The notes below the pieces were generated by a model, which worked only from the letters and a program-made list of their open reading frames with translations, was not told the origin of the DNA and did not search any database. A program made the position numbers and the translations under genes. A DNA stretch of 64,000 nt from Bacteroidota bacterium (GTDB lineage Bacteria > Bacteroidota > Bacteroidia > Chitinophagales > Chitinophagaceae), in NCBI GenBank assembly GCA_016868855.1, contig VGFP01000003.1, positions 124,001-188,000 on the forward strand, given 5' to 3'. How positions within the stretch are numbered: position 1 is the first letter of the stretch; each line of letters opens with the position of its first letter. Of this stretch, positions 1 through 64,000 are shown one piece after another.

Positions 1-951
1 CTCAATAATTTTAAACCTCACTGCATCCGGCTCATCGTGCAATGCATTGATCTCATTGATGAAAATTTCTACAGCCTTCTTCTCCAAGAGTTTAAAAATT
101 TCACCATATTCAATGGGAGGATTTCCCGACTGCAAATCTGATTGATAGTGTATTTGTGTGGCGACCAACAAGCTGAAAAATTTTTTCGCATCCTTTGAAA
201 CCTGTTTCAAGCTGTCATAGCTGGTTTCTTTTGTTATGATGGCATGGATGAATGGATAGAGTAACCGACCAGAACTATCCGCGGAGAGCCTGCAGAGCAA
301 TTGAACCATGGCATCATCCACCATGAGCATACTTTTTCTCAATGGGGATTCCATTGCCGAGGCATAATTATAAAAATCACTTGGATACTTTTGGGCCGCT
401 GTAATCAATGCCTCAGCAACAAAAGATTCATTCAAATAATTTGAAATGGTTGGAAGAATCTGATCCGGACGTTCACGGATGAACTGATAATACATAAATA
501 CTCTTGCCTGAGCCAATCCCGCATTTTCGTAAAAAGCAGTCCTCTCACCCAAGAGGGAGCGATTGATTGCCAGGGAATTGTTTTTGATTGCTTCAGCAAT
601 TGATTGTTCCTTGATATCCGCCTCCAATAGAATCCTATAGGCATCCAGCAATTGGTGCGAATCTTTACTGGGCACCCTTCCATTCTGCAAATCATCCAAC
701 AAAGATTTGATACCTGACAAATACTTGATTTTCAATCGATGGTCAAACTGGTCCTCTTTTTCCAACCATTGCTGCAAAGAATCGATCCTTGTATTGAAGT
801 TTTTTTCTTGTCCTGTTTGTCCCAAATCGATATCCTCGTGCAATTTGACCCTCCTGATATCTTTCGTAATGAAAGCAGTGTCGCCGCTATTTTGTGCCAA
901 TGACAAAAATGGGGAAAGCAAGAAAATCAAGCATAAGCGAACCAGCTGCAT
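1..951 (-). CDS. Unknown exported protein, N-terminal 317 residues (runs off the window)
   Basis: This reading frame is missing from the ORF track because it has no stop inside the window; I translated it by hand. It starts at the ATG complementary to 949-951 and stays open for 317 codons to base 1. The first ~20 residues form a signal peptide (MQLVRLCLIFLLSPFLSLAQ), so the product is exported. The rest is mostly helical and polar, rich in Leu, Gln, Lys and Asp, with no motif I recognise; a helical-repeat fold is possible. The track entry 432-695 on this strand is only a shadow frame. It is divergent from the PhoB-like gene, 122 bp away. Function unknown. Confidence 0.8.
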   Translation of the reverse strand, partial: MQLVRLCLIFLLSPFLSLAQNSGDTAFITKDIRRVKLHEDIDLGQTGQEKNFNTRIDSLQQWLEKEDQFDHRLKIKYLSGIKSLLDDLQNGRVPSKDSHQLLDAYRILLEADIKEQSIAEAIKNNSLAINRSLLGERTAFYENAGLAQARVFMYYQFIRERPDQILPTISNYLNESFVAEALITAAQKYPSDFYNYASAMESPLRKSMLMVDDAMVQLLCRLSADSSGRLLYPFIHAIITKETSYDSLKQVSKDAKKFFSLLVATQIHYQSDLQSGNPPIEYGEIFKLLEKKAVEIFINEINALHDEPDAVRFKIIE

Positions 952-956
952 GTCAA

Positions 957-964
957 CAAAATTA
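957..964 (-). promoter_or_regulatory. Possible -7 element for the partial exported protein gene
   Basis: The minus strand reads TAATTTTG, which fits the Bacteroidota -7 consensus TAnnTTTG. It lies only 5 bases before the ATG at 951, so a start of transcription at the usual distance would give a leaderless mRNA. No convincing -33 TTTG is seen, so this may be chance. Confidence 0.25.
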
Positions 965-1020
965 AATCATTCTGCCACGGGGATTTCGCATTTTGCTTAA
1001 CAATTTATTAATCTTGCATC

Positions 1021-1053
1021 ATTGAGTATTGACCAGCATCCAAACTAACTTTG
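1021..1053 (+). promoter_or_regulatory. Probable promoter of the two-component operon
   Basis: TAACTTTG at 1046-1053 matches the Bacteroidota -7 element TAnnTTTG exactly. ATTG at 1021-1024 is placed 21 bases upstream, close to the expected position of the -33 TTTG. The predicted leader before the ATG at 1074 would be about 15 nt. Confidence 0.55.
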
Positions 1054-1073
1054 CTTAACAGCACATTCTTTCC

Positions 1074-1754
1074 ATGGCCCCTGAAATCAAAAAAGTTCTC
1101 ATAGCTGACGATGAGCCAGATATTTTGGAAATCATCAGTTACAATTTACAGTTGCATGGCTATACGGTTTTTACAGCCAAAGACGGTGAACATGCTATCA
1201 GACTAGCCCAAGAAGTACATCCTGATCTGATCATTTTGGACATCATGATGCCAAAGAAAAATGGCATAGAAGTCTGCAAACAACTTCGAACCCAACCTGC
1301 ATTTCAAGATACCATCATCGTATTTTTAACTGCTTTGAATGATGAACTCTCTCATGTCAGGGGTTTGGAATTTGGAGCCGATGATTTCATCGCCAAGCCG
1401 ATATCACCCAAAGTGATGGTTTCAAAAGTGAATTCTTTTTTCCGTCGCATCAACAAACAAGAAGCCTCCAAGGCTATTGAGATGGGTAATTTGAGGATCG
1501 AGCCAGAGGAATATGTGGTTTATTACAAAGATGAACCCATCAATTTAGCCAAGAAAGAATTCGAATTGCTGAGTTACTTGGCATCCAAACCTGGACGCGT
1601 TTTTCTTCGCAATGAAATCTTGAATAAAATCTGGGGCAATGATGTGATTGTAGGAGACAGGACCATTGATGTGCACATCAGAAAAATAAGACAAAAGCTT
1701 GGTATCGACTGCATTACAACCGTCAAGGGTGTAGGTTATAAGTTTGAGCTTTAA
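1074..1754 (+). CDS. PhoB-like response regulator (OmpR family)
   Basis: DNA-binding response regulator of 226 residues. The receiver domain (about 1-120) has the acidic pair D12-D13, the phospho-acceptor D56 in LIILDIMMP, and the conserved Lys in the KPIS motif. The C-terminal part (about 130-226) is an OmpR/PhoB winged helix, ending in VKGVGYKFEL, typical of the subfamily. The histidine kinase gene follows after 44 bp, so the two form an operon and a cognate pair. Sequence flavour is that of Bacteroidota PhoB-like regulators, which often answer phosphate limitation, but the signal cannot be read from the sequence. The start is supported by the -7 element just upstream. Confidence 0.93.
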   Translation: MAPEIKKVLIADDEPDILEIISYNLQLHGYTVFTAKDGEHAIRLAQEVHPDLIILDIMMPKKNGIEVCKQLRTQPAFQDTIIVFLTALNDELSHVRGLEFGADDFIAKPISPKVMVSKVNSFFRRINKQEASKAIEMGNLRIEPEEYVVYYKDEPINLAKKEFELLSYLASKPGRVFLRNEILNKIWGNDVIVGDRTIDVHIRKIRQKLGIDCITTVKGVGYKFEL

Positions 1755-1798
1755 CATTTCAACATTTTTGCGGTAGCTGCAAATACCTAAATTGCAGT

Positions 1799-2842
1799 AT
1801 GTTCGAATCAAAGAACTACTCACCCACTCGGATTGCTTTTTACATCAGCTTGTCCGCTGCAGCAACAGCCTTGCTCATTGCTGTATTGCCAGGCGGTGGA
1901 CTGATCAAAATCTCATCCATTGTATTGGGTGTATTCACAGTTTCTTTTCTGGTTGCACGTTATTTCATCAACGAATTTATTTACAGAAGGGTCAAGCTTA
2001 TTTATAAATTCATCAACCAGACCAAGGCCTCCAAAAGAGAAGAGTTTTTCCAAAAAAATATTCTGCCCCAACAAAACTTGGATGAAGTTGGAGAGGAAGT
2101 CCTGAAATGGGCCGATCACCGCAAAGATGAAATGGAAGTACTTGAGAGAAACGAAGCATTCAGAAAAGAATTTTTACAAAACCTCTCGCATGAGTTCAAG
2201 ACTCCAGCATTTGCCATTCAAGGCTATCTGGAAACACTGATCGATGGTGCAGCTGACAACCATGAAGTCAACAAAAAATTTTTATCCAACGCGTATAAAA
2301 ACACTGAACGGTTGATACACCTGATTTCAGACTTGGATGAAATCACCCGCTTGGAAAGCGGTAAACAGGAATTGCATTACCAACATTTTGTGATCCAAGA
2401 TCTGATCAACGAGGTTTTTGAAACATTGAGCATCAAAACTTCCGTCAAAAAGATCAATTGCCTGATCAAAAAAGGATGCGAACAACCCATCTTGGTTCAT
2501 GCCGACAAAGAAAAAATCAGACAGGTGCTGATCAACCTGGTTGACAATGCTGCCAAATATGGAAGCGAAGAGGGAAAGATTGAAGCAAGTATTTATAAAA
2601 CAGATGATAAAACTGTCCTGATTGAAATTACCGACAATGGCATTGGCATTGCAGAGGAACACCTGCCTAGAATCTTTGAAAGATTTTACAGGACAGATTA
2701 TGGTAGAAGCAGGAACATCGGAGGCACTGGATTGGGACTCGCCATTTGCAAACACATCATTGAAGCACATGGAGGTTTCATACAGGTGAGAAGTTCACCT
2801 GGCATAGGCACCACCCTTGGCTTTACACTTGGTGTTGCCTAA
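1799..2842 (+). CDS. PhoR-like sensor histidine kinase
   Basis: Membrane sensor kinase of 347 residues. Two hydrophobic segments (about 13-31 and 38-58) lie at the N-terminus with almost no loop between them, so there is no real extracytoplasmic sensor domain; the signal may be sensed in the membrane or via a partner, as in PhoR. A linker leads to the HisKA domain with phospho-acceptor H131 in NLSHEFKTP, then HATPase_c with the N box (NLVDNAAKYG), G1 (DNGIGI) and G2 (GGTGLGLAI). It lies downstream of the response regulator and is convergent to the beta-helix lipoprotein gene. Confidence 0.92.
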   Translation: MFESKNYSPTRIAFYISLSAAATALLIAVLPGGGLIKISSIVLGVFTVSFLVARYFINEFIYRRVKLIYKFINQTKASKREEFFQKNILPQQNLDEVGEEVLKWADHRKDEMEVLERNEAFRKEFLQNLSHEFKTPAFAIQGYLETLIDGAADNHEVNKKFLSNAYKNTERLIHLISDLDEITRLESGKQELHYQHFVIQDLINEVFETLSIKTSVKKINCLIKKGCEQPILVHADKEKIRQVLINLVDNAAKYGSEEGKIEASIYKTDDKTVLIEITDNGIGIAEEHLPRIFERFYRTDYGRSRNIGGTGLGLAICKHIIEAHGGFIQVRSSPGIGTTLGFTLGVA

Positions 2843-2866
2843 TGCCGGTAAAACATCAACTATCTT

Positions 2867-4255
2867 TTAATACGCTTTATTTTGTGGATCCCAATTGGTC
2901 CACTTATCAGTCCAATTGGTTGTTCCCATGGCACCTCTGAACGCCACGGTTGTGAAGAATGCATTCATACCGGTGAAGGATGCACCAGTCAGCGCTGGTG
3001 AACCAGTTGCAGGCAAGAAATTAGGTGATGTGGAATAATAAGGAGACGTCAATTTGGCATCATCTCCACTTGCCAACGTAATACATCCTTCTGATTCAGC
3101 CTTGGTCTGCATAGCCGCTGCTGTGATGACTGCAATTGCATTTGCATCACCACGATAGTTAGCAGAAGCAGTATTGGAATGAACCAAATTATTTCTAAAC
3201 TCTGAAGTTCCGGCGAGGTAAGATTCCGCAGTTGCTTTTGATTCAATGGAAAATCCAGCCTTTGCCCATCCTATCATGATGGAGTTGCGCAATAAAAACT
3301 GCGTGGATCTTCTCCATCTGTTTCCGAAGTTATGATTGGCTGCTGTTCCTGATGCTCCGTTCGGACCAACAAAGGTAAAATTACTCAACTGAGGTCTGGT
3401 TATGGGAGTAGCTGTAGAGCCAGAACCATCGTTGTCGCACTCAATACCATTTCCAGCATCTCCACCATCCACAAAATCTGGTTTGCGGCATGCGATTCCG
3501 TATTGGATTTTTCCTACATAACCGAAATCAAAGTCAAAATCGTCATCAGCTGTTGCGAAAGCGATCAGGTTTTTACAGTTTACAGTTCCACCAAAAAATT
3601 CAAATGCATCGTCGTTTCCAAAAGAAACCTGTACATTTTCTATGATGGTTCCTGAACCTACACCACCCAATGTGAGTCCGTTGATTTCTGAACCAGGTTC
3701 AGCTGCAATACCTGCGAATTCTATACGTACGTATCTGAGAATTCCACTGTCATCGTTGGGATCTGTTCCACCATATTTTCTACCCACACCGCCTTCAATA
3801 ATTGGCGCTGGATCCAGCGGTCTGTTGGTCGGCGCTTTACCCAACATAATGATACCACCCCAATCACCAGGAGTACGCTGACCGATGGGTTTACCGCTGG
3901 TGAATACAATTGGATTGTCTGCACGACCATCGGCAATCAATTTTGCTCCGCGTTCAATGATCAAAGCCCCTTTCTCTGTGATGTCACTTACGATGACACT
4001 ACCCGGTGCAACAGTCAGAGTATTTCCCTCTGTTACATATACATATCCTTTTAGTGTGTATTTACCCTTGGGAAGAAAATAATCTTTTGTCAATATTCCT
4101 TGAATAACTCCTCCGTTGGTTGCAGGGTCTTGGCTATCGGTAGCAGCAGAAGAACCACCGTTGTTGTTGGTGATATACTCTTCAAAGTTAACTTTTAGAC
4201 AAGAGCTCAAACCAAACACTGCGAGAGCTAAAACACTCAAAATGATCCTTTTCAT
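2867..4255 (-). CDS. Beta-helix-type surface lipoprotein paired with a TonB receptor
   Basis: Lipoprotein of 462 residues: the N-terminus has a lipobox ending in SSC with the lipid-carrying C19, followed by a Gly/Ser/Asn-rich linker. The body has many short Gly/Asn-rich turns and repeating hydrophobic rungs (for example GALIIERGAKLIADG), which suggests a right-handed parallel beta-helix. An Asp-rich segment (ATADDDFDFDFGY) could bind a divalent cation. I recognise the family as common in Bacteroidota and usually next to a TonB-dependent receptor, but it has no assigned function that I can state safely. It lies 20 bp downstream of the receptor gene on the same strand, so the pair is probably an operon, taking the place of SusD. 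Confidence 0.75.
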   Translation of the reverse strand: MKRIILSVLALAVFGLSSCLKVNFEEYITNNNGGSSAATDSQDPATNGGVIQGILTKDYFLPKGKYTLKGYVYVTEGNTLTVAPGSVIVSDITEKGALIIERGAKLIADGRADNPIVFTSGKPIGQRTPGDWGGIIMLGKAPTNRPLDPAPIIEGGVGRKYGGTDPNDDSGILRYVRIEFAGIAAEPGSEINGLTLGGVGSGTIIENVQVSFGNDDAFEFFGGTVNCKNLIAFATADDDFDFDFGYVGKIQYGIACRKPDFVDGGDAGNGIECDNDGSGSTATPITRPQLSNFTFVGPNGASGTAANHNFGNRWRRSTQFLLRNSIMIGWAKAGFSIESKATAESYLAGTSEFRNNLVHSNTASANYRGDANAIAVITAAAMQTKAESEGCITLASGDDAKLTSPYYSTSPNFLPATGSPALTGASFTGMNAFFTTVAFRGAMGTTNWTDKWTNWDPQNKAY

Positions 4256-4275
4256 AAATGTGCTTTTTATGTTTT

Positions 4276-7083
4276 TTATTTTTTATCTAGATTAAAATCG
4301 TATGTAAACGTTAGTGTGACCGTAGTACCGGGTTTGTAGTTGCTGAACATCCTATCAACACCCTTCTTGAATGCGAATGACTGATCTATATTCTCATAGA
4401 AATAGAAAGGATTGTTGATCATATCAGCAATATTCAATTTCAACTCACCATTTTTATCCAAGATTTTTTTGCTGATTTGAAAATCCAACTGATTTCTTGG
4501 ACGCTCATACACATTTGGAAACTCTGAATTACCCACCAATGCGAGTCGCTGGCCTACCCTGTTGTACAACAGTGATGCATTGAACTGTTCAGATGTCCAT
4601 TGGAAACCTGCGTTTATCAGATATGGAGATTGTCCCTGCAATGGCCTTGCTGCTGTAACTTCTTTGTTTCCTGCACTGAGATCGTTGAATTTTACTTCCG
4701 ATTGAGTATATGTGTAGTTTCCAAAAAAGAATAAATTCTTAAATGCAGCAGATAAAAAATCCATCCCTTTGCGTACCTCAATTTCCAAACCAAAAGTTTT
4801 TGCATTCAATGCGTTCTGATAAAAGTATCTCCTGGAATCTGCATTGCTCGCAGGATCCAATCTAAATTCAATAGGATCAGTGAAATCTTTGTAAAAAGCA
4901 CCAATGGTGATCGACTCATTAGATTTCGGATACCATTCATAACGGGCATCATAGTTGAGTACTGAAGAGCGCCTCAAACTTGTATCTCCTTTAACACCGT
5001 AATTGGTTTCATAGTCAAAGAAAGCGAAAGGTGCTAGTTCACGAAACTCTGGACGCGCAACAGTTCTGCTGGCGGACAATCGGATGTTTTGCTTGCTTTT
5101 CAAACTGTACATCATGTTGGCTGAAGGAAGGAAGTCCCATTTTTTTGTCAGCAACACACTGCGTTCACCAGTTTGAATCTTAGAGGTCAGCAACTGCTGG
5201 AAGTTCTCCGCCCTCAATCCCCATACCAATCTCAGGTCATTGAATTTATTATCCATCATCATATATGCAGCATTCAGAATGGATGCACCAAAGTACCTGT
5301 CTTGATTGTTGGTAAAATCCTCCAAAATATACCCTGAAGTACCCATGTTGGAGGGTCTGAATGCGGCAATCAATTCTTTGTTGGCATTGGATGCAATAAA
5401 CGAATTGAAATTGGTGATATTATACCTGAAAATTCTGCTGCGGAAATCTCTTACCCTTGTCAAATTTGATCCGCCGAATTTCAATGTTTGCTTGTCCTTT
5501 CCACCCCAGCTCATCGGGACAATAAATTGCCCGGTTGTACCAACACTGAAGTCCTTCAGATCACTGTAAAATCTCCTGGTGTCATCCGGATCAATCTCAT
5601 ATGCTTCCGTTGTTCCAATACGTCTGGCATACAAGGCACTTCTTAGATCAGGTTGTTTTTTCCAATTGTACCCTCCATTACCATTCCACTTGAACTTGAT
5701 GCCAGTTTTGGTCAGTTGATGTTCTCCCTCCAACTGTGTACTGAACAACGTACGCTGATTTAAAAAGGAGGAATAAAATTTGATATCGTTCAGGCGATTC
5801 GTATTGTATCCTGTTCTTGAATAGTAATTGTCTTCAAAGAACTGATTGAAGATATTTTTGAATGAAATCTTGGAACGCTTTTTAACATACGATAAATTCA
5901 GCACTGCGCCATTCGTAACCTGGAAATGATTTTGCTGATCATTGTATTCAAAAACATTCTTTCCATCTGCTTCATAAAAAGCCCTTCCAACGTTGTACAT
6001 CAATCTTGAGTTCCTGTAATTCACGCTGAGCAATGTTCCCAGTTGTGACCCATTTTTGAAAGAGTGTGTATTGGCATACGTGATTACATAATTTTTGATG
6101 GGATCCGCTTTACGAACCTCCTCAACATACGCATCACCGCTGAAGAGTTTGGTCAGTTCGATTTGCTTGTTCAAACCCGCTGCATTTTTCCCCAATGTTC
6201 TGTAATCCTGTGCCGTTCTGGGGAAGCTATCTGGTAAATTTCTGGAACCGTCGTCAAAGCCCAACCAATCAAATCTGTTACGTGCATTGCTGGTGAAATC
6301 ACGGAAAGTGGATTGGTTATTATACCCAAATCCGATTCCTACACTCACAACGCTTTTGGAAGGAATATCTCTTGTATTTACCTGTACGAGTCCACCAGAA
6401 AATTCCCCTGTATATTCTGAGGTGGATGTCTTGTTGATGACAATATTATCGATCATCGCAGCGGGCAACATATCGAATGAAAATGCTTTTTTGTCAGGCT
6501 CTGTGCTTGGCAGCAACGCACCATTCAACATGGCGGAATTGTATCTGTCAGACAAACCCCTTACAATGACAAAACGGTTGTCTTGGATAGAAGCGCCACT
6601 CACACGCTTGAGCACTTCACCGGTATTTTTATCTGGAGTTCTTTTGATAAAATCTGCCGCCAATCCGTTGGAAAGAGCGGTGTTGTTTTTTTGAAAACTG
6701 ATCAGCGCAACCGTACTTTCCAGTCTGCGTGTTGACCTGATCACAATTGCCTCACCCGTTACGACCTTTGGCTCCAATACAATGACGAGCTCCTCGTTGA
6801 TAGCAGATGCATCAACATCTGAAACCAGTTTGGAATTGTAACCGGTAGATGATACCAGCAGCGTATACTTTTTGTTTTTTTCTAGACTTACCCTAAAAAT
6901 ACCTTCCACATTGGCAGAGAACTGCTTGTTGGTTTCTTCTATTTTGATCGTTGCACCAGCAATGGGCTCGTTTCTTAGATTGATAACTTTACCCAGAACG
7001 GTAACTGTCTGGGCATAGGATATGCTGGATAAAGTGACTGTGAATAAAAGGATAAAAATTCGCACAATTCCCCTGTTGGTCAT
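4276..7083 (-). CDS. TonB-dependent outer membrane receptor with CarboxypepD_reg domain
   Basis: Outer-membrane active transporter of 935 residues. It has a signal peptide (cleavage near residue 25), then a carboxypeptidase-regulatory-like beta-sandwich (about 27-110), a TonB plug domain (about 130-240, with VIVRGLSDRYN and a conserved GEFSGG stretch), and a long 22-strand barrel domain ending in TFTYDFNLDKK. It is not a SusC: the N-terminal SusC signature and a SusD partner are absent, and the downstream gene is a beta-helix lipoprotein. The substrate is unknown; proximity to PhoBR-like genes raises phosphate-regulated uptake as a possibility only. The upstream 150 bp carry nested inverted repeats shared with divergent rfbA. 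Confidence 0.88.
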   Translation of the reverse strand: MTNRGIVRIFILLFTVTLSSISYAQTVTVLGKVINLRNEPIAGATIKIEETNKQFSANVEGIFRVSLEKNKKYTLLVSSTGYNSKLVSDVDASAINEELVIVLEPKVVTGEAIVIRSTRRLESTVALISFQKNNTALSNGLAADFIKRTPDKNTGEVLKRVSGASIQDNRFVIVRGLSDRYNSAMLNGALLPSTEPDKKAFSFDMLPAAMIDNIVINKTSTSEYTGEFSGGLVQVNTRDIPSKSVVSVGIGFGYNNQSTFRDFTSNARNRFDWLGFDDGSRNLPDSFPRTAQDYRTLGKNAAGLNKQIELTKLFSGDAYVEEVRKADPIKNYVITYANTHSFKNGSQLGTLLSVNYRNSRLMYNVGRAFYEADGKNVFEYNDQQNHFQVTNGAVLNLSYVKKRSKISFKNIFNQFFEDNYYSRTGYNTNRLNDIKFYSSFLNQRTLFSTQLEGEHQLTKTGIKFKWNGNGGYNWKKQPDLRSALYARRIGTTEAYEIDPDDTRRFYSDLKDFSVGTTGQFIVPMSWGGKDKQTLKFGGSNLTRVRDFRSRIFRYNITNFNSFIASNANKELIAAFRPSNMGTSGYILEDFTNNQDRYFGASILNAAYMMMDNKFNDLRLVWGLRAENFQQLLTSKIQTGERSVLLTKKWDFLPSANMMYSLKSKQNIRLSASRTVARPEFRELAPFAFFDYETNYGVKGDTSLRRSSVLNYDARYEWYPKSNESITIGAFYKDFTDPIEFRLDPASNADSRRYFYQNALNAKTFGLEIEVRKGMDFLSAAFKNLFFFGNYTYTQSEVKFNDLSAGNKEVTAARPLQGQSPYLINAGFQWTSEQFNASLLYNRVGQRLALVGNSEFPNVYERPRNQLDFQISKKILDKNGELKLNIADMINNPFYFYENIDQSFAFKKGVDRMFSNYKPGTTVTLTFTYDFNLDKK

Positions 7084-7121
7084 AAATAGAATTATTGCAC
7101 AAAGAAACCTACCAACTATTG

Positions 7122-7185
7122 CCCGCCTGTTAATGCAGGATGAACCTATTGTAATGCGAATGTTACCGCATTGTTAACAGGTGGG
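7122..7185. repeat. Nested inverted repeats in the TonB receptor/rfbA divergent region
   Basis: The outer arms are CCCGCCTGTTAA (7122-7133) and TTAACAGGTGGG (7174-7185), complementary at 11 of 12 positions. Inside lies a perfect inner pair AATGCG (7153-7158) and CGCATT (7167-7172). The structure occupies the centre of the 154-bp region between two divergent genes, which is where an operator or a cruciform-forming site would sit. No T-tract follows, so it is not a simple terminator. Confidence 0.5.
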
Positions 7186-7237
7186 ATACCTGTTGATAAG
7201 TAAAAAAAATGCATCTTTGCCACTCAATATTTTGCTC

Positions 7238-8098
7238 ATGAAAGGCATCATTCTGGCCGGTGGTTCCGGCACAAGACTCTACCCTATTACCTATGCAATC
7301 AGCAAACAAATCATACCTGTTTATGACAAGCCTATGATTTACTATCCATTGTCGACACTGATGCTTTCGGGTATCAAGGATATTTTGATCATTTCAACTC
7401 CTCAGGACCTTCCACAGTTTCAAAAGTTGTTTGGTGATGGAAGCCAGATTGGAGTGAACTTCAGTTATGCAGAACAGCCGCTTCCAAATGGACTCGCACA
7501 GGCTTTTGTAATTGGAGAAAAATTTATTGGAAATGACTCCTGTGCATTGGTTTTGGGTGACAATATCTTCTATGGCACGGGGCTCGGAAAAATGCTCGAA
7601 AAGAATGCGAATCCGGATGGTGGCATTGTCTATGCTTATCAGGTAAGCGATCCAGAGAGATATGGTGTGGTAGAGTTTGATGCTCAGATGAAGGCCATTT
7701 CTATTGAGGAGAAACCACAACATCCCAAGAGCAAATTTGCTGTACCCGGACTCTATTTCTACGACAACAATGTTGTAGATATTGCAAAAAATATCAAGCC
7801 CTCCAAAAGAGGCGAATATGAAATCACAGATGTGAATTTGGAATATCTGAAAAGAGGTAAACTCAGCGTTTCAGTATTGGATAGGGGAACAGCATGGTTG
7901 GATACCGGAACATTTGACTCGCTCATACAAGCCTCTCAATTCATTCAGGTAATTGAACAAAGACAGGGCATCAAAGTCGCCTGCATTGAAGAGATTGCTT
8001 GGAGAAAGGGTTTCATACAAACAGAACAACTGGTGAAATTGGCAGAGCCCCTCCTGAAAAGCGGTTATGGTAAATATTTAATGGACCTCATCAACTAA
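7238..8098 (+). CDS. rfbA: Glucose-1-phosphate thymidylyltransferase
   Basis: Makes dTDP-glucose from glucose-1-phosphate and dTTP, the first step to dTDP-rhamnose and related surface sugars. The nucleotide-binding signature [11 protein letters not shown] is at the extreme N-terminus and LGDNIFYG contributes the metal/substrate site. I start it at the ATG at 7238 rather than the track's 7181: from there the protein is 286 residues, the family length, and begins MKGIILAGG as expected. rfbB, rfbC and rfbD are not next to it; galE follows after 4 bp, so the two nucleotide-sugar genes are co-transcribed. Confidence 0.95.
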
Positions 8099-8102
8099 GC
8101 AC

Positions 8103-9164
8103 ATGTCAAAGAAAGTCCTTGTTACTGGAGGCACTGGATACATCGGATCTCACACATTGGTTGACCTGGTTGAAAACGGCTATGAGGTGATTTCGGTTGA
8201 CAACAACTCTAGATCTACGGTTGGCATGCTGGAGGGGGTTGAAAAAATAACCGGACAGAAAATCAAAAATTACAAAGTTGATCTTTGCAATTTCGAAGAG
8301 ACCAGGGCCATTTTTGAGGAGAATCCCTCCATTTGCGGAGTCATACATTTTGCAGCATACAAAGCAGTTGGTGAGTCGGTAGAGCAACCCTTGCTTTATT
8401 TTCACAACAACATGCAATCACTGATTCATGTGATGCAATGCATTGAAGAATTCAAGATTCCTCATTTTGTTTTCTCTTCCTCCTGTACTGTTTACGGAAA
8501 TCCAGATGCAATACCAGTTACAGAGGAAACGCCCAGAAAACAGGCAGAATCACCTTATGGACTCACCAAACAAATGGGTGAGCAAATGATCGAAGCATTT
8601 GCTGCTGCAAATAAGCATGTCCATTCCATTCTGCTCAGGTATTTTAATCCAGCTGGAGCACATACTTCTGCATTGATTGGAGAGCTTCCAATTGATAGAC
8701 CGCAGAACCTAACCCCGGTAATTACACAAACCGCCATCGGAAAAATTGAAAAACTGACGGTTTTTGGAAACGATTATGATACGCGAGACGGATCCTGCAT
8801 CAGAGACATGATTCATGTTTGTGATCTAGCACATGCACATACTTTGGCACTGAATTACCTTTTGCAAGGCAAAAACAAGGAAAACTGCGAGGTGTTCAAC
8901 ATCGGTTCAGGTGATGGTATTACTGTACTGGAATGCGTTGATGCGTTTGAAAAAACAACAGGAGTGAAACTTAATTATAACATTGGTCCAAGACGTGCCG
9001 GAGATGTCATCGCCATCTACGCAAACAATGACAAAGCCAGAAAAGTGTTGGGATGGATTCCCCAACATGATATCAATGATATCATGAGCAGCGCCTGGAA
9101 ATGGGAGCAATACATCCAAGACATGCCCACCCATCTTCATCTTCCAAGCAAGCGATTGAATTAA
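8103..9164 (+). CDS. galE: UDP-glucose 4-epimerase
   Basis: Interconverts UDP-glucose and UDP-galactose with bound NAD. It is an extended SDR enzyme of 353 residues: the Rossmann motif GGTGYIGSH is at 9-17, the catalytic Ser lies in FSSSCTVYG near 126, and Y152/K156 form the YxxxK pair in PYGLTK. Length and the N-terminal NNSRS segment fit GalE better than other epimerases. It begins 4 bp after rfbA, so both supply precursors for envelope polysaccharide. Confidence 0.94.
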   Translation: MSKKVLVTGGTGYIGSHTLVDLVENGYEVISVDNNSRSTVGMLEGVEKITGQKIKNYKVDLCNFEETRAIFEENPSICGVIHFAAYKAVGESVEQPLLYFHNNMQSLIHVMQCIEEFKIPHFVFSSSCTVYGNPDAIPVTEETPRKQAESPYGLTKQMGEQMIEAFAAANKHVHSILLRYFNPAGAHTSALIGELPIDRPQNLTPVITQTAIGKIEKLTVFGNDYDTRDGSCIRDMIHVCDLAHAHTLALNYLLQGKNKENCEVFNIGSGDGITVLECVDAFEKTTGVKLNYNIGPRRAGDVIAIYANNDKARKVLGWIPQHDINDIMSSAWKWEQYIQDMPTHLHLPSKRLN

Positions 9165-9205
9165 GGGTTTTTTTTAACGGTGTACCCAATCAAAACCCTC
9201 AATTA
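9158..9205. repeat. Inverted repeat between galE and the transketolase gene
   Basis: Arms GAATTAAGGGTTTT (9158-9171) and AAAACCCTCAATTA (9192-9205) pair at 12 of 14 positions around a 20-base loop. The first arm includes the galE stop. No T-run follows the second arm, so it is not a classical intrinsic terminator; it could stabilise the 3' end of the rfbA-galE transcript or be a binding site. Confidence 0.4.
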
Positions 9206-9233
9206 GTATTATTTTGCAGCAAATTTTATTTTC

Positions 9234-10196
9234 ATGTTGGACAGCATTCAGGTAAGCGGACAAAAAGACACCAGAAGTGGATTTGGTGATGGAATTTTTG
9301 AATTGGGAAAAACCAATCCAAATGTTGTGGCCTTAACGGCAGATCTGGCTGGATCTCTGAAACTGAATGCCTTAATCAAAGCTTTTCCTGAAAGATTTAT
9401 TCAGTGTGGAATTGCAGAAGCCAATATGATCGGGATTGCAGCCGGCCTGACCATCGGAGGTAAAATTCCATTTACTACCACCTTCGCTAATTTTTCTACC
9501 GGAAGGGTTTATGATCAGATCAGACAATCCGTAGCGTACTCAGGTAAGAATGTGAAAATTTGCGCATCGCACGCCGGACTTACACTGGGTGAAGATGGTG
9601 CAACACACCAGATTTTGGAAGATATTGGTTTGATGAAAATGTTGCCTGGAATGACTGTCATCGTTCCCTGCGATTACAATCAAACCAAGGCAGCAACCAT
9701 CGCAATTGCAGAACATGTTGGTCCTGTGTACCTGAGATTCGGAAGACCTGTCTGGCCAATTTTTACTTCACCTGATGAAAAATTTATCATTGGAAAGGCA
9801 CAACAACTTGCCGAGGGCAGCGATGTATCAATTTTTGCATGTGGCCATCTTGTTTGGAAAGCAGTAGAGGCAGCAAAACAATTGAAGGAGAAAGGTATTC
9901 ATGCGGATGTAATCAATTTGCATACCATCAAACCGTTGGACGAAAAAGCCATTATTCATTCATTGAAAAAAACCGGTTGTGCAGTTACAGCAGAGGAGCA
10001 CAACGTCATTGGGGGAATGGGTGACAGTGTTGCTCAAGTTGCAGCAAAGCATTGCCCAACACCTATTGAAATGATCGGCACGCAGGATACTTTTGGTGAA
10101 AGCGGAACACCTACTGAATTGTTGAAGAAATATGGATTGGACACTGAATACATTGTATCTGCAGCTGAAAAAGCAATGGCCAGAAAAAATGCATAA
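9234..10196 (+). CDS. Transketolase C-terminal subunit
   Basis: C-terminal half of a split transketolase (320 residues): a pyrimidine-binding domain with the thiamine-activating Glu in CGIAEANMIG, followed by the transketolase C domain. The full enzyme needs the TPP-binding N-terminal subunit to move two-carbon units in the pentose phosphate pathway. In Bacteroidota the two halves are commonly separate and often neighbouring genes, but here the upstream gene is galE, and no N-terminal subunit is in the window. The 69-bp gap before it contains a near-match to a -7 element (TTATTTTG at 9209-9216), so it may have its own promoter. A 1-deoxyxylulose-5-phosphate synthase is excluded by length. Confidence 0.9.
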   Translation: MLDSIQVSGQKDTRSGFGDGIFELGKTNPNVVALTADLAGSLKLNALIKAFPERFIQCGIAEANMIGIAAGLTIGGKIPFTTTFANFSTGRVYDQIRQSVAYSGKNVKICASHAGLTLGEDGATHQILEDIGLMKMLPGMTVIVPCDYNQTKAATIAIAEHVGPVYLRFGRPVWPIFTSPDEKFIIGKAQQLAEGSDVSIFACGHLVWKAVEAAKQLKEKGIHADVINLHTIKPLDEKAIIHSLKKTGCAVTAEEHNVIGGMGDSVAQVAAKHCPTPIEMIGTQDTFGESGTPTELLKKYGLDTEYIVSAAEKAMARKNA

Positions 10197-10202
10197 GCAT
10201 TG

Positions 10203-10754
10203 ATGTTGCATGAAGCCGACGATATTGAACTGGTTCGACTTTTCAAACAACATATTGATAGAGAGAAAGCTTTTACTGCAATTGTAAAACGTTACCAAGA
10301 AAAAGTATACTGGCAAATCAGGAGATTGGTTGTCAGTCACGATGATGCCGATGATGTGATGCAGCATGTGTTCATCAAAGCATGGAAGGGACTGGATCAA
10401 TTCAGAGAGGATGCAAAACTCTATACCTGGCTTTACAGAATCGCTGTCAATGAATCCCTCAGTTTTCTGGAACAACAAAAAAAACGCGCTGCAATTTCCC
10501 TGGAGGATGTTTCAGGGTCCGTTGAAGAAAAACTGATTCAGGAAAAAGGATTTGATGAGAAGGAAGCCATTTGGAAACTCCAAAAAGCCATTCAACAACT
10601 TCCTGAAAAACAACGGGTTGTTTTCAATTTGCGTTATTTTGAAGAAATGCCTTACGAGGAAATGAGCGAGGTGCTGGAAACCTCTGTGGGTGCTTTGAAA
10701 GCCAGCTACCACCATGCAGTGAAGAAAATTGAGGATTATATCCTTCATCATTAA
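10203..10754 (+). CDS. ECF-type RNA polymerase sigma factor
   Basis: Sigma-70 family factor of 183 residues with region 2 (about 20-90, including DDADDVMQHVFIKAWKG) and region 4 (about 125-180, with LPEKQRVVFNLRYFEEMPY and a helix-turn-helix). Regions 1 and 3 are absent, which defines an ECF factor. I use the ATG at 10203; the track starts at an overlapping TTG. It begins 6 bp after the transketolase stop, so it may be read from the same transcript. The next gene looks like its membrane anti-sigma partner. Confidence 0.92.
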   Translation: MLHEADDIELVRLFKQHIDREKAFTAIVKRYQEKVYWQIRRLVVSHDDADDVMQHVFIKAWKGLDQFREDAKLYTWLYRIAVNESLSFLEQQKKRAAISLEDVSGSVEEKLIQEKGFDEKEAIWKLQKAIQQLPEKQRVVFNLRYFEEMPYEEMSEVLETSVGALKASYHHAVKKIEDYILHH

Positions 10755-10785
10755 ACCCAAAGAATCATTCAATGTCTTAGTTAGG

Positions 10786-11388
10786 ATGGCAATCAGCAGG
10801 AACATACAAAAAGAATTGAACGACATCAGCCAGACCGTTGCTAACCTCGATGGTTCCACCCCTTTTGTTTTGCCACCCGATTATTTCAGTCAATTTCCCG
10901 AGAAATTGATACAAATAATTGAAAATGAAGAATCTAAAAAGGCAGAACCCAATTTTTCTGAGCTGCTGGGTTCTTTGCAAAAGAAAAACCCCCTTGTGGT
11001 TCCCCCTGGATATTTCAATGCATTCAACATTGACGTTCCAGGTTCAGCACCCAACGTTTTCAGCCTGCAACCGAGAAAATGGATTGCCTATGCCGCTGCT
11101 GCATGCATCGGTGGATTGATATTCGGACTGATATATTTGAGCAGCCAGCAGCCCAAACAACTTACCCTGGCATCACAGACCATATCAAGTAAAACAATTG
11201 AAAGCTTTCTAAATGAAAATGAGGCCCTGGATGAATCATTCAAAGAAATGGAATTTTCGGCTGATGAACTGGCTTTCATGGATGTCTCCGCATCCACTAT
11301 TTCAGAATTGTTAAAAGATATTCCAGATACTGACATTTCGGGATTTTTAGACCAACAGGGCAGTGATGAATCCAAATCGATGTATTAA
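10786..11388 (+). CDS. Anti-sigma-factor-like single-pass membrane protein
   Basis: Protein of 200 residues with one transmembrane segment (about 99-119). The cytoplasmic half carries a duplicated motif, PFVLPPDYF at 26-34 and PLVVPPGYF at 69-77; such P-x-Y-F motifs recur in Bacteroidota proteins encoded behind ECF sigma genes. The part beyond the membrane is acidic and ends in a Ser/Asp-rich tail. It has no zinc-binding anti-sigma motif. I choose the ATG at 10786; the earlier start at 10729 would overlap the sigma gene by 26 bp. By position and topology I infer that it holds the sigma factor inactive at the inner membrane. Confidence 0.65.
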   Translation: MAISRNIQKELNDISQTVANLDGSTPFVLPPDYFSQFPEKLIQIIENEESKKAEPNFSELLGSLQKKNPLVVPPGYFNAFNIDVPGSAPNVFSLQPRKWIAYAAAACIGGLIFGLIYLSSQQPKQLTLASQTISSKTIESFLNENEALDESFKEMEFSADELAFMDVSASTISELLKDIPDTDISGFLDQQGSDESKSMY

Positions 11389-11404
11389 TTTTATACCATA
11401 TACC

Positions 11405-11827
11405 ATGAAACCACTTTTTATTTTTCTGACTTGCTGTTCAATTGCATCAGGATCCATTGCCCAAAACAGAGCTGGAGGCGCTGAAGGTCGCTCCATGGAA
11501 GCGAAAAAACTGCAAGCAATGGAAATGGCCTTTATCACAAAGGAGTTGAATCTCACACCAGATGAGGCGCAAAAATTTTGGCCGGTATTCAATCAGTACC
11601 GCAATGAATTGAGATCAATTGCAAAAAATCAAACCGCCAATGATCAATTGGAGAATCAGCAAAAAATGCTGGATGTGCGGAAAAGATACAGAGAGGATTT
11701 CAGCAAATGCGTTGACCAGCTGAGAGCGAATAAAGTTTTTGGAGTAGAGGCGGAATTCAGAAATCTTGTGCGCAGGGAATTCCAAAAAAGAGAGTCTGAA
11801 AGAGCAAATTTCGAGCGGAGAAAATAA
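11405..11827 (+). CDS. Small exported Spy/CpxP-like protein
   Basis: Protein of 140 residues: a signal peptide (1-20, ending SGSIAQ) and a charged, entirely helical mature part. The segment LTPDEAQKFWPVFNQY resembles LTxxQ-type repeats of periplasmic Spy/CpxP-like stress proteins, and many Bacteroidota ECF operons carry such a gene third. The track start at 11363 is replaced by the ATG at 11405, which gives a proper signal peptide. It is the last gene before a strong terminator. Likely role: envelope stress sensing or chaperoning, by analogy. Confidence 0.7.
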   Translation: MKPLFIFLTCCSIASGSIAQNRAGGAEGRSMEAKKLQAMEMAFITKELNLTPDEAQKFWPVFNQYRNELRSIAKNQTANDQLENQQKMLDVRKRYREDFSKCVDQLRANKVFGVEAEFRNLVRREFQKRESERANFERRK

Positions 11828-11890
11828 AAATTTTGAACTATTTAATTTTCTAATGTATTTTTAATTCGGTGTTTTTCATAGGTTAGCAAC

Positions 11891-11923
11891 GGCTGGCTCT
11901 CTTCAGGGCTAGCCTCTTTTTTT
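11891..11923 (+). terminator. Rho-independent terminator after the ECF operon
   Basis: Stem GGCTGGC (11891-11897) pairs with GCTAGCC (11908-11914), one G-T wobble, around a 10-base loop, and is followed by a T-run. It ends the plus-strand transcript and overlaps the stop of the convergent metallo-hydrolase gene. Confidence 0.8.
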
Positions 11924-12671
11924 AAAGCTTGATCGTGGGTGTTTTGATATCATGATAAAATAAGAAAGTCCAACGCTCCTTCTCACCCAACTCCCACCAA
12001 TGTTTCCTCAGTTCCATGGCTTTTTTTCCATCTGCATCATACTTTGCAACAAATCTTGTCTTCATTTGCTGTAATTGTGGGGCTTCATCACCTCCAAAAA
12101 AAATGATCTCATCGTTTTCTCTCAACCAAAACACTTGATGGAATACAGAATGACCCGATGATATTTCATATGTTATGTAATCATCTATGCACCCCTTTTC
12201 ATCGATCAATATCACTTTTTCATGATGGGATAAATAGGAAAAATATTGCTGATCATAAGAAGTGGACTTCCCGCTCTGTGCATATTCCAATTCCCTAAAA
12301 TTGATATAATGCTGGGCGTTGGGAAATGTCAGAAAAGGAGACTTGCTAAACGTATCTTGTATGATGAGTCCGCCAGCATGATCCCTGTGCAAGTGACTCA
12401 TCAAGACTTTTGTAACATCTGTAGAAGCGAATCCATGTGAGGCAAGGTTTTCGATGATTTGCATGACTCCGTTGTTTGTATAACCGAGTCCGCTGTCAAA
12501 CAAAATCAAATCTTTTTCGGTAACCACCAAGAATGGCTGGATTTCCACCAATAAACTCCCACGTGAACGTTCCTGCAACTGATCCTTTTGGGGATCAAAA
12601 GGTATAAAAACTTTTGATTGATCAATCGTAAAGGTCCCCTCAGACAATGGCAATATCTTCATTGAATTCAA
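11922..12671 (-). CDS. MBL-fold metallo-hydrolase
   Basis: Metallo-beta-lactamase-fold protein of 249 residues. The metal-binding motif HLHRDH is at 93-98, with further ligands likely in ISSGHSVFH and the C-terminal FYHDI. The N-terminus begins with short beta-strands, without a signal peptide, so it is cytoplasmic. It starts 6 bp after rodA and is probably the last gene of the mre-rod operon. Family members include lactonases, thiol dioxygenases and phosphodiesterases; nothing here fixes the substrate. Confidence 0.85.
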   Translation of the reverse strand: MNSMKILPLSEGTFTIDQSKVFIPFDPQKDQLQERSRGSLLVEIQPFLVVTEKDLILFDSGLGYTNNGVMQIIENLASHGFASTDVTKVLMSHLHRDHAGGLIIQDTFSKSPFLTFPNAQHYINFRELEYAQSGKSTSYDQQYFSYLSHHEKVILIDEKGCIDDYITYEISSGHSVFHQVFWLRENDEIIFFGGDEAPQLQQMKTRFVAKYDADGKKAMELRKHWWELGEKERWTFLFYHDIKTPTIKL

Positions 12672-12677
12672 TTAAAA

Positions 12678-14015
12678 TCATCGTAAGATCATCTGACGAT
12701 CAGCATCCAATCTGATGAGTATAAAAAGTAAAACAGTAAAAGTAATCAGTGCTGTTCCTCCATAACTCATGAAAGGAAGAGGAATACCTATCACCGGTAC
12801 AATTCCCAGCGTCATTCCAATATTGATGAATATGTGAAAAAAGAAAACAGATGCAACTCCATATGCATATACCCTTGCAAATGCACTTCGCTGACGTTCG
12901 GCAATGTTTATAATCCGAAACAACATGAATAGATAGAGTCCTAAAAGTATCAAGCTTCCAAAAAAGCCAAATCCCTCCCCTATGGTACAAAAAATAAAAT
13001 CAGTCCTTTGCTCAGGAACAAAATCATATCTGGTTTGGGTTCCCTTCAACAGCCCTTTTCCAAACATACCTCCAGAGCCAATGGCAATTTTACTTTGCTT
13101 GACATTGTAATTGCCTGCTTTTTTGCGCTCTTCCATTTTTTTGAGATCCGCTTCAGAGAGAGTTGACTCATCCACTTGATAATCTTTTCCAACCGTTGCG
13201 AAGATTCTTTGAACTTGATAAGGCTTCAATACATTGGAGAAAAAATAAGGGACGGCAAATCGCTGTATACCAACACAAAGCGCCCAGATGCCGACAATGA
13301 TAAAAAACAATCCTTTGTTGCGCTTAAATTCCTTTCTGGAAAGATAAATAAAAAGAACAGCGATGGCGGTCAAGCCGATGGCCAAGAGATTTTGGTCGAG
13401 CAGCAAAGTCAATACAACCAGTACTGCAACTGCAAAACCGATTACCAATACAGAAGCTGGAAGGCCCTCTCTGTACAGTACCAAAAAAAATGAAAAATAA
13501 ACCAATGCCAATCCGGTCTCACTTTGCAGAATGGTCAAGATGGCGGGAAATATAATCAAGGCAGAAGCAATCAATTGCGATTTTATATTTTTGAAATTCA
13601 AATCGAGAGAGGACATGTATTTGGCCAATGCTAGATTGACAAACACTTTGCACAACTCAGCGGGCTGCAATTGAAATCCGGAGAAACGGATAATCGACTT
13701 GGTGCCTTTTACGTCGGTGTGAAAAGGAAATACCAGAATAAGCAGTATAATTCCAAAAAAATAAAATATGTTTGCGGTGGCCGTAAAAAACTTACTGTCG
13801 ATCAACAAAATAAAAACAGCCAACACCCCGCAAATGGCGAAATAATACAATTGTTTGCTGTAGTCTGTTTTGAACGAAAGAAATCCGTTCAAGACTGACT
13901 CATCTCTGTATGTTGTAGCAAAGATGCTCATGATACCCATCGCAACCAGTGCGATGTATACCACAACAAGCGCCCAATCAATTCCCTTGGTTATTTCAGC
14001 AGACTGATTCCTCAT
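12678..14015 (-). CDS. rodA: Rod-shape SEDS peptidoglycan glycosyltransferase
   Basis: Polytopic inner membrane protein of the FtsW/RodA/SpoVE family; RodA polymerises glycan strands together with PBP2 during elongation. At 445 residues it is longer than the E. coli protein, because of an insertion with a charged segment (LKKMEERKKAGNY) before the conserved GSGGMFGKGLLKGTQ loop; this is usual in Bacteroidota. The PEQRTDFIF motif is typical of the family. It overlaps the end of mrdA by 20 bp, which implies coupled translation. Confidence 0.95.
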   Translation of the reverse strand: MRNQSAEITKGIDWALVVVYIALVAMGIMSIFATTYRDESVLNGFLSFKTDYSKQLYYFAICGVLAVFILLIDSKFFTATANIFYFFGIILLILVFPFHTDVKGTKSIIRFSGFQLQPAELCKVFVNLALAKYMSSLDLNFKNIKSQLIASALIIFPAILTILQSETGLALVYFSFFLVLYREGLPASVLVIGFAVAVLVVLTLLLDQNLLAIGLTAIAVLFIYLSRKEFKRNKGLFFIIVGIWALCVGIQRFAVPYFFSNVLKPYQVQRIFATVGKDYQVDESTLSEADLKKMEERKKAGNYNVKQSKIAIGSGGMFGKGLLKGTQTRYDFVPEQRTDFIFCTIGEGFGFFGSLILLGLYLFMLFRIINIAERQRSAFARVYAYGVASVFFFHIFINIGMTLGIVPVIGIPLPFMSYGGTALITFTVLLFILIRLDADRQMILR

Positions 14016-16041
14016 CTTTTAATATTGCTTCAAAATGTACAGGAAGGATTTCATTCGATTTGTTAGGATCAGATTTTTTTGGGAGCGTATAAATATGAGC
14101 TTGCATTCTACTCACTTGCAGTTTCATTTTTTCTCTGCGGAGAGAGTCCAATCGCCTGCGTTTCATTTTGACGATGGGCAAGATGATTTCAGTCCCCTCA
14201 ATCCGCTCAACTTCCTTCCATCTGGCAGATGATAATGTATCCCGCAAATATTTTTCCATCATCAGGGATGCCATGGGTGTTGCCCAGGTGGCACCGAATC
14301 CAGCATTTTCAACAATCACAGCGATAGCAATGGTGGGATTTTCTCTGGGAGCAAAACAAACAAACCAGGAATGGTTTTTCAATTTTTCTCTTCTTCCATT
14401 GATAATGCCATAATTTTCAGCAGTACCTGTTTTACCTGCAATGCTGATGCCTTCAATTCTGGCACCCATAGCAGTTCCTCTATCGACTACGTCTTGCATA
14501 CCCAGTTGAACAATGTTGTAAATGGTATCTGGTATTTTGGTGACTTCGTGTCTTACCTTGAATTTATTCAACAAGGTATCGTTTTCATCTTCATTCTCGA
14601 TTGATTTCACAAAATGCGGTGTATAGTAATATCCCTTGTTTGCAATGATACACATCAAGTTTGCCATTTGCAATGGGGTAGCCTGCATCTCACCCTGTCC
14701 AATTCCCAAAAAAACATTCGTGCAGGAATTCCAACTTTTGTTATAAAGCCTATCATAAAAACTTGTATCTGTGATCAGCCCCTTATCCTCACTTGGTAAA
14801 TCAAGTCCCAGTCTAACTCCCATTCCAAAAGAATTCATGTAACCCTTCCACCTGGTATATCCTAGTCTAATATCCCGATCTTGCCTGTTGTCAATTGCCA
14901 TTCTGTAAATGTGAGAGAAATAACTGTTACATGAATTTGCCAATGCCAATCGCAGATTGGCAGCGTGGGCTGGATTCTTGTGTTCACAAGCAATGGGACG
15001 ATTGCAACCTCTGTATGCGCCACCGCATCCATAACCAAATGATGGCGTGATCACCCCTTCATCCAAGGCAATCAGAGCACCCATTGGCTTGATCGTAGAT
15101 CCAGGCGCATACTGTCCCTTGATAGCCCTGTTAAAAAGTGGCCGGGCCGTATCCCTGAGCATATAGGAAAAGTTGGTCTTTCGATAACTACCCGTAAGCA
15201 TATTTGGATCATAGGTTGGACCGCTTGCCATGGCCAAAATACCACCTGTTTTGGGTTCAATGGCTACAATGGCTCCCAATTTATTTTTAAGCAATCGCTC
15301 TGCCAATACCTGCAGTTCAATGTCTAAATATGTATTTAAATTTCTTCCAGCAATGGCAATCGAATCGTATATCCCTTTTTCATAAGGACCCACAATCCTG
15401 TTTTTATTATCCTTTACTTGATAACGGATACCTCTTTTGCCCATAAGAATAGATTCATAATAACGCTCCAATCCGGACAATCCCATGTAATCACCCATCT
15501 GATAATAAAAATTGGTGCGCTTGAGAATATTGGAGTCAACCTCACCTACATATCCCAGCACATGCGCAGCTGCTTTGTATGGATAAGAGCGAATGGGGCG
15601 CTCCTGCAAATAAAATCCAGGTTCAAATCTGAATATGTTTTCCTGCAACTGTACGAATGTCTCTGTATCGATGGCAGATTCAAAAACGGAGGGGCGAAAT
15701 TTTCCATTCTTGATGATGGATCCAATGAGGCGGTCATGGAAAATTTTCGGACTGATGTTCAATATTCTGCAGAGACCAATTGTATCAAGGTTTTTCACAG
15801 CATTGGGAAGCACCATCAGATCATAGGTTAGTGTATTCTCCAATATGGATTTTCCTTTGCGATCAAAAATGATTCCTCTGTCAGGGTAAACAATGGTCTT
15901 GCTGACAGCATTGTCCAATGCCAACAAATCATATTTGGAGGAGGAGAGTTGAAGAAAAAGCAGGCGTATGATCAAAACTCCGAAGGCAACCAGAAACAAT
16001 ACCCTTATCACATTTTGTCTTGACTGGTTGAAAACCGGCAT
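13996..16041 (-). CDS. mrdA: Penicillin-binding protein 2 (elongasome transpeptidase)
   Basis: Class B PBP of 681 residues that crosslinks peptidoglycan during rod elongation. It has a membrane anchor (about 10-30), a dimerisation/pedestal domain, and a transpeptidase domain with the acylation motif STIK (S315-K318), SCN (370-372) and KTG (537-539). The C-terminus extends about 60 basic residues beyond the domain. It lies between mreD and rodA in the standard order. The start at 16041 leaves a 42-bp gap to mreD. Confidence 0.95.
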   Translation of the reverse strand: MPVFNQSRQNVIRVLFLVAFGVLIIRLLFLQLSSSKYDLLALDNAVSKTIVYPDRGIIFDRKGKSILENTLTYDLMVLPNAVKNLDTIGLCRILNISPKIFHDRLIGSIIKNGKFRPSVFESAIDTETFVQLQENIFRFEPGFYLQERPIRSYPYKAAAHVLGYVGEVDSNILKRTNFYYQMGDYMGLSGLERYYESILMGKRGIRYQVKDNKNRIVGPYEKGIYDSIAIAGRNLNTYLDIELQVLAERLLKNKLGAIVAIEPKTGGILAMASGPTYDPNMLTGSYRKTNFSYMLRDTARPLFNRAIKGQYAPGSTIKPMGALIALDEGVITPSFGYGCGGAYRGCNRPIACEHKNPAHAANLRLALANSCNSYFSHIYRMAIDNRQDRDIRLGYTRWKGYMNSFGMGVRLGLDLPSEDKGLITDTSFYDRLYNKSWNSCTNVFLGIGQGEMQATPLQMANLMCIIANKGYYYTPHFVKSIENEDENDTLLNKFKVRHEVTKIPDTIYNIVQLGMQDVVDRGTAMGARIEGISIAGKTGTAENYGIINGRREKLKNHSWFVCFAPRENPTIAIAVIVENAGFGATWATPMASLMMEKYLRDTLSSARWKEVERIEGTEIILPIVKMKRRRLDSLRREKMKLQVSRMQAHIYTLPKKSDPNKSNEILPVHFEAILKDEESVC

Positions 16042-16083
16042 ATTGGTTTGTAAATTTGAATGTAAAATTAGACAATTGTACGC

Positions 16084-16605
16084 TTAACGCACAGTTGATT
16101 TTTTATTGAAAAATAAATCAGCTACCAATATAAGCAACAAGCTTACAACTCCTGTTGCCAAAAGCTTTGCGATAAAATACAGGAAAGATCCAAATTGCAG
16201 CCATTCTAGAAAAATCAAATAAGCATGGTGCACAATGGTAAGAATAATGATATAAACAACATACGGAACAGATCCCATTGTTTTATTGCTTGGTTCTTCC
16301 GTGCCCCACTCGGTTGCCTCTTTGGGCAATAGCAAATTGATGACAAAAGGTCTCAAATAAGCAATGAGCAAAGATGCGGCTGTATGGAGACCGGGAGTTT
16401 TGAAAAACCAGTCAACTGCCGTTCCAATCAAAAAAGCAACAATCAAAAGGTTGATCCTGCTTATCTTAAATGGCAACCAAAGAATGAGTACAAAATAAAA
16501 GTATGGAACAATAAATTGATGCAGGGGTGGAATTCTGGTAACAATGAACACCTGAAAAAAAAGAATGATCAAGATTCGGATGATATTTTTGATAACCACA
16601 CTCAT
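16084..16605 (-). CDS. mreD: Rod shape-determining protein MreD
   Basis: Small hydrophobic protein of 173 residues with about five membrane segments. Sequence alone is weakly conserved, but its position between mreC and mrdA and its topology make MreD the clear assignment. It anchors the MreBCD elongasome in the inner membrane. Its start overlaps the mreC stop by 4 bp (ATGA type). Confidence 0.88.
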   Translation of the reverse strand: MSVVIKNIIRILIILFFQVFIVTRIPPLHQFIVPYFYFVLILWLPFKISRINLLIVAFLIGTAVDWFFKTPGLHTAASLLIAYLRPFVINLLLPKEATEWGTEEPSNKTMGSVPYVVYIIILTIVHHAYLIFLEWLQFGSFLYFIAKLLATGVVSLLLILVADLFFNKKSTVR

Positions 16606-17450
16606 TCTTTGATTTGTTTAGTTTGAATTTCGTCCAACTCCTCTCTCAAAGCATTCTTCACTACATATGCGTGCTGAACATTTGAGAAATCAACAGCTGT
16701 TTTCACTTTCAAAATATATGTATTCGTCTCCTGGTCTTGTCGGACTTCCTCTACCCATCCAATCCGTGAACCAGGTGGAAACTTATCGGAATAAGGACTC
16801 GAAACAATTTCATCACCCTTTTTAACCACCACGGTCTTGGGGATTTTTTTCAAAATAAGTATGCCCGGATCTTTCCCATCCCACGTGATTTCACCCAACC
16901 CACTTCCCTTTTTTAAAACAGCAATGACCTTGGACTGCTTGTGCAGCAAACTCATTACCAAACTCATGTTTTTACTCAAGCCAACTACAGTTCCTATGAT
17001 GCCATTGGTTCCGATAACTGCCATGTTTTCAACTACGCCTTGGGCACTTCCGCGATGGAGCGTGAGGTAATTCTGCTGAAGAAAAACACTGTTGGAAATA
17101 ATTTTGGCAGATAAATATTGATACTGGAGCAATTGTTTTACTGAATCAACAAAAGCTGTATCTGTAATGGTTTTGATTGATGAATCCGGCATCAACTGCC
17201 CGGATGGAATACGAGAGAGCAAAAATGCATTTTGCTCTCTCAATTTTTTATTCTCTTTTCTCAGTGTGAAATATTCTTCTACATTGTTCACTCTTTGATT
17301 GACATCTCCAGATATTTCACCGGCAATCATTCCAAAATATGTATTGTGAAATCTATTGGAAGAAAACAACATGGATAGGGATATACCCTGTAAAATCAAA
17401 AACAAAGTGAATACAGCATACCGTCTGATGAAAAGAAAAACATTACGCAT
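16602..17450 (-). CDS. mreC: Rod shape-determining protein MreC
   Basis: Bitopic protein of 282 residues: one membrane segment (about 12-30), a coiled coil (about 60-85, rich in Lys/Glu/Arg with LRKENKKLREQ), then a periplasmic beta-barrel domain with the family's VVGLSKNMSLV and RIGWVEEV stretches. It links MreB and MreD to the PBP2/RodA synthase. It lies 30 bp after mreB in the operon. Confidence 0.93.
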   Translation of the reverse strand: MRNVFLFIRRYAVFTLFLILQGISLSMLFSSNRFHNTYFGMIAGEISGDVNQRVNNVEEYFTLRKENKKLREQNAFLLSRIPSGQLMPDSSIKTITDTAFVDSVKQLLQYQYLSAKIISNSVFLQQNYLTLHRGSAQGVVENMAVIGTNGIIGTVVGLSKNMSLVMSLLHKQSKVIAVLKKGSGLGEITWDGKDPGILILKKIPKTVVVKKGDEIVSSPYSDKFPPGSRIGWVEEVRQDQETNTYILKVKTAVDFSNVQHAYVVKNALREELDEIQTKQIKE

Positions 17451-17480
17451 GTTTGATACGCTATGGTAAAATCTGCGGTG

Positions 17481-18506
17481 TTAACGCATGATGAATGGGA
17501 AGGACTGATAACTCTTCAATGCAAGTCCCGTTCCACGAACAACACTCTTCAGTGGATCCTCTGCAACATGCACCGGTAATTTTATTTTTTGTGATAAACG
17601 CTTGTCAAGTCCACGCAACAATGCGCCACCACCCGTCAAATACAAACCGCGACGGTAAATGTCGGCAGCCAATTCTGGAGGAGTGGTTTCAAGCGCTTTC
17701 AAAATTGCTTCTTCTATTTTGAAAATAGATTTATCCAATGCCTCCGCGATTTCCTGGTAGCTTACCATGATTTGCTTCGGAATACCAGTTACCAAATCAC
17801 GTCCGTTTACAGGAATATCATCAGGCGGATTGTCGAGATCTTTCAAAGCTGCTCCTATATTGATTTTGATTTGCTCAGCTGTTCTCTCACCAATCAACAA
17901 ACTATGATACCTTCTCAACGCTTCCATGATATCAGCTGTAAATTCATCTCCTGCAATACGGATGGATTGATCACAAACGATACCTGCCAACGCAATAACA
18001 GTAATACCAGTTGTACCACCTCCGATGTCAATGATCATGTTTCCAATTGGCTCGGTAACATCAATTCCAATTCCAAGTGCAGCAGCCATTGGTTCGTGAA
18101 TCAGATAAACTTCTTTGGCACCTGCCTGCTCTGCACTGTCTCTGACTGCTCTCTTTTCTACTTCAGTAATGCTGGATGGAATACATATCATCATCCTCCA
18201 GCTGGGAGGGAACAATGGTTTTTTGGGATAAATCAATTTGATCATTTCTCTGATCATCAATTCTGCCGCGTTGAAATCTGCAATTACCCCATCTTTCAGC
18301 GGACGTACTGTTCTGATGCTTTCATGTGTTTTTTCATGCATCAACAATGCTTTCTTTCCAACAGCGATGAGATGCTTGGGATTGTTCCTGTCCAACGCAA
18401 CGATTGAAGGCTCGTTCACCACGATTTCATCATCATGAATGATGAGCGTGTTGGCCGTTCCCAAGTCAATCGCTATGTCCTGTGTAAACCATGAAAAAAG
18501 TCCCAT
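17481..18506 (-). CDS. mreB: Actin-like cell-shape protein MreB
   Basis: Actin homologue of 341 residues that forms membrane-bound filaments guiding wall synthesis. Phosphate-binding motifs DLGTANT (near 16) and DIGGGTTGI (near 165), and the adenosine motif LTGGGALLRG near the C-terminus, are all present. It begins with MGLFSWFTQD, an amphipathic membrane-targeting segment. It is first in the mre-rod operon; a near-consensus -7 element (CAACTTTG, minus strand, 18530-18537) lies about 25 bases before the ATG and is a plausible operon promoter. Confidence 0.97.
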   Translation of the reverse strand: MGLFSWFTQDIAIDLGTANTLIIHDDEIVVNEPSIVALDRNNPKHLIAVGKKALLMHEKTHESIRTVRPLKDGVIADFNAAELMIREMIKLIYPKKPLFPPSWRMMICIPSSITEVEKRAVRDSAEQAGAKEVYLIHEPMAAALGIGIDVTEPIGNMIIDIGGGTTGITVIALAGIVCDQSIRIAGDEFTADIMEALRRYHSLLIGERTAEQIKINIGAALKDLDNPPDDIPVNGRDLVTGIPKQIMVSYQEIAEALDKSIFKIEEAILKALETTPPELAADIYRRGLYLTGGGALLRGLDKRLSQKIKLPVHVAEDPLKSVVRGTGLALKSYQSFPFIMR

Positions 18507-18602
18507 GTAATGTTGATTTATAAGCCTTACAAAGTTGAATCAAAAAAGCCAATCCACCATCATGAATTTTCGGAAAAATCAAAATTGTATCGAAAAGAAA
18601 AA

Positions 18603-19886
18603 TTACTGCCTGAATTCGTACCCGATGTCTGATCGAAAATATTTTCCGTCGTATTGAATTTGTTGAATAGCTGCAGCGGATGTCTCCACAGCTTCTGGAA
18701 TATGATTGCCGTAGGAAGTAACTGCCAATACTCTCCCGCCATTTGTTAGCAACTGTTCTCCAGATTGCTTTACACCTGCATGAAAGACGATGGTATGATC
18801 AGCAAAAGTGCTGTCTAATCCGGTAATCAGCTTCCCTTTTTCGAATGATTCCGGATAACCACCACTGACCAAAACCAGCGTTGCAGCTGCTTTTTCGTGG
18901 AAAATGACTTTTTGGGATCCAAGCGTATGCTTGTCCATGGATATAAAAAGTTCTACCAGATCTGATGAGAGCCTGGGCATGACAACCTCCGTTTCGGGAT
19001 CACCCATTCTGCAGTTGTATTCAATTACAAAAGGCTCCCCATCTACATTGATCAATCCAAAAAACACAAATCCGTTGTAGACAAGTTTCTCCGATGAGAG
19101 TCCAGCGATGGTTGGCTTCACTACCTTGTCCACCACTTTTTGCATGAAATCACCTGCTGCAAAAGGAACTGGACTAACCGCGCCCATTCCACCTGTATTC
19201 AGTCCCTTGTCTCCCTCACCAATTCTCTTGTAATCTTTCGCCTCTGGCAACAATACATATTCATGTCCATCGGTCAGTGCAAAAACACTCAATTCGACAC
19301 CTGTCAGAAACTGTTCGATCACTACTCTGGCACTGGCTTCACCAAATTTTGCATCCAGGATCATCTCTTGAAAGGTTGCCAACGCCTCCTCATGTGAAGC
19401 TGCTATCACCACTCCCTTGCCCGCAGCGAGTCCGTCTGCTTTCAATACAATTGGCAGACTGTGCTGGGAGATATATTGTTTCCCCTCCTCAAAATTTTCT
19501 TTGGTAAATTCTCTGTAGGCAGCCGTGGGAATGCCATGACGCTCCATAAAAGCTTTTGCATAGGCCTTGCTTCCTTCCAGTTTTGCTGCCTCGGCTGAGG
19601 GACCCACAACAATCAGGTTTTTCAAACTAACATCTGATTTCAGGTAGTCATAAATGCCATTGACCAACGGATCTTCGGGTCCAACTACCACCATTTGAAT
19701 ATCATTGCGCTTGCAGTATTCAGCAATGGCATTGAAATCGCTTAAGTCCATCGCTACATTTTCACCCAGGGTTGTTGTACCCGGATTTCCGGGAGCGATG
19801 TAGAGATGATGACAATGTTTGCTTTGTTTTATTTTCCAGGCAAGGGCATGCTCTCTGCCTCCTGAACCCAATAGAAGTATGTTCAT
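18603..19886 (-). CDS. purD: Phosphoribosylamine-glycine ligase (GAR synthetase)
   Basis: Second step of purine synthesis: joins glycine to 5-phosphoribosylamine with ATP. The 427-residue protein starts with the family signature MNILLLGSGGREHALAWK and has an ATP-grasp core with KADGLAAGKGV and EYNCRMGDPETEVV. It is divergent from the POT transporter gene, 54 bp away, and lies 96 bp upstream of mreB on the same strand; whether it reads into mreB is unclear. Confidence 0.97.
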   Translation of the reverse strand: MNILLLGSGGREHALAWKIKQSKHCHHLYIAPGNPGTTTLGENVAMDLSDFNAIAEYCKRNDIQMVVVGPEDPLVNGIYDYLKSDVSLKNLIVVGPSAEAAKLEGSKAYAKAFMERHGIPTAAYREFTKENFEEGKQYISQHSLPIVLKADGLAAGKGVVIAASHEEALATFQEMILDAKFGEASARVVIEQFLTGVELSVFALTDGHEYVLLPEAKDYKRIGEGDKGLNTGGMGAVSPVPFAAGDFMQKVVDKVVKPTIAGLSSEKLVYNGFVFFGLINVDGEPFVIEYNCRMGDPETEVVMPRLSSDLVELFISMDKHTLGSQKVIFHEKAAATLVLVSGGYPESFEKGKLITGLDSTFADHTIVFHAGVKQSGEQLLTNGGRVLAVTSYGNHIPEAVETSAAAIQQIQYDGKYFRSDIGYEFRQ

Positions 19887-19940
19887 AGTGATGAACGAAG
19901 ATACAAATTGCTTATTTTAGGCATTGCATAAATCAATCAC

Positions 19941-21500
19941 ATGTCCCAAACCAAGAACCTGTCTCATCCAAAAGGACTCTATGTATTGTTTGCCACTGAA
20001 ATGTGGGAAAGGTGCAACTACTATGGAATGAGGGCCATTTTGGTCCTGTTCATGACCAAAGCACTGTTGTTTTCCAAAGAATTTTCCTCTCACCTCTATG
20101 GTGGATACACAAGCCTGATTTATTTGTCACCCCTGATTGGCGGATTCATAGCTGATCGATTTTGGGGCAATCAGCGGTCAATCATCACAGGTGGGCTCAT
20201 CATGGCATTGGGAGAATTTGTATTGTTTTTTTGTGGCAGCACCTATGCCAATAATCCGGAACTCTCACAGCTGTTGTTTTTCAGCGGACTCGGATTCATG
20301 ATTGCAGGCAATGGATTTTTCAAACCCAATATTTCTGCACTCGTCGGACAATTGTACCCAAAAGGTGATACCCGCATTGATGCAGCATACACCATCTTTT
20401 ACATGGGTATCAATGTCGGTGGCGCATTTGGTCCTTTTATTTGCGGATTGGTAGGCGACACAGGAAATCCCGCTGATTTTAAATGGGCCTTTCTAGCAGG
20501 CGGTATCGGAATGCTGATCAGCGTGGCCATACAAATGATCTATCACAGAAAATTTGTAAAAGATCCAGATGGAAACACACTGGGATTGGAACCAACCAAC
20601 AGCAAGCCTGTTTCAAGAAATCCAATCATCATGGCCATTGGAATGCTGGCTTTGACAATGGTTTCAACTGGGATGCTTTATCTCGACTCCGGACTCGCAT
20701 CGATCAATCATATTGGATTTACCGTTTATGGCTTTGAAATCGGAACTGCTCTTTTTACAAATTTGGTATTCCTGCTGATTGCATCGATTGCTACCATTGC
20801 CATTATAATATTTACTGATAAGTCTCTCAGCAAAATCGAAAAAAGCAAGGTATTGGTGATATTCACTGTTTCGTTTTTTGTTATTTTCTTTTGGAGCGCT
20901 TTCGAACAGGCAGGTGCTTCCCTTACCTTTTTTGCGGATGAACAAACGCAGCGTGACCTTGGATTTTTCGTTGTACCTGCAAGCTTTTTTCAATCGCTGA
21001 ATTCAGTATTCGTGGTTGGCTTTGCACCATTGCTTGCATGGCTATGGGTAAGATTGGGAAAACACGACCCCTCATCTCCTACAAAAATGGCGCTGGGACT
21101 GTTTTTGCTGGCATTGGGATATTTGTGGATTGCATTTGGTGTAAAAGATGTACAACCCGGCATCAAGGTTAGCATGATTTGGCTGCTCGGCATGTATGCA
21201 TTGCACACACTTGGTGAGTTGTGCCTCTCACCCATCGGACTCTCATTAGTAAATAAACTTGCTCCTCTCAAATTCGCTTCGATGCTGATGGCTGTATGGT
21301 TCACTGCAAATGCATTCGCGAATTACCTGGCAGGAGCATTGAGCAAATTTTATCCGGAAGCTGGTAAAAAAAAAGAAATCCTTGGCTTCGGCATTGAAAA
21401 TAATTTTGACTTCTTCATCATGTTTGTAGTCATGTCTGGCGCAGCGTCCTTGATCCTGTTTTTCCTTTCCAAAAAATTACAAAGCCTGATGAAGCAATAA
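19941..21500 (+). CDS. POT-family proton-dependent peptide transporter
   Basis: Major facilitator of the POT/PTR family, 519 residues with about 12-14 membrane segments. The substrate-gating motif EMWERCNYYG is at about 16-25 and FYMGINVGGAFGPF matches the PTR signature. It imports di- and tripeptides driven by protons in characterised members. It is followed after 20 bp by an OPT-family transporter and then by an AlkB-like hydroxylase, all on the plus strand. The two peptide-transporter families side by side suggest a peptide-scavenging operon. Confidence 0.93.
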   Translation: MSQTKNLSHPKGLYVLFATEMWERCNYYGMRAILVLFMTKALLFSKEFSSHLYGGYTSLIYLSPLIGGFIADRFWGNQRSIITGGLIMALGEFVLFFCGSTYANNPELSQLLFFSGLGFMIAGNGFFKPNISALVGQLYPKGDTRIDAAYTIFYMGINVGGAFGPFICGLVGDTGNPADFKWAFLAGGIGMLISVAIQMIYHRKFVKDPDGNTLGLEPTNSKPVSRNPIIMAIGMLALTMVSTGMLYLDSGLASINHIGFTVYGFEIGTALFTNLVFLLIASIATIAIIIFTDKSLSKIEKSKVLVIFTVSFFVIFFWSAFEQAGASLTFFADEQTQRDLGFFVVPASFFQSLNSVFVVGFAPLLAWLWVRLGKHDPSSPTKMALGLFLLALGYLWIAFGVKDVQPGIKVSMIWLLGMYALHTLGELCLSPIGLSLVNKLAPLKFASMLMAVWFTANAFANYLAGALSKFYPEAGKKKEILGFGIENNFDFFIMFVVMSGAASLILFFLSKKLQSLMKQ

Positions 21501-21520
21501 TCTTTTATCAATCTATCCAC

Positions 21521-23560
21521 ATGAGCGAAAAAAAATTCACACCCTTCATAGCACCTGACCAGGTCATGAAAGAATTTACCTGGAAAGCAGTCATCACCGG
21601 CGCCTGTTTTGGTATCATTTTCGGTGCAGCAACCGTCTACCTCGCATTGAAAGCCGGACTGACCGTCTCCGCATCCATTCCCATTGCAGTGATGTCGATT
21701 GCGCTGAGCAGACTTTTTCTAAAAACCACCATCCTTGAAAACAATATCATCCAGACAACAGGCTCTGCCGGAGAAAGCATTGCTGCAGGTGTGGTATTTA
21801 CATTACCAGGATTTCTGTTCCTGAGCGAAAGCACCAGCGCAGACTATTTTAATTATGTAACCATTCTGGTGCTTGCCATATTTGGAGGCATGCTGGGAAC
21901 ACTGATGATGATTCCACTCAGAAGTGCATTGATTGTAAAAGAACATGAAACACTGCCCTATCCTGAGGGAACAGCATGTGCATCGGTTTTGAAAGCAGGT
22001 GAAAGAGGAGGCAATTTTGCCAAAACCGCTTTTTCCGGATTGGGTTTCGCGGTACTCTATGCATTTTTTCAAAAAATATTTCATGTCATAGCCGAGACTC
22101 CTTCCTTCATCACTGCACAAACCAATAAATATTTGCCTTCTGCCAAAGTAAGTGGAGAGATCACTCCAGAGTACCTTGGTGTGGGGTGTATCATCGGTCC
22201 AAAAATTGCCGGCGTACTTGTTGCAGGCAGTGTACTGACCTGGTTTGTTTTCAATCCATTGCTGGCAACGGTCGTTCCAGGAGATGTGATTGCAAGTCAG
22301 TTGATAAAACTTGGGTACTTGAAAGATCTTCAAACAGCTGGGGGACCAGGAGGATGGGATCCTGCCACACACCAATTTGCAGATTTTGCCAATGCCATTT
22401 ACAGGGCCTATGTAAGACAAATCGGTGCTGGTGCTGTTGCTGCCGGTGGATTCATTACACTGATCAAAACCATTCCGACCATCATTTCATCCTTCAAAGG
22501 AAGCATCGGGAAAATAAAAAATGAACATGCAGATGTAAATGCGACAACAAGAACAGAGAGAGATCTGTCACTGAAGATTGTTCTATGGGGAAGCATTGCA
22601 TTGATTTTGTTGATGGCAGTTTTGCCCATGTTGCCAGGCAATGGAATCGCAAGCAAATTGCTCATTGGCATTTTGGTGGTGGTTTTTGGCGCATTTTTTG
22701 TGACCGTCTCTTCACGCATCGTTGGACTGATCGGATCATCCAACAATCCAATTTCTGGTATGACCATTGCAACAATCATGGGAACCTGCCTTGTGTTTAT
22801 TGCAGTGGGATGGACTGGCAAAGTTTTTGAACCCATGGCTTTGGTAGTGGGTGGAATCATTTGCATTGCTGCTGCAAATGCTGGAGCCACATCACAAGAT
22901 CTCAAAACCGGATATATATTGGGGGCTACACCACGTGCTCAACAAATTGCCTTGTTCATCGGTGCAATCGTCTCATCCATTGCCATAGGCTTTACCATCA
23001 AAGTGCTTGACACTCCCACACAGGAAATGTTGCAATCCAATATCTATCATGCCATCGGAACAGATCGATATGCCGCCCCACAGGCAACTTTGATGGCAAC
23101 ATTGATCAAAGGAATTCTTTCTTTCAACCTGGACTGGCAATTTGTATTGGTAGGTGTTGCCATCGCAATTGTGATGGAACTGTGCGGAATCAAAGCATTG
23201 AGTTTTGCCATCGGTATTTACCTCCCCCTGTCTACTACCCTGCCGATTTTTATTGGCGGTGCCATCAGAGGATGGGTTGACAACAGAAAAAAATCATCCG
23301 ACAATGCGCATGAAGAAGATCTGAGACAGGGAAATCTCTTTGCAACAGGATTGGTTGCAGGTGGTGCTATTGCAGGAGTGGCGGTGGCCTTCTTAACTGC
23401 CAATGATGCCATTGCACAAAAACTCAGCATGTTGAATGTGGAAGAGTCTATCACACATCGCCTTGGTGAACAGGGATATTTTCTGCTGGGCACTTGCCTT
23501 TTCTTGGCGATGGCTTTTGTTCTCTACAGGGTTGCCATGAAAAAAGAAGAATCACTTTAA
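21521..23560 (+). CDS. OPT-family oligopeptide transporter
   Basis: Integral membrane protein of 679 residues with about 14-16 hydrophobic segments. N-terminal features ALKAGLTVSASIPIAV and NNIIQTTGSAGESIAAG, and NPISGMTIATIMGTC in the second half, are characteristic of the bacterial OPT/YSL-type family. Members move oligopeptides or metal-chelate complexes. It lies 20 bp after the POT gene and 10 bp before the AlkB-like gene, so the three are most likely one transcript. Substrate unknown; both peptide and metal-nicotianamine-like chelates have been reported for the family. Confidence 0.92.
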   Translation: MSEKKFTPFIAPDQVMKEFTWKAVITGACFGIIFGAATVYLALKAGLTVSASIPIAVMSIALSRLFLKTTILENNIIQTTGSAGESIAAGVVFTLPGFLFLSESTSADYFNYVTILVLAIFGGMLGTLMMIPLRSALIVKEHETLPYPEGTACASVLKAGERGGNFAKTAFSGLGFAVLYAFFQKIFHVIAETPSFITAQTNKYLPSAKVSGEITPEYLGVGCIIGPKIAGVLVAGSVLTWFVFNPLLATVVPGDVIASQLIKLGYLKDLQTAGGPGGWDPATHQFADFANAIYRAYVRQIGAGAVAAGGFITLIKTIPTIISSFKGSIGKIKNEHADVNATTRTERDLSLKIVLWGSIALILLMAVLPMLPGNGIASKLLIGILVVVFGAFFVTVSSRIVGLIGSSNNPISGMTIATIMGTCLVFIAVGWTGKVFEPMALVVGGIICIAAANAGATSQDLKTGYILGATPRAQQIALFIGAIVSSIAIGFTIKVLDTPTQEMLQSNIYHAIGTDRYAAPQATLMATLIKGILSFNLDWQFVLVGVAIAIVMELCGIKALSFAIGIYLPLSTTLPIFIGGAIRGWVDNRKKSSDNAHEEDLRQGNLFATGLVAGGAIAGVAVAFLTANDAIAQKLSMLNVEESITHRLGEQGYFLLGTCLFLAMAFVLYRVAMKKEESL

Positions 23561-23570
23561 AAGCTGAACA

Positions 23571-24623
23571 ATGAATATCAGAGCATTGAAATTTGGACTC
23601 CCATTGGCCATTTATGTGCTGGCATACTTATCCTTTACACAACATGGATGGCTGGTGTTTGCTCCTGTACTCTTTGCGTTCTTCATCGTGCCCTCTGTTG
23701 AGCTGCTGATTCCCTCAAATGAAAAAAATCTAACAGTCGCTGAGGAACAAATTGCAAAGGAGGATAGGCTCTATGATGTATGGCTGTATGCAATTGTCCC
23801 GTTGCAATACATGGCGCTCTACTATTTTCTTCGAACAGTCAACGATCCATCCATCAACAACTGGGAATTGGCAGGAAGAATATTGGCCATGGGACTGCTT
23901 TGCGGCACATTTGGAATAAATGTTGGTCATGAACTTGGACACCGTCGACATCTTTATGAAAGAAACATGGCCAAGGCTTTGTTGCTTACTTCGCTATACA
24001 TGCATTTTTACATTGAACACAATAAAGGTCACCATAAAAATGTCTCCACCCATGAAGATCCCAGCAGTGCAAGAAAAGGTGAAAATCTCTACCGTTTTTA
24101 TCTAAGGACAGTTGTTTATGGCTACATCTCAGCATGGAAAATTGCTGCTGACGAACAAAAGAAAAAAGGAAGACCCGTACTGAACTTCATGAATCAAATG
24201 GTCCAGTTTCAAATACTGCAATTGATTTTTCTAGTGATGATTTTTGTACTCTTCGGAACGTTTGCAGGTATATGTTTTCTCGCTGCAGCAACCATTGGCT
24301 TTTTGCTACTGGAAACTGTAAATTATATTGAGCACTACGGATTGGAGCGAAAAAAAACAGCAGAGGGTTACGAACGTGCAATGCCAGCACACAGCTGGAA
24401 CAGCAATCATTTTCTGGGAAGACTGCTATTGTTTGAACTTTCACGGCACAGCGATCACCACTATAAAGCAAGCAGAAAATATCAATTATTGAGACATCAT
24501 GATGATGCGCCGCAAATGCCCACCGGATATCCCGGCATGATTATCTTGGCCATGTTTCCTCCCATTTGGTTTCAGGTGATGCACAAAAGGATGGATGCTT
24601 TCCAACAATCAATCAATCATTGA
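23571..24623 (+). CDS. AlkB-type membrane diiron monooxygenase
   Basis: Integral membrane hydroxylase of 350 residues. The histidine motifs are in the right order and spacing: HELGHRRH (120-127), HNKGHHKNVSTHEDPSS (from 150), NYIEHYGLER (251-260) and SRHSDHH (291-297). The NYxEHYG and HSDHH motifs separate alkane 1-monooxygenase-like enzymes from ordinary desaturases. These enzymes hydroxylate terminal methyl groups using two irons, O2 and electrons from rubredoxin; no rubredoxin or reductase gene is in the window. It is shorter than well-known AlkB proteins (about 400). Its stop overlaps convergent serS by 15 bp. The real substrate could be an alkane, a fatty acyl chain or another lipid. Confidence 0.85.
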   Translation: MNIRALKFGLPLAIYVLAYLSFTQHGWLVFAPVLFAFFIVPSVELLIPSNEKNLTVAEEQIAKEDRLYDVWLYAIVPLQYMALYYFLRTVNDPSINNWELAGRILAMGLLCGTFGINVGHELGHRRHLYERNMAKALLLTSLYMHFYIEHNKGHHKNVSTHEDPSSARKGENLYRFYLRTVVYGYISAWKIAADEQKKKGRPVLNFMNQMVQFQILQLIFLVMIFVLFGTFAGICFLAAATIGFLLLETVNYIEHYGLERKKTAEGYERAMPAHSWNSNHFLGRLLLFELSRHSDHHYKASRKYQLLRHHDDAPQMPTGYPGMIILAMFPPIWFQVMHKRMDAFQQSINH

Positions 24624-25880
24624 TGACCCGAAATAATTCCTCAATACCTCTGGAATTTGTATGCCTTCTGGAGTCTGGAAATTTTCCAGCAAGCTTGCTA
24701 TGATGCGTGGCAAAGCAAGAGAGCTGCCATTGAGTGAATGCAACAATTGGGTTTTCCCTTGTTCATCTTTAGTTCTTGCTTTCAAACGATTGGTCTGAAA
24801 ATTTTCAAAATTTGAGACAGAGCTCACTTCCAGCCAACGTTCTTGTGCTGCACTGTACACTTCAAAATCATATGTCAACGCAGATGCAAAACTCATATCG
24901 CCCCCGCAGAGTCTCAGTATTCTGTAGGGAAGTCCGAGTGATACGATCAATTGTTCAACATGTGCAACCATTTGATCCAATGCAGCATAACTGGTTGAAG
25001 CTTCTGTCATTTGCACAATTTCAACCTTGTCAAACTGATGCACTCTGTTCAGTCCGCGAACATCCTTCCCAAAACTTCCTGCCTCTCTTCTGAAACATGG
25101 CGTGTAGGCAGTCATTTTAATGGGAAGCTTTGAAGCGGGGACAATTTCATCCCTGTAAATATTGGTAACCGGCACCTCAGCAGTAGGAATCAAATAAAGA
25201 TCATCTTCTTTGATATAATACATCTGTCCCTCTTTGTCAGGCAACTGCCCTGTTCCATAAGCGGAACTTGCATTGACCACATGAGGAGGTATGTATTCAG
25301 TATAGCCAGCTGCTGTGTTGTAATCAAGAAAATATTGAATCAATGCTCTTTGCAGCTTTGCACCTCTTCCTTTGTACAAAGGGAATCCACTTCCAGTTAT
25401 TTTAGCACCGGTTTGAAAATCCACCAAATCATATTGTGTGATCAGATCCCAATGTGGTTTGGCTCCTTTATAGAGTGTAGGCAGGTTGGAAGATTGTTTG
25501 ACCACTTGGTTGTCCTCTGCCGTTTTTCCGGAAGGCACCAGCTCATTGGGCATGTTGGGCAACCTGATGAGTTGCAGATTCAGCAATTGCTCAACCTCGT
25601 TCAATTGAGAGGTAAGTGCATCAATCTGATCCTTCAATGCTGCAACGGTTGATTTGCTTGTTGCGGCTTCTTCCTGTTTTCCTTGCGCAATCAAGGCGCC
25701 GATGGATTTAGAGGCAATATTTCTTTGAGAAAGCAGTTCATCTGATTGGGCTTGCAGCTTTTTGCGCTGATCGTCTAATGAAATGATTTCACCAACAAGA
25801 TGGATATCCTGAAAATGCTTTTTCTGCAATCCATCCAATACTTTTTCCTTGTTTGCCCGAATAAACGCCAACTGCAGCAT
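24609..25880 (-). CDS. serS: Serine-tRNA ligase
   Basis: Class II synthetase of 423 residues. An N-terminal two-helix coiled coil (about 1-110) that grips the tRNA-Ser long arm is followed by the catalytic core with motif 2 (FRREAGSFGKDVRGLNRVHQF) and motif 3 (LNGSSLALPRIIASLLE). The start MLQLAFIRANKEKVL matches the family. A -7 element lies 14 bases upstream of the ATG. It overlaps the alkB-like gene at the 3' end. Confidence 0.98.
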   Translation of the reverse strand: MLQLAFIRANKEKVLDGLQKKHFQDIHLVGEIISLDDQRKKLQAQSDELLSQRNIASKSIGALIAQGKQEEAATSKSTVAALKDQIDALTSQLNEVEQLLNLQLIRLPNMPNELVPSGKTAEDNQVVKQSSNLPTLYKGAKPHWDLITQYDLVDFQTGAKITGSGFPLYKGRGAKLQRALIQYFLDYNTAAGYTEYIPPHVVNASSAYGTGQLPDKEGQMYYIKEDDLYLIPTAEVPVTNIYRDEIVPASKLPIKMTAYTPCFRREAGSFGKDVRGLNRVHQFDKVEIVQMTEASTSYAALDQMVAHVEQLIVSLGLPYRILRLCGGDMSFASALTYDFEVYSAAQERWLEVSSVSNFENFQTNRLKARTKDEQGKTQLLHSLNGSSLALPRIIASLLENFQTPEGIQIPEVLRNYFGSSMID

Positions 25881-25893
25881 CGATCAATTTTTG

Positions 25894-25901
25894 CAAAGAT
25901 A
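25894..25901 (-). promoter_or_regulatory. -7 promoter element for serS
   Basis: The minus strand reads TATCTTTG, an exact TAnnTTTG match, 14 bases before the serS ATG. The predicted leader is under 10 nt. No clear -33 element is visible. Confidence 0.45.
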
Positions 25902-25956
25902 AGAATTCGGGCAGTTGCAGGATGTTCTCTATCAGAATCTTGATTAGTTTTGCTTC

Positions 25957-26304
25957 ATGCTGGTATCAGAAGATTTACAAGTTAGATGGTGGAAACTGGA
26001 AGAGAAACTCGTTGAAAGATTTGGGAAAAAACCAGACATGGAGTCCATTCTTTTTTTGATTGGCATTCAGGAAGTCGGGGGAGCTGGACATCAATTTACC
26101 AAAGAACAAAAGCAAGACCTGATGCATGTTGCAGTCTGCTCCATCCTATCGGCCAGTGGATATTATGAAAAAGAAGTCTGGGATGAGGATGGATGGCCAC
26201 ATTTCAAGCAATTGAAAGATTTGCCTACCATGTCATTGATGGAACAGGAAAACTTCATGAAAGATCATGTCCTTTTTTACTTCTCACAGAATGCCTTCAT
26301 ATGA
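25957..26304 (+). CDS. Conserved small protein of unknown function
   Basis: Soluble protein of 115 residues with no signal peptide. Motif-like stretches are LIGIQEVGGAG and WDEDGWPHF; it looks mostly helical. I recall similar short proteins across Bacteroidota but no assigned function. TAGTTTTG at 25945-25952 fits a -7 element but is so close to the ATG that the message would be leaderless. Its stop overlaps the start of the cyclophilin gene (ATGA), which argues for coupled translation of the two. Confidence 0.75.
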   Translation: MLVSEDLQVRWWKLEEKLVERFGKKPDMESILFLIGIQEVGGAGHQFTKEQKQDLMHVAVCSILSASGYYEKEVWDEDGWPHFKQLKDLPTMSLMEQENFMKDHVLFYFSQNAFI

Positions 26305-27014
26305 AAAACATCTTCCAACTGATTCATTGTTTCATTTTCGCGATGCTCATTACCCAGGGCACCGTGAAAGCACAGCCTTTGATAAAAGTTAAAAAGAAGG
26401 ATATCAGGGCTGATGTTCAGATGGTGACTGACGCTGGGACATTCATCATACGTTTGAGTGATTCGACGCCCGCTCACCGAGACAATTTCATCAAATTGAT
26501 CAAATCCAAATTTTACGAAGGAATCGCATTTCACAGGGTGATCAGTGGATTCATGATTCAGGCAGGAGATGAGAAGTCGCGCGAAAATGCTGATTCAACA
26601 AAGTTTTTAAAAGACTATACCCTTCCAGCTGAATTCAGGACTTCCCTCTATCACAAAAAAGGTGTCATTGCTGCAGCCAGGTGGGGAGACGACATCAATC
26701 CACAAAAAAACAGCAGCGGCGTACAATTTTATATTGTACAGGGAAGAATACACAATGATTTTACCCTCGATTCAACAGAAACCCATCGATTGAAAGGCAG
26801 AAAATTACCACATGCCCACAGAGAGGTATACAAAAAAACCGGAGGGAGTCCGCACCTTGATCAGAATTATACAATATTCGGTGAGTTGCTAAGCGGATAT
26901 GATGTCTTGGATAAAATTGCCCAAACACCCACTTCTGGAAAAGCCGGAGGTGACAAACCTCTTGCAACGATCCGCATTACTCAGACAAGTATGGTGAAAA
27001 GAAAGTCCTCCTAA
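26301..27014 (+). CDS. Exported cyclophilin-type peptidyl-prolyl isomerase
   Basis: Catalyses cis-trans isomerisation of proline bonds in exported proteins. From the ATG at 26301 the protein is 237 residues with a signal peptide (about 1-24, ending TVKAQ). The track start at 26193 runs through the previous gene and is rejected. The cyclophilin core shows the catalytic FHRVISGFMIQAGD and SSGVQFYIVQG. About 35 residues (around HNDFTLDSTETHRLKG) are inserted between the two halves of the fold compared with short cyclophilins, common in Bacteroidota homologues. It overlaps the upstream small gene by 4 bp. Confidence 0.9.
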   Translation: MKNIFQLIHCFIFAMLITQGTVKAQPLIKVKKKDIRADVQMVTDAGTFIIRLSDSTPAHRDNFIKLIKSKFYEGIAFHRVISGFMIQAGDEKSRENADSTKFLKDYTLPAEFRTSLYHKKGVIAAARWGDDINPQKNSSGVQFYIVQGRIHNDFTLDSTETHRLKGRKLPHAHREVYKKTGGSPHLDQNYTIFGELLSGYDVLDKIAQTPTSGKAGGDKPLATIRITQTSMVKRKSS

Positions 27015-27060
27015 AAAAACAATGAGACAATAAAAACTTTAATCTTGCAAAAAAAATCTT

Positions 27061-27441
27061 ATGAGTTTTCCTGAGCAAATCAAATACACGAAAGAGCATG
27101 AGTGGATCTCAGTTGACGGCGACGTAGCAACCATTGGAATCACATCATTCGCACAAGGTGAATTGGGTGATATTATATTCATCGATATAGAGACCGTCGG
27201 CAAAGCCTTGCAGGCTGACCAGGTTTTTGGAACAGTTGAAGCTGTGAAAACCGTCAGTGATTTATTCCTTCCGGTAGACGGAACCATTCTTGAAAAAAAC
27301 CCCCTCCTTGAAAGTCAGCCTGAATTGGTTAACCAGGATCCTTATGGCGACGGATGGATGATAAAGATGAAAGTAGCCGATGCATCACAATTGAACAACC
27401 TGATGGATGTTCAAGCTTATAAGGCATTGATCGGAGCCTGA
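27061..27441 (+). CDS. gcvH: Glycine cleavage system H protein
   Basis: Lipoyl carrier of 126 residues that shuttles the aminomethyl group between the P, T and L proteins. The lipoylated Lys is K63 in VEAVKTVSDL, and TKEHEWI at the N-terminus is diagnostic. No other gcv gene is nearby, so the complex is encoded at separate loci. A near-consensus -7 element (TAATCTTG) lies just upstream. Confidence 0.97.
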   Translation: MSFPEQIKYTKEHEWISVDGDVATIGITSFAQGELGDIIFIDIETVGKALQADQVFGTVEAVKTVSDLFLPVDGTILEKNPLLESQPELVNQDPYGDGWMIKMKVADASQLNNLMDVQAYKALIGA

Positions 27442-27464
27442 TATATTTCAAAAGTTTTTCATAT

Positions 27465-27490
27465 AAAAAAGCCCCTGTTGAAACAGGGGC
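27465..27490 (-). terminator. Strong hairpin with T-run on the minus strand
   Basis: GCCCCTGT (27471-27478) and ACAGGGGC (27483-27490) form a perfect 8-bp stem with a TGAA loop. Six A's at 27465-27470 become a T-run on the minus strand, so as a terminator it works leftward, towards gcvH. On the plus strand the same hairpin sits 22 bases before a short start codon and could act as a leader structure. Confidence 0.6.
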
Positions 27491-27512
27491 CGGTAACCAA
27501 AACTAACTGCTT

Positions 27513-27656
27513 ATGAGAAAACTTTTGCTTTTGTCAATTATTTAGATGCTGTTTACAAGCCTTACCATCACTGGATTCGTTAAAAAATTATTAATCTCCC
27601 TGCTCTCCCAAAGACTACACCAATATAGACGTTTGAGCGTCCATTTGGTTTGTTAA
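27513..27656 (+). pseudogene. Possible remnant of the 5' end of a secreted-protein gene
   Basis: Too short for the ORF track. ATG at 27513 opens MRKLLLLSII and meets a TAG at 27543; the next codon in the same frame is ATG, continuing MLFTSLTITGFVKKLL for 36 codons to a TAA at 27656. Read through the TAG, the first 20 residues look exactly like a Bacteroidota signal peptide (basic start, hydrophobic core, small residues), after which the sequence has no protein-like character. I infer a decayed gene start left by a deletion or gene conversion, with the hairpin upstream as part of its leader. A functional 10-codon leader peptide is the main alternative. Confidence 0.4.
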
Positions 27657-27689
27657 AGGCTCCATAAATAGATGCATTTTCTTCTTCCT

Positions 27690-27709
27690 AAAAAGTGATT
27701 TTCATCACT
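27690..27709 (-). terminator. Weak terminator at the end of prfA
   Basis: AGTGAT (27694-27699) and ATCACT (27704-27709) form a perfect 6-bp stem with a TTTC loop that includes the prfA stop codon. On the minus strand four T's follow. Short stem and T-run make it modest. Confidence 0.5.
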
Positions 27710-28763
27710 GAGTGAGCTTACTTGCGTTCTCTGCAAATTGCAGGGCGTCTATCAGTTCACCGATATTGCCGTTGAGCACTTCATGAAGATTGTAGAGCGT
27801 CATTCCGATTCGGTGGTCTGTAACCCTTCCCTGTGGAAAATTGTAGGTGCGTATTTTCGCTGAGCGGTCACCCGTGCTGACCAAGCTTTTTCTGTGTCTG
27901 GAGATTTCATCTTCCTGTTTTCTAACCTGTTCCTCGTATAAACGGGTTCTGAGCATTTGCATTGCTTTTTCTCTGTTGCCGAGCTGGGTTCTTTCGGTTT
28001 GACAGATCACCACGGTTCCGGTTGGAATATGGGTAAGCATCACCTTGGTTTCCACCTTGTTGACGTTTTGTCCGCCTGCACCTCCACTTCGGGCAGTTTC
28101 CATCTTAACATCGCTCTCCCTTATTTCAACATCTACCTCCTCGGCTTCAGGCATCACAGCAACGGTCGCTGCACTGGTATGCACCCTTCCGCTGGCCTCA
28201 GTATTCGGTACCCTTTGCACGCGGTGTACACCACTTTCAAATTTCAATGTGCCATACACATCCTCACCAGTTACTTCCAGCTGTGCTTCTTTGTATCCTC
28301 CTACGGTCCCCTCGCTTTCAGAAAGCAATGCTGTTTTCCAGCCCTTTCCTTCACAATACCTGATGTACATCCTCAAAAGATCGCCTGCGAACAAAGAGGC
28401 TTCGTCACCTCCGGTTCCGGCCCTGATTTCAAGAATTGCATTTTTCTCATCCTGGGGATCTTTTGGAATCAGCATATTTCTGATTTGCTTTTCCAACTCC
28501 TCTTTTCGAAGATCAAGATCATCTGTTTCTGCTTTGGCCAATTCTCTGAGCTCTTCATCATCTCCCATCAAAGCCTCGCGGTTGAATTCAACAACAGACA
28601 AAATGCGTTTGTATTGCTCGTATGCAAGAACTATTTTCTCTAAACTTCTGTACTCCTTTGAAAGTTGACTGAAACGCTTGTTGTCGTTTACAACTTCCGG
28701 ATTGGTCAGGGCAACCCCGATGTCATCAAATTTGGCTTTTATGGCTTCCAGCTTATCTAACAT
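27705..28763 (-). CDS. prfA: Peptide chain release factor 1
   Basis: Releases finished peptides at UAA and UAG. The 352-residue protein has the catalytic GGQ motif (230-232, in [12 protein letters not shown]). The anticodon-like site reads PNT at 186-188, in RVPNTEASG, fitting the RF1 PxT pattern and not the SPF of RF2; there is no frameshift as in prfB. It is divergent from the amidohydrolase gene and has a good promoter upstream. Confidence 0.97.
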
Positions 28764-28806
28764 ATTATTATCAGTACCGGAGATGATTAATGTTTAATTT
28801 AGTGCG

Positions 28807-28814
28807 CAAAGTTA
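28807..28814 (-). promoter_or_regulatory. -7 promoter element for prfA
   Basis: The minus strand reads TAACTTTG, an exact TAnnTTTG match, with CTTG about 22 bases further upstream as a possible -33. The predicted leader is about 38 nt. The -33 part would lie inside the start of the divergent amidohydrolase gene. Confidence 0.55.
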
Positions 28815-28826
28815 CTTCATTCTGAG

Positions 28827-30005
28827 ATGAATTACCGCAAGTTTCAAGCCGATTACCTTTTTGATGGATATGAATTGTTTGGTCCTGATCACGCACTGAT
28901 CACTTCAACAGAGGGCACGGTGATCGACATCATTCCAGCTGCAGAGGCTGGAGATGAAGTGTTGAAACTAAATGGAATCATCTCCCCGGGATTCATTAAT
29001 GCACATTGCCATCTGGAACTTAGCCACATGAAGGATGTGATTCCACCTTCAACAGGACTGATACCATTTCTTTTGGATGTAGTTGGAAAAAGAGAATTTC
29101 CGCAGGAACTGATTCTGGAGAAAATCAAATTGGCAGAACAGGAAATGGAAGAGAGCGGAATTGTTGCTGTGGGTGATATCGGCAATACCGCAGACACCAT
29201 TCCAACAAAAATCAGCAGCAAATTAAAATGGAACAATTTTGTGGAAGTGCTGTGCTTCAGTGATCAAATGTCTGACCAAAGGATGATGCAGTACAATGGA
29301 GTGCTCAAGCGTTTTAAAGAAGCAGAGGAAACATACAATATTGAGCACTGCACATCCAATCTGGTTCCCCATGCTCCCTATACCATCAGCGATGTAACAT
29401 TCAAACGCATCAATGAACAAACGACTGGTGCAGTCATCAGTATGCACAACCAGGAAAATCCCGCTGAAGATGAATTGTACAGAAGCGGGAAAGGTGAGTA
29501 CCTGCAATTTTTAGGAAAATTTGGTTTCGACCAATCTCCTTTTCCAACAACCGGAAAATCTGCCATGCAATCATGTTTGCCGCATTTCAATAAAAACCAA
29601 AGAGTTATATTGGTTCACAACACGTTTACAAGTCAGGCAGATATCAGTTTTGCTGCACAATATGCAAAGCAATACTTGGCTGGATTGCATTACTGCTTAT
29701 GCATCAACGCAAACTTATACATTGAAAACAAAACACCTCCAGTTGAATTGTTGATGAAAAACAACTGTGAAATAGTGTTAGGGACAGACAGCTACAGCAG
29801 CAATTGGCAACTGAGCATTGCAGCAGAGATAAAAACCATCAAAGAAAAATTTCCCAATATACCCCTTGAAACGATTTTAAAATGGGCCACTTCCAATGGT
29901 GCAAAAGCACTCAACAGAATCCATGAACTGGGAAGTTTTGAGAAAGGGAAACACCCAGGAGTGGTTCTCTTGCAAAATGATTTCAATTCCCGCAGGTTGC
30001 TTTGA
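28827..30005 (+). CDS. Amidohydrolase-family deaminase/hydrolase
   Basis: Metal-dependent hydrolase of 392 residues in the amidohydrolase (TIM-barrel) superfamily, chlorohydrolase/deaminase branch. Metal ligands are H60 and H62 in [11 protein letters not shown]; further ligands are likely in the VHNTF stretch and in LGTDSYSSN, and [14 protein letters not shown] aligns with the substrate-site HxxE region. Candidate activities include cytosine-, guanine- or aminodeoxyfutalosine-type deaminases; no menaquinone genes are nearby to support the last. Its stop abuts convergent recO with no gap. Confidence 0.82.
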
Positions 30006-30752
30006 TCATTCTTCCAATACTGTACGAATAACGGACAATGATTTTAGCTTGAAGAACGGATGTATATGCATGGCATAAAATTGCAGCAGATCGTCGATCA
30101 ATTGATTTCGCTGATGCCTGTTCATTTTGATTTCGCCCAATTCTTCGATCTGCATGGTGCGCAGCAACTGAGCAACTTTTTCACTCAAAGGTGGTTGAAC
30201 AGCAATTACATGCGATGGATTCAAAGAAACAAATTTTCCCTCATGCAAATCAAGAAATTGGTTTGTATGAGAATAATTATCCATCAATCTGAATCCAAAA
30301 AAGTGAGAGAGATGGACGATGAAAAACAAGGGTAAGTTGGCAAGCTGATGCTCTTCTGATTTATACAATCCGGTTACAATATCTTCTAAAAAATAAAATA
30401 GATCAGCATGTGCATCTGGTTGTTTCAGACAGTTTTGCAGCAACTCCATCATAAAAAGCAAGATCGCATTGCGGGTAACATGAGATATATTTTCCTGATG
30501 CTGTATCAGCGGCTTGACTTCCTTGATGCGCTGTAATGTTTGTCGCTCGTTGTGATAAACAATCATATCCAAGAGACTTCCAGGTTGCAATTGCGCTGGG
30601 TGAAAAGTGGAATTTTTTTTGTTGGTTCTGACTCCATTCACCATGTACTGTTGGAGCCCGAATATTTCGGTAAAAACAGAAACCACCAATGATGTTTCAC
30701 CATACTTAACCGTTCGCAGTACAATTCCTTTGGTATGATGAATGGATGACAT
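30006..30752 (-). CDS. recO: DNA repair protein RecO
   Basis: Loads RecA onto SSB-coated single-strand DNA with RecR. From the ATG at 30752 the protein is 248 residues and begins with the OB-fold signature HHTKGIVLRTVKYGETS; the track start at 30869 would run into the neighbouring gene. The zinc-finger cysteines of some RecO proteins are not visible, as often in Bacteroidota. It lies 2 bp after the PorZ-like gene; I recall recO and porZ as neighbours in other Bacteroidota. Confidence 0.92.
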   Translation of the reverse strand: MSSIHHTKGIVLRTVKYGETSLVVSVFTEIFGLQQYMVNGVRTNKKNSTFHPAQLQPGSLLDMIVYHNERQTLQRIKEVKPLIQHQENISHVTRNAILLFMMELLQNCLKQPDAHADLFYFLEDIVTGLYKSEEHQLANLPLFFIVHLSHFFGFRLMDNYSHTNQFLDLHEGKFVSLNPSHVIAVQPPLSEKVAQLLRTMQIEELGEIKMNRHQRNQLIDDLLQFYAMHIHPFFKLKSLSVIRTVLEE

Positions 30753-30754
30753 GT

Positions 30755-33031
30755 CTACTTGATAAAAAATATTTTTCCAACAACATGATCCGAATTGTCT
30801 TGATTGGAAACAATTATCAAATAGGCTCCGGAATTGACGCGTTCTCCTTTGTAGTTTCGCCCATTCCAAATGGCTTGTCCTCCCAGCGATCTGGTTTGGT
30901 AAACCAATCTGCCATCCAGTTCGGTTATTTTAACCCAAGCATTCAATGGCAATTCTTTGACTGCGATGCTGCCACTGTATCCTGAGGGAACAGGGTTGGG
31001 AAATACAATGGGTTTTTTGATTGCTTCAACTGCTGAAGTTGCGGAACTTCTGTAGGATGAAATACCAGATGAGGTCATAAAAAATACTTCTCCTGTTATG
31101 CCCTGTATCAGGATGGATAGTACTTGATTGTTCAGCAGTTTGCTGTTGTCTGACGTAAATCGATGAACCACTTTTTGTCCATCTGCACTGAGCAACCAAA
31201 CACCGTTGTTGGTGGCAATCCATTTCCTGTCTGCCCCATCGATCTTGATGTCATTGATTGTTTCGTTAGAAAGCAACAATCCTGCAAAATTATCCAGTTG
31301 AACAACAGGTAGTGTGGCCTCACAGTTTCTGAACAAATCAGTCCCGCATTGAATAATCCCTACTCCTTTGTCGGTTCCAACCCAGATATTGCCTGACTGA
31401 TCTTCGGCGACCGACAAAACATTGGAAGATGGAAGATTTCCTCTTCCTGTGCCCTGTTGAAAAATCTTCCATTGGTCGTCGTTTGTAGCATCGATCGTAT
31501 TGTTGTCATCAAAGCAAATCAGTCCGGATGCATTGAAACTCGTTATCCATTTTCTTCCTTGCGCATCAACCATGATTTTGTTGAGCAAGTTTTTTTCGAT
31601 GGAGAATGGAATGGAAAAATGCTTCCATGTTCCATCCTTCTTCTTTACGACCAGCGGTTGATTGGTGTTGGGATTGGTCATCCACAAGTTGGTTGATGGA
31701 TCAAATGCCAATGATGCAATTCGGCACAGTCCGGCTTGATCCCTATCCGATTGAAGTCCGTTTGTTGTAATCCCGGTTACTGTATACTTATCATCCTTTT
31801 CAATGGCAAGCAATCCAGTCCCTTTGGTTCCTATGTAAATTTTTCCTGTTATTGGTTCAATCACTGCAGATCCGAAATCAGCCATATTGGAAAAAACGCC
31901 AAATGCAGCAGGAACATAATTTTTCCACTTGTCGTTCAAAAGCACATAGCATTCATTTTTCTTTTCGGTATTGAACAAATTGAGATGATCACCAGCAACT
32001 GCTACCAATATACCTTCTTTGAAATCGCCTTGGCCAAAGGCCAGACCCGCGGGACCATTGGGTGATATTTGCTGGGAAGTGTTTGCTTGAATTTTGATAA
32101 GTCCGTTGCTTGCATCTCCCACCCAAAATCCTGTTCCATCTGGAATACAATCAATGATGTTAGTAAATTGGTTGGAGGTGATTTGTTGTGGCGTTGCTGT
32201 TGGGGCAGTGAAATAGGTGATGGATCCGATTCCTTTGTTTGTCTCAAACACAAACAATTTATTCTCCTTTGTTTTTACACCACTGATAGAATTTTTTGTT
32301 GCATAAAAGAATTTCCATTTCCCCCCATCCATGACGAATAAACTGTCACGCGATTGGATGAGCAATGACTCTCCCCATTTGCACATGTATGTGGGAAGAA
32401 TTTGCCGGTTGGGTGAATCGAATGAACTCCAGCTTCTGAAATCACTCAGTGTTGACATGTTGAATGCAGCTGATTGAATACCCAAAGAAGTATTCGCATA
32501 AATACTGTTTCCGATGATAGCAGTTTGATACACTTCTACTGAAGCCCCATCCCTGCGGGGAAAGTAAGTGCCGACAATTTCATATTTGTAGGGATCCATT
32601 GCAACGATGCCAAAGTTGGTCGAAATAAATGCCAGCTGATCTTTCCAGGAGATATGATGTATTTTTTTATCTGGAACAATTTTACTGAGCTTGATATCAG
32701 GTTGGTTTCTTACTGTAGATCCCGTGATGACATCAAGATTACCATTTTCATACCCAATGATGATCTTGTTGCCCAATGGTTGTTTGGAAAACACCCGAAT
32801 GTCTACATCCGTCAGTCCATTGGATTTTGAATAGACCTGAAATTCTTTTTTGGAAAGATCATAGCTGAAATAACCATTTGGAGATGCAGCGACAATGTAC
32901 TGCTGCATTGAATCGACCGCAATGATCTGCCGCATGGAAAGATGATCTCGCCACCATCCAATTGGCTTTAACTGCGATTGACCCATCAACACAGCTGAAA
33001 GAAATACGAGCAGCAGCAAGACATATTTCAT
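30755..33031 (-). CDS. porZ: PorZ-like type IX secretion component
   Basis: Exported protein of 758 residues: a signal peptide (1-19), then two-component-regulator-type beta-propeller repeats (DLSKKEFQVYSKSNGLTD, GNIWVGTDKGVG and similar), then a C-terminal sorting domain of about 80 residues starting at VFPNPV and ending in VGKIFFIK. The early WWRDHL motif followed by propeller blades is typical of PorZ, which sits on the cell surface in the type IX attachment complex and presents anionic LPS to cargo. It implies that the organism has a type IX system. Other propeller proteins with a sorting domain are the alternative, but neighbourhood with recO supports PorZ. Confidence 0.82.
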   Translation of the reverse strand: MKYVLLLLVFLSAVLMGQSQLKPIGWWRDHLSMRQIIAVDSMQQYIVAASPNGYFSYDLSKKEFQVYSKSNGLTDVDIRVFSKQPLGNKIIIGYENGNLDVITGSTVRNQPDIKLSKIVPDKKIHHISWKDQLAFISTNFGIVAMDPYKYEIVGTYFPRRDGASVEVYQTAIIGNSIYANTSLGIQSAAFNMSTLSDFRSWSSFDSPNRQILPTYMCKWGESLLIQSRDSLFVMDGGKWKFFYATKNSISGVKTKENKLFVFETNKGIGSITYFTAPTATPQQITSNQFTNIIDCIPDGTGFWVGDASNGLIKIQANTSQQISPNGPAGLAFGQGDFKEGILVAVAGDHLNLFNTEKKNECYVLLNDKWKNYVPAAFGVFSNMADFGSAVIEPITGKIYIGTKGTGLLAIEKDDKYTVTGITTNGLQSDRDQAGLCRIASLAFDPSTNLWMTNPNTNQPLVVKKKDGTWKHFSIPFSIEKNLLNKIMVDAQGRKWITSFNASGLICFDDNNTIDATNDDQWKIFQQGTGRGNLPSSNVLSVAEDQSGNIWVGTDKGVGIIQCGTDLFRNCEATLPVVQLDNFAGLLLSNETINDIKIDGADRKWIATNNGVWLLSADGQKVVHRFTSDNSKLLNNQVLSILIQGITGEVFFMTSSGISSYRSSATSAVEAIKKPIVFPNPVPSGYSGSIAVKELPLNAWVKITELDGRLVYQTRSLGGQAIWNGRNYKGERVNSGAYLIIVSNQDNSDHVVGKIFFIK

Positions 33032-33123
33032 GGTTTAAAATTACTGATTTAACTGCTGAGCGGCTGTTAAAAAGATCAAGTCAAAAAGATTAATTTTCTT
33101 TCCTTTGTATTAAATATGTACAT

Positions 33124-35454
33124 ATGTGGTTAAAGATTGCCAAAGGAGTTTTGAAGTATCGGTGGATACTGTTATCAGCACTGATCTTATTCAGCTCATA
33201 CATGGCAATTGAAGCAAGCAAAGTCAAGTTGTCTTATGATTTTGCAAGAGCCATCCCTACCGATCATCCCAAGTATCAGCAATACCTTGATTTCAAAAAA
33301 ACCTTTGGAGAGGATGGCAACCTGCTTACCATTGGATTTCAAAGTGATTCTTTTTTTACCCTGAAAAATTTCAACGCCAATCAACATTTACAAGATGTCA
33401 TCCAGAAAATAAATGGTGTTGAAGACATCATAAGTGTTGAACGTGCTGTTTACCTGGCAAGAAACGATAGCAGTTCCAAGCTTGTGGCAACCAGGATTTT
33501 CCCTGCTGAAATAAAAAATCAAGTTGAGCTGGACAGTTTGAAGCATGTTTTTCTTTCGCTTCCTTTTTACAGGGGACTCATCTATAATCCTGCAACCAAT
33601 GCTTACTTGATGGGGATCCGCATCAACAAAGAAATTCTTGGGTCCAAAGAGAGAGAGCGAACTGTGGGAGAAATTGAAGCAGCAGCAACTTCATTTTCCA
33701 ATGAAACAAAATTGGATCTGCACTTGAGTGGTCTACCGTTGATCAGAACCAATGTTGCCATCAAGATTGCCAATGAGATGAAATGGTTTCTCTTGGGCTC
33801 TCTTGCACTTTCAGCATTGATCTTGTTCATCTTTTTCAGATCGCTGAGCACCGTGATGCTCTCTTTGGGAGTCGTTATCATTGGAGTGATCTACAGCTTG
33901 GCGTCTATTCACATGTTGGGATATAAAATAACCCTGCTGACCGCCTTGATACCCCCATTGATTGTGGTCATTGGTATTCCCAATTGCATCTACTTCCTGA
34001 ATAAATTCCATGCTTCTTATATCAAGACAGGTGACAAAAAACAATCAATCGTTGATATGATCAGCAAGATGGGCGTTGTCACGTTGTTCTGCAACATCAG
34101 TGCAGCATTGGGATTTGCAGTTTTTGCACTGACCAAAAGTGTTGTACTGAAAGAATTTGGTGTGGTAGCGGGCATCAACATCATGTTGCTATTTTTCATC
34201 ACCATCATTTTAGTTCCCATCTCACTTTATTACATGAAAGCACCTAAGTCCAAACACGTTCAATACCTGTACAACAAATGGCTGCTTGCTCTTTTGACAA
34301 GTATTGAGAAATGGGTATTCGCCCATCAAAAAATGGTATACATTGCCACGGCTGCACTGCTTATTGTTTCTATAGCCGGAATATTCAAATTAAAAACCCA
34401 GTCATTCATTGTTGATGATCTGCCAAAGGAGGACCGCATTTACACTGACCTGAGATTTTTTGAAACCCATTTCAAAGGCATCATGCCACTTGAAATCATC
34501 GTCGATACCAAACGAAAGAATGGCATAGCAGGAACGAGGGCATTGACGGTGTACGAAAAAGTAGACGCCTATTCCCAACAAATTGCGAGTCATGCATCCA
34601 TAGCAAAACCTTTGTCACTTGCCGAAGGATTGAAATTTGCCAAACAGGCATTTTACGATGGTGACAGCAACAATTACTCCATGCCGAATGCATTTGATGG
34701 TGCCTTTCTTGCAGATTATATGAAACCCGGACAATCATCCAATTCAAATGGCAGTTCCTTGCAAAAATTGATGTCTTCGTTTGTTGACAGCAACCGACAA
34801 ACCACAAGAATCAGTGTTAACATGGCGGATTTAGGAAGTGAAAAAATGCCCATGCTGATTGACAGTTTGCAAAAAGAAGCATACATCCATTTTGATTCCA
34901 CCAAATACAACATTCACCTCACCGGTTCCAGCATCACTTTTCTGGAAGGAAGTATTTTCATCATACAAGGATTGAAGGAAAGCATTCTGTGGGCATTTCT
35001 GTTTATTTCACTTTGCATGCTATACCTTTTCAAGAACCTAAGAATCCTGGTTTGCTCTCTGATTCCAAACCTGATTCCATTGGTAATGACCGCGGGACTC
35101 ATGGGTTGGGTTGGCATCAATATTAAGCCATCTACTGTACTCGTTTTCAGTGTTGCGCTTGGTATTGCGATTGACATCACCATCAGATTTCTGGTCAATT
35201 TCAAACAAGAACTGCCAGTTGCAAGGGGCGATATCAAACAAACTGTTGTTCTGACCATTCGGGATACCGGTATCAGCATCGTCTACACCTCCCTCGTTTT
35301 GATTGCAGGTTTTATCATTTTCGCGTTCAGCGGATTTGGAAGTACCCAAGCATTGGGTTGGCTGACCTCCTTCACCCTATATACAGCTACATTGACCAAC
35401 CTCATCCTCCTTCCGGTCATCCTAGTTTTGATTAAAAAATTAGATATTAATTAA
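33124..35454 (+). CDS. RND-superfamily exporter (MMPL/patched-like)
   Basis: Inner-membrane protein of 776 residues made of two similar halves, each with one N-terminal membrane helix, a large extracytoplasmic loop and a cluster of five helices, about 12 in all. The second half contains FSVALGIAIDITIRF, the intramembrane acidic motif of proton-driven RND proteins. It has no membrane-fusion or outer-membrane partner beside it, so it belongs to the hydrophobe/lipid-transporting (MMPL, HpnN-like) group rather than drug-efflux AcrB. It is divergent from porZ by 92 bp. Substrate unknown; lipids or hopanoids are typical. Confidence 0.85.
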   Translation: MWLKIAKGVLKYRWILLSALILFSSYMAIEASKVKLSYDFARAIPTDHPKYQQYLDFKKTFGEDGNLLTIGFQSDSFFTLKNFNANQHLQDVIQKINGVEDIISVERAVYLARNDSSSKLVATRIFPAEIKNQVELDSLKHVFLSLPFYRGLIYNPATNAYLMGIRINKEILGSKERERTVGEIEAAATSFSNETKLDLHLSGLPLIRTNVAIKIANEMKWFLLGSLALSALILFIFFRSLSTVMLSLGVVIIGVIYSLASIHMLGYKITLLTALIPPLIVVIGIPNCIYFLNKFHASYIKTGDKKQSIVDMISKMGVVTLFCNISAALGFAVFALTKSVVLKEFGVVAGINIMLLFFITIILVPISLYYMKAPKSKHVQYLYNKWLLALLTSIEKWVFAHQKMVYIATAALLIVSIAGIFKLKTQSFIVDDLPKEDRIYTDLRFFETHFKGIMPLEIIVDTKRKNGIAGTRALTVYEKVDAYSQQIASHASIAKPLSLAEGLKFAKQAFYDGDSNNYSMPNAFDGAFLADYMKPGQSSNSNGSSLQKLMSSFVDSNRQTTRISVNMADLGSEKMPMLIDSLQKEAYIHFDSTKYNIHLTGSSITFLEGSIFIIQGLKESILWAFLFISLCMLYLFKNLRILVCSLIPNLIPLVMTAGLMGWVGINIKPSTVLVFSVALGIAIDITIRFLVNFKQELPVARGDIKQTVVLTIRDTGISIVYTSLVLIAGFIIFAFSGFGSTQALGWLTSFTLYTATLTNLILLPVILVLIKKLDIN

Positions 35455-35616
35455 TATTTAATCTTAAAATAGCTGAAAATTATATATTTTCTAACTTTAT
35501 TCGATATTTTGCCGGTTTTTACAGTTTTGTAGAGATTGTACTAGATTTTTTCAAATACATGTCCTGTTTTTTCAGGGACTTTGACAAACAAATCCCTTTC
35601 CTTGTTTGTCTTGTTA

Positions 35617-35624
35617 TAACTTTG
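35617..35624 (+). promoter_or_regulatory. -7 promoter element for the SusC/SusD operon
   Basis: TAACTTTG matches TAnnTTTG exactly and lies 33 bases before the susC ATG. The region upstream (35455-35600) is very AT-rich. No clean -33 element is visible at the expected spacing. Confidence 0.5.
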
Positions 35625-35657
35625 CACTTCCTTAATAAATTATCAACAAAAAGAGCT

Positions 35658-38600
35658 ATGAAGAATTTGCTTACACTTCTATTAGCCTTTGCTTCCATGC
35701 TGCAGTTTACCCTGGCACAAGCCATCAAGGTACAGGGTACTGTTCAGGACAGCCAAGGAAAAGGTATCCCCAATGTCACCATCACGATCAGTGGACAAAA
35801 AGGCGGTACTACATCTGACAAAGATGGAAACTTTACTTTGAACGTTAATTCACTTCAATCCAAACTCCTTTTTAGCTCAATCGGCTATAACAACGAAGAG
35901 GTTGCATTGAGTGGTAAATCAACCATCCAGGTTACTTTGACCAACAGCGAATCAAATCTTGGTGAAGTAGTTGTGGTTGGTTATGGTACACAAAGAAAAA
36001 AGGACCTCACTGGTTCTATTTCAAATGTCAGTGCTAATCAAATTAAGAATTTATCCCTCACTTCTCCCGAGCAGGCATTGCAGGGAAGGGTTGCGGGTGT
36101 GAATGTAACATCCAGTTCAGGAACGCCTGGTGGATCTGTTAACGTCAACGTACGTGGTATCGGTACCATCAGCGGTAACGCTCAGCCATTGTACGTGTTG
36201 GATGGAATTCCCATTGCAACGGGTTCTTTCTCTCAAATAGGGGTTGGTAACCAACTGCTAAACAGTTTGGCAGATGTGAATCCAAATGATATAGAGTCAA
36301 TCGATATATTGAAGGATGCGTCTGCAACGGCCATTTATGGCTCCAGAGGTGCGAATGGGGTTGTGTTAATAACAACCAAGAGAGGTAAAAACCAGAAAAC
36401 ACGTGTAAACTACAGCGGATACACTGGTAACCAATCAGTCTGGAGAAAAATCAAGCCTCTGTCAGGAAGGGACTTTCAGGAAATCCTTCAAGAATCATTA
36501 TTCAACAGATACAGCTCACTTTATGGCAATCAAGAACCATCATTTTATTTTGGTAGCGACGTACATGATAATTCTTACGTTAATACCAACTGGCAAGACG
36601 AAATTTTCAGGACTGCCCCTATCAACAGCCACGATATTAGTGCACAAGGCGGTAATGACAAAACCAAGTTTTATGCAGGTGGAAATTACTTCGATCAACA
36701 GGGCACGGTTGTTGGTTCCAGATTCCAACGTTACAACTTCAGAGTGAACTTAGATAACACAGTTTCTGATAAATTCAAAATAAGCAGTGGTATCTCTATC
36801 AGCAACAGCATTCAAAACAGGATTCAAAACGACAACAACATTTATGGTGTATTAAGCACTGCTGTATTGATGGCATCAGACATCCCTGTTAAGAACCCTG
36901 ATGGCACCTACGGAAAAGATCCCACCTCTTCAACAGAAAATCCACTATTGGCAGCCAAGGAAAACTTCAACAAAGTGTTCAACGGCCGTGTACTTGCAAA
37001 CATCAGCGCTGATTACCAGTTCTCAAAAGCATTGAGTTTCAAGGTGAATTTAGGTGCTGACTATGTAAGCTTGAATGAATCTCGTTTTTATCCATCTATC
37101 TCCAATGCAGGATCTGGTGTCAGAGGGCAAGCCACTGAGGCTTACAATAAAAGCCTTAACCTGATCAATGAAAATATTATAAACTTCAGAAAAGATTTTG
37201 GTAAACATGGCATCAATGCAGTGGGTGTTGCCTCTTATCAGACCCAAAATTTTGAATCCATTTTCGCATTAGCAGAAAATTTTCCCGGTAATTCGATTCG
37301 TAGACTTTCTGGTGGATCAGTGAAAAAAGAGGCTTCTACAAGCGGTAGCTCATTCGGTATTATAGGGTATGTTGGACGTTTCAACTATTCATATGATGGA
37401 AAATATTTATTCAGCGTCAGTTTGAGAAGGGATGGTTCATCCAACCTTGGAAGCACCACCAAATGGGGAACCTTCCCTGCGGTTTCTGCTGGATGGCGCA
37501 TATCTGATGAAAAATTCATGAGCAATGTGAAGTTCATCAACAACCTGAAATTGAGAGGTTCTCGCGGTTATAGCGGAAGCAACTCAGGCGGATTGTTTGC
37601 ATCTCTTCCTTTGATCAGTCCAGGTGCTAATTACCTGACATCTGCAGGCTTGACACCATCACAATTGGGTAACCCAAATCTGAGTTGGGAGACATCAATT
37701 CAAAATGATCTGGCCCTGGAATTAGGGCTTTTTAACAGAATCAACATTATCATTGAACTTTACAAAAGGAAAACAAATAACCTTTTGACAAGTCGTCAGT
37801 TGGTTGCTAACAGTGGCTTTCTCTCCGTGAACGACAACATCGGTGCCATCACAAACAAAGGAATTGAATTGGGATTAGATGGCACAATTGTCAATTACAA
37901 GAAATTCAACTGGAATACAAATTTCACTATTACATTACAAAAAAACAATGTCGATACCATTTATGGTGGCAACCCATTTGGATCAGGCTTCATGAGTTGG
38001 ATTCAACAAGGTCATCCTTTAAGTTCGTTCAGAGGATACAGGACACAAGGAATATTCCAGCAACTAAGTGAAATTGTCGCTGCCCGTGATGGTACTGCTG
38101 CAAGACCGGGTGATATTAAATGGAAGGATGTGGACAGTGATGGTCGTATCACCTCTGCAGATCAAGAAATTCTTGGAACTGCACTTCCAACATACTTCGG
38201 AAGCTTTACCAATACTTTCACACTTGGAAACTTTGAATTGACAGCTTTCTTTCAATTTGTAGGTGGTAATAAAATTGTCAATTACAACAGAGCTTTTGCA
38301 GAGGGGATGAACAGTGTTTTTGGACAATATGCAACTGTTTTGGATAGATGGACTAACACTAAGCCGTCAACAACCATGCCAAGAGCAGTATGGGGCGATC
38401 CAGCAAACAACAGAAGAGCTTCTGACAGATGGCTTGAAGATGGATCTTTCACCAGGTTGAAAAACTTATTGGCAGGTTACAACTTCAGTCAAAGTGCATT
38501 GAAGAAAATGAAAATTAGTTCTCTGAAACTATTCTTGCAGGCACAGAATCTTTTCACTTGGACCAAATACCAGGGATTTGACCCCGAGGTCAGCACCTTC

Positions 38601-38687
38601 ACGCTTACCAATACAGCCCAAGGAACTGATTTCTTGACCTTCCCTCAACCACGTATCATCACCTTTGGTATCAATGCTGGATTCTAA
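35658..38687 (+). CDS. SusC/RagA-family TonB-linked outer membrane receptor
   Basis: Outer-membrane importer of 1009 residues. The ATG at 35658 gives a proper signal peptide (about 1-22); the track start at 35559 adds an unlikely tail. After it come a CarboxypepD_reg-like domain (about 23-105), the SusC signature with VVVGYGTQRKKDLTGS, a plug domain with VNVRGIGTISGNAQPLYVLDG, and a long beta-barrel. No STN domain is present, so it does not signal to a FecR/sigma pair. It pairs with the SusD gene 27 bp downstream. No glycoside hydrolase or peptidase is adjacent, so the substrate is not evident. Confidence 0.95.
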   Translation: MKNLLTLLLAFASMLQFTLAQAIKVQGTVQDSQGKGIPNVTITISGQKGGTTSDKDGNFTLNVNSLQSKLLFSSIGYNNEEVALSGKSTIQVTLTNSESNLGEVVVVGYGTQRKKDLTGSISNVSANQIKNLSLTSPEQALQGRVAGVNVTSSSGTPGGSVNVNVRGIGTISGNAQPLYVLDGIPIATGSFSQIGVGNQLLNSLADVNPNDIESIDILKDASATAIYGSRGANGVVLITTKRGKNQKTRVNYSGYTGNQSVWRKIKPLSGRDFQEILQESLFNRYSSLYGNQEPSFYFGSDVHDNSYVNTNWQDEIFRTAPINSHDISAQGGNDKTKFYAGGNYFDQQGTVVGSRFQRYNFRVNLDNTVSDKFKISSGISISNSIQNRIQNDNNIYGVLSTAVLMASDIPVKNPDGTYGKDPTSSTENPLLAAKENFNKVFNGRVLANISADYQFSKALSFKVNLGADYVSLNESRFYPSISNAGSGVRGQATEAYNKSLNLINENIINFRKDFGKHGINAVGVASYQTQNFESIFALAENFPGNSIRRLSGGSVKKEASTSGSSFGIIGYVGRFNYSYDGKYLFSVSLRRDGSSNLGSTTKWGTFPAVSAGWRISDEKFMSNVKFINNLKLRGSRGYSGSNSGGLFASLPLISPGANYLTSAGLTPSQLGNPNLSWETSIQNDLALELGLFNRINIIIELYKRKTNNLLTSRQLVANSGFLSVNDNIGAITNKGIELGLDGTIVNYKKFNWNTNFTITLQKNNVDTIYGGNPFGSGFMSWIQQGHPLSSFRGYRTQGIFQQLSEIVAARDGTAARPGDIKWKDVDSDGRITSADQEILGTALPTYFGSFTNTFTLGNFELTAFFQFVGGNKIVNYNRAFAEGMNSVFGQYATVLDRWTNTKPSTTMPRAVWGDPANNRRASDRWLEDGSFTRLKNLLAGYNFSQSALKKMKISSLKLFLQAQNLFTWTKYQGFDPEVSTFTLTNTAQGTDFLTFPQPRIITFGINAGF

Positions 38688-38714
38688 TTCGATACACTTT
38701 AAATTATCATAGAA

Positions 38715-40091
38715 ATGAAAAAGATATTAAACATAAATTTATCCTTGCTGACAGCATTGATCGTTTTTTCGTCTTGTGAAAAAATCATCGATCAGCAGCC
38801 TCAAACTGTTTTGAGTGCCGAAACAGCATACACCACTCGTCAGGGAGTTGAGGCAGGTTTGTTGGGCTGCTACAATGCCCTTCAGAGCACTAGCTACTAC
38901 GGACTTGAAATTTGGGCGCTCTCTGATATGTATGCTGGGGTTGTAGCCCACACAGGTACCTTCCCTACTTATGCACAGTTCGCTAACCGGCAAATTCTTC
39001 CTGATAATACAAACGTCACAAACCTTTGGAACGCGATTTACAATGGTATAAATAGAATCAACACGGTAATTCAATCATCGGAATCACTCTCTGACCCTGC
39101 ATTCAACAGAGGACAGATAATTGGTGAGGCGAGATTCCTGAGGTCTCTTATGTATTTTGACTTATTGCGCGCATACGGTGGAGCCAACAATGGTTTCAAC
39201 AAAGGTGGTCGCGGAGTTCCCTTGAGAACAAAAGCAACCCTTTCGCCTACTGACGCAGACCCCAAACCGCTGGATGCTGAAGCGGATGTGTGGAGACAGA
39301 TTGACAGCGATTTGGATTATGCCATTGCCAATTTGAAAGCCACAACCACCGGAAGAGCGACCGTAAATGCTGCAAAGGCATTGAAAGCCCGTGCTGCGTT
39401 GTACAAAGATGATTGGGCAACAGCGGAAACACAAGCCAATGATGTAATCAATGCATTGAAGGGTACTAGTACAGGACTCTCTGCATCTTACGACGCACTC
39501 TGGTCATCTCAAAACACAAGACCAGAGAGTATTTTTGAATTGCAGTATGATATCAACAATACCAACTCCATCGCATTCTACTACTTCCCGACCGGACTGG
39601 GTGGAAGAAATGAAATTGGTTCCAGCACTACACTGAATGCACAACCTGCAACTGACCTCAGAAAAGCAACCAATGTCAAAGTTCTTGGGGGTCTCAACAA
39701 AACTGGTAAATATTCGCGCATCAACGGAACAGACAATGTGATTATCATCCGTCTGGCTGAGATGTACCTGATCCGTGCAGAAGCAAAGGCAAAAAAAGTT
39801 GTTCCTGATTTGGTGGGTGCATTAGCTGACTTGAATGTCATTCGCTCTAGAGCCGGTCTTGCTGCTTCAACTGCTGCTACAGCAGATGATATCTTGAAGC
39901 AACTGTACGAAGACAGGTATTATGAATTTGCTCATGAAGGACATGCATTCTTCGATCTGAAGCGTACCAACAGATTATCAACTGCAATAACAGGATTCTC
40001 TGGTGCCAATACATTCCGTGCATTGTATCCAACTCCACAAAGAGAGATAATCAATAGTGCAGGACTAATAGCACAGGTTACAGGATATTAA
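38715..40091 (+). CDS. SusD/RagB-family substrate-binding lipoprotein
   Basis: Surface lipoprotein of 458 residues that caps the SusC barrel and binds the nutrient. It has a lipobox ending in SSC (C21), an N-terminal SusD-like domain (TTRQGVEAGLLGCYNAL), TPR-like helices (ARFLRSLMYFDLLRAYGG) and the C-terminal SusD domain with RLAEMYLIRAEAKAK and the closing TPQREI. It is directly downstream of susC and followed by a strong terminator, so the operon has only two genes. Confidence 0.95.
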   Translation: MKKILNINLSLLTALIVFSSCEKIIDQQPQTVLSAETAYTTRQGVEAGLLGCYNALQSTSYYGLEIWALSDMYAGVVAHTGTFPTYAQFANRQILPDNTNVTNLWNAIYNGINRINTVIQSSESLSDPAFNRGQIIGEARFLRSLMYFDLLRAYGGANNGFNKGGRGVPLRTKATLSPTDADPKPLDAEADVWRQIDSDLDYAIANLKATTTGRATVNAAKALKARAALYKDDWATAETQANDVINALKGTSTGLSASYDALWSSQNTRPESIFELQYDINNTNSIAFYYFPTGLGGRNEIGSSTTLNAQPATDLRKATNVKVLGGLNKTGKYSRINGTDNVIIIRLAEMYLIRAEAKAKKVVPDLVGALADLNVIRSRAGLAASTAATADDILKQLYEDRYYEFAHEGHAFFDLKRTNRLSTAITGFSGANTFRALYPTPQREIINSAGLIAQVTGY

Positions 40092-40113
40092 TCTGCAACC
40101 AAGTATAAAAAAA

Positions 40114-40139
40114 GCCGCACTTAGAGTGTGGCTTTTTTT
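40114..40139. terminator. Bidirectional terminator between susD and the TlpA-like gene
   Basis: GCCGCACT (40114-40121) pairs with AGTGTGGC (40125-40132), with one G-T wobble, around a 3-base loop; A's precede and seven T's follow. The A- and T-tracts let it end transcripts from both sides, and it overlaps the stop of the convergent gene. Confidence 0.85.
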
Positions 40140-41262
40140 ATTTCAGTAATTCATGCAATTTTCGTTCAAGTGCTGGTCCCCTTAAATCTGTTGCAATCAC
40201 TTTTCCTTTTGGATCCAGCAAGACATTGAAAGGTATTCCTTCGATGCTATACAAAGGAACGACTTCACTGTCCCAAAACTTTAAATCACTTACGTGACTC
40301 CAATACAATTGATCATCCGCAATGGCCCTGATCCAATCATCTTTTGTTTTGTCCAACGAAACGCCCAAAATCGTAAAATTTCTGTCTTTGAATTGTTGAA
40401 ATGCTGATACAACATTTGGATTCTCCATCCTGCAAGGCTTGCACCAACTTGCCCAAAAATCAACCAATACATATTTTCCTCGCAAAGAGGACAAAGAAAG
40501 TGATTTTCCATCTGGAGTAGACAATGTAAAATCAGGTGCTTGCTTACCAACCAATCCACCTTCTGCAGGAGATGCTATTTCGTTCTGAAAAGCTTCCGCA
40601 ATCTTTTTGATCTTTTGCAGGTCAGGGAAACGCTTTGTAATATTTTTGAGTACAGGTGACATCTGCTCTGCAGATACCAAATTTTTTGAAATGCCAAGTG
40701 CATAAATAGCCAATGCGGGCGCAGAAGTACTATCAGCAAATGAAAGAAGATAAGTCCCTGTTTCGGCAGATTTCTTCCTGAATGATTCTTCCATGAAAAC
40801 CCTGGAACTGTCCATCACACTTCCTTTCATTTCGATTTGAGACTTTAATTGACCCATTTCCTGTAATCGTTTATTGAATGCCAATAAAAGATTTTTAAAT
40901 GTATTGGAGCCTATCGAATTGGTTGAATAACTTCCAGGATTTTCCCCATCCAATTCAAGCTTGATATTTTGTTGGTCACCCACCAAAATGATATAAAACT
41001 CATCGTTTTCGAATCGAATCCTATACAGTACTTCTTGGTTCAAAGCACCACCTTTCAAATTAACTGATTTGGTATCTGCACCAAGTTGGGACGAATCCAT
41101 GGTTGATGGGTTGGCATCCAACTCAATCAAATCAAGATAAATATATTGATAGGGGTTGATATTGGAAAGTTGAATTTGTACATTTAAATTGTTTGATTCC
41201 TGTTTACAGGAAAAAACAACAAGCGTCAACATTGCAATAGAATAAAAAATAATTTTTTTCAT
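40138..41262 (-). CDS. TlpA-like thiol-disulfide oxidoreductase lipoprotein
   Basis: Lipoprotein of 374 residues: lipobox with C19 (VFSCKQ), an N-terminal DUF4369-like beta-rich domain (about 25-110), a helical linker and a C-terminal thioredoxin/AhpC-TSA fold from about 240. The redox site is C274-K-P-C277 in FWASWCKPCRMENP, as in TlpA/ResA proteins that reduce exported cysteines, for example in cytochrome c maturation. It lies 8 bp after gatB in the same direction and is the last gene of the alaS-gatB run; the functional link between them is not obvious. Confidence 0.9.
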   Translation of the reverse strand: MKKIIFYSIAMLTLVVFSCKQESNNLNVQIQLSNINPYQYIYLDLIELDANPSTMDSSQLGADTKSVNLKGGALNQEVLYRIRFENDEFYIILVGDQQNIKLELDGENPGSYSTNSIGSNTFKNLLLAFNKRLQEMGQLKSQIEMKGSVMDSSRVFMEESFRKKSAETGTYLLSFADSTSAPALAIYALGISKNLVSAEQMSPVLKNITKRFPDLQKIKKIAEAFQNEIASPAEGGLVGKQAPDFTLSTPDGKSLSLSSLRGKYVLVDFWASWCKPCRMENPNVVSAFQQFKDRNFTILGVSLDKTKDDWIRAIADDQLYWSHVSDLKFWDSEVVPLYSIEGIPFNVLLDPKGKVIATDLRGPALERKLHELLK

Positions 41263-41270
41263 AATATAAT

Positions 41271-42710
41271 TTATTGATGCAGTAATGATTCTAAAATTGA
41301 TGTAACCTGCTTGGGATCGGCTTTCCCCTTTGATTGTTTTTTTACTTCCCCCATGAAAAGTCCTATCAAACCCTTTTTCCCCTTTTTATACTCCGCCACT
41401 TTATCGGGCATGGCTTCCAATACACTTTTTGCCCAAAAGTACAATTGATCGGCATCTGCATCCTGCGCCAAGTCAAGTTCCTGGATCAAGCTCTTGGGTT
41501 TGACAGAAGCATCGGCCATCATTCTTGGTAATATTTTTTGTGCCGCAAGTGAAAAATTGATTATCCCTTCTGAAATCAGTGTCAACAATTCATCAAAATT
41601 GGCAGCAGAAATTTTTACATTTTTCCATTCACCATCTGACTGATTCAACTGTGCCCTCAGTGGCCCTAGCAATAGGTTGGCCAATTGTTTTTTATGTTTG
41701 GTAGACTGTGCAATGATTTCATACAGATCGTACAAATCTTTCTCCTCTGTAAGCTGCTCTGCATCATAGGGTGAGAGCTCGTATACATGGATGAGCTTGC
41801 TGGCAACGACTTCGGGTAATGGAGGAAGTTGATTTTTTAAACCACTGATATATTCCTCAGTAAATAGGAAAGGAGCCAAATCAGGCTCAGGAAAATACCT
41901 GTAATCTTCTGCATCTTCCTTTGTTCGGATCGAAAAGGTAATGCCTGCATCAGCATCATAGCTTCGGGTTTCCTGTAGAATGGTTTCTCCTCTCTCCAAT
42001 ATGTCAGTGAGTCGTTGAATTTCAATTTCTACCGCATGCTTAAGGTGTTTGATGGAATTGAGATTTTTGACTTCCACCCTGGTTCCCAGAGATTGAACTC
42101 CTTGAAGTCGGACCGATATATTGGCATCACACCTGAGGCTACCCTCTTCCATATTGCCGTCACATATTCCAATCCATCTCACCAACTTTCTGATTTCTGT
42201 GAGATAAGCTGCTGCTTCTTCGGCTGAATGCATGTCGGGTTCTGAAACAATCTCAATCAGCGGCATTCCTGCTCTGTTGAAATCGAGAAAGGTCAGTGCA
42301 TCATCCAAATCATGAATGCTTTTACCTGCATCCTCCTCCAAATGAATTCTGGTCAACTTAACCCCCTTTACACCATTGGTGGTAGGTATGTTTATTATAC
42401 CTCCTTTGCAAATAGGTGTGGTATGTTGTGATATTTGATAGCCCTTGGGCAAATCAGCATAGAAATAATTCTTTCTTGCGAAATAATTATATGTTGAAAT
42501 TTCACATTGGCAGACCAGTCCCATTTTGATTGCCAATTCAACAGCTCTTTTGTTCATCCTGGGAAGTGTTCCGGGATGCCCCAGGGTAATGGGACTCACA
42601 TGTGCATTGGGATTTGCATCAAAACGGGTAGCATCCCCAGAAAACAATTTACTGGCAGTATTCAACTGAGCATGTACTTCTAAACCAATGACTGCTTCAT
42701 ACTTATGCAT
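41271..42710 (-). CDS. gatB: Asp/Glu-tRNA(Asn/Gln) amidotransferase subunit B
   Basis: The tRNA-binding kinase subunit of GatCAB, which converts Glu-tRNA(Gln) and/or Asp-tRNA(Asn) to the amide form. The 479-residue protein starts MHKYEAVIGLEVHAQLNT, contains the signature NYFYADLPKGYQISQ and LRCDANISVR, and ends with the helical YqeY-like tail domain (about 330-479). gatA and gatC are not in the window. It overlaps alaS by 8 bp. Confidence 0.97.
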   Translation of the reverse strand: MHKYEAVIGLEVHAQLNTASKLFSGDATRFDANPNAHVSPITLGHPGTLPRMNKRAVELAIKMGLVCQCEISTYNYFARKNYFYADLPKGYQISQHTTPICKGGIINIPTTNGVKGVKLTRIHLEEDAGKSIHDLDDALTFLDFNRAGMPLIEIVSEPDMHSAEEAAAYLTEIRKLVRWIGICDGNMEEGSLRCDANISVRLQGVQSLGTRVEVKNLNSIKHLKHAVEIEIQRLTDILERGETILQETRSYDADAGITFSIRTKEDAEDYRYFPEPDLAPFLFTEEYISGLKNQLPPLPEVVASKLIHVYELSPYDAEQLTEEKDLYDLYEIIAQSTKHKKQLANLLLGPLRAQLNQSDGEWKNVKISAANFDELLTLISEGIINFSLAAQKILPRMMADASVKPKSLIQELDLAQDADADQLYFWAKSVLEAMPDKVAEYKKGKKGLIGLFMGEVKKQSKGKADPKQVTSILESLLHQ

Positions 42711-45333
42711 GCAAAGCTTTTTTTACAGCATCTATGGCAGACATAAGTGTAGCAGCATCTTGTCCGCCAGCCACCGCCAATGTTTTTTGACCGCCGCCAC
42801 CGCCTTTGATCCATTTGGCGACTTCATTTTTAATCAAGGCATTTGCATCGAGTCTAGATGATTGTTGAAGAGCATCGGCAATTCCCACAGCAACAGCAGG
42901 CTTTCCATCAATGACTGCACCTATTGTCACAAAAGCATGGTCGTTGTAGCATCTTAACTCATTGCATAATTTTTTCAGTGCATCAACAGATGAGACATCT
43001 ACCAGCGTCCCCAGAAACTGAATCTCCTTGATTGACTCAAATTGATGCATCAATTCATTGCTAACATATCCCAATAACTTTGCATCTGCTGCTTCCAGTT
43101 GTCTCTTCAATGAACTCAGTTCATCTGACTGCATTTCCAAAGTCCGGATAAGATCTTTGGGGTGTTTGAGTGATGCTGAGATATGTTTCAACAGTTGTTG
43201 TTGTTCTTTTATGTACTGCTCAGCTGCATTGGAACACACTGCCTCAATCCTTCTCACACCTGCAGCCACACTGGATTCGGAAGTTATCATGCAATATCCA
43301 AGCTCTCCCGTACTGCCTACATGCGTTCCGCCGCATAGTTCGATGGAAAAATTTGGATCAATGGTAACCACCCTAACAGCATCACCATACTTTTCACCGA
43401 ACAAAGCCATCGCCCCTAGCTTCATCGCTTCTTCTTTGGGCATTTCACGAATGACAACAGGAATATTTGCTCTGATCTTTTGATTGACGATTGAAGTCAC
43501 CTGCTCCATCTCCTGTTCGGTCATTTTTGCAAAATGAGAGAAATCAAAACGCATTCCCTGTTCATTTACCAATGATCCTTTTTGAGCAACATGAGATCCG
43601 AGGGTAGCTCTCAGAGCAGCGTGCAATAGATGGGTAAGAGTATGGTGCTTGGTTATTTCTTTTCTGCGATCCATATCTACAGAAGCGGTAACTGATGGTT
43701 GGATTTCTGCCGGCAATGTATCAATGGTGTGGATGATTAAATCATTTTCCTTCTTGGTATTCAGGACTTTGATTTCAGCAGATCCAAATCTGATCATACC
43801 GGTATCGCCTACTTGTCCTCCGCTTTCAGCATAAAAAGGAGTGTTTTCCAATACTGCTTGAAAAGAAGATTGGCCTTTTGCCTCCACCTTTCTGTATTTC
43901 AAAAGGGATGTTTCGCAGGACAATGTTTCATATCCAACAAATGATGTTTTACCATGCAAAGGCTTCGACACTTCAATCCAATCGCCTGTATCTACCGCTG
44001 CGGCTGACTTACTTCGATTTTTCTGCAATTGCATTTCCTGTTCAAATCCGGTTTCATCAACCAGCATGCCTTTTTCCTGTGCAATCAAACGGGTCAAATC
44101 GAAGGGAAATCCATAAGTATCATATAATTCAAATGCCGCTGTGCCTTTGATCAAATTTTCTTTTGATGATGCTTCGATGATATCATCAATTTTTTTGAGT
44201 CCCTTTCCAAGTGTTCTCAAAAAAGTTTCTTCTTCCTCTTTTACAACTTTGCTTACAAAAGACAACTGTGCTTCGAGTTCAGGAAATACGTCTTTGAACT
44301 GAGTGGAGAGTCCAGGCAGCAGTTTAAATAGAATCGGTTCTTTCACATCGAGATAGGAGTAATAATATCTCACAGCCCTTCTCAAAATTCTTCTCACTAC
44401 ATATCCGGCTCCGGTATTGGATGGCAATTGTCCGTCTGCAATCGTAAAAGCAATGGCCCTGATATGATCCGCCAACACCCGGAATGCAACATCCTGTTTG
44501 CTATCGCTTGCGGTATATTTTTTTCCGGATATTTTTTCAGTCTGTTCGATGGTCCCGGAAAATAGATCTGTTTCATAATTCGAATGCTTTCCCTGCAATA
44601 CCCTCACCAATCGCTCCAATCCCATTCCCGTATCTACATGTGTTGCATCCAAGGGTTGAAGGGAGCCGTCCTTCATTCTGTTGTATTGAATGAAGACATT
44701 GTTCCAAATTTCAATTACCTGAGGATGATCTTTGTTCACCAATAGATGACCGGGTAATTTCGCCCTCTCTTCATCTGATCTGCAATCTACGTGTATCTCA
44801 CTGCAGGGTCCGCATGGACCCGTATCGCCCATTTCCCAGAAATTGTCTTTTTTGTTTCCAAAAACGATGTGCTCTTCTGGCAATAGTTTTTTCCATACTC
44901 CCAATGCAATGGTGGATGGCGGAATATTTTCTTTTGCATCTCCTTCAAAGACCGTGGCATATAACCTGGATTTGTCCATTTGAAAAATTTCTGTCAACAG
45001 CTCCCAGCTCCACTCGATTGCTTCTTTCTTGAAATAATCACCAAAACTCCAATTGCCAAGCATTTCAAACATGGTATGGTGGTAGGTGTCAACACCAACT
45101 TCTTCCAGGTCATTGTGTTTTCCACTGACCCTAAGACATTTTTGTGTATCAACGACCCGTTTGTATGGCGCAACCCTGTTGCCCAAAAAATAATCTTTGA
45201 ATTGGTTCATCCCGGCATTGGTAAAAAGCAGGGTTGGATCGTCTTTAAGTACAATCGGTGCAGAGGGTACAATATGATGCCCCTTGCTCACAAAAAAATC
45301 TAAAAATTTCTTTCTAATTTCTGCAGATGTCAT
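42703..45333 (-). CDS. alaS: Alanine-tRNA ligase
   Basis: Full-length synthetase of 876 residues. It has the class II core at the N-terminus (SKGHHIVPSAPIVLKDDP, TNAGMNQFKDYFLG), a tRNA recognition domain, an editing domain with zinc ligands in HTLTHLLHAALR and CGGTHVGSTGE, and the C-Ala domain with a Gly-rich stretch KGGGGGQKTLAVAGG. It leads the operon with gatB and the TlpA-like gene. Divergent from the LytM peptidase gene by 97 bp. Confidence 0.98.
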   Translation of the reverse strand: MTSAEIRKKFLDFFVSKGHHIVPSAPIVLKDDPTLLFTNAGMNQFKDYFLGNRVAPYKRVVDTQKCLRVSGKHNDLEEVGVDTYHHTMFEMLGNWSFGDYFKKEAIEWSWELLTEIFQMDKSRLYATVFEGDAKENIPPSTIALGVWKKLLPEEHIVFGNKKDNFWEMGDTGPCGPCSEIHVDCRSDEERAKLPGHLLVNKDHPQVIEIWNNVFIQYNRMKDGSLQPLDATHVDTGMGLERLVRVLQGKHSNYETDLFSGTIEQTEKISGKKYTASDSKQDVAFRVLADHIRAIAFTIADGQLPSNTGAGYVVRRILRRAVRYYYSYLDVKEPILFKLLPGLSTQFKDVFPELEAQLSFVSKVVKEEEETFLRTLGKGLKKIDDIIEASSKENLIKGTAAFELYDTYGFPFDLTRLIAQEKGMLVDETGFEQEMQLQKNRSKSAAAVDTGDWIEVSKPLHGKTSFVGYETLSCETSLLKYRKVEAKGQSSFQAVLENTPFYAESGGQVGDTGMIRFGSAEIKVLNTKKENDLIIHTIDTLPAEIQPSVTASVDMDRRKEITKHHTLTHLLHAALRATLGSHVAQKGSLVNEQGMRFDFSHFAKMTEQEMEQVTSIVNQKIRANIPVVIREMPKEEAMKLGAMALFGEKYGDAVRVVTIDPNFSIELCGGTHVGSTGELGYCMITSESSVAAGVRRIEAVCSNAAEQYIKEQQQLLKHISASLKHPKDLIRTLEMQSDELSSLKRQLEAADAKLLGYVSNELMHQFESIKEIQFLGTLVDVSSVDALKKLCNELRCYNDHAFVTIGAVIDGKPAVAVGIADALQQSSRLDANALIKNEVAKWIKGGGGGQKTLAVAGGQDAATLMSAIDAVKKALHA

Positions 45334-45359
45334 CGCTTAACATGTTGATGTGAAGGGGT

Positions 45360-45397
45360 CTAGGCACAATAGGCTATATTTGCGTCGGCCCTAGGCA
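45360..45397 (+). promoter_or_regulatory. M23 gene promoter flanked by a direct repeat
   Basis: TATATTTG (45375-45382) is an exact TAnnTTTG match, about 49 bases before the peptidase ATG. It is bracketed by two copies of CTAGGCA (45360-45366 and 45391-45397), 31 bases apart, almost three helical turns. The repeat could be an operator, or chance. Confidence 0.45.
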
Positions 45398-45430
45398 GCA
45401 AAAATACATCATTTCAGAGATGGGCAGCTG

Positions 45431-46402
45431 ATGAAGAAGATCAAATATTACTATAACACGCAGACCCTCAGGTATGAGAAACAGGTCACACCATTGAGGG
45501 TGACCTTGTTGCGAATTTTCGCGTTTATATCAACCGCCATTGTAACGGGTCTGATTGTGGTTGCTGTTGCCTTCAGATTCCTCGATTCACCCAAGGAAAA
45601 AATGATGAAACTGCAGCTGGATAGGTCTGAGTACCTGAATAAAATATACGAAGACAGGTACAGGGAACTGGACGAGAGACTGCGACAACTGGAAAAACGT
45701 GACAATGAGGTTTACAGAACGGTATTTGAAGCCCAACCCCTCCCCGATAGCTTGCGAATCAGGCAACTGGAAAAGAGGAAAGAAATGCAGATCCTGGCTG
45801 GTATGGACAGTGAAGAGCTCACAGAGGGAATTGCCAAAAAACTGAGTGGTATTTACAACAGGATCGTCAGCCAGGAAAAATCATACAAAGAAATAGAGAA
45901 AATGGTCAAAAACAAAGAGCGATTATTGGCCAGTACTCCAGCCATTCAACCATTGAGCAATAAGGACCTAGACAGGGTAAGTTCTGGGTTTGGATACAGG
46001 ATTGATCCATTGTATAAAACCGTTAAATTTCATCCTGGACTTGACTTTACTGCTCCTCAGGGCACCCCTGTGTATGCCACAGCTGATGGTGTTGTGAGGG
46101 TTGCAGGAAATCTTGGCAATGGCTATGGCAATCACATCATCATTGACCATGGATATGCCTACAATACACTGTATGGGCATTTGTTCAGGTTAAAGGCCAA
46201 AAGAGGCCAATCAGTCAAGAGAGGTGAGGTCATTGGATATGTAGGAAATACAGGCAAATCAACGGGTCCACATTTGCATTACGAAGTCATCAAAGGAAAA
46301 AAACACCTAGATCCGATTTATTTCTTTTACAACGATTTAACACCAGAACAATACCAGCAAATCCTCAAACTGGCTGCATCACGCAACCAATCATTCGATT
46401 GA
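45431..46402 (+). CDS. Membrane-anchored LytM/M23 peptidase
   Basis: Protein of 323 residues with a cytoplasmic N-terminus, one membrane helix (about 28-50), a charged coiled coil (about 58-165) and a C-terminal M23 domain (about 180-300). The zinc ligands are intact: H201 and D205 in FHPGLDF, and H281 and H283 in GPHLHYE. An intact site points to an active D,D-endopeptidase that cuts peptidoglycan crosslinks, although EnvC/NlpD-type activators share the fold. Plus strand, divergent from alaS, 55 bp before the MerR-type gene. Confidence 0.92.
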   Translation: MKKIKYYYNTQTLRYEKQVTPLRVTLLRIFAFISTAIVTGLIVVAVAFRFLDSPKEKMMKLQLDRSEYLNKIYEDRYRELDERLRQLEKRDNEVYRTVFEAQPLPDSLRIRQLEKRKEMQILAGMDSEELTEGIAKKLSGIYNRIVSQEKSYKEIEKMVKNKERLLASTPAIQPLSNKDLDRVSSGFGYRIDPLYKTVKFHPGLDFTAPQGTPVYATADGVVRVAGNLGNGYGNHIIIDHGYAYNTLYGHLFRLKAKRGQSVKRGEVIGYVGNTGKSTGPHLHYEVIKGKKHLDPIYFFYNDLTPEQYQQILKLAASRNQSFD

Positions 46403-46457
46403 TGAATTGTGCAAAACTCCTTCATTAGAAAGTTGAATTTGTATTTAAATTCGTTGC

Positions 46458-46991
46458 ATGCTTCATCAGCTAGACTTATTTGGCGGAGAACCTTTACAGC
46501 ATCCAGAAAAAAAATCCGCGCGAGAGAAAAAAGATAAACCTATCCAGGTATCACCCCCTTCTTCTGCACCCCAGCCACCTGCAAACATAGAAGAAACAAT
46601 TACTGCAGTCGAGGAACCGAAAGAATCCACTTATGTGGATGCAGCGTTTATTCAAGTACCAGATGATGAAGTGCTTTTCAGCAAACTTTACTATCCCATC
46701 AGTGATGTTGCGAAAATGTTCAATGTAAATATTTCACTCATCAGGTTTTGGGAAAAGGAATTTGATATCCTTAAACCAAGGAAAAACAGAAAAGGTGACA
46801 GGCTTTTCAGGCCAGAAGATGTAAAGAATTTAAAGTTGATTTATTTTCTGCTAAAAGAAAAACGCTATACCATTGAGGGCGCAAAGAGTTTTCTCAAAAA
46901 AGGCAAGAAGGTCAACGAACAATTTGAAACAATCGAATTGCTGAAGAATATCAAATCAATGCTGCTAGAATTGAAAGCAGGTCTTTCTTAA
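46458..46991 (+). CDS. MerR-family transcriptional regulator
   Basis: Protein of 177 residues. The first ~70 residues are Pro/Lys/Glu-rich and probably disordered; the MerR helix-turn-helix follows (about 75-145) with YPISDVAKMFNVNISLIRFWEKEF and the wing residues, then a short helix with no effector-binding domain. The absence of cysteines in the C-terminal part makes a metal sensor unlikely. Similar proteins are conserved in Bacteroidota beside cell-wall genes. Its target may be the adjacent M23 gene, by position only. Confidence 0.85.
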   Translation: MLHQLDLFGGEPLQHPEKKSAREKKDKPIQVSPPSSAPQPPANIEETITAVEEPKESTYVDAAFIQVPDDEVLFSKLYYPISDVAKMFNVNISLIRFWEKEFDILKPRKNRKGDRLFRPEDVKNLKLIYFLLKEKRYTIEGAKSFLKKGKKVNEQFETIELLKNIKSMLLELKAGLS

Positions 46992-47000
46992 ACTGCTGTA

Positions 47001-48071
47001 TCATTTCAATTTACCTGCAATTTTAATCTGAAGTTTTTCCAAGAGTGCCAGGACCTTCAAATTGATATGCTGTTTCACATTGTTGAATTCAGCTATAGAT
47101 ATTGATTCTGTAAAATATTCAACTGTAACAAGGAACGCCTCAAGTTTAACGTCAGACAACAAAACGGTTTTTTCAGTTACTTGAGAAATTGACAATGTTT
47201 CATTGAGCTCATGCATCAATTGATTGATCTGAGCATATGTTGTACCCAAATCCAAATTCAGATTCAGTTCCCCTCTGCGCTTATTTCGGAGTGAAAAATT
47301 ATCAACGATGCTATCAACCATCTGTTTGTTGGGAATAGAAACGTATGTTTTGTCATTGGTTCTGATCCTGGTGCTTCTGAGTCCAATTTTTTCCACTGTT
47401 CCTTGAATTTTCTGCACTTTCAAAAGGTCACCCACCCGAAAAGGACGATCAAAAAATATGATAAAAGATGCGATCAGGTTTTCCAAGCTCTCCTTTGCAG
47501 CAAGTGCAATGGCAGCACCTGCCAGACTGAGTCCAGCCAATATCTTGGTAATATCCTCGTTGAGAACAAACCTGATCATCACCAAGATGCAGATGATCAC
47601 GAGAATGACTTTCAGAAATTCCCTGAAAAAAATGATCAACTGATCGTCGGTTGTATCCTCTGTTGTACTGCCCCTTTTTTCTAGAATGATGGCGAGATAA
47701 TCAATGACCCTCAACAACGTATGAAAAAAGAAGAAAATCAGCATGCCAACTGCCAATCGATCTACCACTACTTCTGAAGTCACTTTAAATATTTTAACAT
47801 GCAGAATAGCCGGGAAACGCAAGCTGCTCATGGAGATATACACAGCAAGAAACAAAATGAAATTTTCAAGGGGGGCCAATACCAAATTGAAAAATTCTTT
47901 TTCATCAATAATTCTTCCCATTCGTTTGAACAAATAAAAAACCAATCTCGTCATGTTTTTACTTGCCCGTTTCTTCAGTATCCACACCAACAAAATGATT
48001 CCGAATACAATCAGATAATTGGAGATGGCATTGTCAAACAATGATCGATGTAACATTTCCTGCATACTCAT
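47001..48071 (-). CDS. MscS-family mechanosensitive ion channel
   Basis: Membrane protein of 356 residues with four or five hydrophobic segments. The pore helix and beta domain are recognisable: LAGAAIALAAKESLENLIASFIIFFDRPFRVGD is a long family signature, followed by GTVEKIGLRSTRIRT and VSIPNKQMV. It opens on membrane tension to release solutes. It overlaps the propeller gene upstream by 4 bp, so it is the end of the rsfS-ftsH-lpxH run. Confidence 0.93.
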   Translation of the reverse strand: MSMQEMLHRSLFDNAISNYLIVFGIILLVWILKKRASKNMTRLVFYLFKRMGRIIDEKEFFNLVLAPLENFILFLAVYISMSSLRFPAILHVKIFKVTSEVVVDRLAVGMLIFFFFHTLLRVIDYLAIILEKRGSTTEDTTDDQLIIFFREFLKVILVIICILVMIRFVLNEDITKILAGLSLAGAAIALAAKESLENLIASFIIFFDRPFRVGDLLKVQKIQGTVEKIGLRSTRIRTNDKTYVSIPNKQMVDSIVDNFSLRNKRRGELNLNLDLGTTYAQINQLMHELNETLSISQVTEKTVLLSDVKLEAFLVTVEYFTESISIAEFNNVKQHINLKVLALLEKLQIKIAGKLK

Positions 48072-48889
48072 TTATTTAATTGATACGCATATATTGATAA
48101 CCCACTCTTATTCAACGCATAAAAGAATGTAGGTGAAAAAAATGTTTGTTGCATTTCAGATGGCAGTCCATCCAATCTCCAATGGATTGAATTTTTTTCT
48201 GTTCGTTTTGTCCATATCTCTTGTGCATCGTTGAATAAGATATCATTTCCCAATGATTGGAATTCTTTGATATTCGATACGTCAATTTTCTCTTTGAATC
48301 CACCATAGTAGTCAAAAACATAGATACCCTGTTCAGCATCCAGCAAATACAAATGACCTTGGTGTTCTATCATTTTCACAGGACTCACTTTTTCAGCAAA
48401 CACCAATCGGAGGTCGGTTGACTCAAATGCTATGGACCCATCCAAGCGGATTTTTTTTATTCTGCTGTTTTGCTCATCAAAGATCCATAATTGATTGTCA
48501 TAACTTGGACAAACAGCATTGACCTGAAACAAACTCAGCTTTCTCAAATCAATACGCTGGACTATTTGCATCAGCCTGTCTAGGATCAGAACAACATTGA
48601 AGTTTTTGAAATACAAATATGTCCTGAGGGTATGCTGGGTATAAATAGCATGAAGCTTTCCATAGCGCCTAACTTCATTGAATACGGACAGAGAGTCGAG
48701 ATTCGCATTGAATTTTTTCAGCTGCCCCCCTGATGTAAGCAGATATATACTCCCTGATTCATCAACCTCAAACAAATCGAATTCACCCTTGATTTGTTTG
48801 ATAAATTGTATGTTCAACAAAGATTCTTTAGATACTGCATCTATAGACCCCATTATACAAAATAGCATACAAATGATAAAACGGATCAT
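48068..48889 (-). CDS. Exported beta-propeller-like protein of unknown function
   Basis: Protein of 273 residues with a signal peptide (about 1-20) and repeated short strand pairs such as GSIYLLTSGGQLKKF, NQLWIFDEQNSRIKK and GHLYLLDAEQGIYVF; these suggest a small NHL/YncE-like propeller of five or six blades. No catalytic residues are seen. Its start overlaps the lpxH stop (ATGA), so it is translated together with it, and mscS overlaps its end. I recall such a gene in this position in other Bacteroidota, but no function. Confidence 0.7.
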   Translation of the reverse strand: MIRFIICMLFCIMGSIDAVSKESLLNIQFIKQIKGEFDLFEVDESGSIYLLTSGGQLKKFNANLDSLSVFNEVRRYGKLHAIYTQHTLRTYLYFKNFNVVLILDRLMQIVQRIDLRKLSLFQVNAVCPSYDNQLWIFDEQNSRIKKIRLDGSIAFESTDLRLVFAEKVSPVKMIEHQGHLYLLDAEQGIYVFDYYGGFKEKIDVSNIKEFQSLGNDILFNDAQEIWTKRTEKNSIHWRLDGLPSEMQQTFFSPTFFYALNKSGLSIYAYQLNK

Positions 48890-49641
48890 GCATGATATTT
48901 TAATGTTACTTGATATCCATCAAATACAGCATATGAGTTGTACTTGATCCAATCTCCAAGATTGATGTACCGGGAAGCAGCATTTAAATCAAACTCTATT
49001 GGCAGGTGCCTGTGTCCAAAAACAAAATAATCAACATCGGTTGTTTTGAGAACGGACCTGCAATATTGTATCGGCCACTCCTGATCTTCTCCTAAAAAAT
49101 GATTATCGGTTTCGCCTGTAGCTATTCGACTTTTTCTGCTAAAATATTCTGCAATGGTGAGTCCCAAAGCAGGTGGTATCAATCCAAAGAGAAATTGACA
49201 AATAGGATTTCTGAAGATGGATTTGAGAAACTTATAGCCATGGTCACCCGGACCCAAACCATCTCCATGACCAATGATAAATTTCTTGCCGTTGAAATCG
49301 TAATATTTTTCTTGAAAATAAACAGGAATACCCAGCTCAGATTCGAAATATCCTGACATCCACATGTCATGATTGCCCACAAAAAAATGCACTGCTATTC
49401 CTCGATCGGTCAACTCTGCCAATTTTCCCAATATGCGAACGTATCCCTTGGGAACAACTTTTCTGTATTCAAACCAAAAATCAAACAAGTCACCCAATAC
49501 AAAAACCATGTATGCGTCTTCTTTGATCGCGTCCAAAAAAGCAACAATTTTTTTCTCCCGGTTTAGACTTGCAACTTTGTCGGGAGCACCCAGGTGAAAA
49601 TCTGAAAGAAAATAAATTTTTTTGCCTTGTGGGACTTGCAT
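48886..49641 (-). CDS. lpxH: UDP-2,3-diacylglucosamine diphosphatase
   Basis: Calcineurin-like phosphoesterase of 251 residues that removes UMP from UDP-diacylglucosamine in lipid A synthesis. Metal-binding motifs run in order: SDFHLGAP (D14, H16), LGDLFDFWFE (D51), VGNHDMW (N90, H91), GHGDGLGPGDHGYKF and FGHRHLP. I start it at the ATG at 49641; the track start at 49719 overlaps the previous gene and adds a tail unlike the family. It follows the LUD gene by 37 bp. Confidence 0.9.
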   Translation of the reverse strand: MQVPQGKKIYFLSDFHLGAPDKVASLNREKKIVAFLDAIKEDAYMVFVLGDLFDFWFEYRKVVPKGYVRILGKLAELTDRGIAVHFFVGNHDMWMSGYFESELGIPVYFQEKYYDFNGKKFIIGHGDGLGPGDHGYKFLKSIFRNPICQFLFGLIPPALGLTIAEYFSRKSRIATGETDNHFLGEDQEWPIQYCRSVLKTTDVDYFVFGHRHLPIEFDLNAASRYINLGDWIKYNSYAVFDGYQVTLKYHA

Positions 49642-49678
49642 CTTCAAATATACCGAGAAATGAGCACTGGAGCGAGGC

Positions 49679-50314
49679 TCAGCTGTCCAATAAAAAACAA
49701 TAGACTTCCTTGGGGCCATGCACCCCTACGACCAACGTCTTTTCAATATCTGCCGTTCTGCTCGGACCCGTTGCAAATGAAATCATAGAAGGCAACTGAT
49801 CTCCATATTTTTTTTGCAATATTTTCAATGCGTCTTTTACATCAAAAACAAGCTGACTTGCTTTTGCAACGCAAATATGAACAGGTGCGTACACGCTGGT
49901 TGTTCTTCCGGAGGATACTGCACTGCTCAACACAATGGATCCGGTTCTTGCCACAAGCAACTCACATTTGGTTATGGATGCATCACTTTCTGCCAATGAT
50001 TTTGTTGAGAACTGCTGAAAACCAAATGAAGCAAATGCAGATCGAATATTGTCGTCTGTGCAATACAAATCAGCCCATTGTTTCTCAACAGCAAGCGCAT
50101 TGATCTGATTGACCAGATCCTCCTCGTTGGCACAAAGAGAGAATTTGCCAAGCAGTGCAGTAAATTTCTCTGCAAACATTACAGCAAGATCCTCACCTGT
50201 TTCTTCAAAATTGAATTCTGCTTTGTCCAATGCAGGATATGGCTGATCCGTAGGTTGGGTAAGTGCCTTTCGGATGTTCTTCAAAATACTTTCTTTTGAA
50301 GAAGATGATTCCAT
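49679..50314 (-). CDS. LUD-domain protein (LutC/YkgG-like)
   Basis: Soluble protein of 211 residues. The LUD fold is shown by LLVARTGSIVLSS, the mid-protein VHICVAKASQLV and the near-C-terminal ISFATGPSRTADIE. LutC is part of an iron-sulfur lactate dehydrogenase, but no lutA or lutB is near. In Bacteroidota a lone LUD gene sits directly behind ftsH, as here, and its role is unknown. Two starts are possible: 50341, 5 bp behind ftsH, and 50314, which better fits the family N-terminus; I use the second. Confidence 0.87.
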   Translation of the reverse strand: MESSSSKESILKNIRKALTQPTDQPYPALDKAEFNFEETGEDLAVMFAEKFTALLGKFSLCANEEDLVNQINALAVEKQWADLYCTDDNIRSAFASFGFQQFSTKSLAESDASITKCELLVARTGSIVLSSAVSSGRTTSVYAPVHICVAKASQLVFDVKDALKILQKKYGDQLPSMISFATGPSRTADIEKTLVVGVHGPKEVYCFLLDS

Positions 50315-50346
50315 GATTATTTTTTCATCCAATCTGCGCATGGTCG

Positions 50347-52389
50347 TTAGACTGTTGTGTTGTTAGCCGATTCATCTTTTATGGGCTCTTCATCAGCAAG
50401 AATTTTCTTTTCGCTGAAAGGACGTTTGCCAATCAGGTCTTCTACATCTTGTTGATGCAATACTTCCCTGTTCAGCAGGGCCAACGCAATTTTTTCAACC
50501 TGTTCTTTTTTCTCTGTCAGCAATTGGAGGGTTCGCTGATAGGCATCTTCCACAAGTTTCCTTACTTCATCATCGATCAGCTTTCCTGTTTCTTCACTGT
50601 ATGGCTTGGTGAATGTATTCTCCTGCTGAGGATCATAGAAGCTGATGTTTCCAACTTTCTCACTCATGCCATATACCGTGACCATTGCATAGGACATCTT
50701 GGTTACCTGCTGCAAATCATTTTGAGCTCCAGTTGATATTTTACCAAAAAATATCTCTTCACTTGCCCTGCCGCCAAGTGTCATGCACATCTGATCTGTG
50801 AGCTGTTCTGTGTTGTATAAGTATTGTTCTTTGGGTGTATACTGTGCATATCCAAGTGCAGCAACGCCTCTGGGAACGATGGTGACTTTCAGCAATGGAT
50901 AAGCATGTTCCAGATACCAGCCACATACAGCATGTCCTGCTTCATGGTAGGCAATGATTTTCTTCTCCTCTGGAAGGATGATCTTGTTTTTCTTTTCGAG
51001 TCCGCCTATCACCCTGTCAATCGCATCTTGGAAGTCGTCCATTTCCACTTGCTCTTTTCCTTTTCGGGCAGCAATCAATGCAGCTTCATTGCATACGTTG
51101 GCAATGTCTGCACCCGCAAATCCAGGTGTTTGTTCTGCAAGTTTGTGTATATCCAATTTTTCTGATCGCTTGATTGGGTTCAGATGCACAAGAAATATAG
51201 CTTCTCTACCCTTTACATCAGGCTTATCAATGCTGATCTGACGATCGAAGCGACCTGGTCGCAGCAAGGCACTGTCGAGCACATCCGGACGATTGGTTGC
51301 AGCCAAGATGATGATTCCGCTGTCACCCCCGAATCCATCCATTTCCACCAACAATTGATTCAATGTGTTTTCACGCTCATCATTGCTCATCATCATATTC
51401 TTTCCTCTGGCCCTTCCTATGGCATCTATTTCATCAATAAATATGATGCATGGTGCTTTTTCTCTGGCTTGTTTGAACAAATCACGAACCCTGCTGGCAC
51501 CTACGCCCACAAAAAGTTCTACGAAATCCGAACCAGACATCGAGAAAAAGGGCACCTGTGCTTCTCCTGCCATGGCCTTTGCCAGCAATGTTTTTCCCGT
51601 TCCTGGAGGTCCCACGAGCAAAGCTCCCTTTGGGATCTTCCCTCCCAGTGCGGTATATTTTTTTGGATTCTTCAGGAAGTCAACAATCTCCATGACCTCT
51701 TGCTTGGCTTCATCCAAACCGGCAACATCTGTAAAAGTGATATTTACTTTGGTTCCCTTATCGAACAACTGTGCTTTGGATTTTCCAATGCTGAAAATTC
51801 CACCGCCTCCTCCGCCGCCAGCACCTCCACCCATTTTACGCATCATCAAAACCATGAGTAAACCAAACATCAAGATGGGGAATAAGAAATTAACCAGTGG
51901 TCCAAAAAATTCAGGATCGGTAACAGGTTCAACAGGAACCTCTTTTACTTCTGGATGTTCTGAGAAATACTTGCTTAGGTTTTCTTGGTAATCGTCGATT
52001 TTAGAATAGCTGAATTGAAAATGAGGACCCTTGGATGATTTGGCATAGACCAATTTATCACCCAACAAATCTTTGTACGCTTTCTTATCCAAACTATCAC
52101 GAACTATGTAAACCCTGACAACATCTTTGCTTTTTACAGGCTCCAGTTTTGCTACATCGTTTTGACTGAGCATTTTTTGCTTGAACTCCAGTTCACTGAT
52201 ATTGCGGGCATCCGGACTCACACCGCGCATCACCTGATATCCGATGAGCAATACTGCGGCGATGACATAGATCCAGTAGAAACTGAATGATGGTCCCTTA
52301 GAAGAACCCCCTTCTCCACCCTGATCTTTTCGTTTGAAAGGGTTCATGGAACCGCCCCTCTTTTCTCTGTTGATTGAATCGTTGTTCAT
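50347..52389 (-). CDS. ftsH: ATP-dependent membrane zinc protease FtsH
   Basis: Membrane-bound AAA+ protease of 680 residues that degrades damaged or short-lived membrane and cytosolic proteins. Layout: TM1 (about 36-53), periplasmic domain, TM2 (about 164-183), a Gly-rich linker, Walker A GPPGTGKT (260-267), the pore/second-region-of-homology part and the zinc site HEAGH (482-486). The acidic tail varies within the family. Its start overlaps rsfS by 4 bp. Confidence 0.97.
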
Positions 52390-52850
52390 GATGAATGCTT
52401 GTTCTTTTTCTTGATAGATGTAAAAGCAGGCGGTTGGGGCAATGATACAGGCTCCTCTAAATCAATTTCAACCCCATCGTTCCACATATCCTCCAATTTG
52501 TAAAATTTTCTTGTTTCGCTCAAAAAAACATGGACGACTACATTGACATAATCAATCAGTATCCACTGACTGGCTTGTTGACCTTCATGTCTGTAGGGCA
52601 ATTCACCCAATTCTTTTTTCACTTTTACTTCCACCCAGTCAGCTATTGCTTTAACTTGGACGGTGGAAGTTGCCTCGCAAACAATAAAAAAATCAGAAAC
52701 TGCTTCTGATATTTTTCTCAGATCCAACAAAACGATGTGCTCACCTTTTCTGTCCTGAATGGCAGAAGTGATCACCTTCAGTATTTTACTGTTTTTTGTT
52801 AAGCGGGATATTTTCTTTGCAGGTACGGTTCCTTCTGATCTTGATGCCAA
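52386..52850 (-). CDS. rsfS: Ribosomal silencing factor RsfS
   Basis: Binds ribosomal protein L14 and blocks joining of the 30S and 50S subunits in starvation. The 154-residue ORF has the DUF143/Iojap core with [41 protein letters not shown] and KFYKLEDMW. The N-terminus is a basic leader ([16 protein letters not shown]). No ATG is available in frame upstream, so the start is the TTG at 52850; a -7 element 36 bases upstream agrees. It is translationally coupled to ftsH by a 4-bp overlap. Confidence 0.9.
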
Positions 52851-52885
52851 ACGCTGTTTTTTTATGTTTTCGTTGAGTAACTTTC

Positions 52886-52893
52886 CAAAATTA
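52886..52893 (-). promoter_or_regulatory. -7 promoter element for the rsfS-ftsH operon
   Basis: The minus strand reads TAATTTTG, an exact match to TAnnTTTG. The resulting leader of about 30 nt ends at the TTG start of rsfS. A purine-rich AAGGAGGG lies upstream of it and would not be in the mRNA. Confidence 0.45.
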
Positions 52894-52925
52894 AGGATAA
52901 TTTCCCTCCTTAAGCTGCCAACAAA

Positions 52926-53660
52926 ATGATAGGAAAGCCCCTCATCATATTATCTACGGTAGACAGTACCAATAACCATGCCATGGGGCTGATCCGTGAA
53001 GGAAAGGCAGCAAGCGGAATGGTCATTTTTGCACTAGAGCAAAGCCAAGGAAAAGGTCAACGGGGTCGAAACTGGCACAGCGAGTCGGGCAAAAACATCA
53101 TGATGAGCTCATTGATCGGCGCAGAGCAATTTTCAATCAAAGAACAATTTGCTCTTTCCGCTACCATTGACCTAGCATGTTGTGATTTCTTTAGCAAATA
53201 TGCAGGAGATGAAACCAGGATCAAATGGCCAAATGATTTGTATTGGCGTGACAGAAAGGCAGGGGGGATTTTGATAGAGAATGTAGTCAGGGAGGGAAAA
53301 TGGGAATGGGCAGTTGCTGGTACGGGCATCAATATCAATCAGGTTGACTTTTCTGAAATTCTTGTTCAAGCAGTGTCGCTTCGGCAAATTACAGGCAAAA
53401 CATATGATCCACTCGAGCTTTCCAAGGAACTGATTACACACATAGAAAACAGAATACAGATGTTACAATTGCAGGGGAGCCATCACATGCTGAATGAGTT
53501 CAATGCAATGCTGTACAAAAAAGATGAGGAAGTAAGTTTCAGAAAAAATCAGATTGTTTTCAAAGCAAAGGTACGACGGGTGAATATCAACGGTGAATTG
53601 GAAATTGACAGGGGAATTACAGAAACCATTCGCCACGGCGAAGTAGAATGGCTTTTATAA
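52926..53660 (+). CDS. birA: Biotin-[acetyl-CoA-carboxylase] ligase
   Basis: Attaches biotin to the carrier protein of acetyl-CoA carboxylase. The 244-residue protein has only the catalytic domain: STNNHAM near the N-terminus, the biotinyl-AMP loop GKGQRGRNW, and AGGILIENV in the active site; no DNA-binding winged helix is present, so it is not a repressor. Divergent from rsfS; its stop overlaps convergent bcp by 6 bp. Confidence 0.94.
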   Translation: MIGKPLIILSTVDSTNNHAMGLIREGKAASGMVIFALEQSQGKGQRGRNWHSESGKNIMMSSLIGAEQFSIKEQFALSATIDLACCDFFSKYAGDETRIKWPNDLYWRDRKAGGILIENVVREGKWEWAVAGTGININQVDFSEILVQAVSLRQITGKTYDPLELSKELITHIENRIQMLQLQGSHHMLNEFNAMLYKKDEEVSFRKNQIVFKAKVRRVNINGELEIDRGITETIRHGEVEWLL

Positions 53661-54116
53661 TCCAAATCCCGCTGATATTTCCTCTGCATGTTCTTTGACC
53701 TTGGGCTTGGCAATGATTTTGACAATGACACCGTTCTCGTCGATCAAAAAAGTTGTTCTGAAAACTCCCATGTATTTGTTACCGTATAATTGCTTTTCTC
53801 CCCAAACACCGAATTTTTCAACCAATTTTTTATCTGTATCGGCAATGATGCGAAAAGGCAGTTTGTGTTTGGAAATGAATTTCAGATGAGATTTTTGATC
53901 ATCCGGACTTACACCTATGACTTCGATTCCCTTCTTGCTCAACGCTTTGAAACCATCTCTCAGATTACAGGCCTGAACCGTGCAAGTACTGGTATCATCT
54001 TTGGGGTAAAAATACAAGGCTAATTTTTTGCCTTTGAAGTCGGAAAGTTTGATAGATGCCCCGTCCTGATCTTTTGATGTGAACGATGGAGCTTTTTTGC
54101 CTTCTGTTAATTTCAT
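53655..54116 (-). CDS. bcp: Thioredoxin-dependent peroxiredoxin (Bcp/PrxQ)
   Basis: Reduces hydroperoxides. The 153-residue protein has the peroxidatic C45 in DTSTCTVQAC and resolving C50 in the same helix, as in E. coli Bcp and other atypical 2-Cys PrxQ enzymes. YFYPKDDT and VGVSPDD are typical. It follows the M23 gene by 3 bp and is probably co-transcribed with it. Confidence 0.95.
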   Translation of the reverse strand: MKLTEGKKAPSFTSKDQDGASIKLSDFKGKKLALYFYPKDDTSTCTVQACNLRDGFKALSKKGIEVIGVSPDDQKSHLKFISKHKLPFRIIADTDKKLVEKFGVWGEKQLYGNKYMGVFRTTFLIDENGVIVKIIAKPKVKEHAEEISAGFGL

Positions 54117-54119
54117 ATG

Positions 54120-55802
54120 CTAGAGTCTTTTGAATGGTAGCTGGGCAAACGTTTTGTTTCCAGCCTCATCTACAACAACGGCCGTCAATAAATGTTCGCC
54201 AATTGGAAGATGATCGTCGACCTGATATTGATAACGCGTGCCGGTGGGTTTAAACATGAGCCATTTGCCGTTGCACCTGGCCTCAAAAGACTTGATGGAT
54301 TTGTTGTTGTCAGAAACTGCAATAGATATGAGGGTTCCGCTTTTTACCAAAGCACCCTTTTGCAGATTGAATTGCACAAGAGGAGATTCACGGTCCTCTA
54401 TCAGTTGAAATGCACCCAACTCTCTGAACATGGCAGAAAATCCAAATCCATCATACACCGCTTTCTTGATTTCAATTTTATGTTTGATTGTTTTTCTGAT
54501 CAATAATTTTGAGGTATCTAGATTTGATTGGGAAGATTGAATGCTGACCCGAAATGAGCTGTTCACAGGAATATAATCTGGTTGCACTTGATAAGATTTC
54601 GATTTCTCTTCGAAATCATTAGATGCAATGGTTAATACCTGCATGTGAAATCCATCATAAAATGCGTCAGGTGAAAAATCAAACTTGATGCCATCCACTT
54701 GATATGTATTTTTTTGGCTGTAAACAATTGGCTGACCGCTCCAGATTTTTTTTACCTGTGATCCTGATTTTCTTATGCTAAAAGCAATAACTGATGTATT
54801 TTGATGTGCATCAGCAATGTGTATTTCATATCGCTCGATATTATTTGTATTCAACAAAAAAGACTTACCAGCAAATCCTGCATAGATATCCTCCTGGAAA
54901 AATTTCGGCCTATGCAACAACTGGATGTAGTTGCCGCCTTTGTATCGGTGGACGTAATCAATATGACCATTGATGTTTCTTGTAAAATCGTATGAAATGT
55001 TTTCTAGTGTGAAACCCGCCAGTTTTTGTTCACCTTGCTTGAGCAATGCACGGTAAATTCCATTGGGATTGTAACTTCCGTCTGAGCGATCACTCGCAAG
55101 GATTCCTACTGCGACTTTCTCAAAAGGCAAATCGATCGGACTGGCTGGAACATAGCTATCTCCTTTTTTTATCAGAGCAATCAACATAGGAACTTGCTCA
55201 TAGATGCTTTTATCGTAGTCGTAAAATGCCAGTTGTTTTGGTTCAGGTGAAACATGATCTTCCACTGAAATTCCATTGGTGAGGGGATTGAGACAATGCT
55301 CTGTTTTGGTATCTCTCAGCTCAAAATGAAGATGCGGACCTTCTGAGGAACCCGTATTTCCGCTGTATCCTATTATTTGTCCCCTTTTCACCCTGAACAA
55401 GCCAGCCGGGACGCTCAGATCGATTTTCCATGATTCTTGTTCGTATTGTTTTTTTTCTAAATATGTTTCAACAGCCGGCAAAAATCTGTTCATATGGGCA
55501 TAAACAGTGGTGGTTCCATTGGGGTGATTGATGTAGATGGCCCTGCCGAATCCGCCTGACTCGATTTTAATTCTTGCAATGTATCCATCTGCAGGAGCCT
55601 GAACAGGCAGGTTCTCTTTAGCCTCGGTGCTGAGGTCCAAACCCATGTGAAAATGATTTGGGCGCATTTCTCCAAAACTCGCATTGAGCTTGGGTTTGAT
55701 TAAAAGAGGATACATTAAATCGCTGGAGCGTTGAGTCGGCTGAGCTGTAGTAATTAGCGCTGCGAGCAGGCTTGAAATGAAGAAGAAAAAGGGCTTTCGC
55801 AT
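54120..55802 (-). CDS. Exported M23-family peptidase with a C-terminal extension
   Basis: Protein of 560 residues with a signal peptide (about 1-20) and an M23/LytM domain near its start (about 45-175). Zinc ligands are H52 and D56 in HFHMGLDL, and the two His of GPHLHFEL. Some 380 residues follow, beta-rich and without known motifs, probably Ig-like modules. This N-terminal placement of the peptidase is the reverse of the anchored enzyme at 45431. Homologues are common in Bacteroidota. Likely a periplasmic peptidoglycan hydrolase. Confidence 0.88.
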   Translation of the reverse strand: MRKPFFFFISSLLAALITTAQPTQRSSDLMYPLLIKPKLNASFGEMRPNHFHMGLDLSTEAKENLPVQAPADGYIARIKIESGGFGRAIYINHPNGTTTVYAHMNRFLPAVETYLEKKQYEQESWKIDLSVPAGLFRVKRGQIIGYSGNTGSSEGPHLHFELRDTKTEHCLNPLTNGISVEDHVSPEPKQLAFYDYDKSIYEQVPMLIALIKKGDSYVPASPIDLPFEKVAVGILASDRSDGSYNPNGIYRALLKQGEQKLAGFTLENISYDFTRNINGHIDYVHRYKGGNYIQLLHRPKFFQEDIYAGFAGKSFLLNTNNIERYEIHIADAHQNTSVIAFSIRKSGSQVKKIWSGQPIVYSQKNTYQVDGIKFDFSPDAFYDGFHMQVLTIASNDFEEKSKSYQVQPDYIPVNSSFRVSIQSSQSNLDTSKLLIRKTIKHKIEIKKAVYDGFGFSAMFRELGAFQLIEDRESPLVQFNLQKGALVKSGTLISIAVSDNNKSIKSFEARCNGKWLMFKPTGTRYQYQVDDHLPIGEHLLTAVVVDEAGNKTFAQLPFKRL

Positions 55803-55892
55803 GATGCAAATCTACCTCAGGAGAGCGCTTTTAAAAAAAATTTGGAAGTGCAGACAACTTTTTAGGTGCATTGATTGTCTAATGTATGTAGC

Positions 55893-56066
55893 ATGAAAAG
55901 CTTTATTCAATTTTTAGCAACTGCATGGAGAAAACTCAGCAAAGGCAGGGTCTCCAGGAAGCAATCCAAATTGGCTTCCCCGTATGATGCCATTGGCTTC
56001 CCCTATCCATCCAAAGAAGATATTTTGGAGGACTACGAAATGGCCGCCTATCACCAGCAGGCTTAA
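55893..56066 (+). CDS. Small basic protein, 57 residues, function unknown
   Basis: The ATG at 55893 opens MKSFIQFLATAWRKLSKGR and the frame closes at 56066. The N-terminal half is an amphipathic basic helix, the C-terminal half is acidic with FPYPSKEDILEDYEM. The sharp charge split and low-entropy ends look protein-like rather than random, but there is no homologue I can name. It lies in a 397-bp space between the M23 gene and carB. The track's start at 55875 is a non-ATG extension. Confidence 0.55.
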   Translation: MKSFIQFLATAWRKLSKGRVSRKQSKLASPYDAIGFPYPSKEDILEDYEMAAYHQQA

Positions 56067-56144
56067 TTACCCACTACATTTCAACATTCATCGAATCCAT
56101 GCTTCATTTTTGAATATTTCCATTTAAAAATAGCCGTCAAACGC

Positions 56145-56152
56145 TACCTTTG
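56145..56152 (+). promoter_or_regulatory. -7 promoter element for carB
   Basis: TACCTTTG matches TAnnTTTG exactly. Transcription would begin about 5 bases further on, at the foot of the hairpin described next. The -33 position holds only a partial match (ATTT). Confidence 0.55.
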
Positions 56153-56156
56153 CCTC

Positions 56157-56178
56157 CCGGGTAAGTCCCGGTTTTTTT
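56157..56178 (+). terminator. Terminator-like hairpin in the carB leader
   Basis: CCGGG (56157-56161) pairs with CCCGG (56167-56171) around TAAGT and is followed by seven T's, the form of an intrinsic terminator, only 21 bases before the carB ATG. It starts at the predicted transcription start, so it is either a read-through terminator of upstream transcription or an attenuator of carB. Confidence 0.6.
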
Positions 56179-56199
56179 GTGTCCCTACAAATCTAAAAC

Positions 56200-59022
56200 A
56201 TGCCAAAAGATTCATCCCTTCATTCGGTACTCATCATAGGCTCTGGTCCCATCGTAATTGGTCAGGCCTGCGAATTTGATTATTCTGGCTCACAAGCAGC
56301 GAGGAGTATCCGAGAAGAAGGAATCAAGGTAATTCTTATCAATTCCAATCCCGCCACCATCATGACCGATCCCATGATGGCCGACAAGGTATATCTCCTT
56401 CCACTGACAGTAGAGAGCATTGAACAAATTTTGAAGGAAAACAATATCGATGCAGTGCTTCCAACCATGGGGGGACAAACAGCATTGAACCTGGCAAAGG
56501 AAGCTGAGGAAATTGGACTCTGGGAGAAATACAACGTAAAACTCATAGGCGTAGATATCAAAGCAATCAACAAGGCCGAAGACAGAGAGCTCTTCCGACA
56601 ATGGATGATTGAAATGAATATTCCTGTTGCTACCGCCAAGACAGCCAATTCATTTTTAGAGGGAAAAGAATTTGCGCAAGAAATCGGATTTCCGCTGGTT
56701 ATCCGACCATCCTTTACACTTGGTGGAACAGGTGGAGGGTTTGTGCACAGCAAAGAGTTTTTGGATGAGGCACTGAACCGTGGACTCAACGCCTCCCCCA
56801 TTCATGAAGTGCTGGTTGAAAAAGCAGTATTGGGATGGAAAGAGTTTGAACTTGAATTGCTCAGGGATGCGAAAGACAATGTTGCGATCATTTGTACAGT
56901 TGAAAATTTTGATCCCATGGGTGTGCATACAGGTGATTCCATCACGGTTGCACCTGCTATGACCTTGAGTGATACCGCATTTCAGCTGATGAGAAATACT
57001 GCCATTCGCATGATGCGTGATTTGGGAAATTTCGCAGGAGGTTGCAATGTTCAATTTGCATTGAATCCGGAAACTGAAGAAATCATTGCGATTGAAATCA
57101 ATCCAAGGGTAAGTAGATCCTCTGCACTGGCATCCAAGGCAACCGGATATCCCATCGCAAAAATCGCAGCAAAACTTGCACTTGGATTCAGTTTGGATGA
57201 GTTGAAAAATCAAATCACCAAAACCACTTCCGCATATTTTGAACCAGCTCTGGACTATGTAATTGTGAAAGTGCCAAGATGGAACTTCGACAAGTTCAAA
57301 GGAGCCAATGATACACTCGGCTTGCAAATGAAATCTGTGGGTGAAGTAATGTCCATCGGAAGGAGTTTCACAGAAGCCATTCAGAAAGCATGCCAAAGTT
57401 TGGAGAACAATGCAGTGGGACTCGGATACTATGGCAAAAGCCTGATGCACGCAGATGAAATCATAGAATATCTCAAAACACCCAAGTGGGATAGAATATT
57501 TCGCATCAAAGATGCCTTGATGATGGGTATCAGTGTGAAGACCATCTGTCAGGCAACAAGAATCGATCCTTGGTTCATATACGAAATTCAAAAAATCGTA
57601 GATATCGAGAAAGAGATCTCGAAATATAAGTTTGATGCATTGCCGATTGACCTCATCAAGAAAGCGAAACAACACGGTTTCAGCGATGAGCAAATCTGCA
57701 AAATCATGCAAGATGGAAATGAAGATGCCCTGTATGAAAAAAGAAAAGCCGCTGGCATCAGAAGGGTATACAAAATGGTTGACACCTGCTCAGCAGAGTT
57801 TGAAGCCAAAACACCCTATTTCTATAGCAGTTTTGAAAACGAGGGCACCAATGAAAGCAAAGTAAGCAACAAGAAAAAAATCATCGTACTCGGTTCCGGT
57901 CCCAATCGCATCGGACAGGGAATTGAATTTGATTACTGTTGTGTTCATGGACTCTTGGCCATCAAGGAATGCGGATTTGAAGCCATCATGGTGAATTGCA
58001 ATCCGGAAACTGTTTCAACCGATTTTGATATTGCCGACAAGCTTTATTTCGAACCGGTTTTCTGGGAACATCTATGGGAATTGATTGAATATGAAAAACC
58101 CGAAGGAGTCATTGTGCAGCTCGGTGGACAAACAGCGCTGAAACTTGCTGAAAAATTGCACAACAAGGGAATCAAAATCATTGGTACCTCTTACGACAAT
58201 ATGGATATTGCTGAAGACAGAGGACGATTCAGTGATATGTTGAAAAAATTAGAAATTCCTTACCCAGAATATGGGACAGCCTTCACGGTTGATGAAGCAG
58301 TTGAAGTAGCCAACAAGGTTGGATACCCTGTGTTGGTGAGACCATCCTATGTATTAGGTGGACAAAGAATGAGAATTGTCATCAACGACGAAGAGGTAGA
58401 ATCTGCTGTTGTAAGCTTATTGAAACATATCCCTGGCAATAAAATTCTGATTGATCATTTTCTCGACAGGTGTCAGGAAGCAGAAATCGATGCCATTTTT
58501 GATGGAAAAAATTTCCACGTCATGGGAGTGATGGAACATATTGAACCTGCCGGAATCCACAGCGGAGACAGCAATGCTGTATTGCCTGCATTCAATTTGA
58601 GTCCTTTGGAAGTAAGCACCATGGAACAATATGCAGAGAAGATTGCCAGAGCATTGAACATCAAAGGACTGATCAATATCCAATTTGCCATCAAAGCAGG
58701 AAAAGTATATGTAATTGAAGCCAATCCACGTGCATCAAGAACTACTCCTTTCATTGCAAAAGCATATCAAATACCATACCTCAACATTGCTACAAAAGTG
58801 ATGATAGGCACCCATCAACTGACTGATTTTACATTTGAGAAAAAACTGAATGGCTTTGCCATCAAAGAACCAGTCTTTAGTTTTGAAAAGTTTCCGGGAG
58901 TAAACAAAGAACTGGGACCAGAGATGAAATCAACCGGTGAAGCAATTCGCTTTGTAAAAGATCTGCATGATCCTTATTTCAGAACTTTGTACAAGGAAAG
59001 AAGCATGCACCTCAGCAAATAA
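56200..59022 (+). CDS. carB: Carbamoyl-phosphate synthase large subunit
   Basis: Makes carbamoyl phosphate for pyrimidines and arginine from ammonia (supplied by CarA), bicarbonate and two ATP. The 940-residue protein has both ATP-grasp halves: first half with FDYSGSQAARSIREEG and GGQTALNLA, second half with NRIGQGIEFDYCCVH and GGQTALKLAE. It stops at GPEMKSTGEAIRFVKDLHD, exactly before the MGS-like allosteric domain of the usual ~1070-residue enzyme, so UMP/ornithine regulation through that domain is missing. carA is not adjacent. Confidence 0.96.
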   Translation: MPKDSSLHSVLIIGSGPIVIGQACEFDYSGSQAARSIREEGIKVILINSNPATIMTDPMMADKVYLLPLTVESIEQILKENNIDAVLPTMGGQTALNLAKEAEEIGLWEKYNVKLIGVDIKAINKAEDRELFRQWMIEMNIPVATAKTANSFLEGKEFAQEIGFPLVIRPSFTLGGTGGGFVHSKEFLDEALNRGLNASPIHEVLVEKAVLGWKEFELELLRDAKDNVAIICTVENFDPMGVHTGDSITVAPAMTLSDTAFQLMRNTAIRMMRDLGNFAGGCNVQFALNPETEEIIAIEINPRVSRSSALASKATGYPIAKIAAKLALGFSLDELKNQITKTTSAYFEPALDYVIVKVPRWNFDKFKGANDTLGLQMKSVGEVMSIGRSFTEAIQKACQSLENNAVGLGYYGKSLMHADEIIEYLKTPKWDRIFRIKDALMMGISVKTICQATRIDPWFIYEIQKIVDIEKEISKYKFDALPIDLIKKAKQHGFSDEQICKIMQDGNEDALYEKRKAAGIRRVYKMVDTCSAEFEAKTPYFYSSFENEGTNESKVSNKKKIIVLGSGPNRIGQGIEFDYCCVHGLLAIKECGFEAIMVNCNPETVSTDFDIADKLYFEPVFWEHLWELIEYEKPEGVIVQLGGQTALKLAEKLHNKGIKIIGTSYDNMDIAEDRGRFSDMLKKLEIPYPEYGTAFTVDEAVEVANKVGYPVLVRPSYVLGGQRMRIVINDEEVESAVVSLLKHIPGNKILIDHFLDRCQEAEIDAIFDGKNFHVMGVMEHIEPAGIHSGDSNAVLPAFNLSPLEVSTMEQYAEKIARALNIKGLINIQFAIKAGKVYVIEANPRASRTTPFIAKAYQIPYLNIATKVMIGTHQLTDFTFEKKLNGFAIKEPVFSFEKFPGVNKELGPEMKSTGEAIRFVKDLHDPYFRTLYKERSMHLSK

Positions 59023-59023
59023 T

Positions 59024-61531
59024 ATGATCAGGACTGCCATTGCAAGCCTACTTTTATTGTTGTTGAATATTACATCCCCTGGTCAAAGCATGGCACAGGT
59101 TAGAATACTGCATGCAAAGATCATCGATTTACATACAGAAGAGCCCATTCCATTTGCATCCGTTCAATTTTACAAAACCAGCTATGCAAAGCTGAGTGAC
59201 TCAGCGGGCAACTTCCGTTTTATTCTTGATCAATGGCCCTCAGACAGCCTTTTGATTAGCTATGTTGGCTTTGAAGATTATTACCTGCATATTGACACTT
59301 CTCTTCATACGATTGATTTGATCATAAAAATGGAAAGAAAAAGAAATGTCAATGAAGTGATCGTAAAAAGCAAAGTTGGAAGAGGCTTGATTCTATGGAG
59401 AAAGATTGTAAAAAATAAACTTTTCAATGACAGAAGCAAATTTGATCGTTTCAGTTATGAACTATACAACAAACTTGAAATCGATCTCAACAATGTGAAT
59501 GTGGAAAAAATGCAGAAGGGAATTTTGCCTCCCAAACCTTTTAAATTCATTCTCAACAATGTTGATACAACAACCGAGAGCAGTCCCACCTTACCCATAT
59601 ACCTTATTGAAACCATCTCAGACTATTATTTTCAAAACGATCCATATAAATCCAGAGAAATCATCAAAGCAAGCAAAACCATTGGATTGAACAATGAAAG
59701 TTTTTCCAGATTCACCGGAGGTATGTACCAAAATATCAATGTGTATAAAAACTTCATTCCCATTTTTGATAGAGAATATGTGAGCCCCATCAGCAATGAC
59801 GGCGATTTATACTACAACTACAAAGTTCCCGACACACAATTTATTGCTGGAAAAAGATTTTTTCATTTTGTATTCACTCCCAAAAGAAAGGGAGAAAATA
59901 CTTTTCAAGGAGATGCATGGATAGCAGACTCAAGTTTTGCAGTACAGAAAATGAATTTACAGGTGTCGCCCGGCTCCAACATCAATTTCATTGATAAACT
60001 GAGTTTGGTTCAAGAGTATCAATTGATCAATGACAGTACCTGGTTTCTTTCAAAAGATAAATTCATTGCCAATATCAATTTAACTGGAAAAAAGAATCTG
60101 AGTTTGATTGGAAGAAAAACAACTTTTTACAAAAACATACTTGTCGGAAAGGAGACGAGGGACTCTTTGTTCAGTCAAGCATTGATCAATGATAAAAGAC
60201 GGGAAATTATAGAGGTAAAAGAAGGCGCAGCTATCAAAACAGATAGTTTCTGGCAAGAAAATCGCCATCAGGAGCTGAATGCCAACGAAATGAATTTTTA
60301 CAAAATGGCAGACAGCGTTTTAAAAATGCCCGAGTTTGTGGCCTACAGAGAGTGGATGTATTTTATTGGAACAGGTTACCGATACCTGGGGAACTATGAG
60401 ATTGGCCCCTGGATGAACTGGCTGACTTCCAACCAGTATGAAGGATTTCGCATGAGGTTTGATATTGGAACCAACTATCATTTCAATAAAAACATTTATT
60501 TGGGAAGTTATTTGGCATATGGAACCAAGGATAGAAAACTGAAAGGGAAAGCTGAAATCTTGTATATGATTGGTAAAGACCCTAGGAGCAGCCTGAGGTT
60601 CACATTTAAAAACGATATGGACTATGGCCAAACCTACTATGATGAAATAGGATATGACAACCTTTTTGCCATGATTTTCAGAAAAACTCAGGTCCCACTG
60701 AAACTGATTAAAATAAAACAAACAAAACTTGAATATTTCAAAGAGTGGAGAAGCGGACTGTCCTTCACTGCCAATGTTTGGAACAAGAGATATACGCCTA
60801 TTCAAAATTTACCTCCTGCCAAAGATTTGCTGATCAATACTTCAGACGGCAACTTCAACGACTTCCAAATCAACCTGAAAATAAGATTTGCCTACCTGGA
60901 AAGATTTCTACAGGATGACTTTTTCAGAAGAAGTTTGGGGAGCGATTACCCCGTGTTGGAACTTCAATACACCAAGGGCTTGAAGGGTGTACTGAACAGC
61001 AATTACAATTATTCTAAAGTAACATTCAGCATCAGTGATTATCTGAAAATCCCACCTGCAGGCAATATTTACTACAATGCTTATGCTGGAAAAATCAATG
61101 GGACACTACCATATATGCTGCTGTCTATGGCTCCAGGAAATGAAATTTATTATTACAACAAGTATGCATTTAATACCATGAACAGGTTTGAATATTTATT
61201 TGACCAGTATGCCGGTTTAAATGTTGAGCATATCATTGGAAATGGTTTATTCAGATTCCTGCCGCAAAATAAAAAATTAAAATTCCGTCAATTTTGGAAT
61301 GCTAAATTGTTGTGGGGTGGACTCAGTGCTGCAAACAGGTCGCTCAATATCAATCAATTTCCAGAGTTTACTACACTTGATAAAAAAACATTCATGGAAA
61401 TCGGCACAGGTGTTGACAATATTTTTCGATTTTTCAGAATTGATTTCACTTGGAGGGTATTTCCAAGGCCGCTGCCTGCAGAGCAGTATAAAAGATTCGG
61501 TATTTTTGGAAGTTTCCGCTTTACATTCTAG
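59024..61531 (+). CDS. DUF5686 outer-membrane protein with CarboxypepD_reg domain
   Basis: Large envelope protein of 835 residues. From the ATG at 59024, one base after the carB stop, it has a signal peptide (about 1-25, with SMAQ), a CarboxypepD_reg-like beta-sandwich (about 27-110, with HTEEPIPFASVQF), then the DUF5686 region, rich in aromatic residues and alternating strands, ending in FGSFRFTF. The terminal Phe and strand pattern indicate an outer-membrane beta-barrel. Family function unknown. The earlier track start (58967) lies inside carB. Its stop overlaps the convergent aminotransferase by 11 bp. Confidence 0.85.
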   Translation: MIRTAIASLLLLLLNITSPGQSMAQVRILHAKIIDLHTEEPIPFASVQFYKTSYAKLSDSAGNFRFILDQWPSDSLLISYVGFEDYYLHIDTSLHTIDLIIKMERKRNVNEVIVKSKVGRGLILWRKIVKNKLFNDRSKFDRFSYELYNKLEIDLNNVNVEKMQKGILPPKPFKFILNNVDTTTESSPTLPIYLIETISDYYFQNDPYKSREIIKASKTIGLNNESFSRFTGGMYQNINVYKNFIPIFDREYVSPISNDGDLYYNYKVPDTQFIAGKRFFHFVFTPKRKGENTFQGDAWIADSSFAVQKMNLQVSPGSNINFIDKLSLVQEYQLINDSTWFLSKDKFIANINLTGKKNLSLIGRKTTFYKNILVGKETRDSLFSQALINDKRREIIEVKEGAAIKTDSFWQENRHQELNANEMNFYKMADSVLKMPEFVAYREWMYFIGTGYRYLGNYEIGPWMNWLTSNQYEGFRMRFDIGTNYHFNKNIYLGSYLAYGTKDRKLKGKAEILYMIGKDPRSSLRFTFKNDMDYGQTYYDEIGYDNLFAMIFRKTQVPLKLIKIKQTKLEYFKEWRSGLSFTANVWNKRYTPIQNLPPAKDLLINTSDGNFNDFQINLKIRFAYLERFLQDDFFRRSLGSDYPVLELQYTKGLKGVLNSNYNYSKVTFSISDYLKIPPAGNIYYNAYAGKINGTLPYMLLSMAPGNEIYYYNKYAFNTMNRFEYLFDQYAGLNVEHIIGNGLFRFLPQNKKLKFRQFWNAKLLWGGLSAANRSLNINQFPEFTTLDKKTFMEIGTGVDNIFRFFRIDFTWRVFPRPLPAEQYKRFGIFGSFRFTF

Positions 61532-62729
61532 AAACCTTTTCACAAGCCAATCGGACAATAGTGCAAGCCTCTTTTATTTCATCATCTGTAATGATCAAGG
61601 GCGGTGAAATTCTCATGCAATGAGATGCAAATAAAAACCAGTCGGTGAAAACACCTATTTCAATGCAAGTATCTATCACTCTTTTATTGGTTTCATAGGA
61701 ATCAAACTCCAGTGCCATCATGAAACCCATTGATCGAATATTTCTGATCAGTGGATGTTTGATATGATCGACAAATATTTTTTGCTTACGCTCAATATCT
61801 CTGATTAAGTTCTGATTGATCAAAAACTCAAATGCAGCATTCCCAGCAGCGCATGCAACCGGGTGACCTCCAAATGTTGTAATATGCCCTAATACCGGAT
61901 TACTGGAAAGTTGTGACATGATGGAGCGATTGGCTATAAATGCACCCAGTGGCATACCACCTCCCAGTGCTTTACCCAGTAAAAGAATATCTGGAAAAAT
62001 TCCATAGTGTTCAAATGCAAATAACTTGCCGGTCCTTCCAAATCCGGTTTGAATTTCATCTAGCATCAATAAAACCCCGTGTTCATTACATTTTTTTCTC
62101 AACGCTTGCATCCACTCTTCGGAAGCGGCCATCACACCTCTTTCGGCCTGGACGGATTCAAGAATGATACATGCCAGTTCATCATTGATTGCATCAAGTG
62201 CCTCATCCGAATTGTATGCATGATGAATAATGCCTGGAAGCAATGGCCTGAATGCATTTCGCCAATATTCACTGCCCATTGCACTCAATGCCCCCTGGGT
62301 GGAACCGTGATAAGAATCATGGAAAGCCATCATCTTAGATCTTCCCGTGACCCTTTTTGCCAGCTTCATGGCTCCTTCAGTTGCTTCAGTACCTGAATTG
62401 GTAAAATAAACACTGTTAAGTTGTGGAGGCAAATGTGAAACAAGTGCTGCAGCATATTTCACCTGTGGTGATTCGATCAGCTCACCATACACCATGATGT
62501 GCATGTATTGCTCAGCTTGTTTTTTTACAGCCTCAATGACTTGATCATTGGAATGACCAATATTGCAAACACTGATGCCGCTGATCAAGTCGATGTATTT
62601 TTTCCCCGCGGAATCCCACATGCATGAGTCCTTGGCCCTGACTATTTCAATTGCAAGGGGGGCATCAGAAGTTTGTGCTACATGGCGCAAAAAGAGTTCA
62701 CGCTGATTCATTGCTGCGAAGTTCAGCAT
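61521..62729 (-). CDS. Class III PLP-dependent aminotransferase
   Basis: Fold-type I enzyme of 402 residues. Catalytic Lys K253 in LLGKALGGGMP, cofactor Asp D224 in LDEIQTGFGRTG, and the phosphate loop NSGTEATEGAMKLA are all present. These fit acetylornithine/ornithine or other omega-amino acid transaminases, and no arg or lys genes are near to choose between them. A second ATG at 62711 is possible. It is divergent from the gamma-carbonic anhydrase gene. Confidence 0.9.
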   Translation of the reverse strand: MLNFAAMNQRELFLRHVAQTSDAPLAIEIVRAKDSCMWDSAGKKYIDLISGISVCNIGHSNDQVIEAVKKQAEQYMHIMVYGELIESPQVKYAAALVSHLPPQLNSVYFTNSGTEATEGAMKLAKRVTGRSKMMAFHDSYHGSTQGALSAMGSEYWRNAFRPLLPGIIHHAYNSDEALDAINDELACIILESVQAERGVMAASEEWMQALRKKCNEHGVLLMLDEIQTGFGRTGKLFAFEHYGIFPDILLLGKALGGGMPLGAFIANRSIMSQLSSNPVLGHITTFGGHPVACAAGNAAFEFLINQNLIRDIERKQKIFVDHIKHPLIRNIRSMGFMMALEFDSYETNKRVIDTCIEIGVFTDWFLFASHCMRISPPLIITDDEIKEACTIVRLACEKVSRM

Positions 62730-62754
62730 TATGAAATAACTTTAAGAAAAAAAG

Positions 62755-63267
62755 ATGCCAGTTATTTTACCAGTACATGATATCCATCCATCTTTTGGAA
62801 AAGATGTTTTCATCGCTCCGAATGCAACCATTGTAGGAGATGTGACCACAGGAGATGCATGCAGTTTTTGGTTCAATGCAGTGGTAAGAGGAGATGTAAA
62901 CTATATCAAAATGGGGAATAAAGTAAATGTGCAGGACAATGCAGTGATCCACGGAACATACGAAAAGAATCCGACAAACATTGGAAACAATGTCAGCATC
63001 GGACACACTGCGATCGTTCATGGATGCACCATCCATGACAATGTTTTGATCGGCATGGGTGCCATTGTCATGGACCAAGCTGTGATAGGCAGTAACTCGA
63101 TTATTGCTGCTGGAGCAGTTGTTTTGGAAGGAACTGTTGTTCCGGAGGGATGTATTTTCGCGGGGGTACCAGCCAAAAAAGTCAAGGATATTACCCCTGA
63201 AAAAGTAAAAGGTGAGATAGAAAGAATTGCGAATAACTACGTGAAGTACAGCAGCTGGTTCAAGTAA
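62755..63267 (+). CDS. Gamma-carbonic anhydrase family protein
   Basis: Left-handed beta-helix trimer-forming protein of 170 residues, made of hexapeptide repeats (for example IGMGAIVMDQAVIG). Three histidines at the metal positions are present (H66, H84, H89). Characterised members hydrate CO2 or are inactive homologues (YrdA/PaaY), so the activity is not certain. It abuts the rsgA stop with no gap. Confidence 0.92.
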   Translation: MPVILPVHDIHPSFGKDVFIAPNATIVGDVTTGDACSFWFNAVVRGDVNYIKMGNKVNVQDNAVIHGTYEKNPTNIGNNVSIGHTAIVHGCTIHDNVLIGMGAIVMDQAVIGSNSIIAAGAVVLEGTVVPEGCIFAGVPAKKVKDITPEKVKGEIERIANNYVKYSSWFK

Positions 63268-64000
63268 TCAAGTCCAGTCATTTTCTTTGATAGAATCCAG
63301 GATGCTGCAGTAGCTGATATACCGCTGCTCACTGATTTGACCATGCATGACCGCGTTTTTTACAGCACAGGAAGGTTCATTGATATGCATGCAATTATTG
63401 TATTGGCATTCATTCAACATAGTTCTCATCTCCGGGAAATAGTGTGAGAGTTCTGAACGTTCTATATCTGCAATGGCGAATTCTCTCATGCCCGGCGTAT
63501 CAATGATTTTTCCTTCAAAAGGAAGATCATACATTTCAGCAAATGTGGTCGTATGCATGCCTTTACCACTCCAGGCGCTGACCTCACTTGTTCGGATATT
63601 GCTTTCACCCAAAATAGTATTGATCAAACTCGATTTACCAACACCCGAGTGACCGCTGAACAAAGTTGTACGATGTTTCAGCGCTTTTTTCAAATCCTCT
63701 ATTCCCTCACTGGTATGCAGAGATGTCAGCAAGACCCTGTAGCCAATGCGTTCATAGATCTCTTTGCGTTCTTGAAATATGTTAAGCTCCTTTTCACGGT
63801 AGATGTCAGCCTTGTTGAAGAGAACGATTGCTGGAATGTGAAATGCCTCACAAGTGACCAAGAATCTGTCAATGAACCCTGTTGATGTTTTAGGATCTTT
63901 GATGGTTGCAATCAAAACGGATTGGTCAATATTTGATGCGATGATATGATGCATCCTTTTGTTGGCTGGAGAGATCCTGTTCACATAATTGCGTCGTGGA
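63268..64000 (-). CDS. rsgA: Ribosome small-subunit GTPase RsgA, 5' end outside the window
   Basis: Circularly permuted GTPase that helps mature the 30S subunit. The open frame runs to the end of the window: upstream of the track's GTG start I read PRRNYV, the linker after the N-terminal OB-fold, so that domain is outside. Present are the permuted G motifs, NKAD (G4) before GHSGVGKSSL (G1) and DTPGMREF (G3), and the C-terminal zinc knuckle with CQYNNCMHINEPSC. The part here is about 244 residues of roughly 310. Confidence 0.95.
   Translation of the reverse strand, partial: PRRNYVNRISPANKRMHHIIASNIDQSVLIATIKDPKTSTGFIDRFLVTCEAFHIPAIVLFNKADIYREKELNIFQERKEIYERIGYRVLLTSLHTSEGIEDLKKALKHRTTLFSGHSGVGKSSLINTILGESNIRTSEVSAWSGKGMHTTTFAEMYDLPFEGKIIDTPGMREFAIADIERSELSHYFPEMRTMLNECQYNNCMHINEPSCAVKNAVMHGQISEQRYISYCSILDSIKENDWT

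Follow-up and report, generated by a model that had tools for sequence, protein, structure and literature searches.

In E. coli, the Sigma-E dependent sRNAs RybB and MicA lower the synthesis of outer-membrane proteins by pairing near start codons, and both are Hfq-dependent. In Bacteroides thetaiotaomicron, FopS/GibS form a set of paralogous sRNAs present in several copies, each with a conserved unpaired seed and ended by a Rho-independent terminator (PMC11697453). The FopS sRNAs have intergenic and 3'UTR-derived members, a phage-borne copy has been reported, and they pair near the start codons of SusC-like receptor mRNAs and bind RbpB (PMC11697453). The sigma-54 regulon of Flavobacterium psychrophilum is rich in chaperone and envelope-stress genes and includes the putative sRNA Rfp36 (PMC9723704). 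In the literature searched, no sRNA of such kind was found in Chitinophagaceae.

The window analyzed here is a stretch of 64,000 nucleotides from a Chitinophagaceae genome. Its gcvH-prfA gap (27442-27704, 263 bp) carries an element that, as judged from sequence comparison, probably belongs to an sRNA family repressing the production of an outer-membrane nutrient receptor. The features of the locus are the following.

27061 to 27441, plus strand: gcvH, the converging neighbour, here without the vanZ-like gene that many relatives have between it and the sRNA.
27464 to 27491, minus strand: predicted intrinsic terminator, a 9-bp hairpin plus U-run as the sRNA 3' end (terminator scan, stem covariation).
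27495 to 27521, minus strand: 27-nt motif UUUUCUCAUAAGCAGUUAGUUUUGGUU, the proposed mRNA-pairing region; its 23-nt core (27495-27517) is defined by conservation across copies.
27513 to 27656, plus strand: two short frames (MRKLLLLSII and MLFTSLTITGFV...), judged to be non-coding antisense of the sRNA, the frame not being kept in relatives and the genomic copy being single.
27615 to 27658, minus strand: genus-conserved upstream block CTTTAACA...CGTCTATATTGG, a possible sRNA promoter (or hairpin).
27705 to 28763, minus strand: prfA, the upstream neighbour on the same strand, whose read-through is an alternative source of the RNA.

A sequence-only reading of this gap had pointed to a perfect 8-bp hairpin and to two consecutive plus-strand frames. 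Both are present as described: the stem lies at 27471-27478 / 27483-27490, is conserved and on the minus strand forms an intrinsic terminator; the first frame opens with the ATG at 27513 and ends at the TAG at 27543-27545, and the second runs from the ATG at 27546 to a stop ending at 27656. That reading took the frames, joined across the TAG, for what is left of an exported-protein gene, its decayed 5' end and leader, or else for a small leader peptide. The joined frame does resemble a signal peptide, but we consider either version extremely improbable. A sequence search of the window's genome returned only one full copy of the element's DNA. Of the peptide, relatives retain only the first codons, and these lie antisense to the RNA motif. 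In the closest relatives the frame continues differently (MRKLLLFYYLIRC..., or MRKLLFFYIIRC and a stop) and the TAG is not kept at the orthologous position; the constraint lies on the minus-strand motif. The third suggestion, an RNA element, holds with its strand corrected: the functional strand is the minus strand, with a putative sRNA ending in the terminator. The reverse complement of the motif resembles a start region with an M-R-K signal peptide, which explains the earlier impression of a signal peptide. This likeness of the antisense to the start of an exported-protein gene is probably no accident, since pairing with such a start seems to be what the motif is made for.

The conserved part of the locus was delimited by searching 40 relatives with the gcvH-gap-prfA DNA. 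Coding parts aside, an isolated block of 57-60 bp (27463-27523 in the window) is ~91-95% identical in most genus members; outside it, the gap cannot be aligned in the majority of them. Read on the minus strand, this block is TTTTCTCATAAGCAGTTAGTTTTGGTT followed by the terminator. The 27-nt motif (27521-27495) is single-stranded and the terminator (27491-27464) comes directly after it; the terminator scan placed the hairpin from 27491 to 27470, with the T-run tail TTTTTATATG. Across 158 distinct copies, 20 of the 23 core positions are at least 99% invariant; a T-run precedes the core and a terminator comes after it. The sequence of the terminator stem varies freely and its pairing is kept: in 83 copies, 96.4% of stem cells are paired and all nine pairs change on both sides, giving a covariation score of 0.717 vs 0.236 when shuffled and at most 0.21 when slid. 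Searching Rfam 15 with the window and 12 other loci (E<=1) gave only hits below the gathering threshold, nothing above noise, and the motif as a text string had no match in the literature searched. By its sequence, the module is one copy of an RNA family without an Rfam match, apparently undescribed in the databases searched.

The 23-nt core (at most 2 mismatches) was found in 68 of the 299 genomes of an order-wide sample, vs none for a reversed-pattern control in the same sample. All but one of these belong to Chitinophagaceae, the window's own family. Carrying genomes hold 1-6 copies, the window's genome one. Five or more copies were seen in some genomes (G205, G288, G316; L193-L201, L221-L225), and tandem copies ~150 bp apart occur in genus g35. 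A covariance model run on motif-negative genomes retrieved a few partial relatives (G308, G278; E ~1e-9), its other matches being mostly weak and many of them terminator-only. The diverged modules of these two genomes (L449, L450) read TTTCTCATAAGCAGTATATTTTG and TTTTCTCATAAACAAAGTTTAGGTT, and their genus is without the exact motif. IMG/VR viral contigs gave 19 stretches with an exact match to a 21-nt part of the core, and no DNA match to the gcvH-prfA gap was found among INPHARED phages.

The neighbourhoods of the copies fall into several kinds. The converging neighbour is a VanZ-like gene (Pfam VanZ) in 56 copies and gcvH in 13, and the vanZ/gcvH locus is the ancestral site of the module. 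The window and its three closest relatives are without vanZ, so that gcvH comes next. Within the genus, prfA is often the upstream gene. This position on the same strand, together with a hairpin that makes a good terminator, could be taken for a plain prfA terminator or 3' UTR without regulatory role. We hold that reading to be very improbable, as many unrelated loci carry the invariant 23-mer ahead of differing terminators, frequently with a sigma-54 promoter of its own, and terminators need no such motif. The viral stretches and the several copies per genome could likewise fit an element acting at the DNA level and spread by phages, such as a recombination, attachment or protein-binding site. 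This is just as improbable: the motif has a strand-specific link to a terminator with a covarying stem, the flanks of the copies differ and no common att core extends beyond the motif. No integration junction at the motif was seen among the copies.

Thirteen copies lie 6-35 nt past hsp20 stop codons, and 10 of these 13 have G at core position 14. The hsp20 3'UTR loci (L202, L207, L208, L210, L211, L218, L228, L230, L237, L249, L254, L264, L268) mostly read GTTGG, which suggests that the hsp20-borne modules with GTTGG form a subfamily. Viral copies are often found 5-11 nt past phage gene stop codons, one such gene encoding a portal protein. At the viral loci (L174-L192) the module is often directly behind structural gene stops, and two viral copies sit just before DNA adenine methylase-like genes. 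Placement past hsp20 stops and directly past several phage gene stops, almost always before a terminator, would suit a 3'-end module recognized by a protein (an RNA chaperone, a processing or a stability factor) and not chiefly a pairing seed. The near-invariance of the core also exceeds what a seed usually needs, and RbpB, an RRM protein of Bacteroides, binds FopS sRNAs at their conserved region (PMC11697453). We nevertheless regard such a module as an unlikely full account, since it leaves unexplained the conserved complementarity to TonB receptor starts with flat controls that is described below; a protein-recognized module and an mRNA-pairing seed can both be true.

A TGGCA-N5-TTTG(C) motif was present upstream of 49 of the 158 copies (shuffle mean 1.3, maximum 7), mostly 43-75 nt from the RNA motif. 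The consensus, TTGGCACCGGATTTGC, is the -24/-12 box of sigma-54. At vanZ/gcvH of other genera 30 of 47 copies have it, and it was found in none of 18 viral and none of 13 hsp20 copies. A sigma-54 promoter shared by the module-carrying hsp20 genes themselves was considered and rejected, as only 1/13 had one. No clear sigma-54 box precedes the window copy, and the search of the window's genome (assembly 87% complete) revealed no RpoN, which is present in nearly all relatives. Joint loss of RpoN and the sigma-54 promoter was rejected because RpoN is retained in almost every genome, irrespective of the promoter there. Most genus copies, including that of the window, instead show the block CTTTAACA...CGTCTATAT at 45-130 nt before the motif. 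At four loci (L122, L127, L130, L132) an inverted repeat, AACAACC...GGTTGTT, with compensating changes lies upstream of the motif between TTTAACA and CGTCTATATATTGTG; it is possibly an operator or an RNA hairpin.

The reverse complement of the motif, AACCAAAACTAACTGCTTATGAGAAAA (...ACTGCTT-ATG-AGA-AAA), resembles a translation start. Targets were predicted in 424 kb of the window's genome, an incomplete assembly (part of the window's contig included), and 400 kb of G205, with start codons called by simple rules. Among 392 gene starts of the window's genome, the strongest pairing (-25.6 kcal/mol) falls across the start codon of a TonB-dependent receptor (Pfam), and 4 of 500 shuffled motifs matched it; for the start sites ranked 3-5, 9, 1 and 0 of 500 shuffles did as well. 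The sampled starts showed no genome-wide enrichment of start-site complementarity. The exact complement 18-mer AAAACTAANTGCTTATGA (one wild-card base) has two sites in the genome, the sRNA itself and the TonB receptor start. A weaker complement match with 2 mismatches in 17 specified bases was seen at G000:C1:122888-122905 (minus strand), ~70 bp upstream of the receptor start and on the opposite strand.

The 13 SusC-like starts of the window's genome had a mean of -13.0 vs -10.5 when shuffled (0/300). A second SusC-like gene of this genome with strong start complementarity, -21.8 kcal/mol, was noted (L390, G000:C2:60448-63690). For receptor orthologues the means were -23.6 vs -12.1 shuffled in the genus (n=24) and -18.6 vs -11.3 in other genera (n=30), with 0/1000 shuffles in either set. 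Outside the genus the complementarity is kept in 37 genomes and is weaker in the 5'UTR, and shifting the tested region 40-60 nt upstream of the receptor starts brought the values near -9.5. Expressed as z, the receptor sets gave -7.3 (genus), -6.8 (other genera) and -5.0 (paralogues), although these shuffles overstate significance because orthologous starts share descent. Control starts were flat, between -0.6 and +0.6 (gcvH +0.2, hsp20 -0.1, SusC-like of G205 -0.6). The 5'UTR alone gave z -7.9 in the genus and -2.6 in other genera, so that in the latter part of the signal comes from MRK start codons; nine sampled MRK/MRR genes likewise pair better than shuffles. Thirty of the SusC-like starts of G205 gave no complementarity signal, and this genome has five exact motif copies yet no orthologue of the TonB receptor. 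A compensatory co-change between the diverged sRNA and the receptor start of G278 was rejected because the variant of this genome pairs less well (-15.7) than the canonical motif does (-19.0). A TAnnTTTG-like box, probably a promoter, is common in the receptor leaders ~20-25 nt ahead of the start codon; with the box at this distance, almost the whole leader may be covered by the pairing.

We consider it likely that the minus strand encodes a trans-acting sRNA whose motif pairs with the TonB receptor start and represses translation, whose terminator ends the RNA, and which acts within a sigma-54 programme. What the sequences show is the family, its conservation, the terminator structure, the sigma-54 motifs and the conserved complementarity; that the sRNA is transcribed, that repression is the direction of its effect, and what the inducing signal is, we infer. 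The element would form the 3' part of this sRNA, preceded by a leader of varying length. The unpaired 27-nt motif would pair across the 5'UTR and the start codon of the receptor mRNA (CAAAACUA(A)NUGCUU-AUG-A), and pairing over the translation start should block ribosome entry. A Rho-independent terminator would end the sRNA. The principal copy beside vanZ-gcvH would, in other family members, often be driven by sigma-54, and the sRNA would then probably reduce the amount of receptor made, as part of a sigma-54 programme (stress or envelope).

If so, the element represents a family-wide sRNA of Chitinophagaceae, apparently undescribed before, for which a concrete target is predicted; it is shared by bacteria of soil and water and by some viruses that infect them. 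The results suggest that seed-plus-terminator sRNAs tuned to TonB receptor starts arose outside Bacteroides under other sigma control, with phages and heat-shock genes as further carriers of the module. Phage-borne modules might even silence the host TonB receptor on infection and so exclude superinfecting phages with an RNA taken over from the sigma-54 outer-membrane programme of the host, but we think this unlikely. Short reporters would allow a direct test of the hypothesis, given that the motif is invariant.

Compared with the known systems, the element would share with RybB and MicA an sRNA driven by an alternative sigma factor and acting at the starts of outer-membrane proteins. This is a functional analogy only: the sequences are unrelated, and RybB and MicA are Hfq-dependent and use another sigma factor. 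Rfp36 is likewise a Bacteroidota regulatory RNA with a sigma-54 link, likened here by description only. The resemblance to FopS/GibS is wider. The family is multicopy, although the window's genome has just one copy, and combines a conserved unpaired seed with an intrinsic terminator; as for FopS there are intergenic, 3'UTR and viral copies and a predicted pairing at a receptor start. Unlike FopS/GibS, found in Bacteroidaceae and using sigma-ABfr promoters, it is hosted by Chitinophagaceae, has no Rfam match and has sigma-54 promoters at many copies (30/47 at vanZ/gcvH of other genera). Here the motif directly abuts the terminator, and the predicted target is mainly one TonB-dependent receptor lineage. 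The element was not filed as FopS, as its promoters are of another class and the likeness is one of function, not of demonstrated homology; it most likely works as FopS does.
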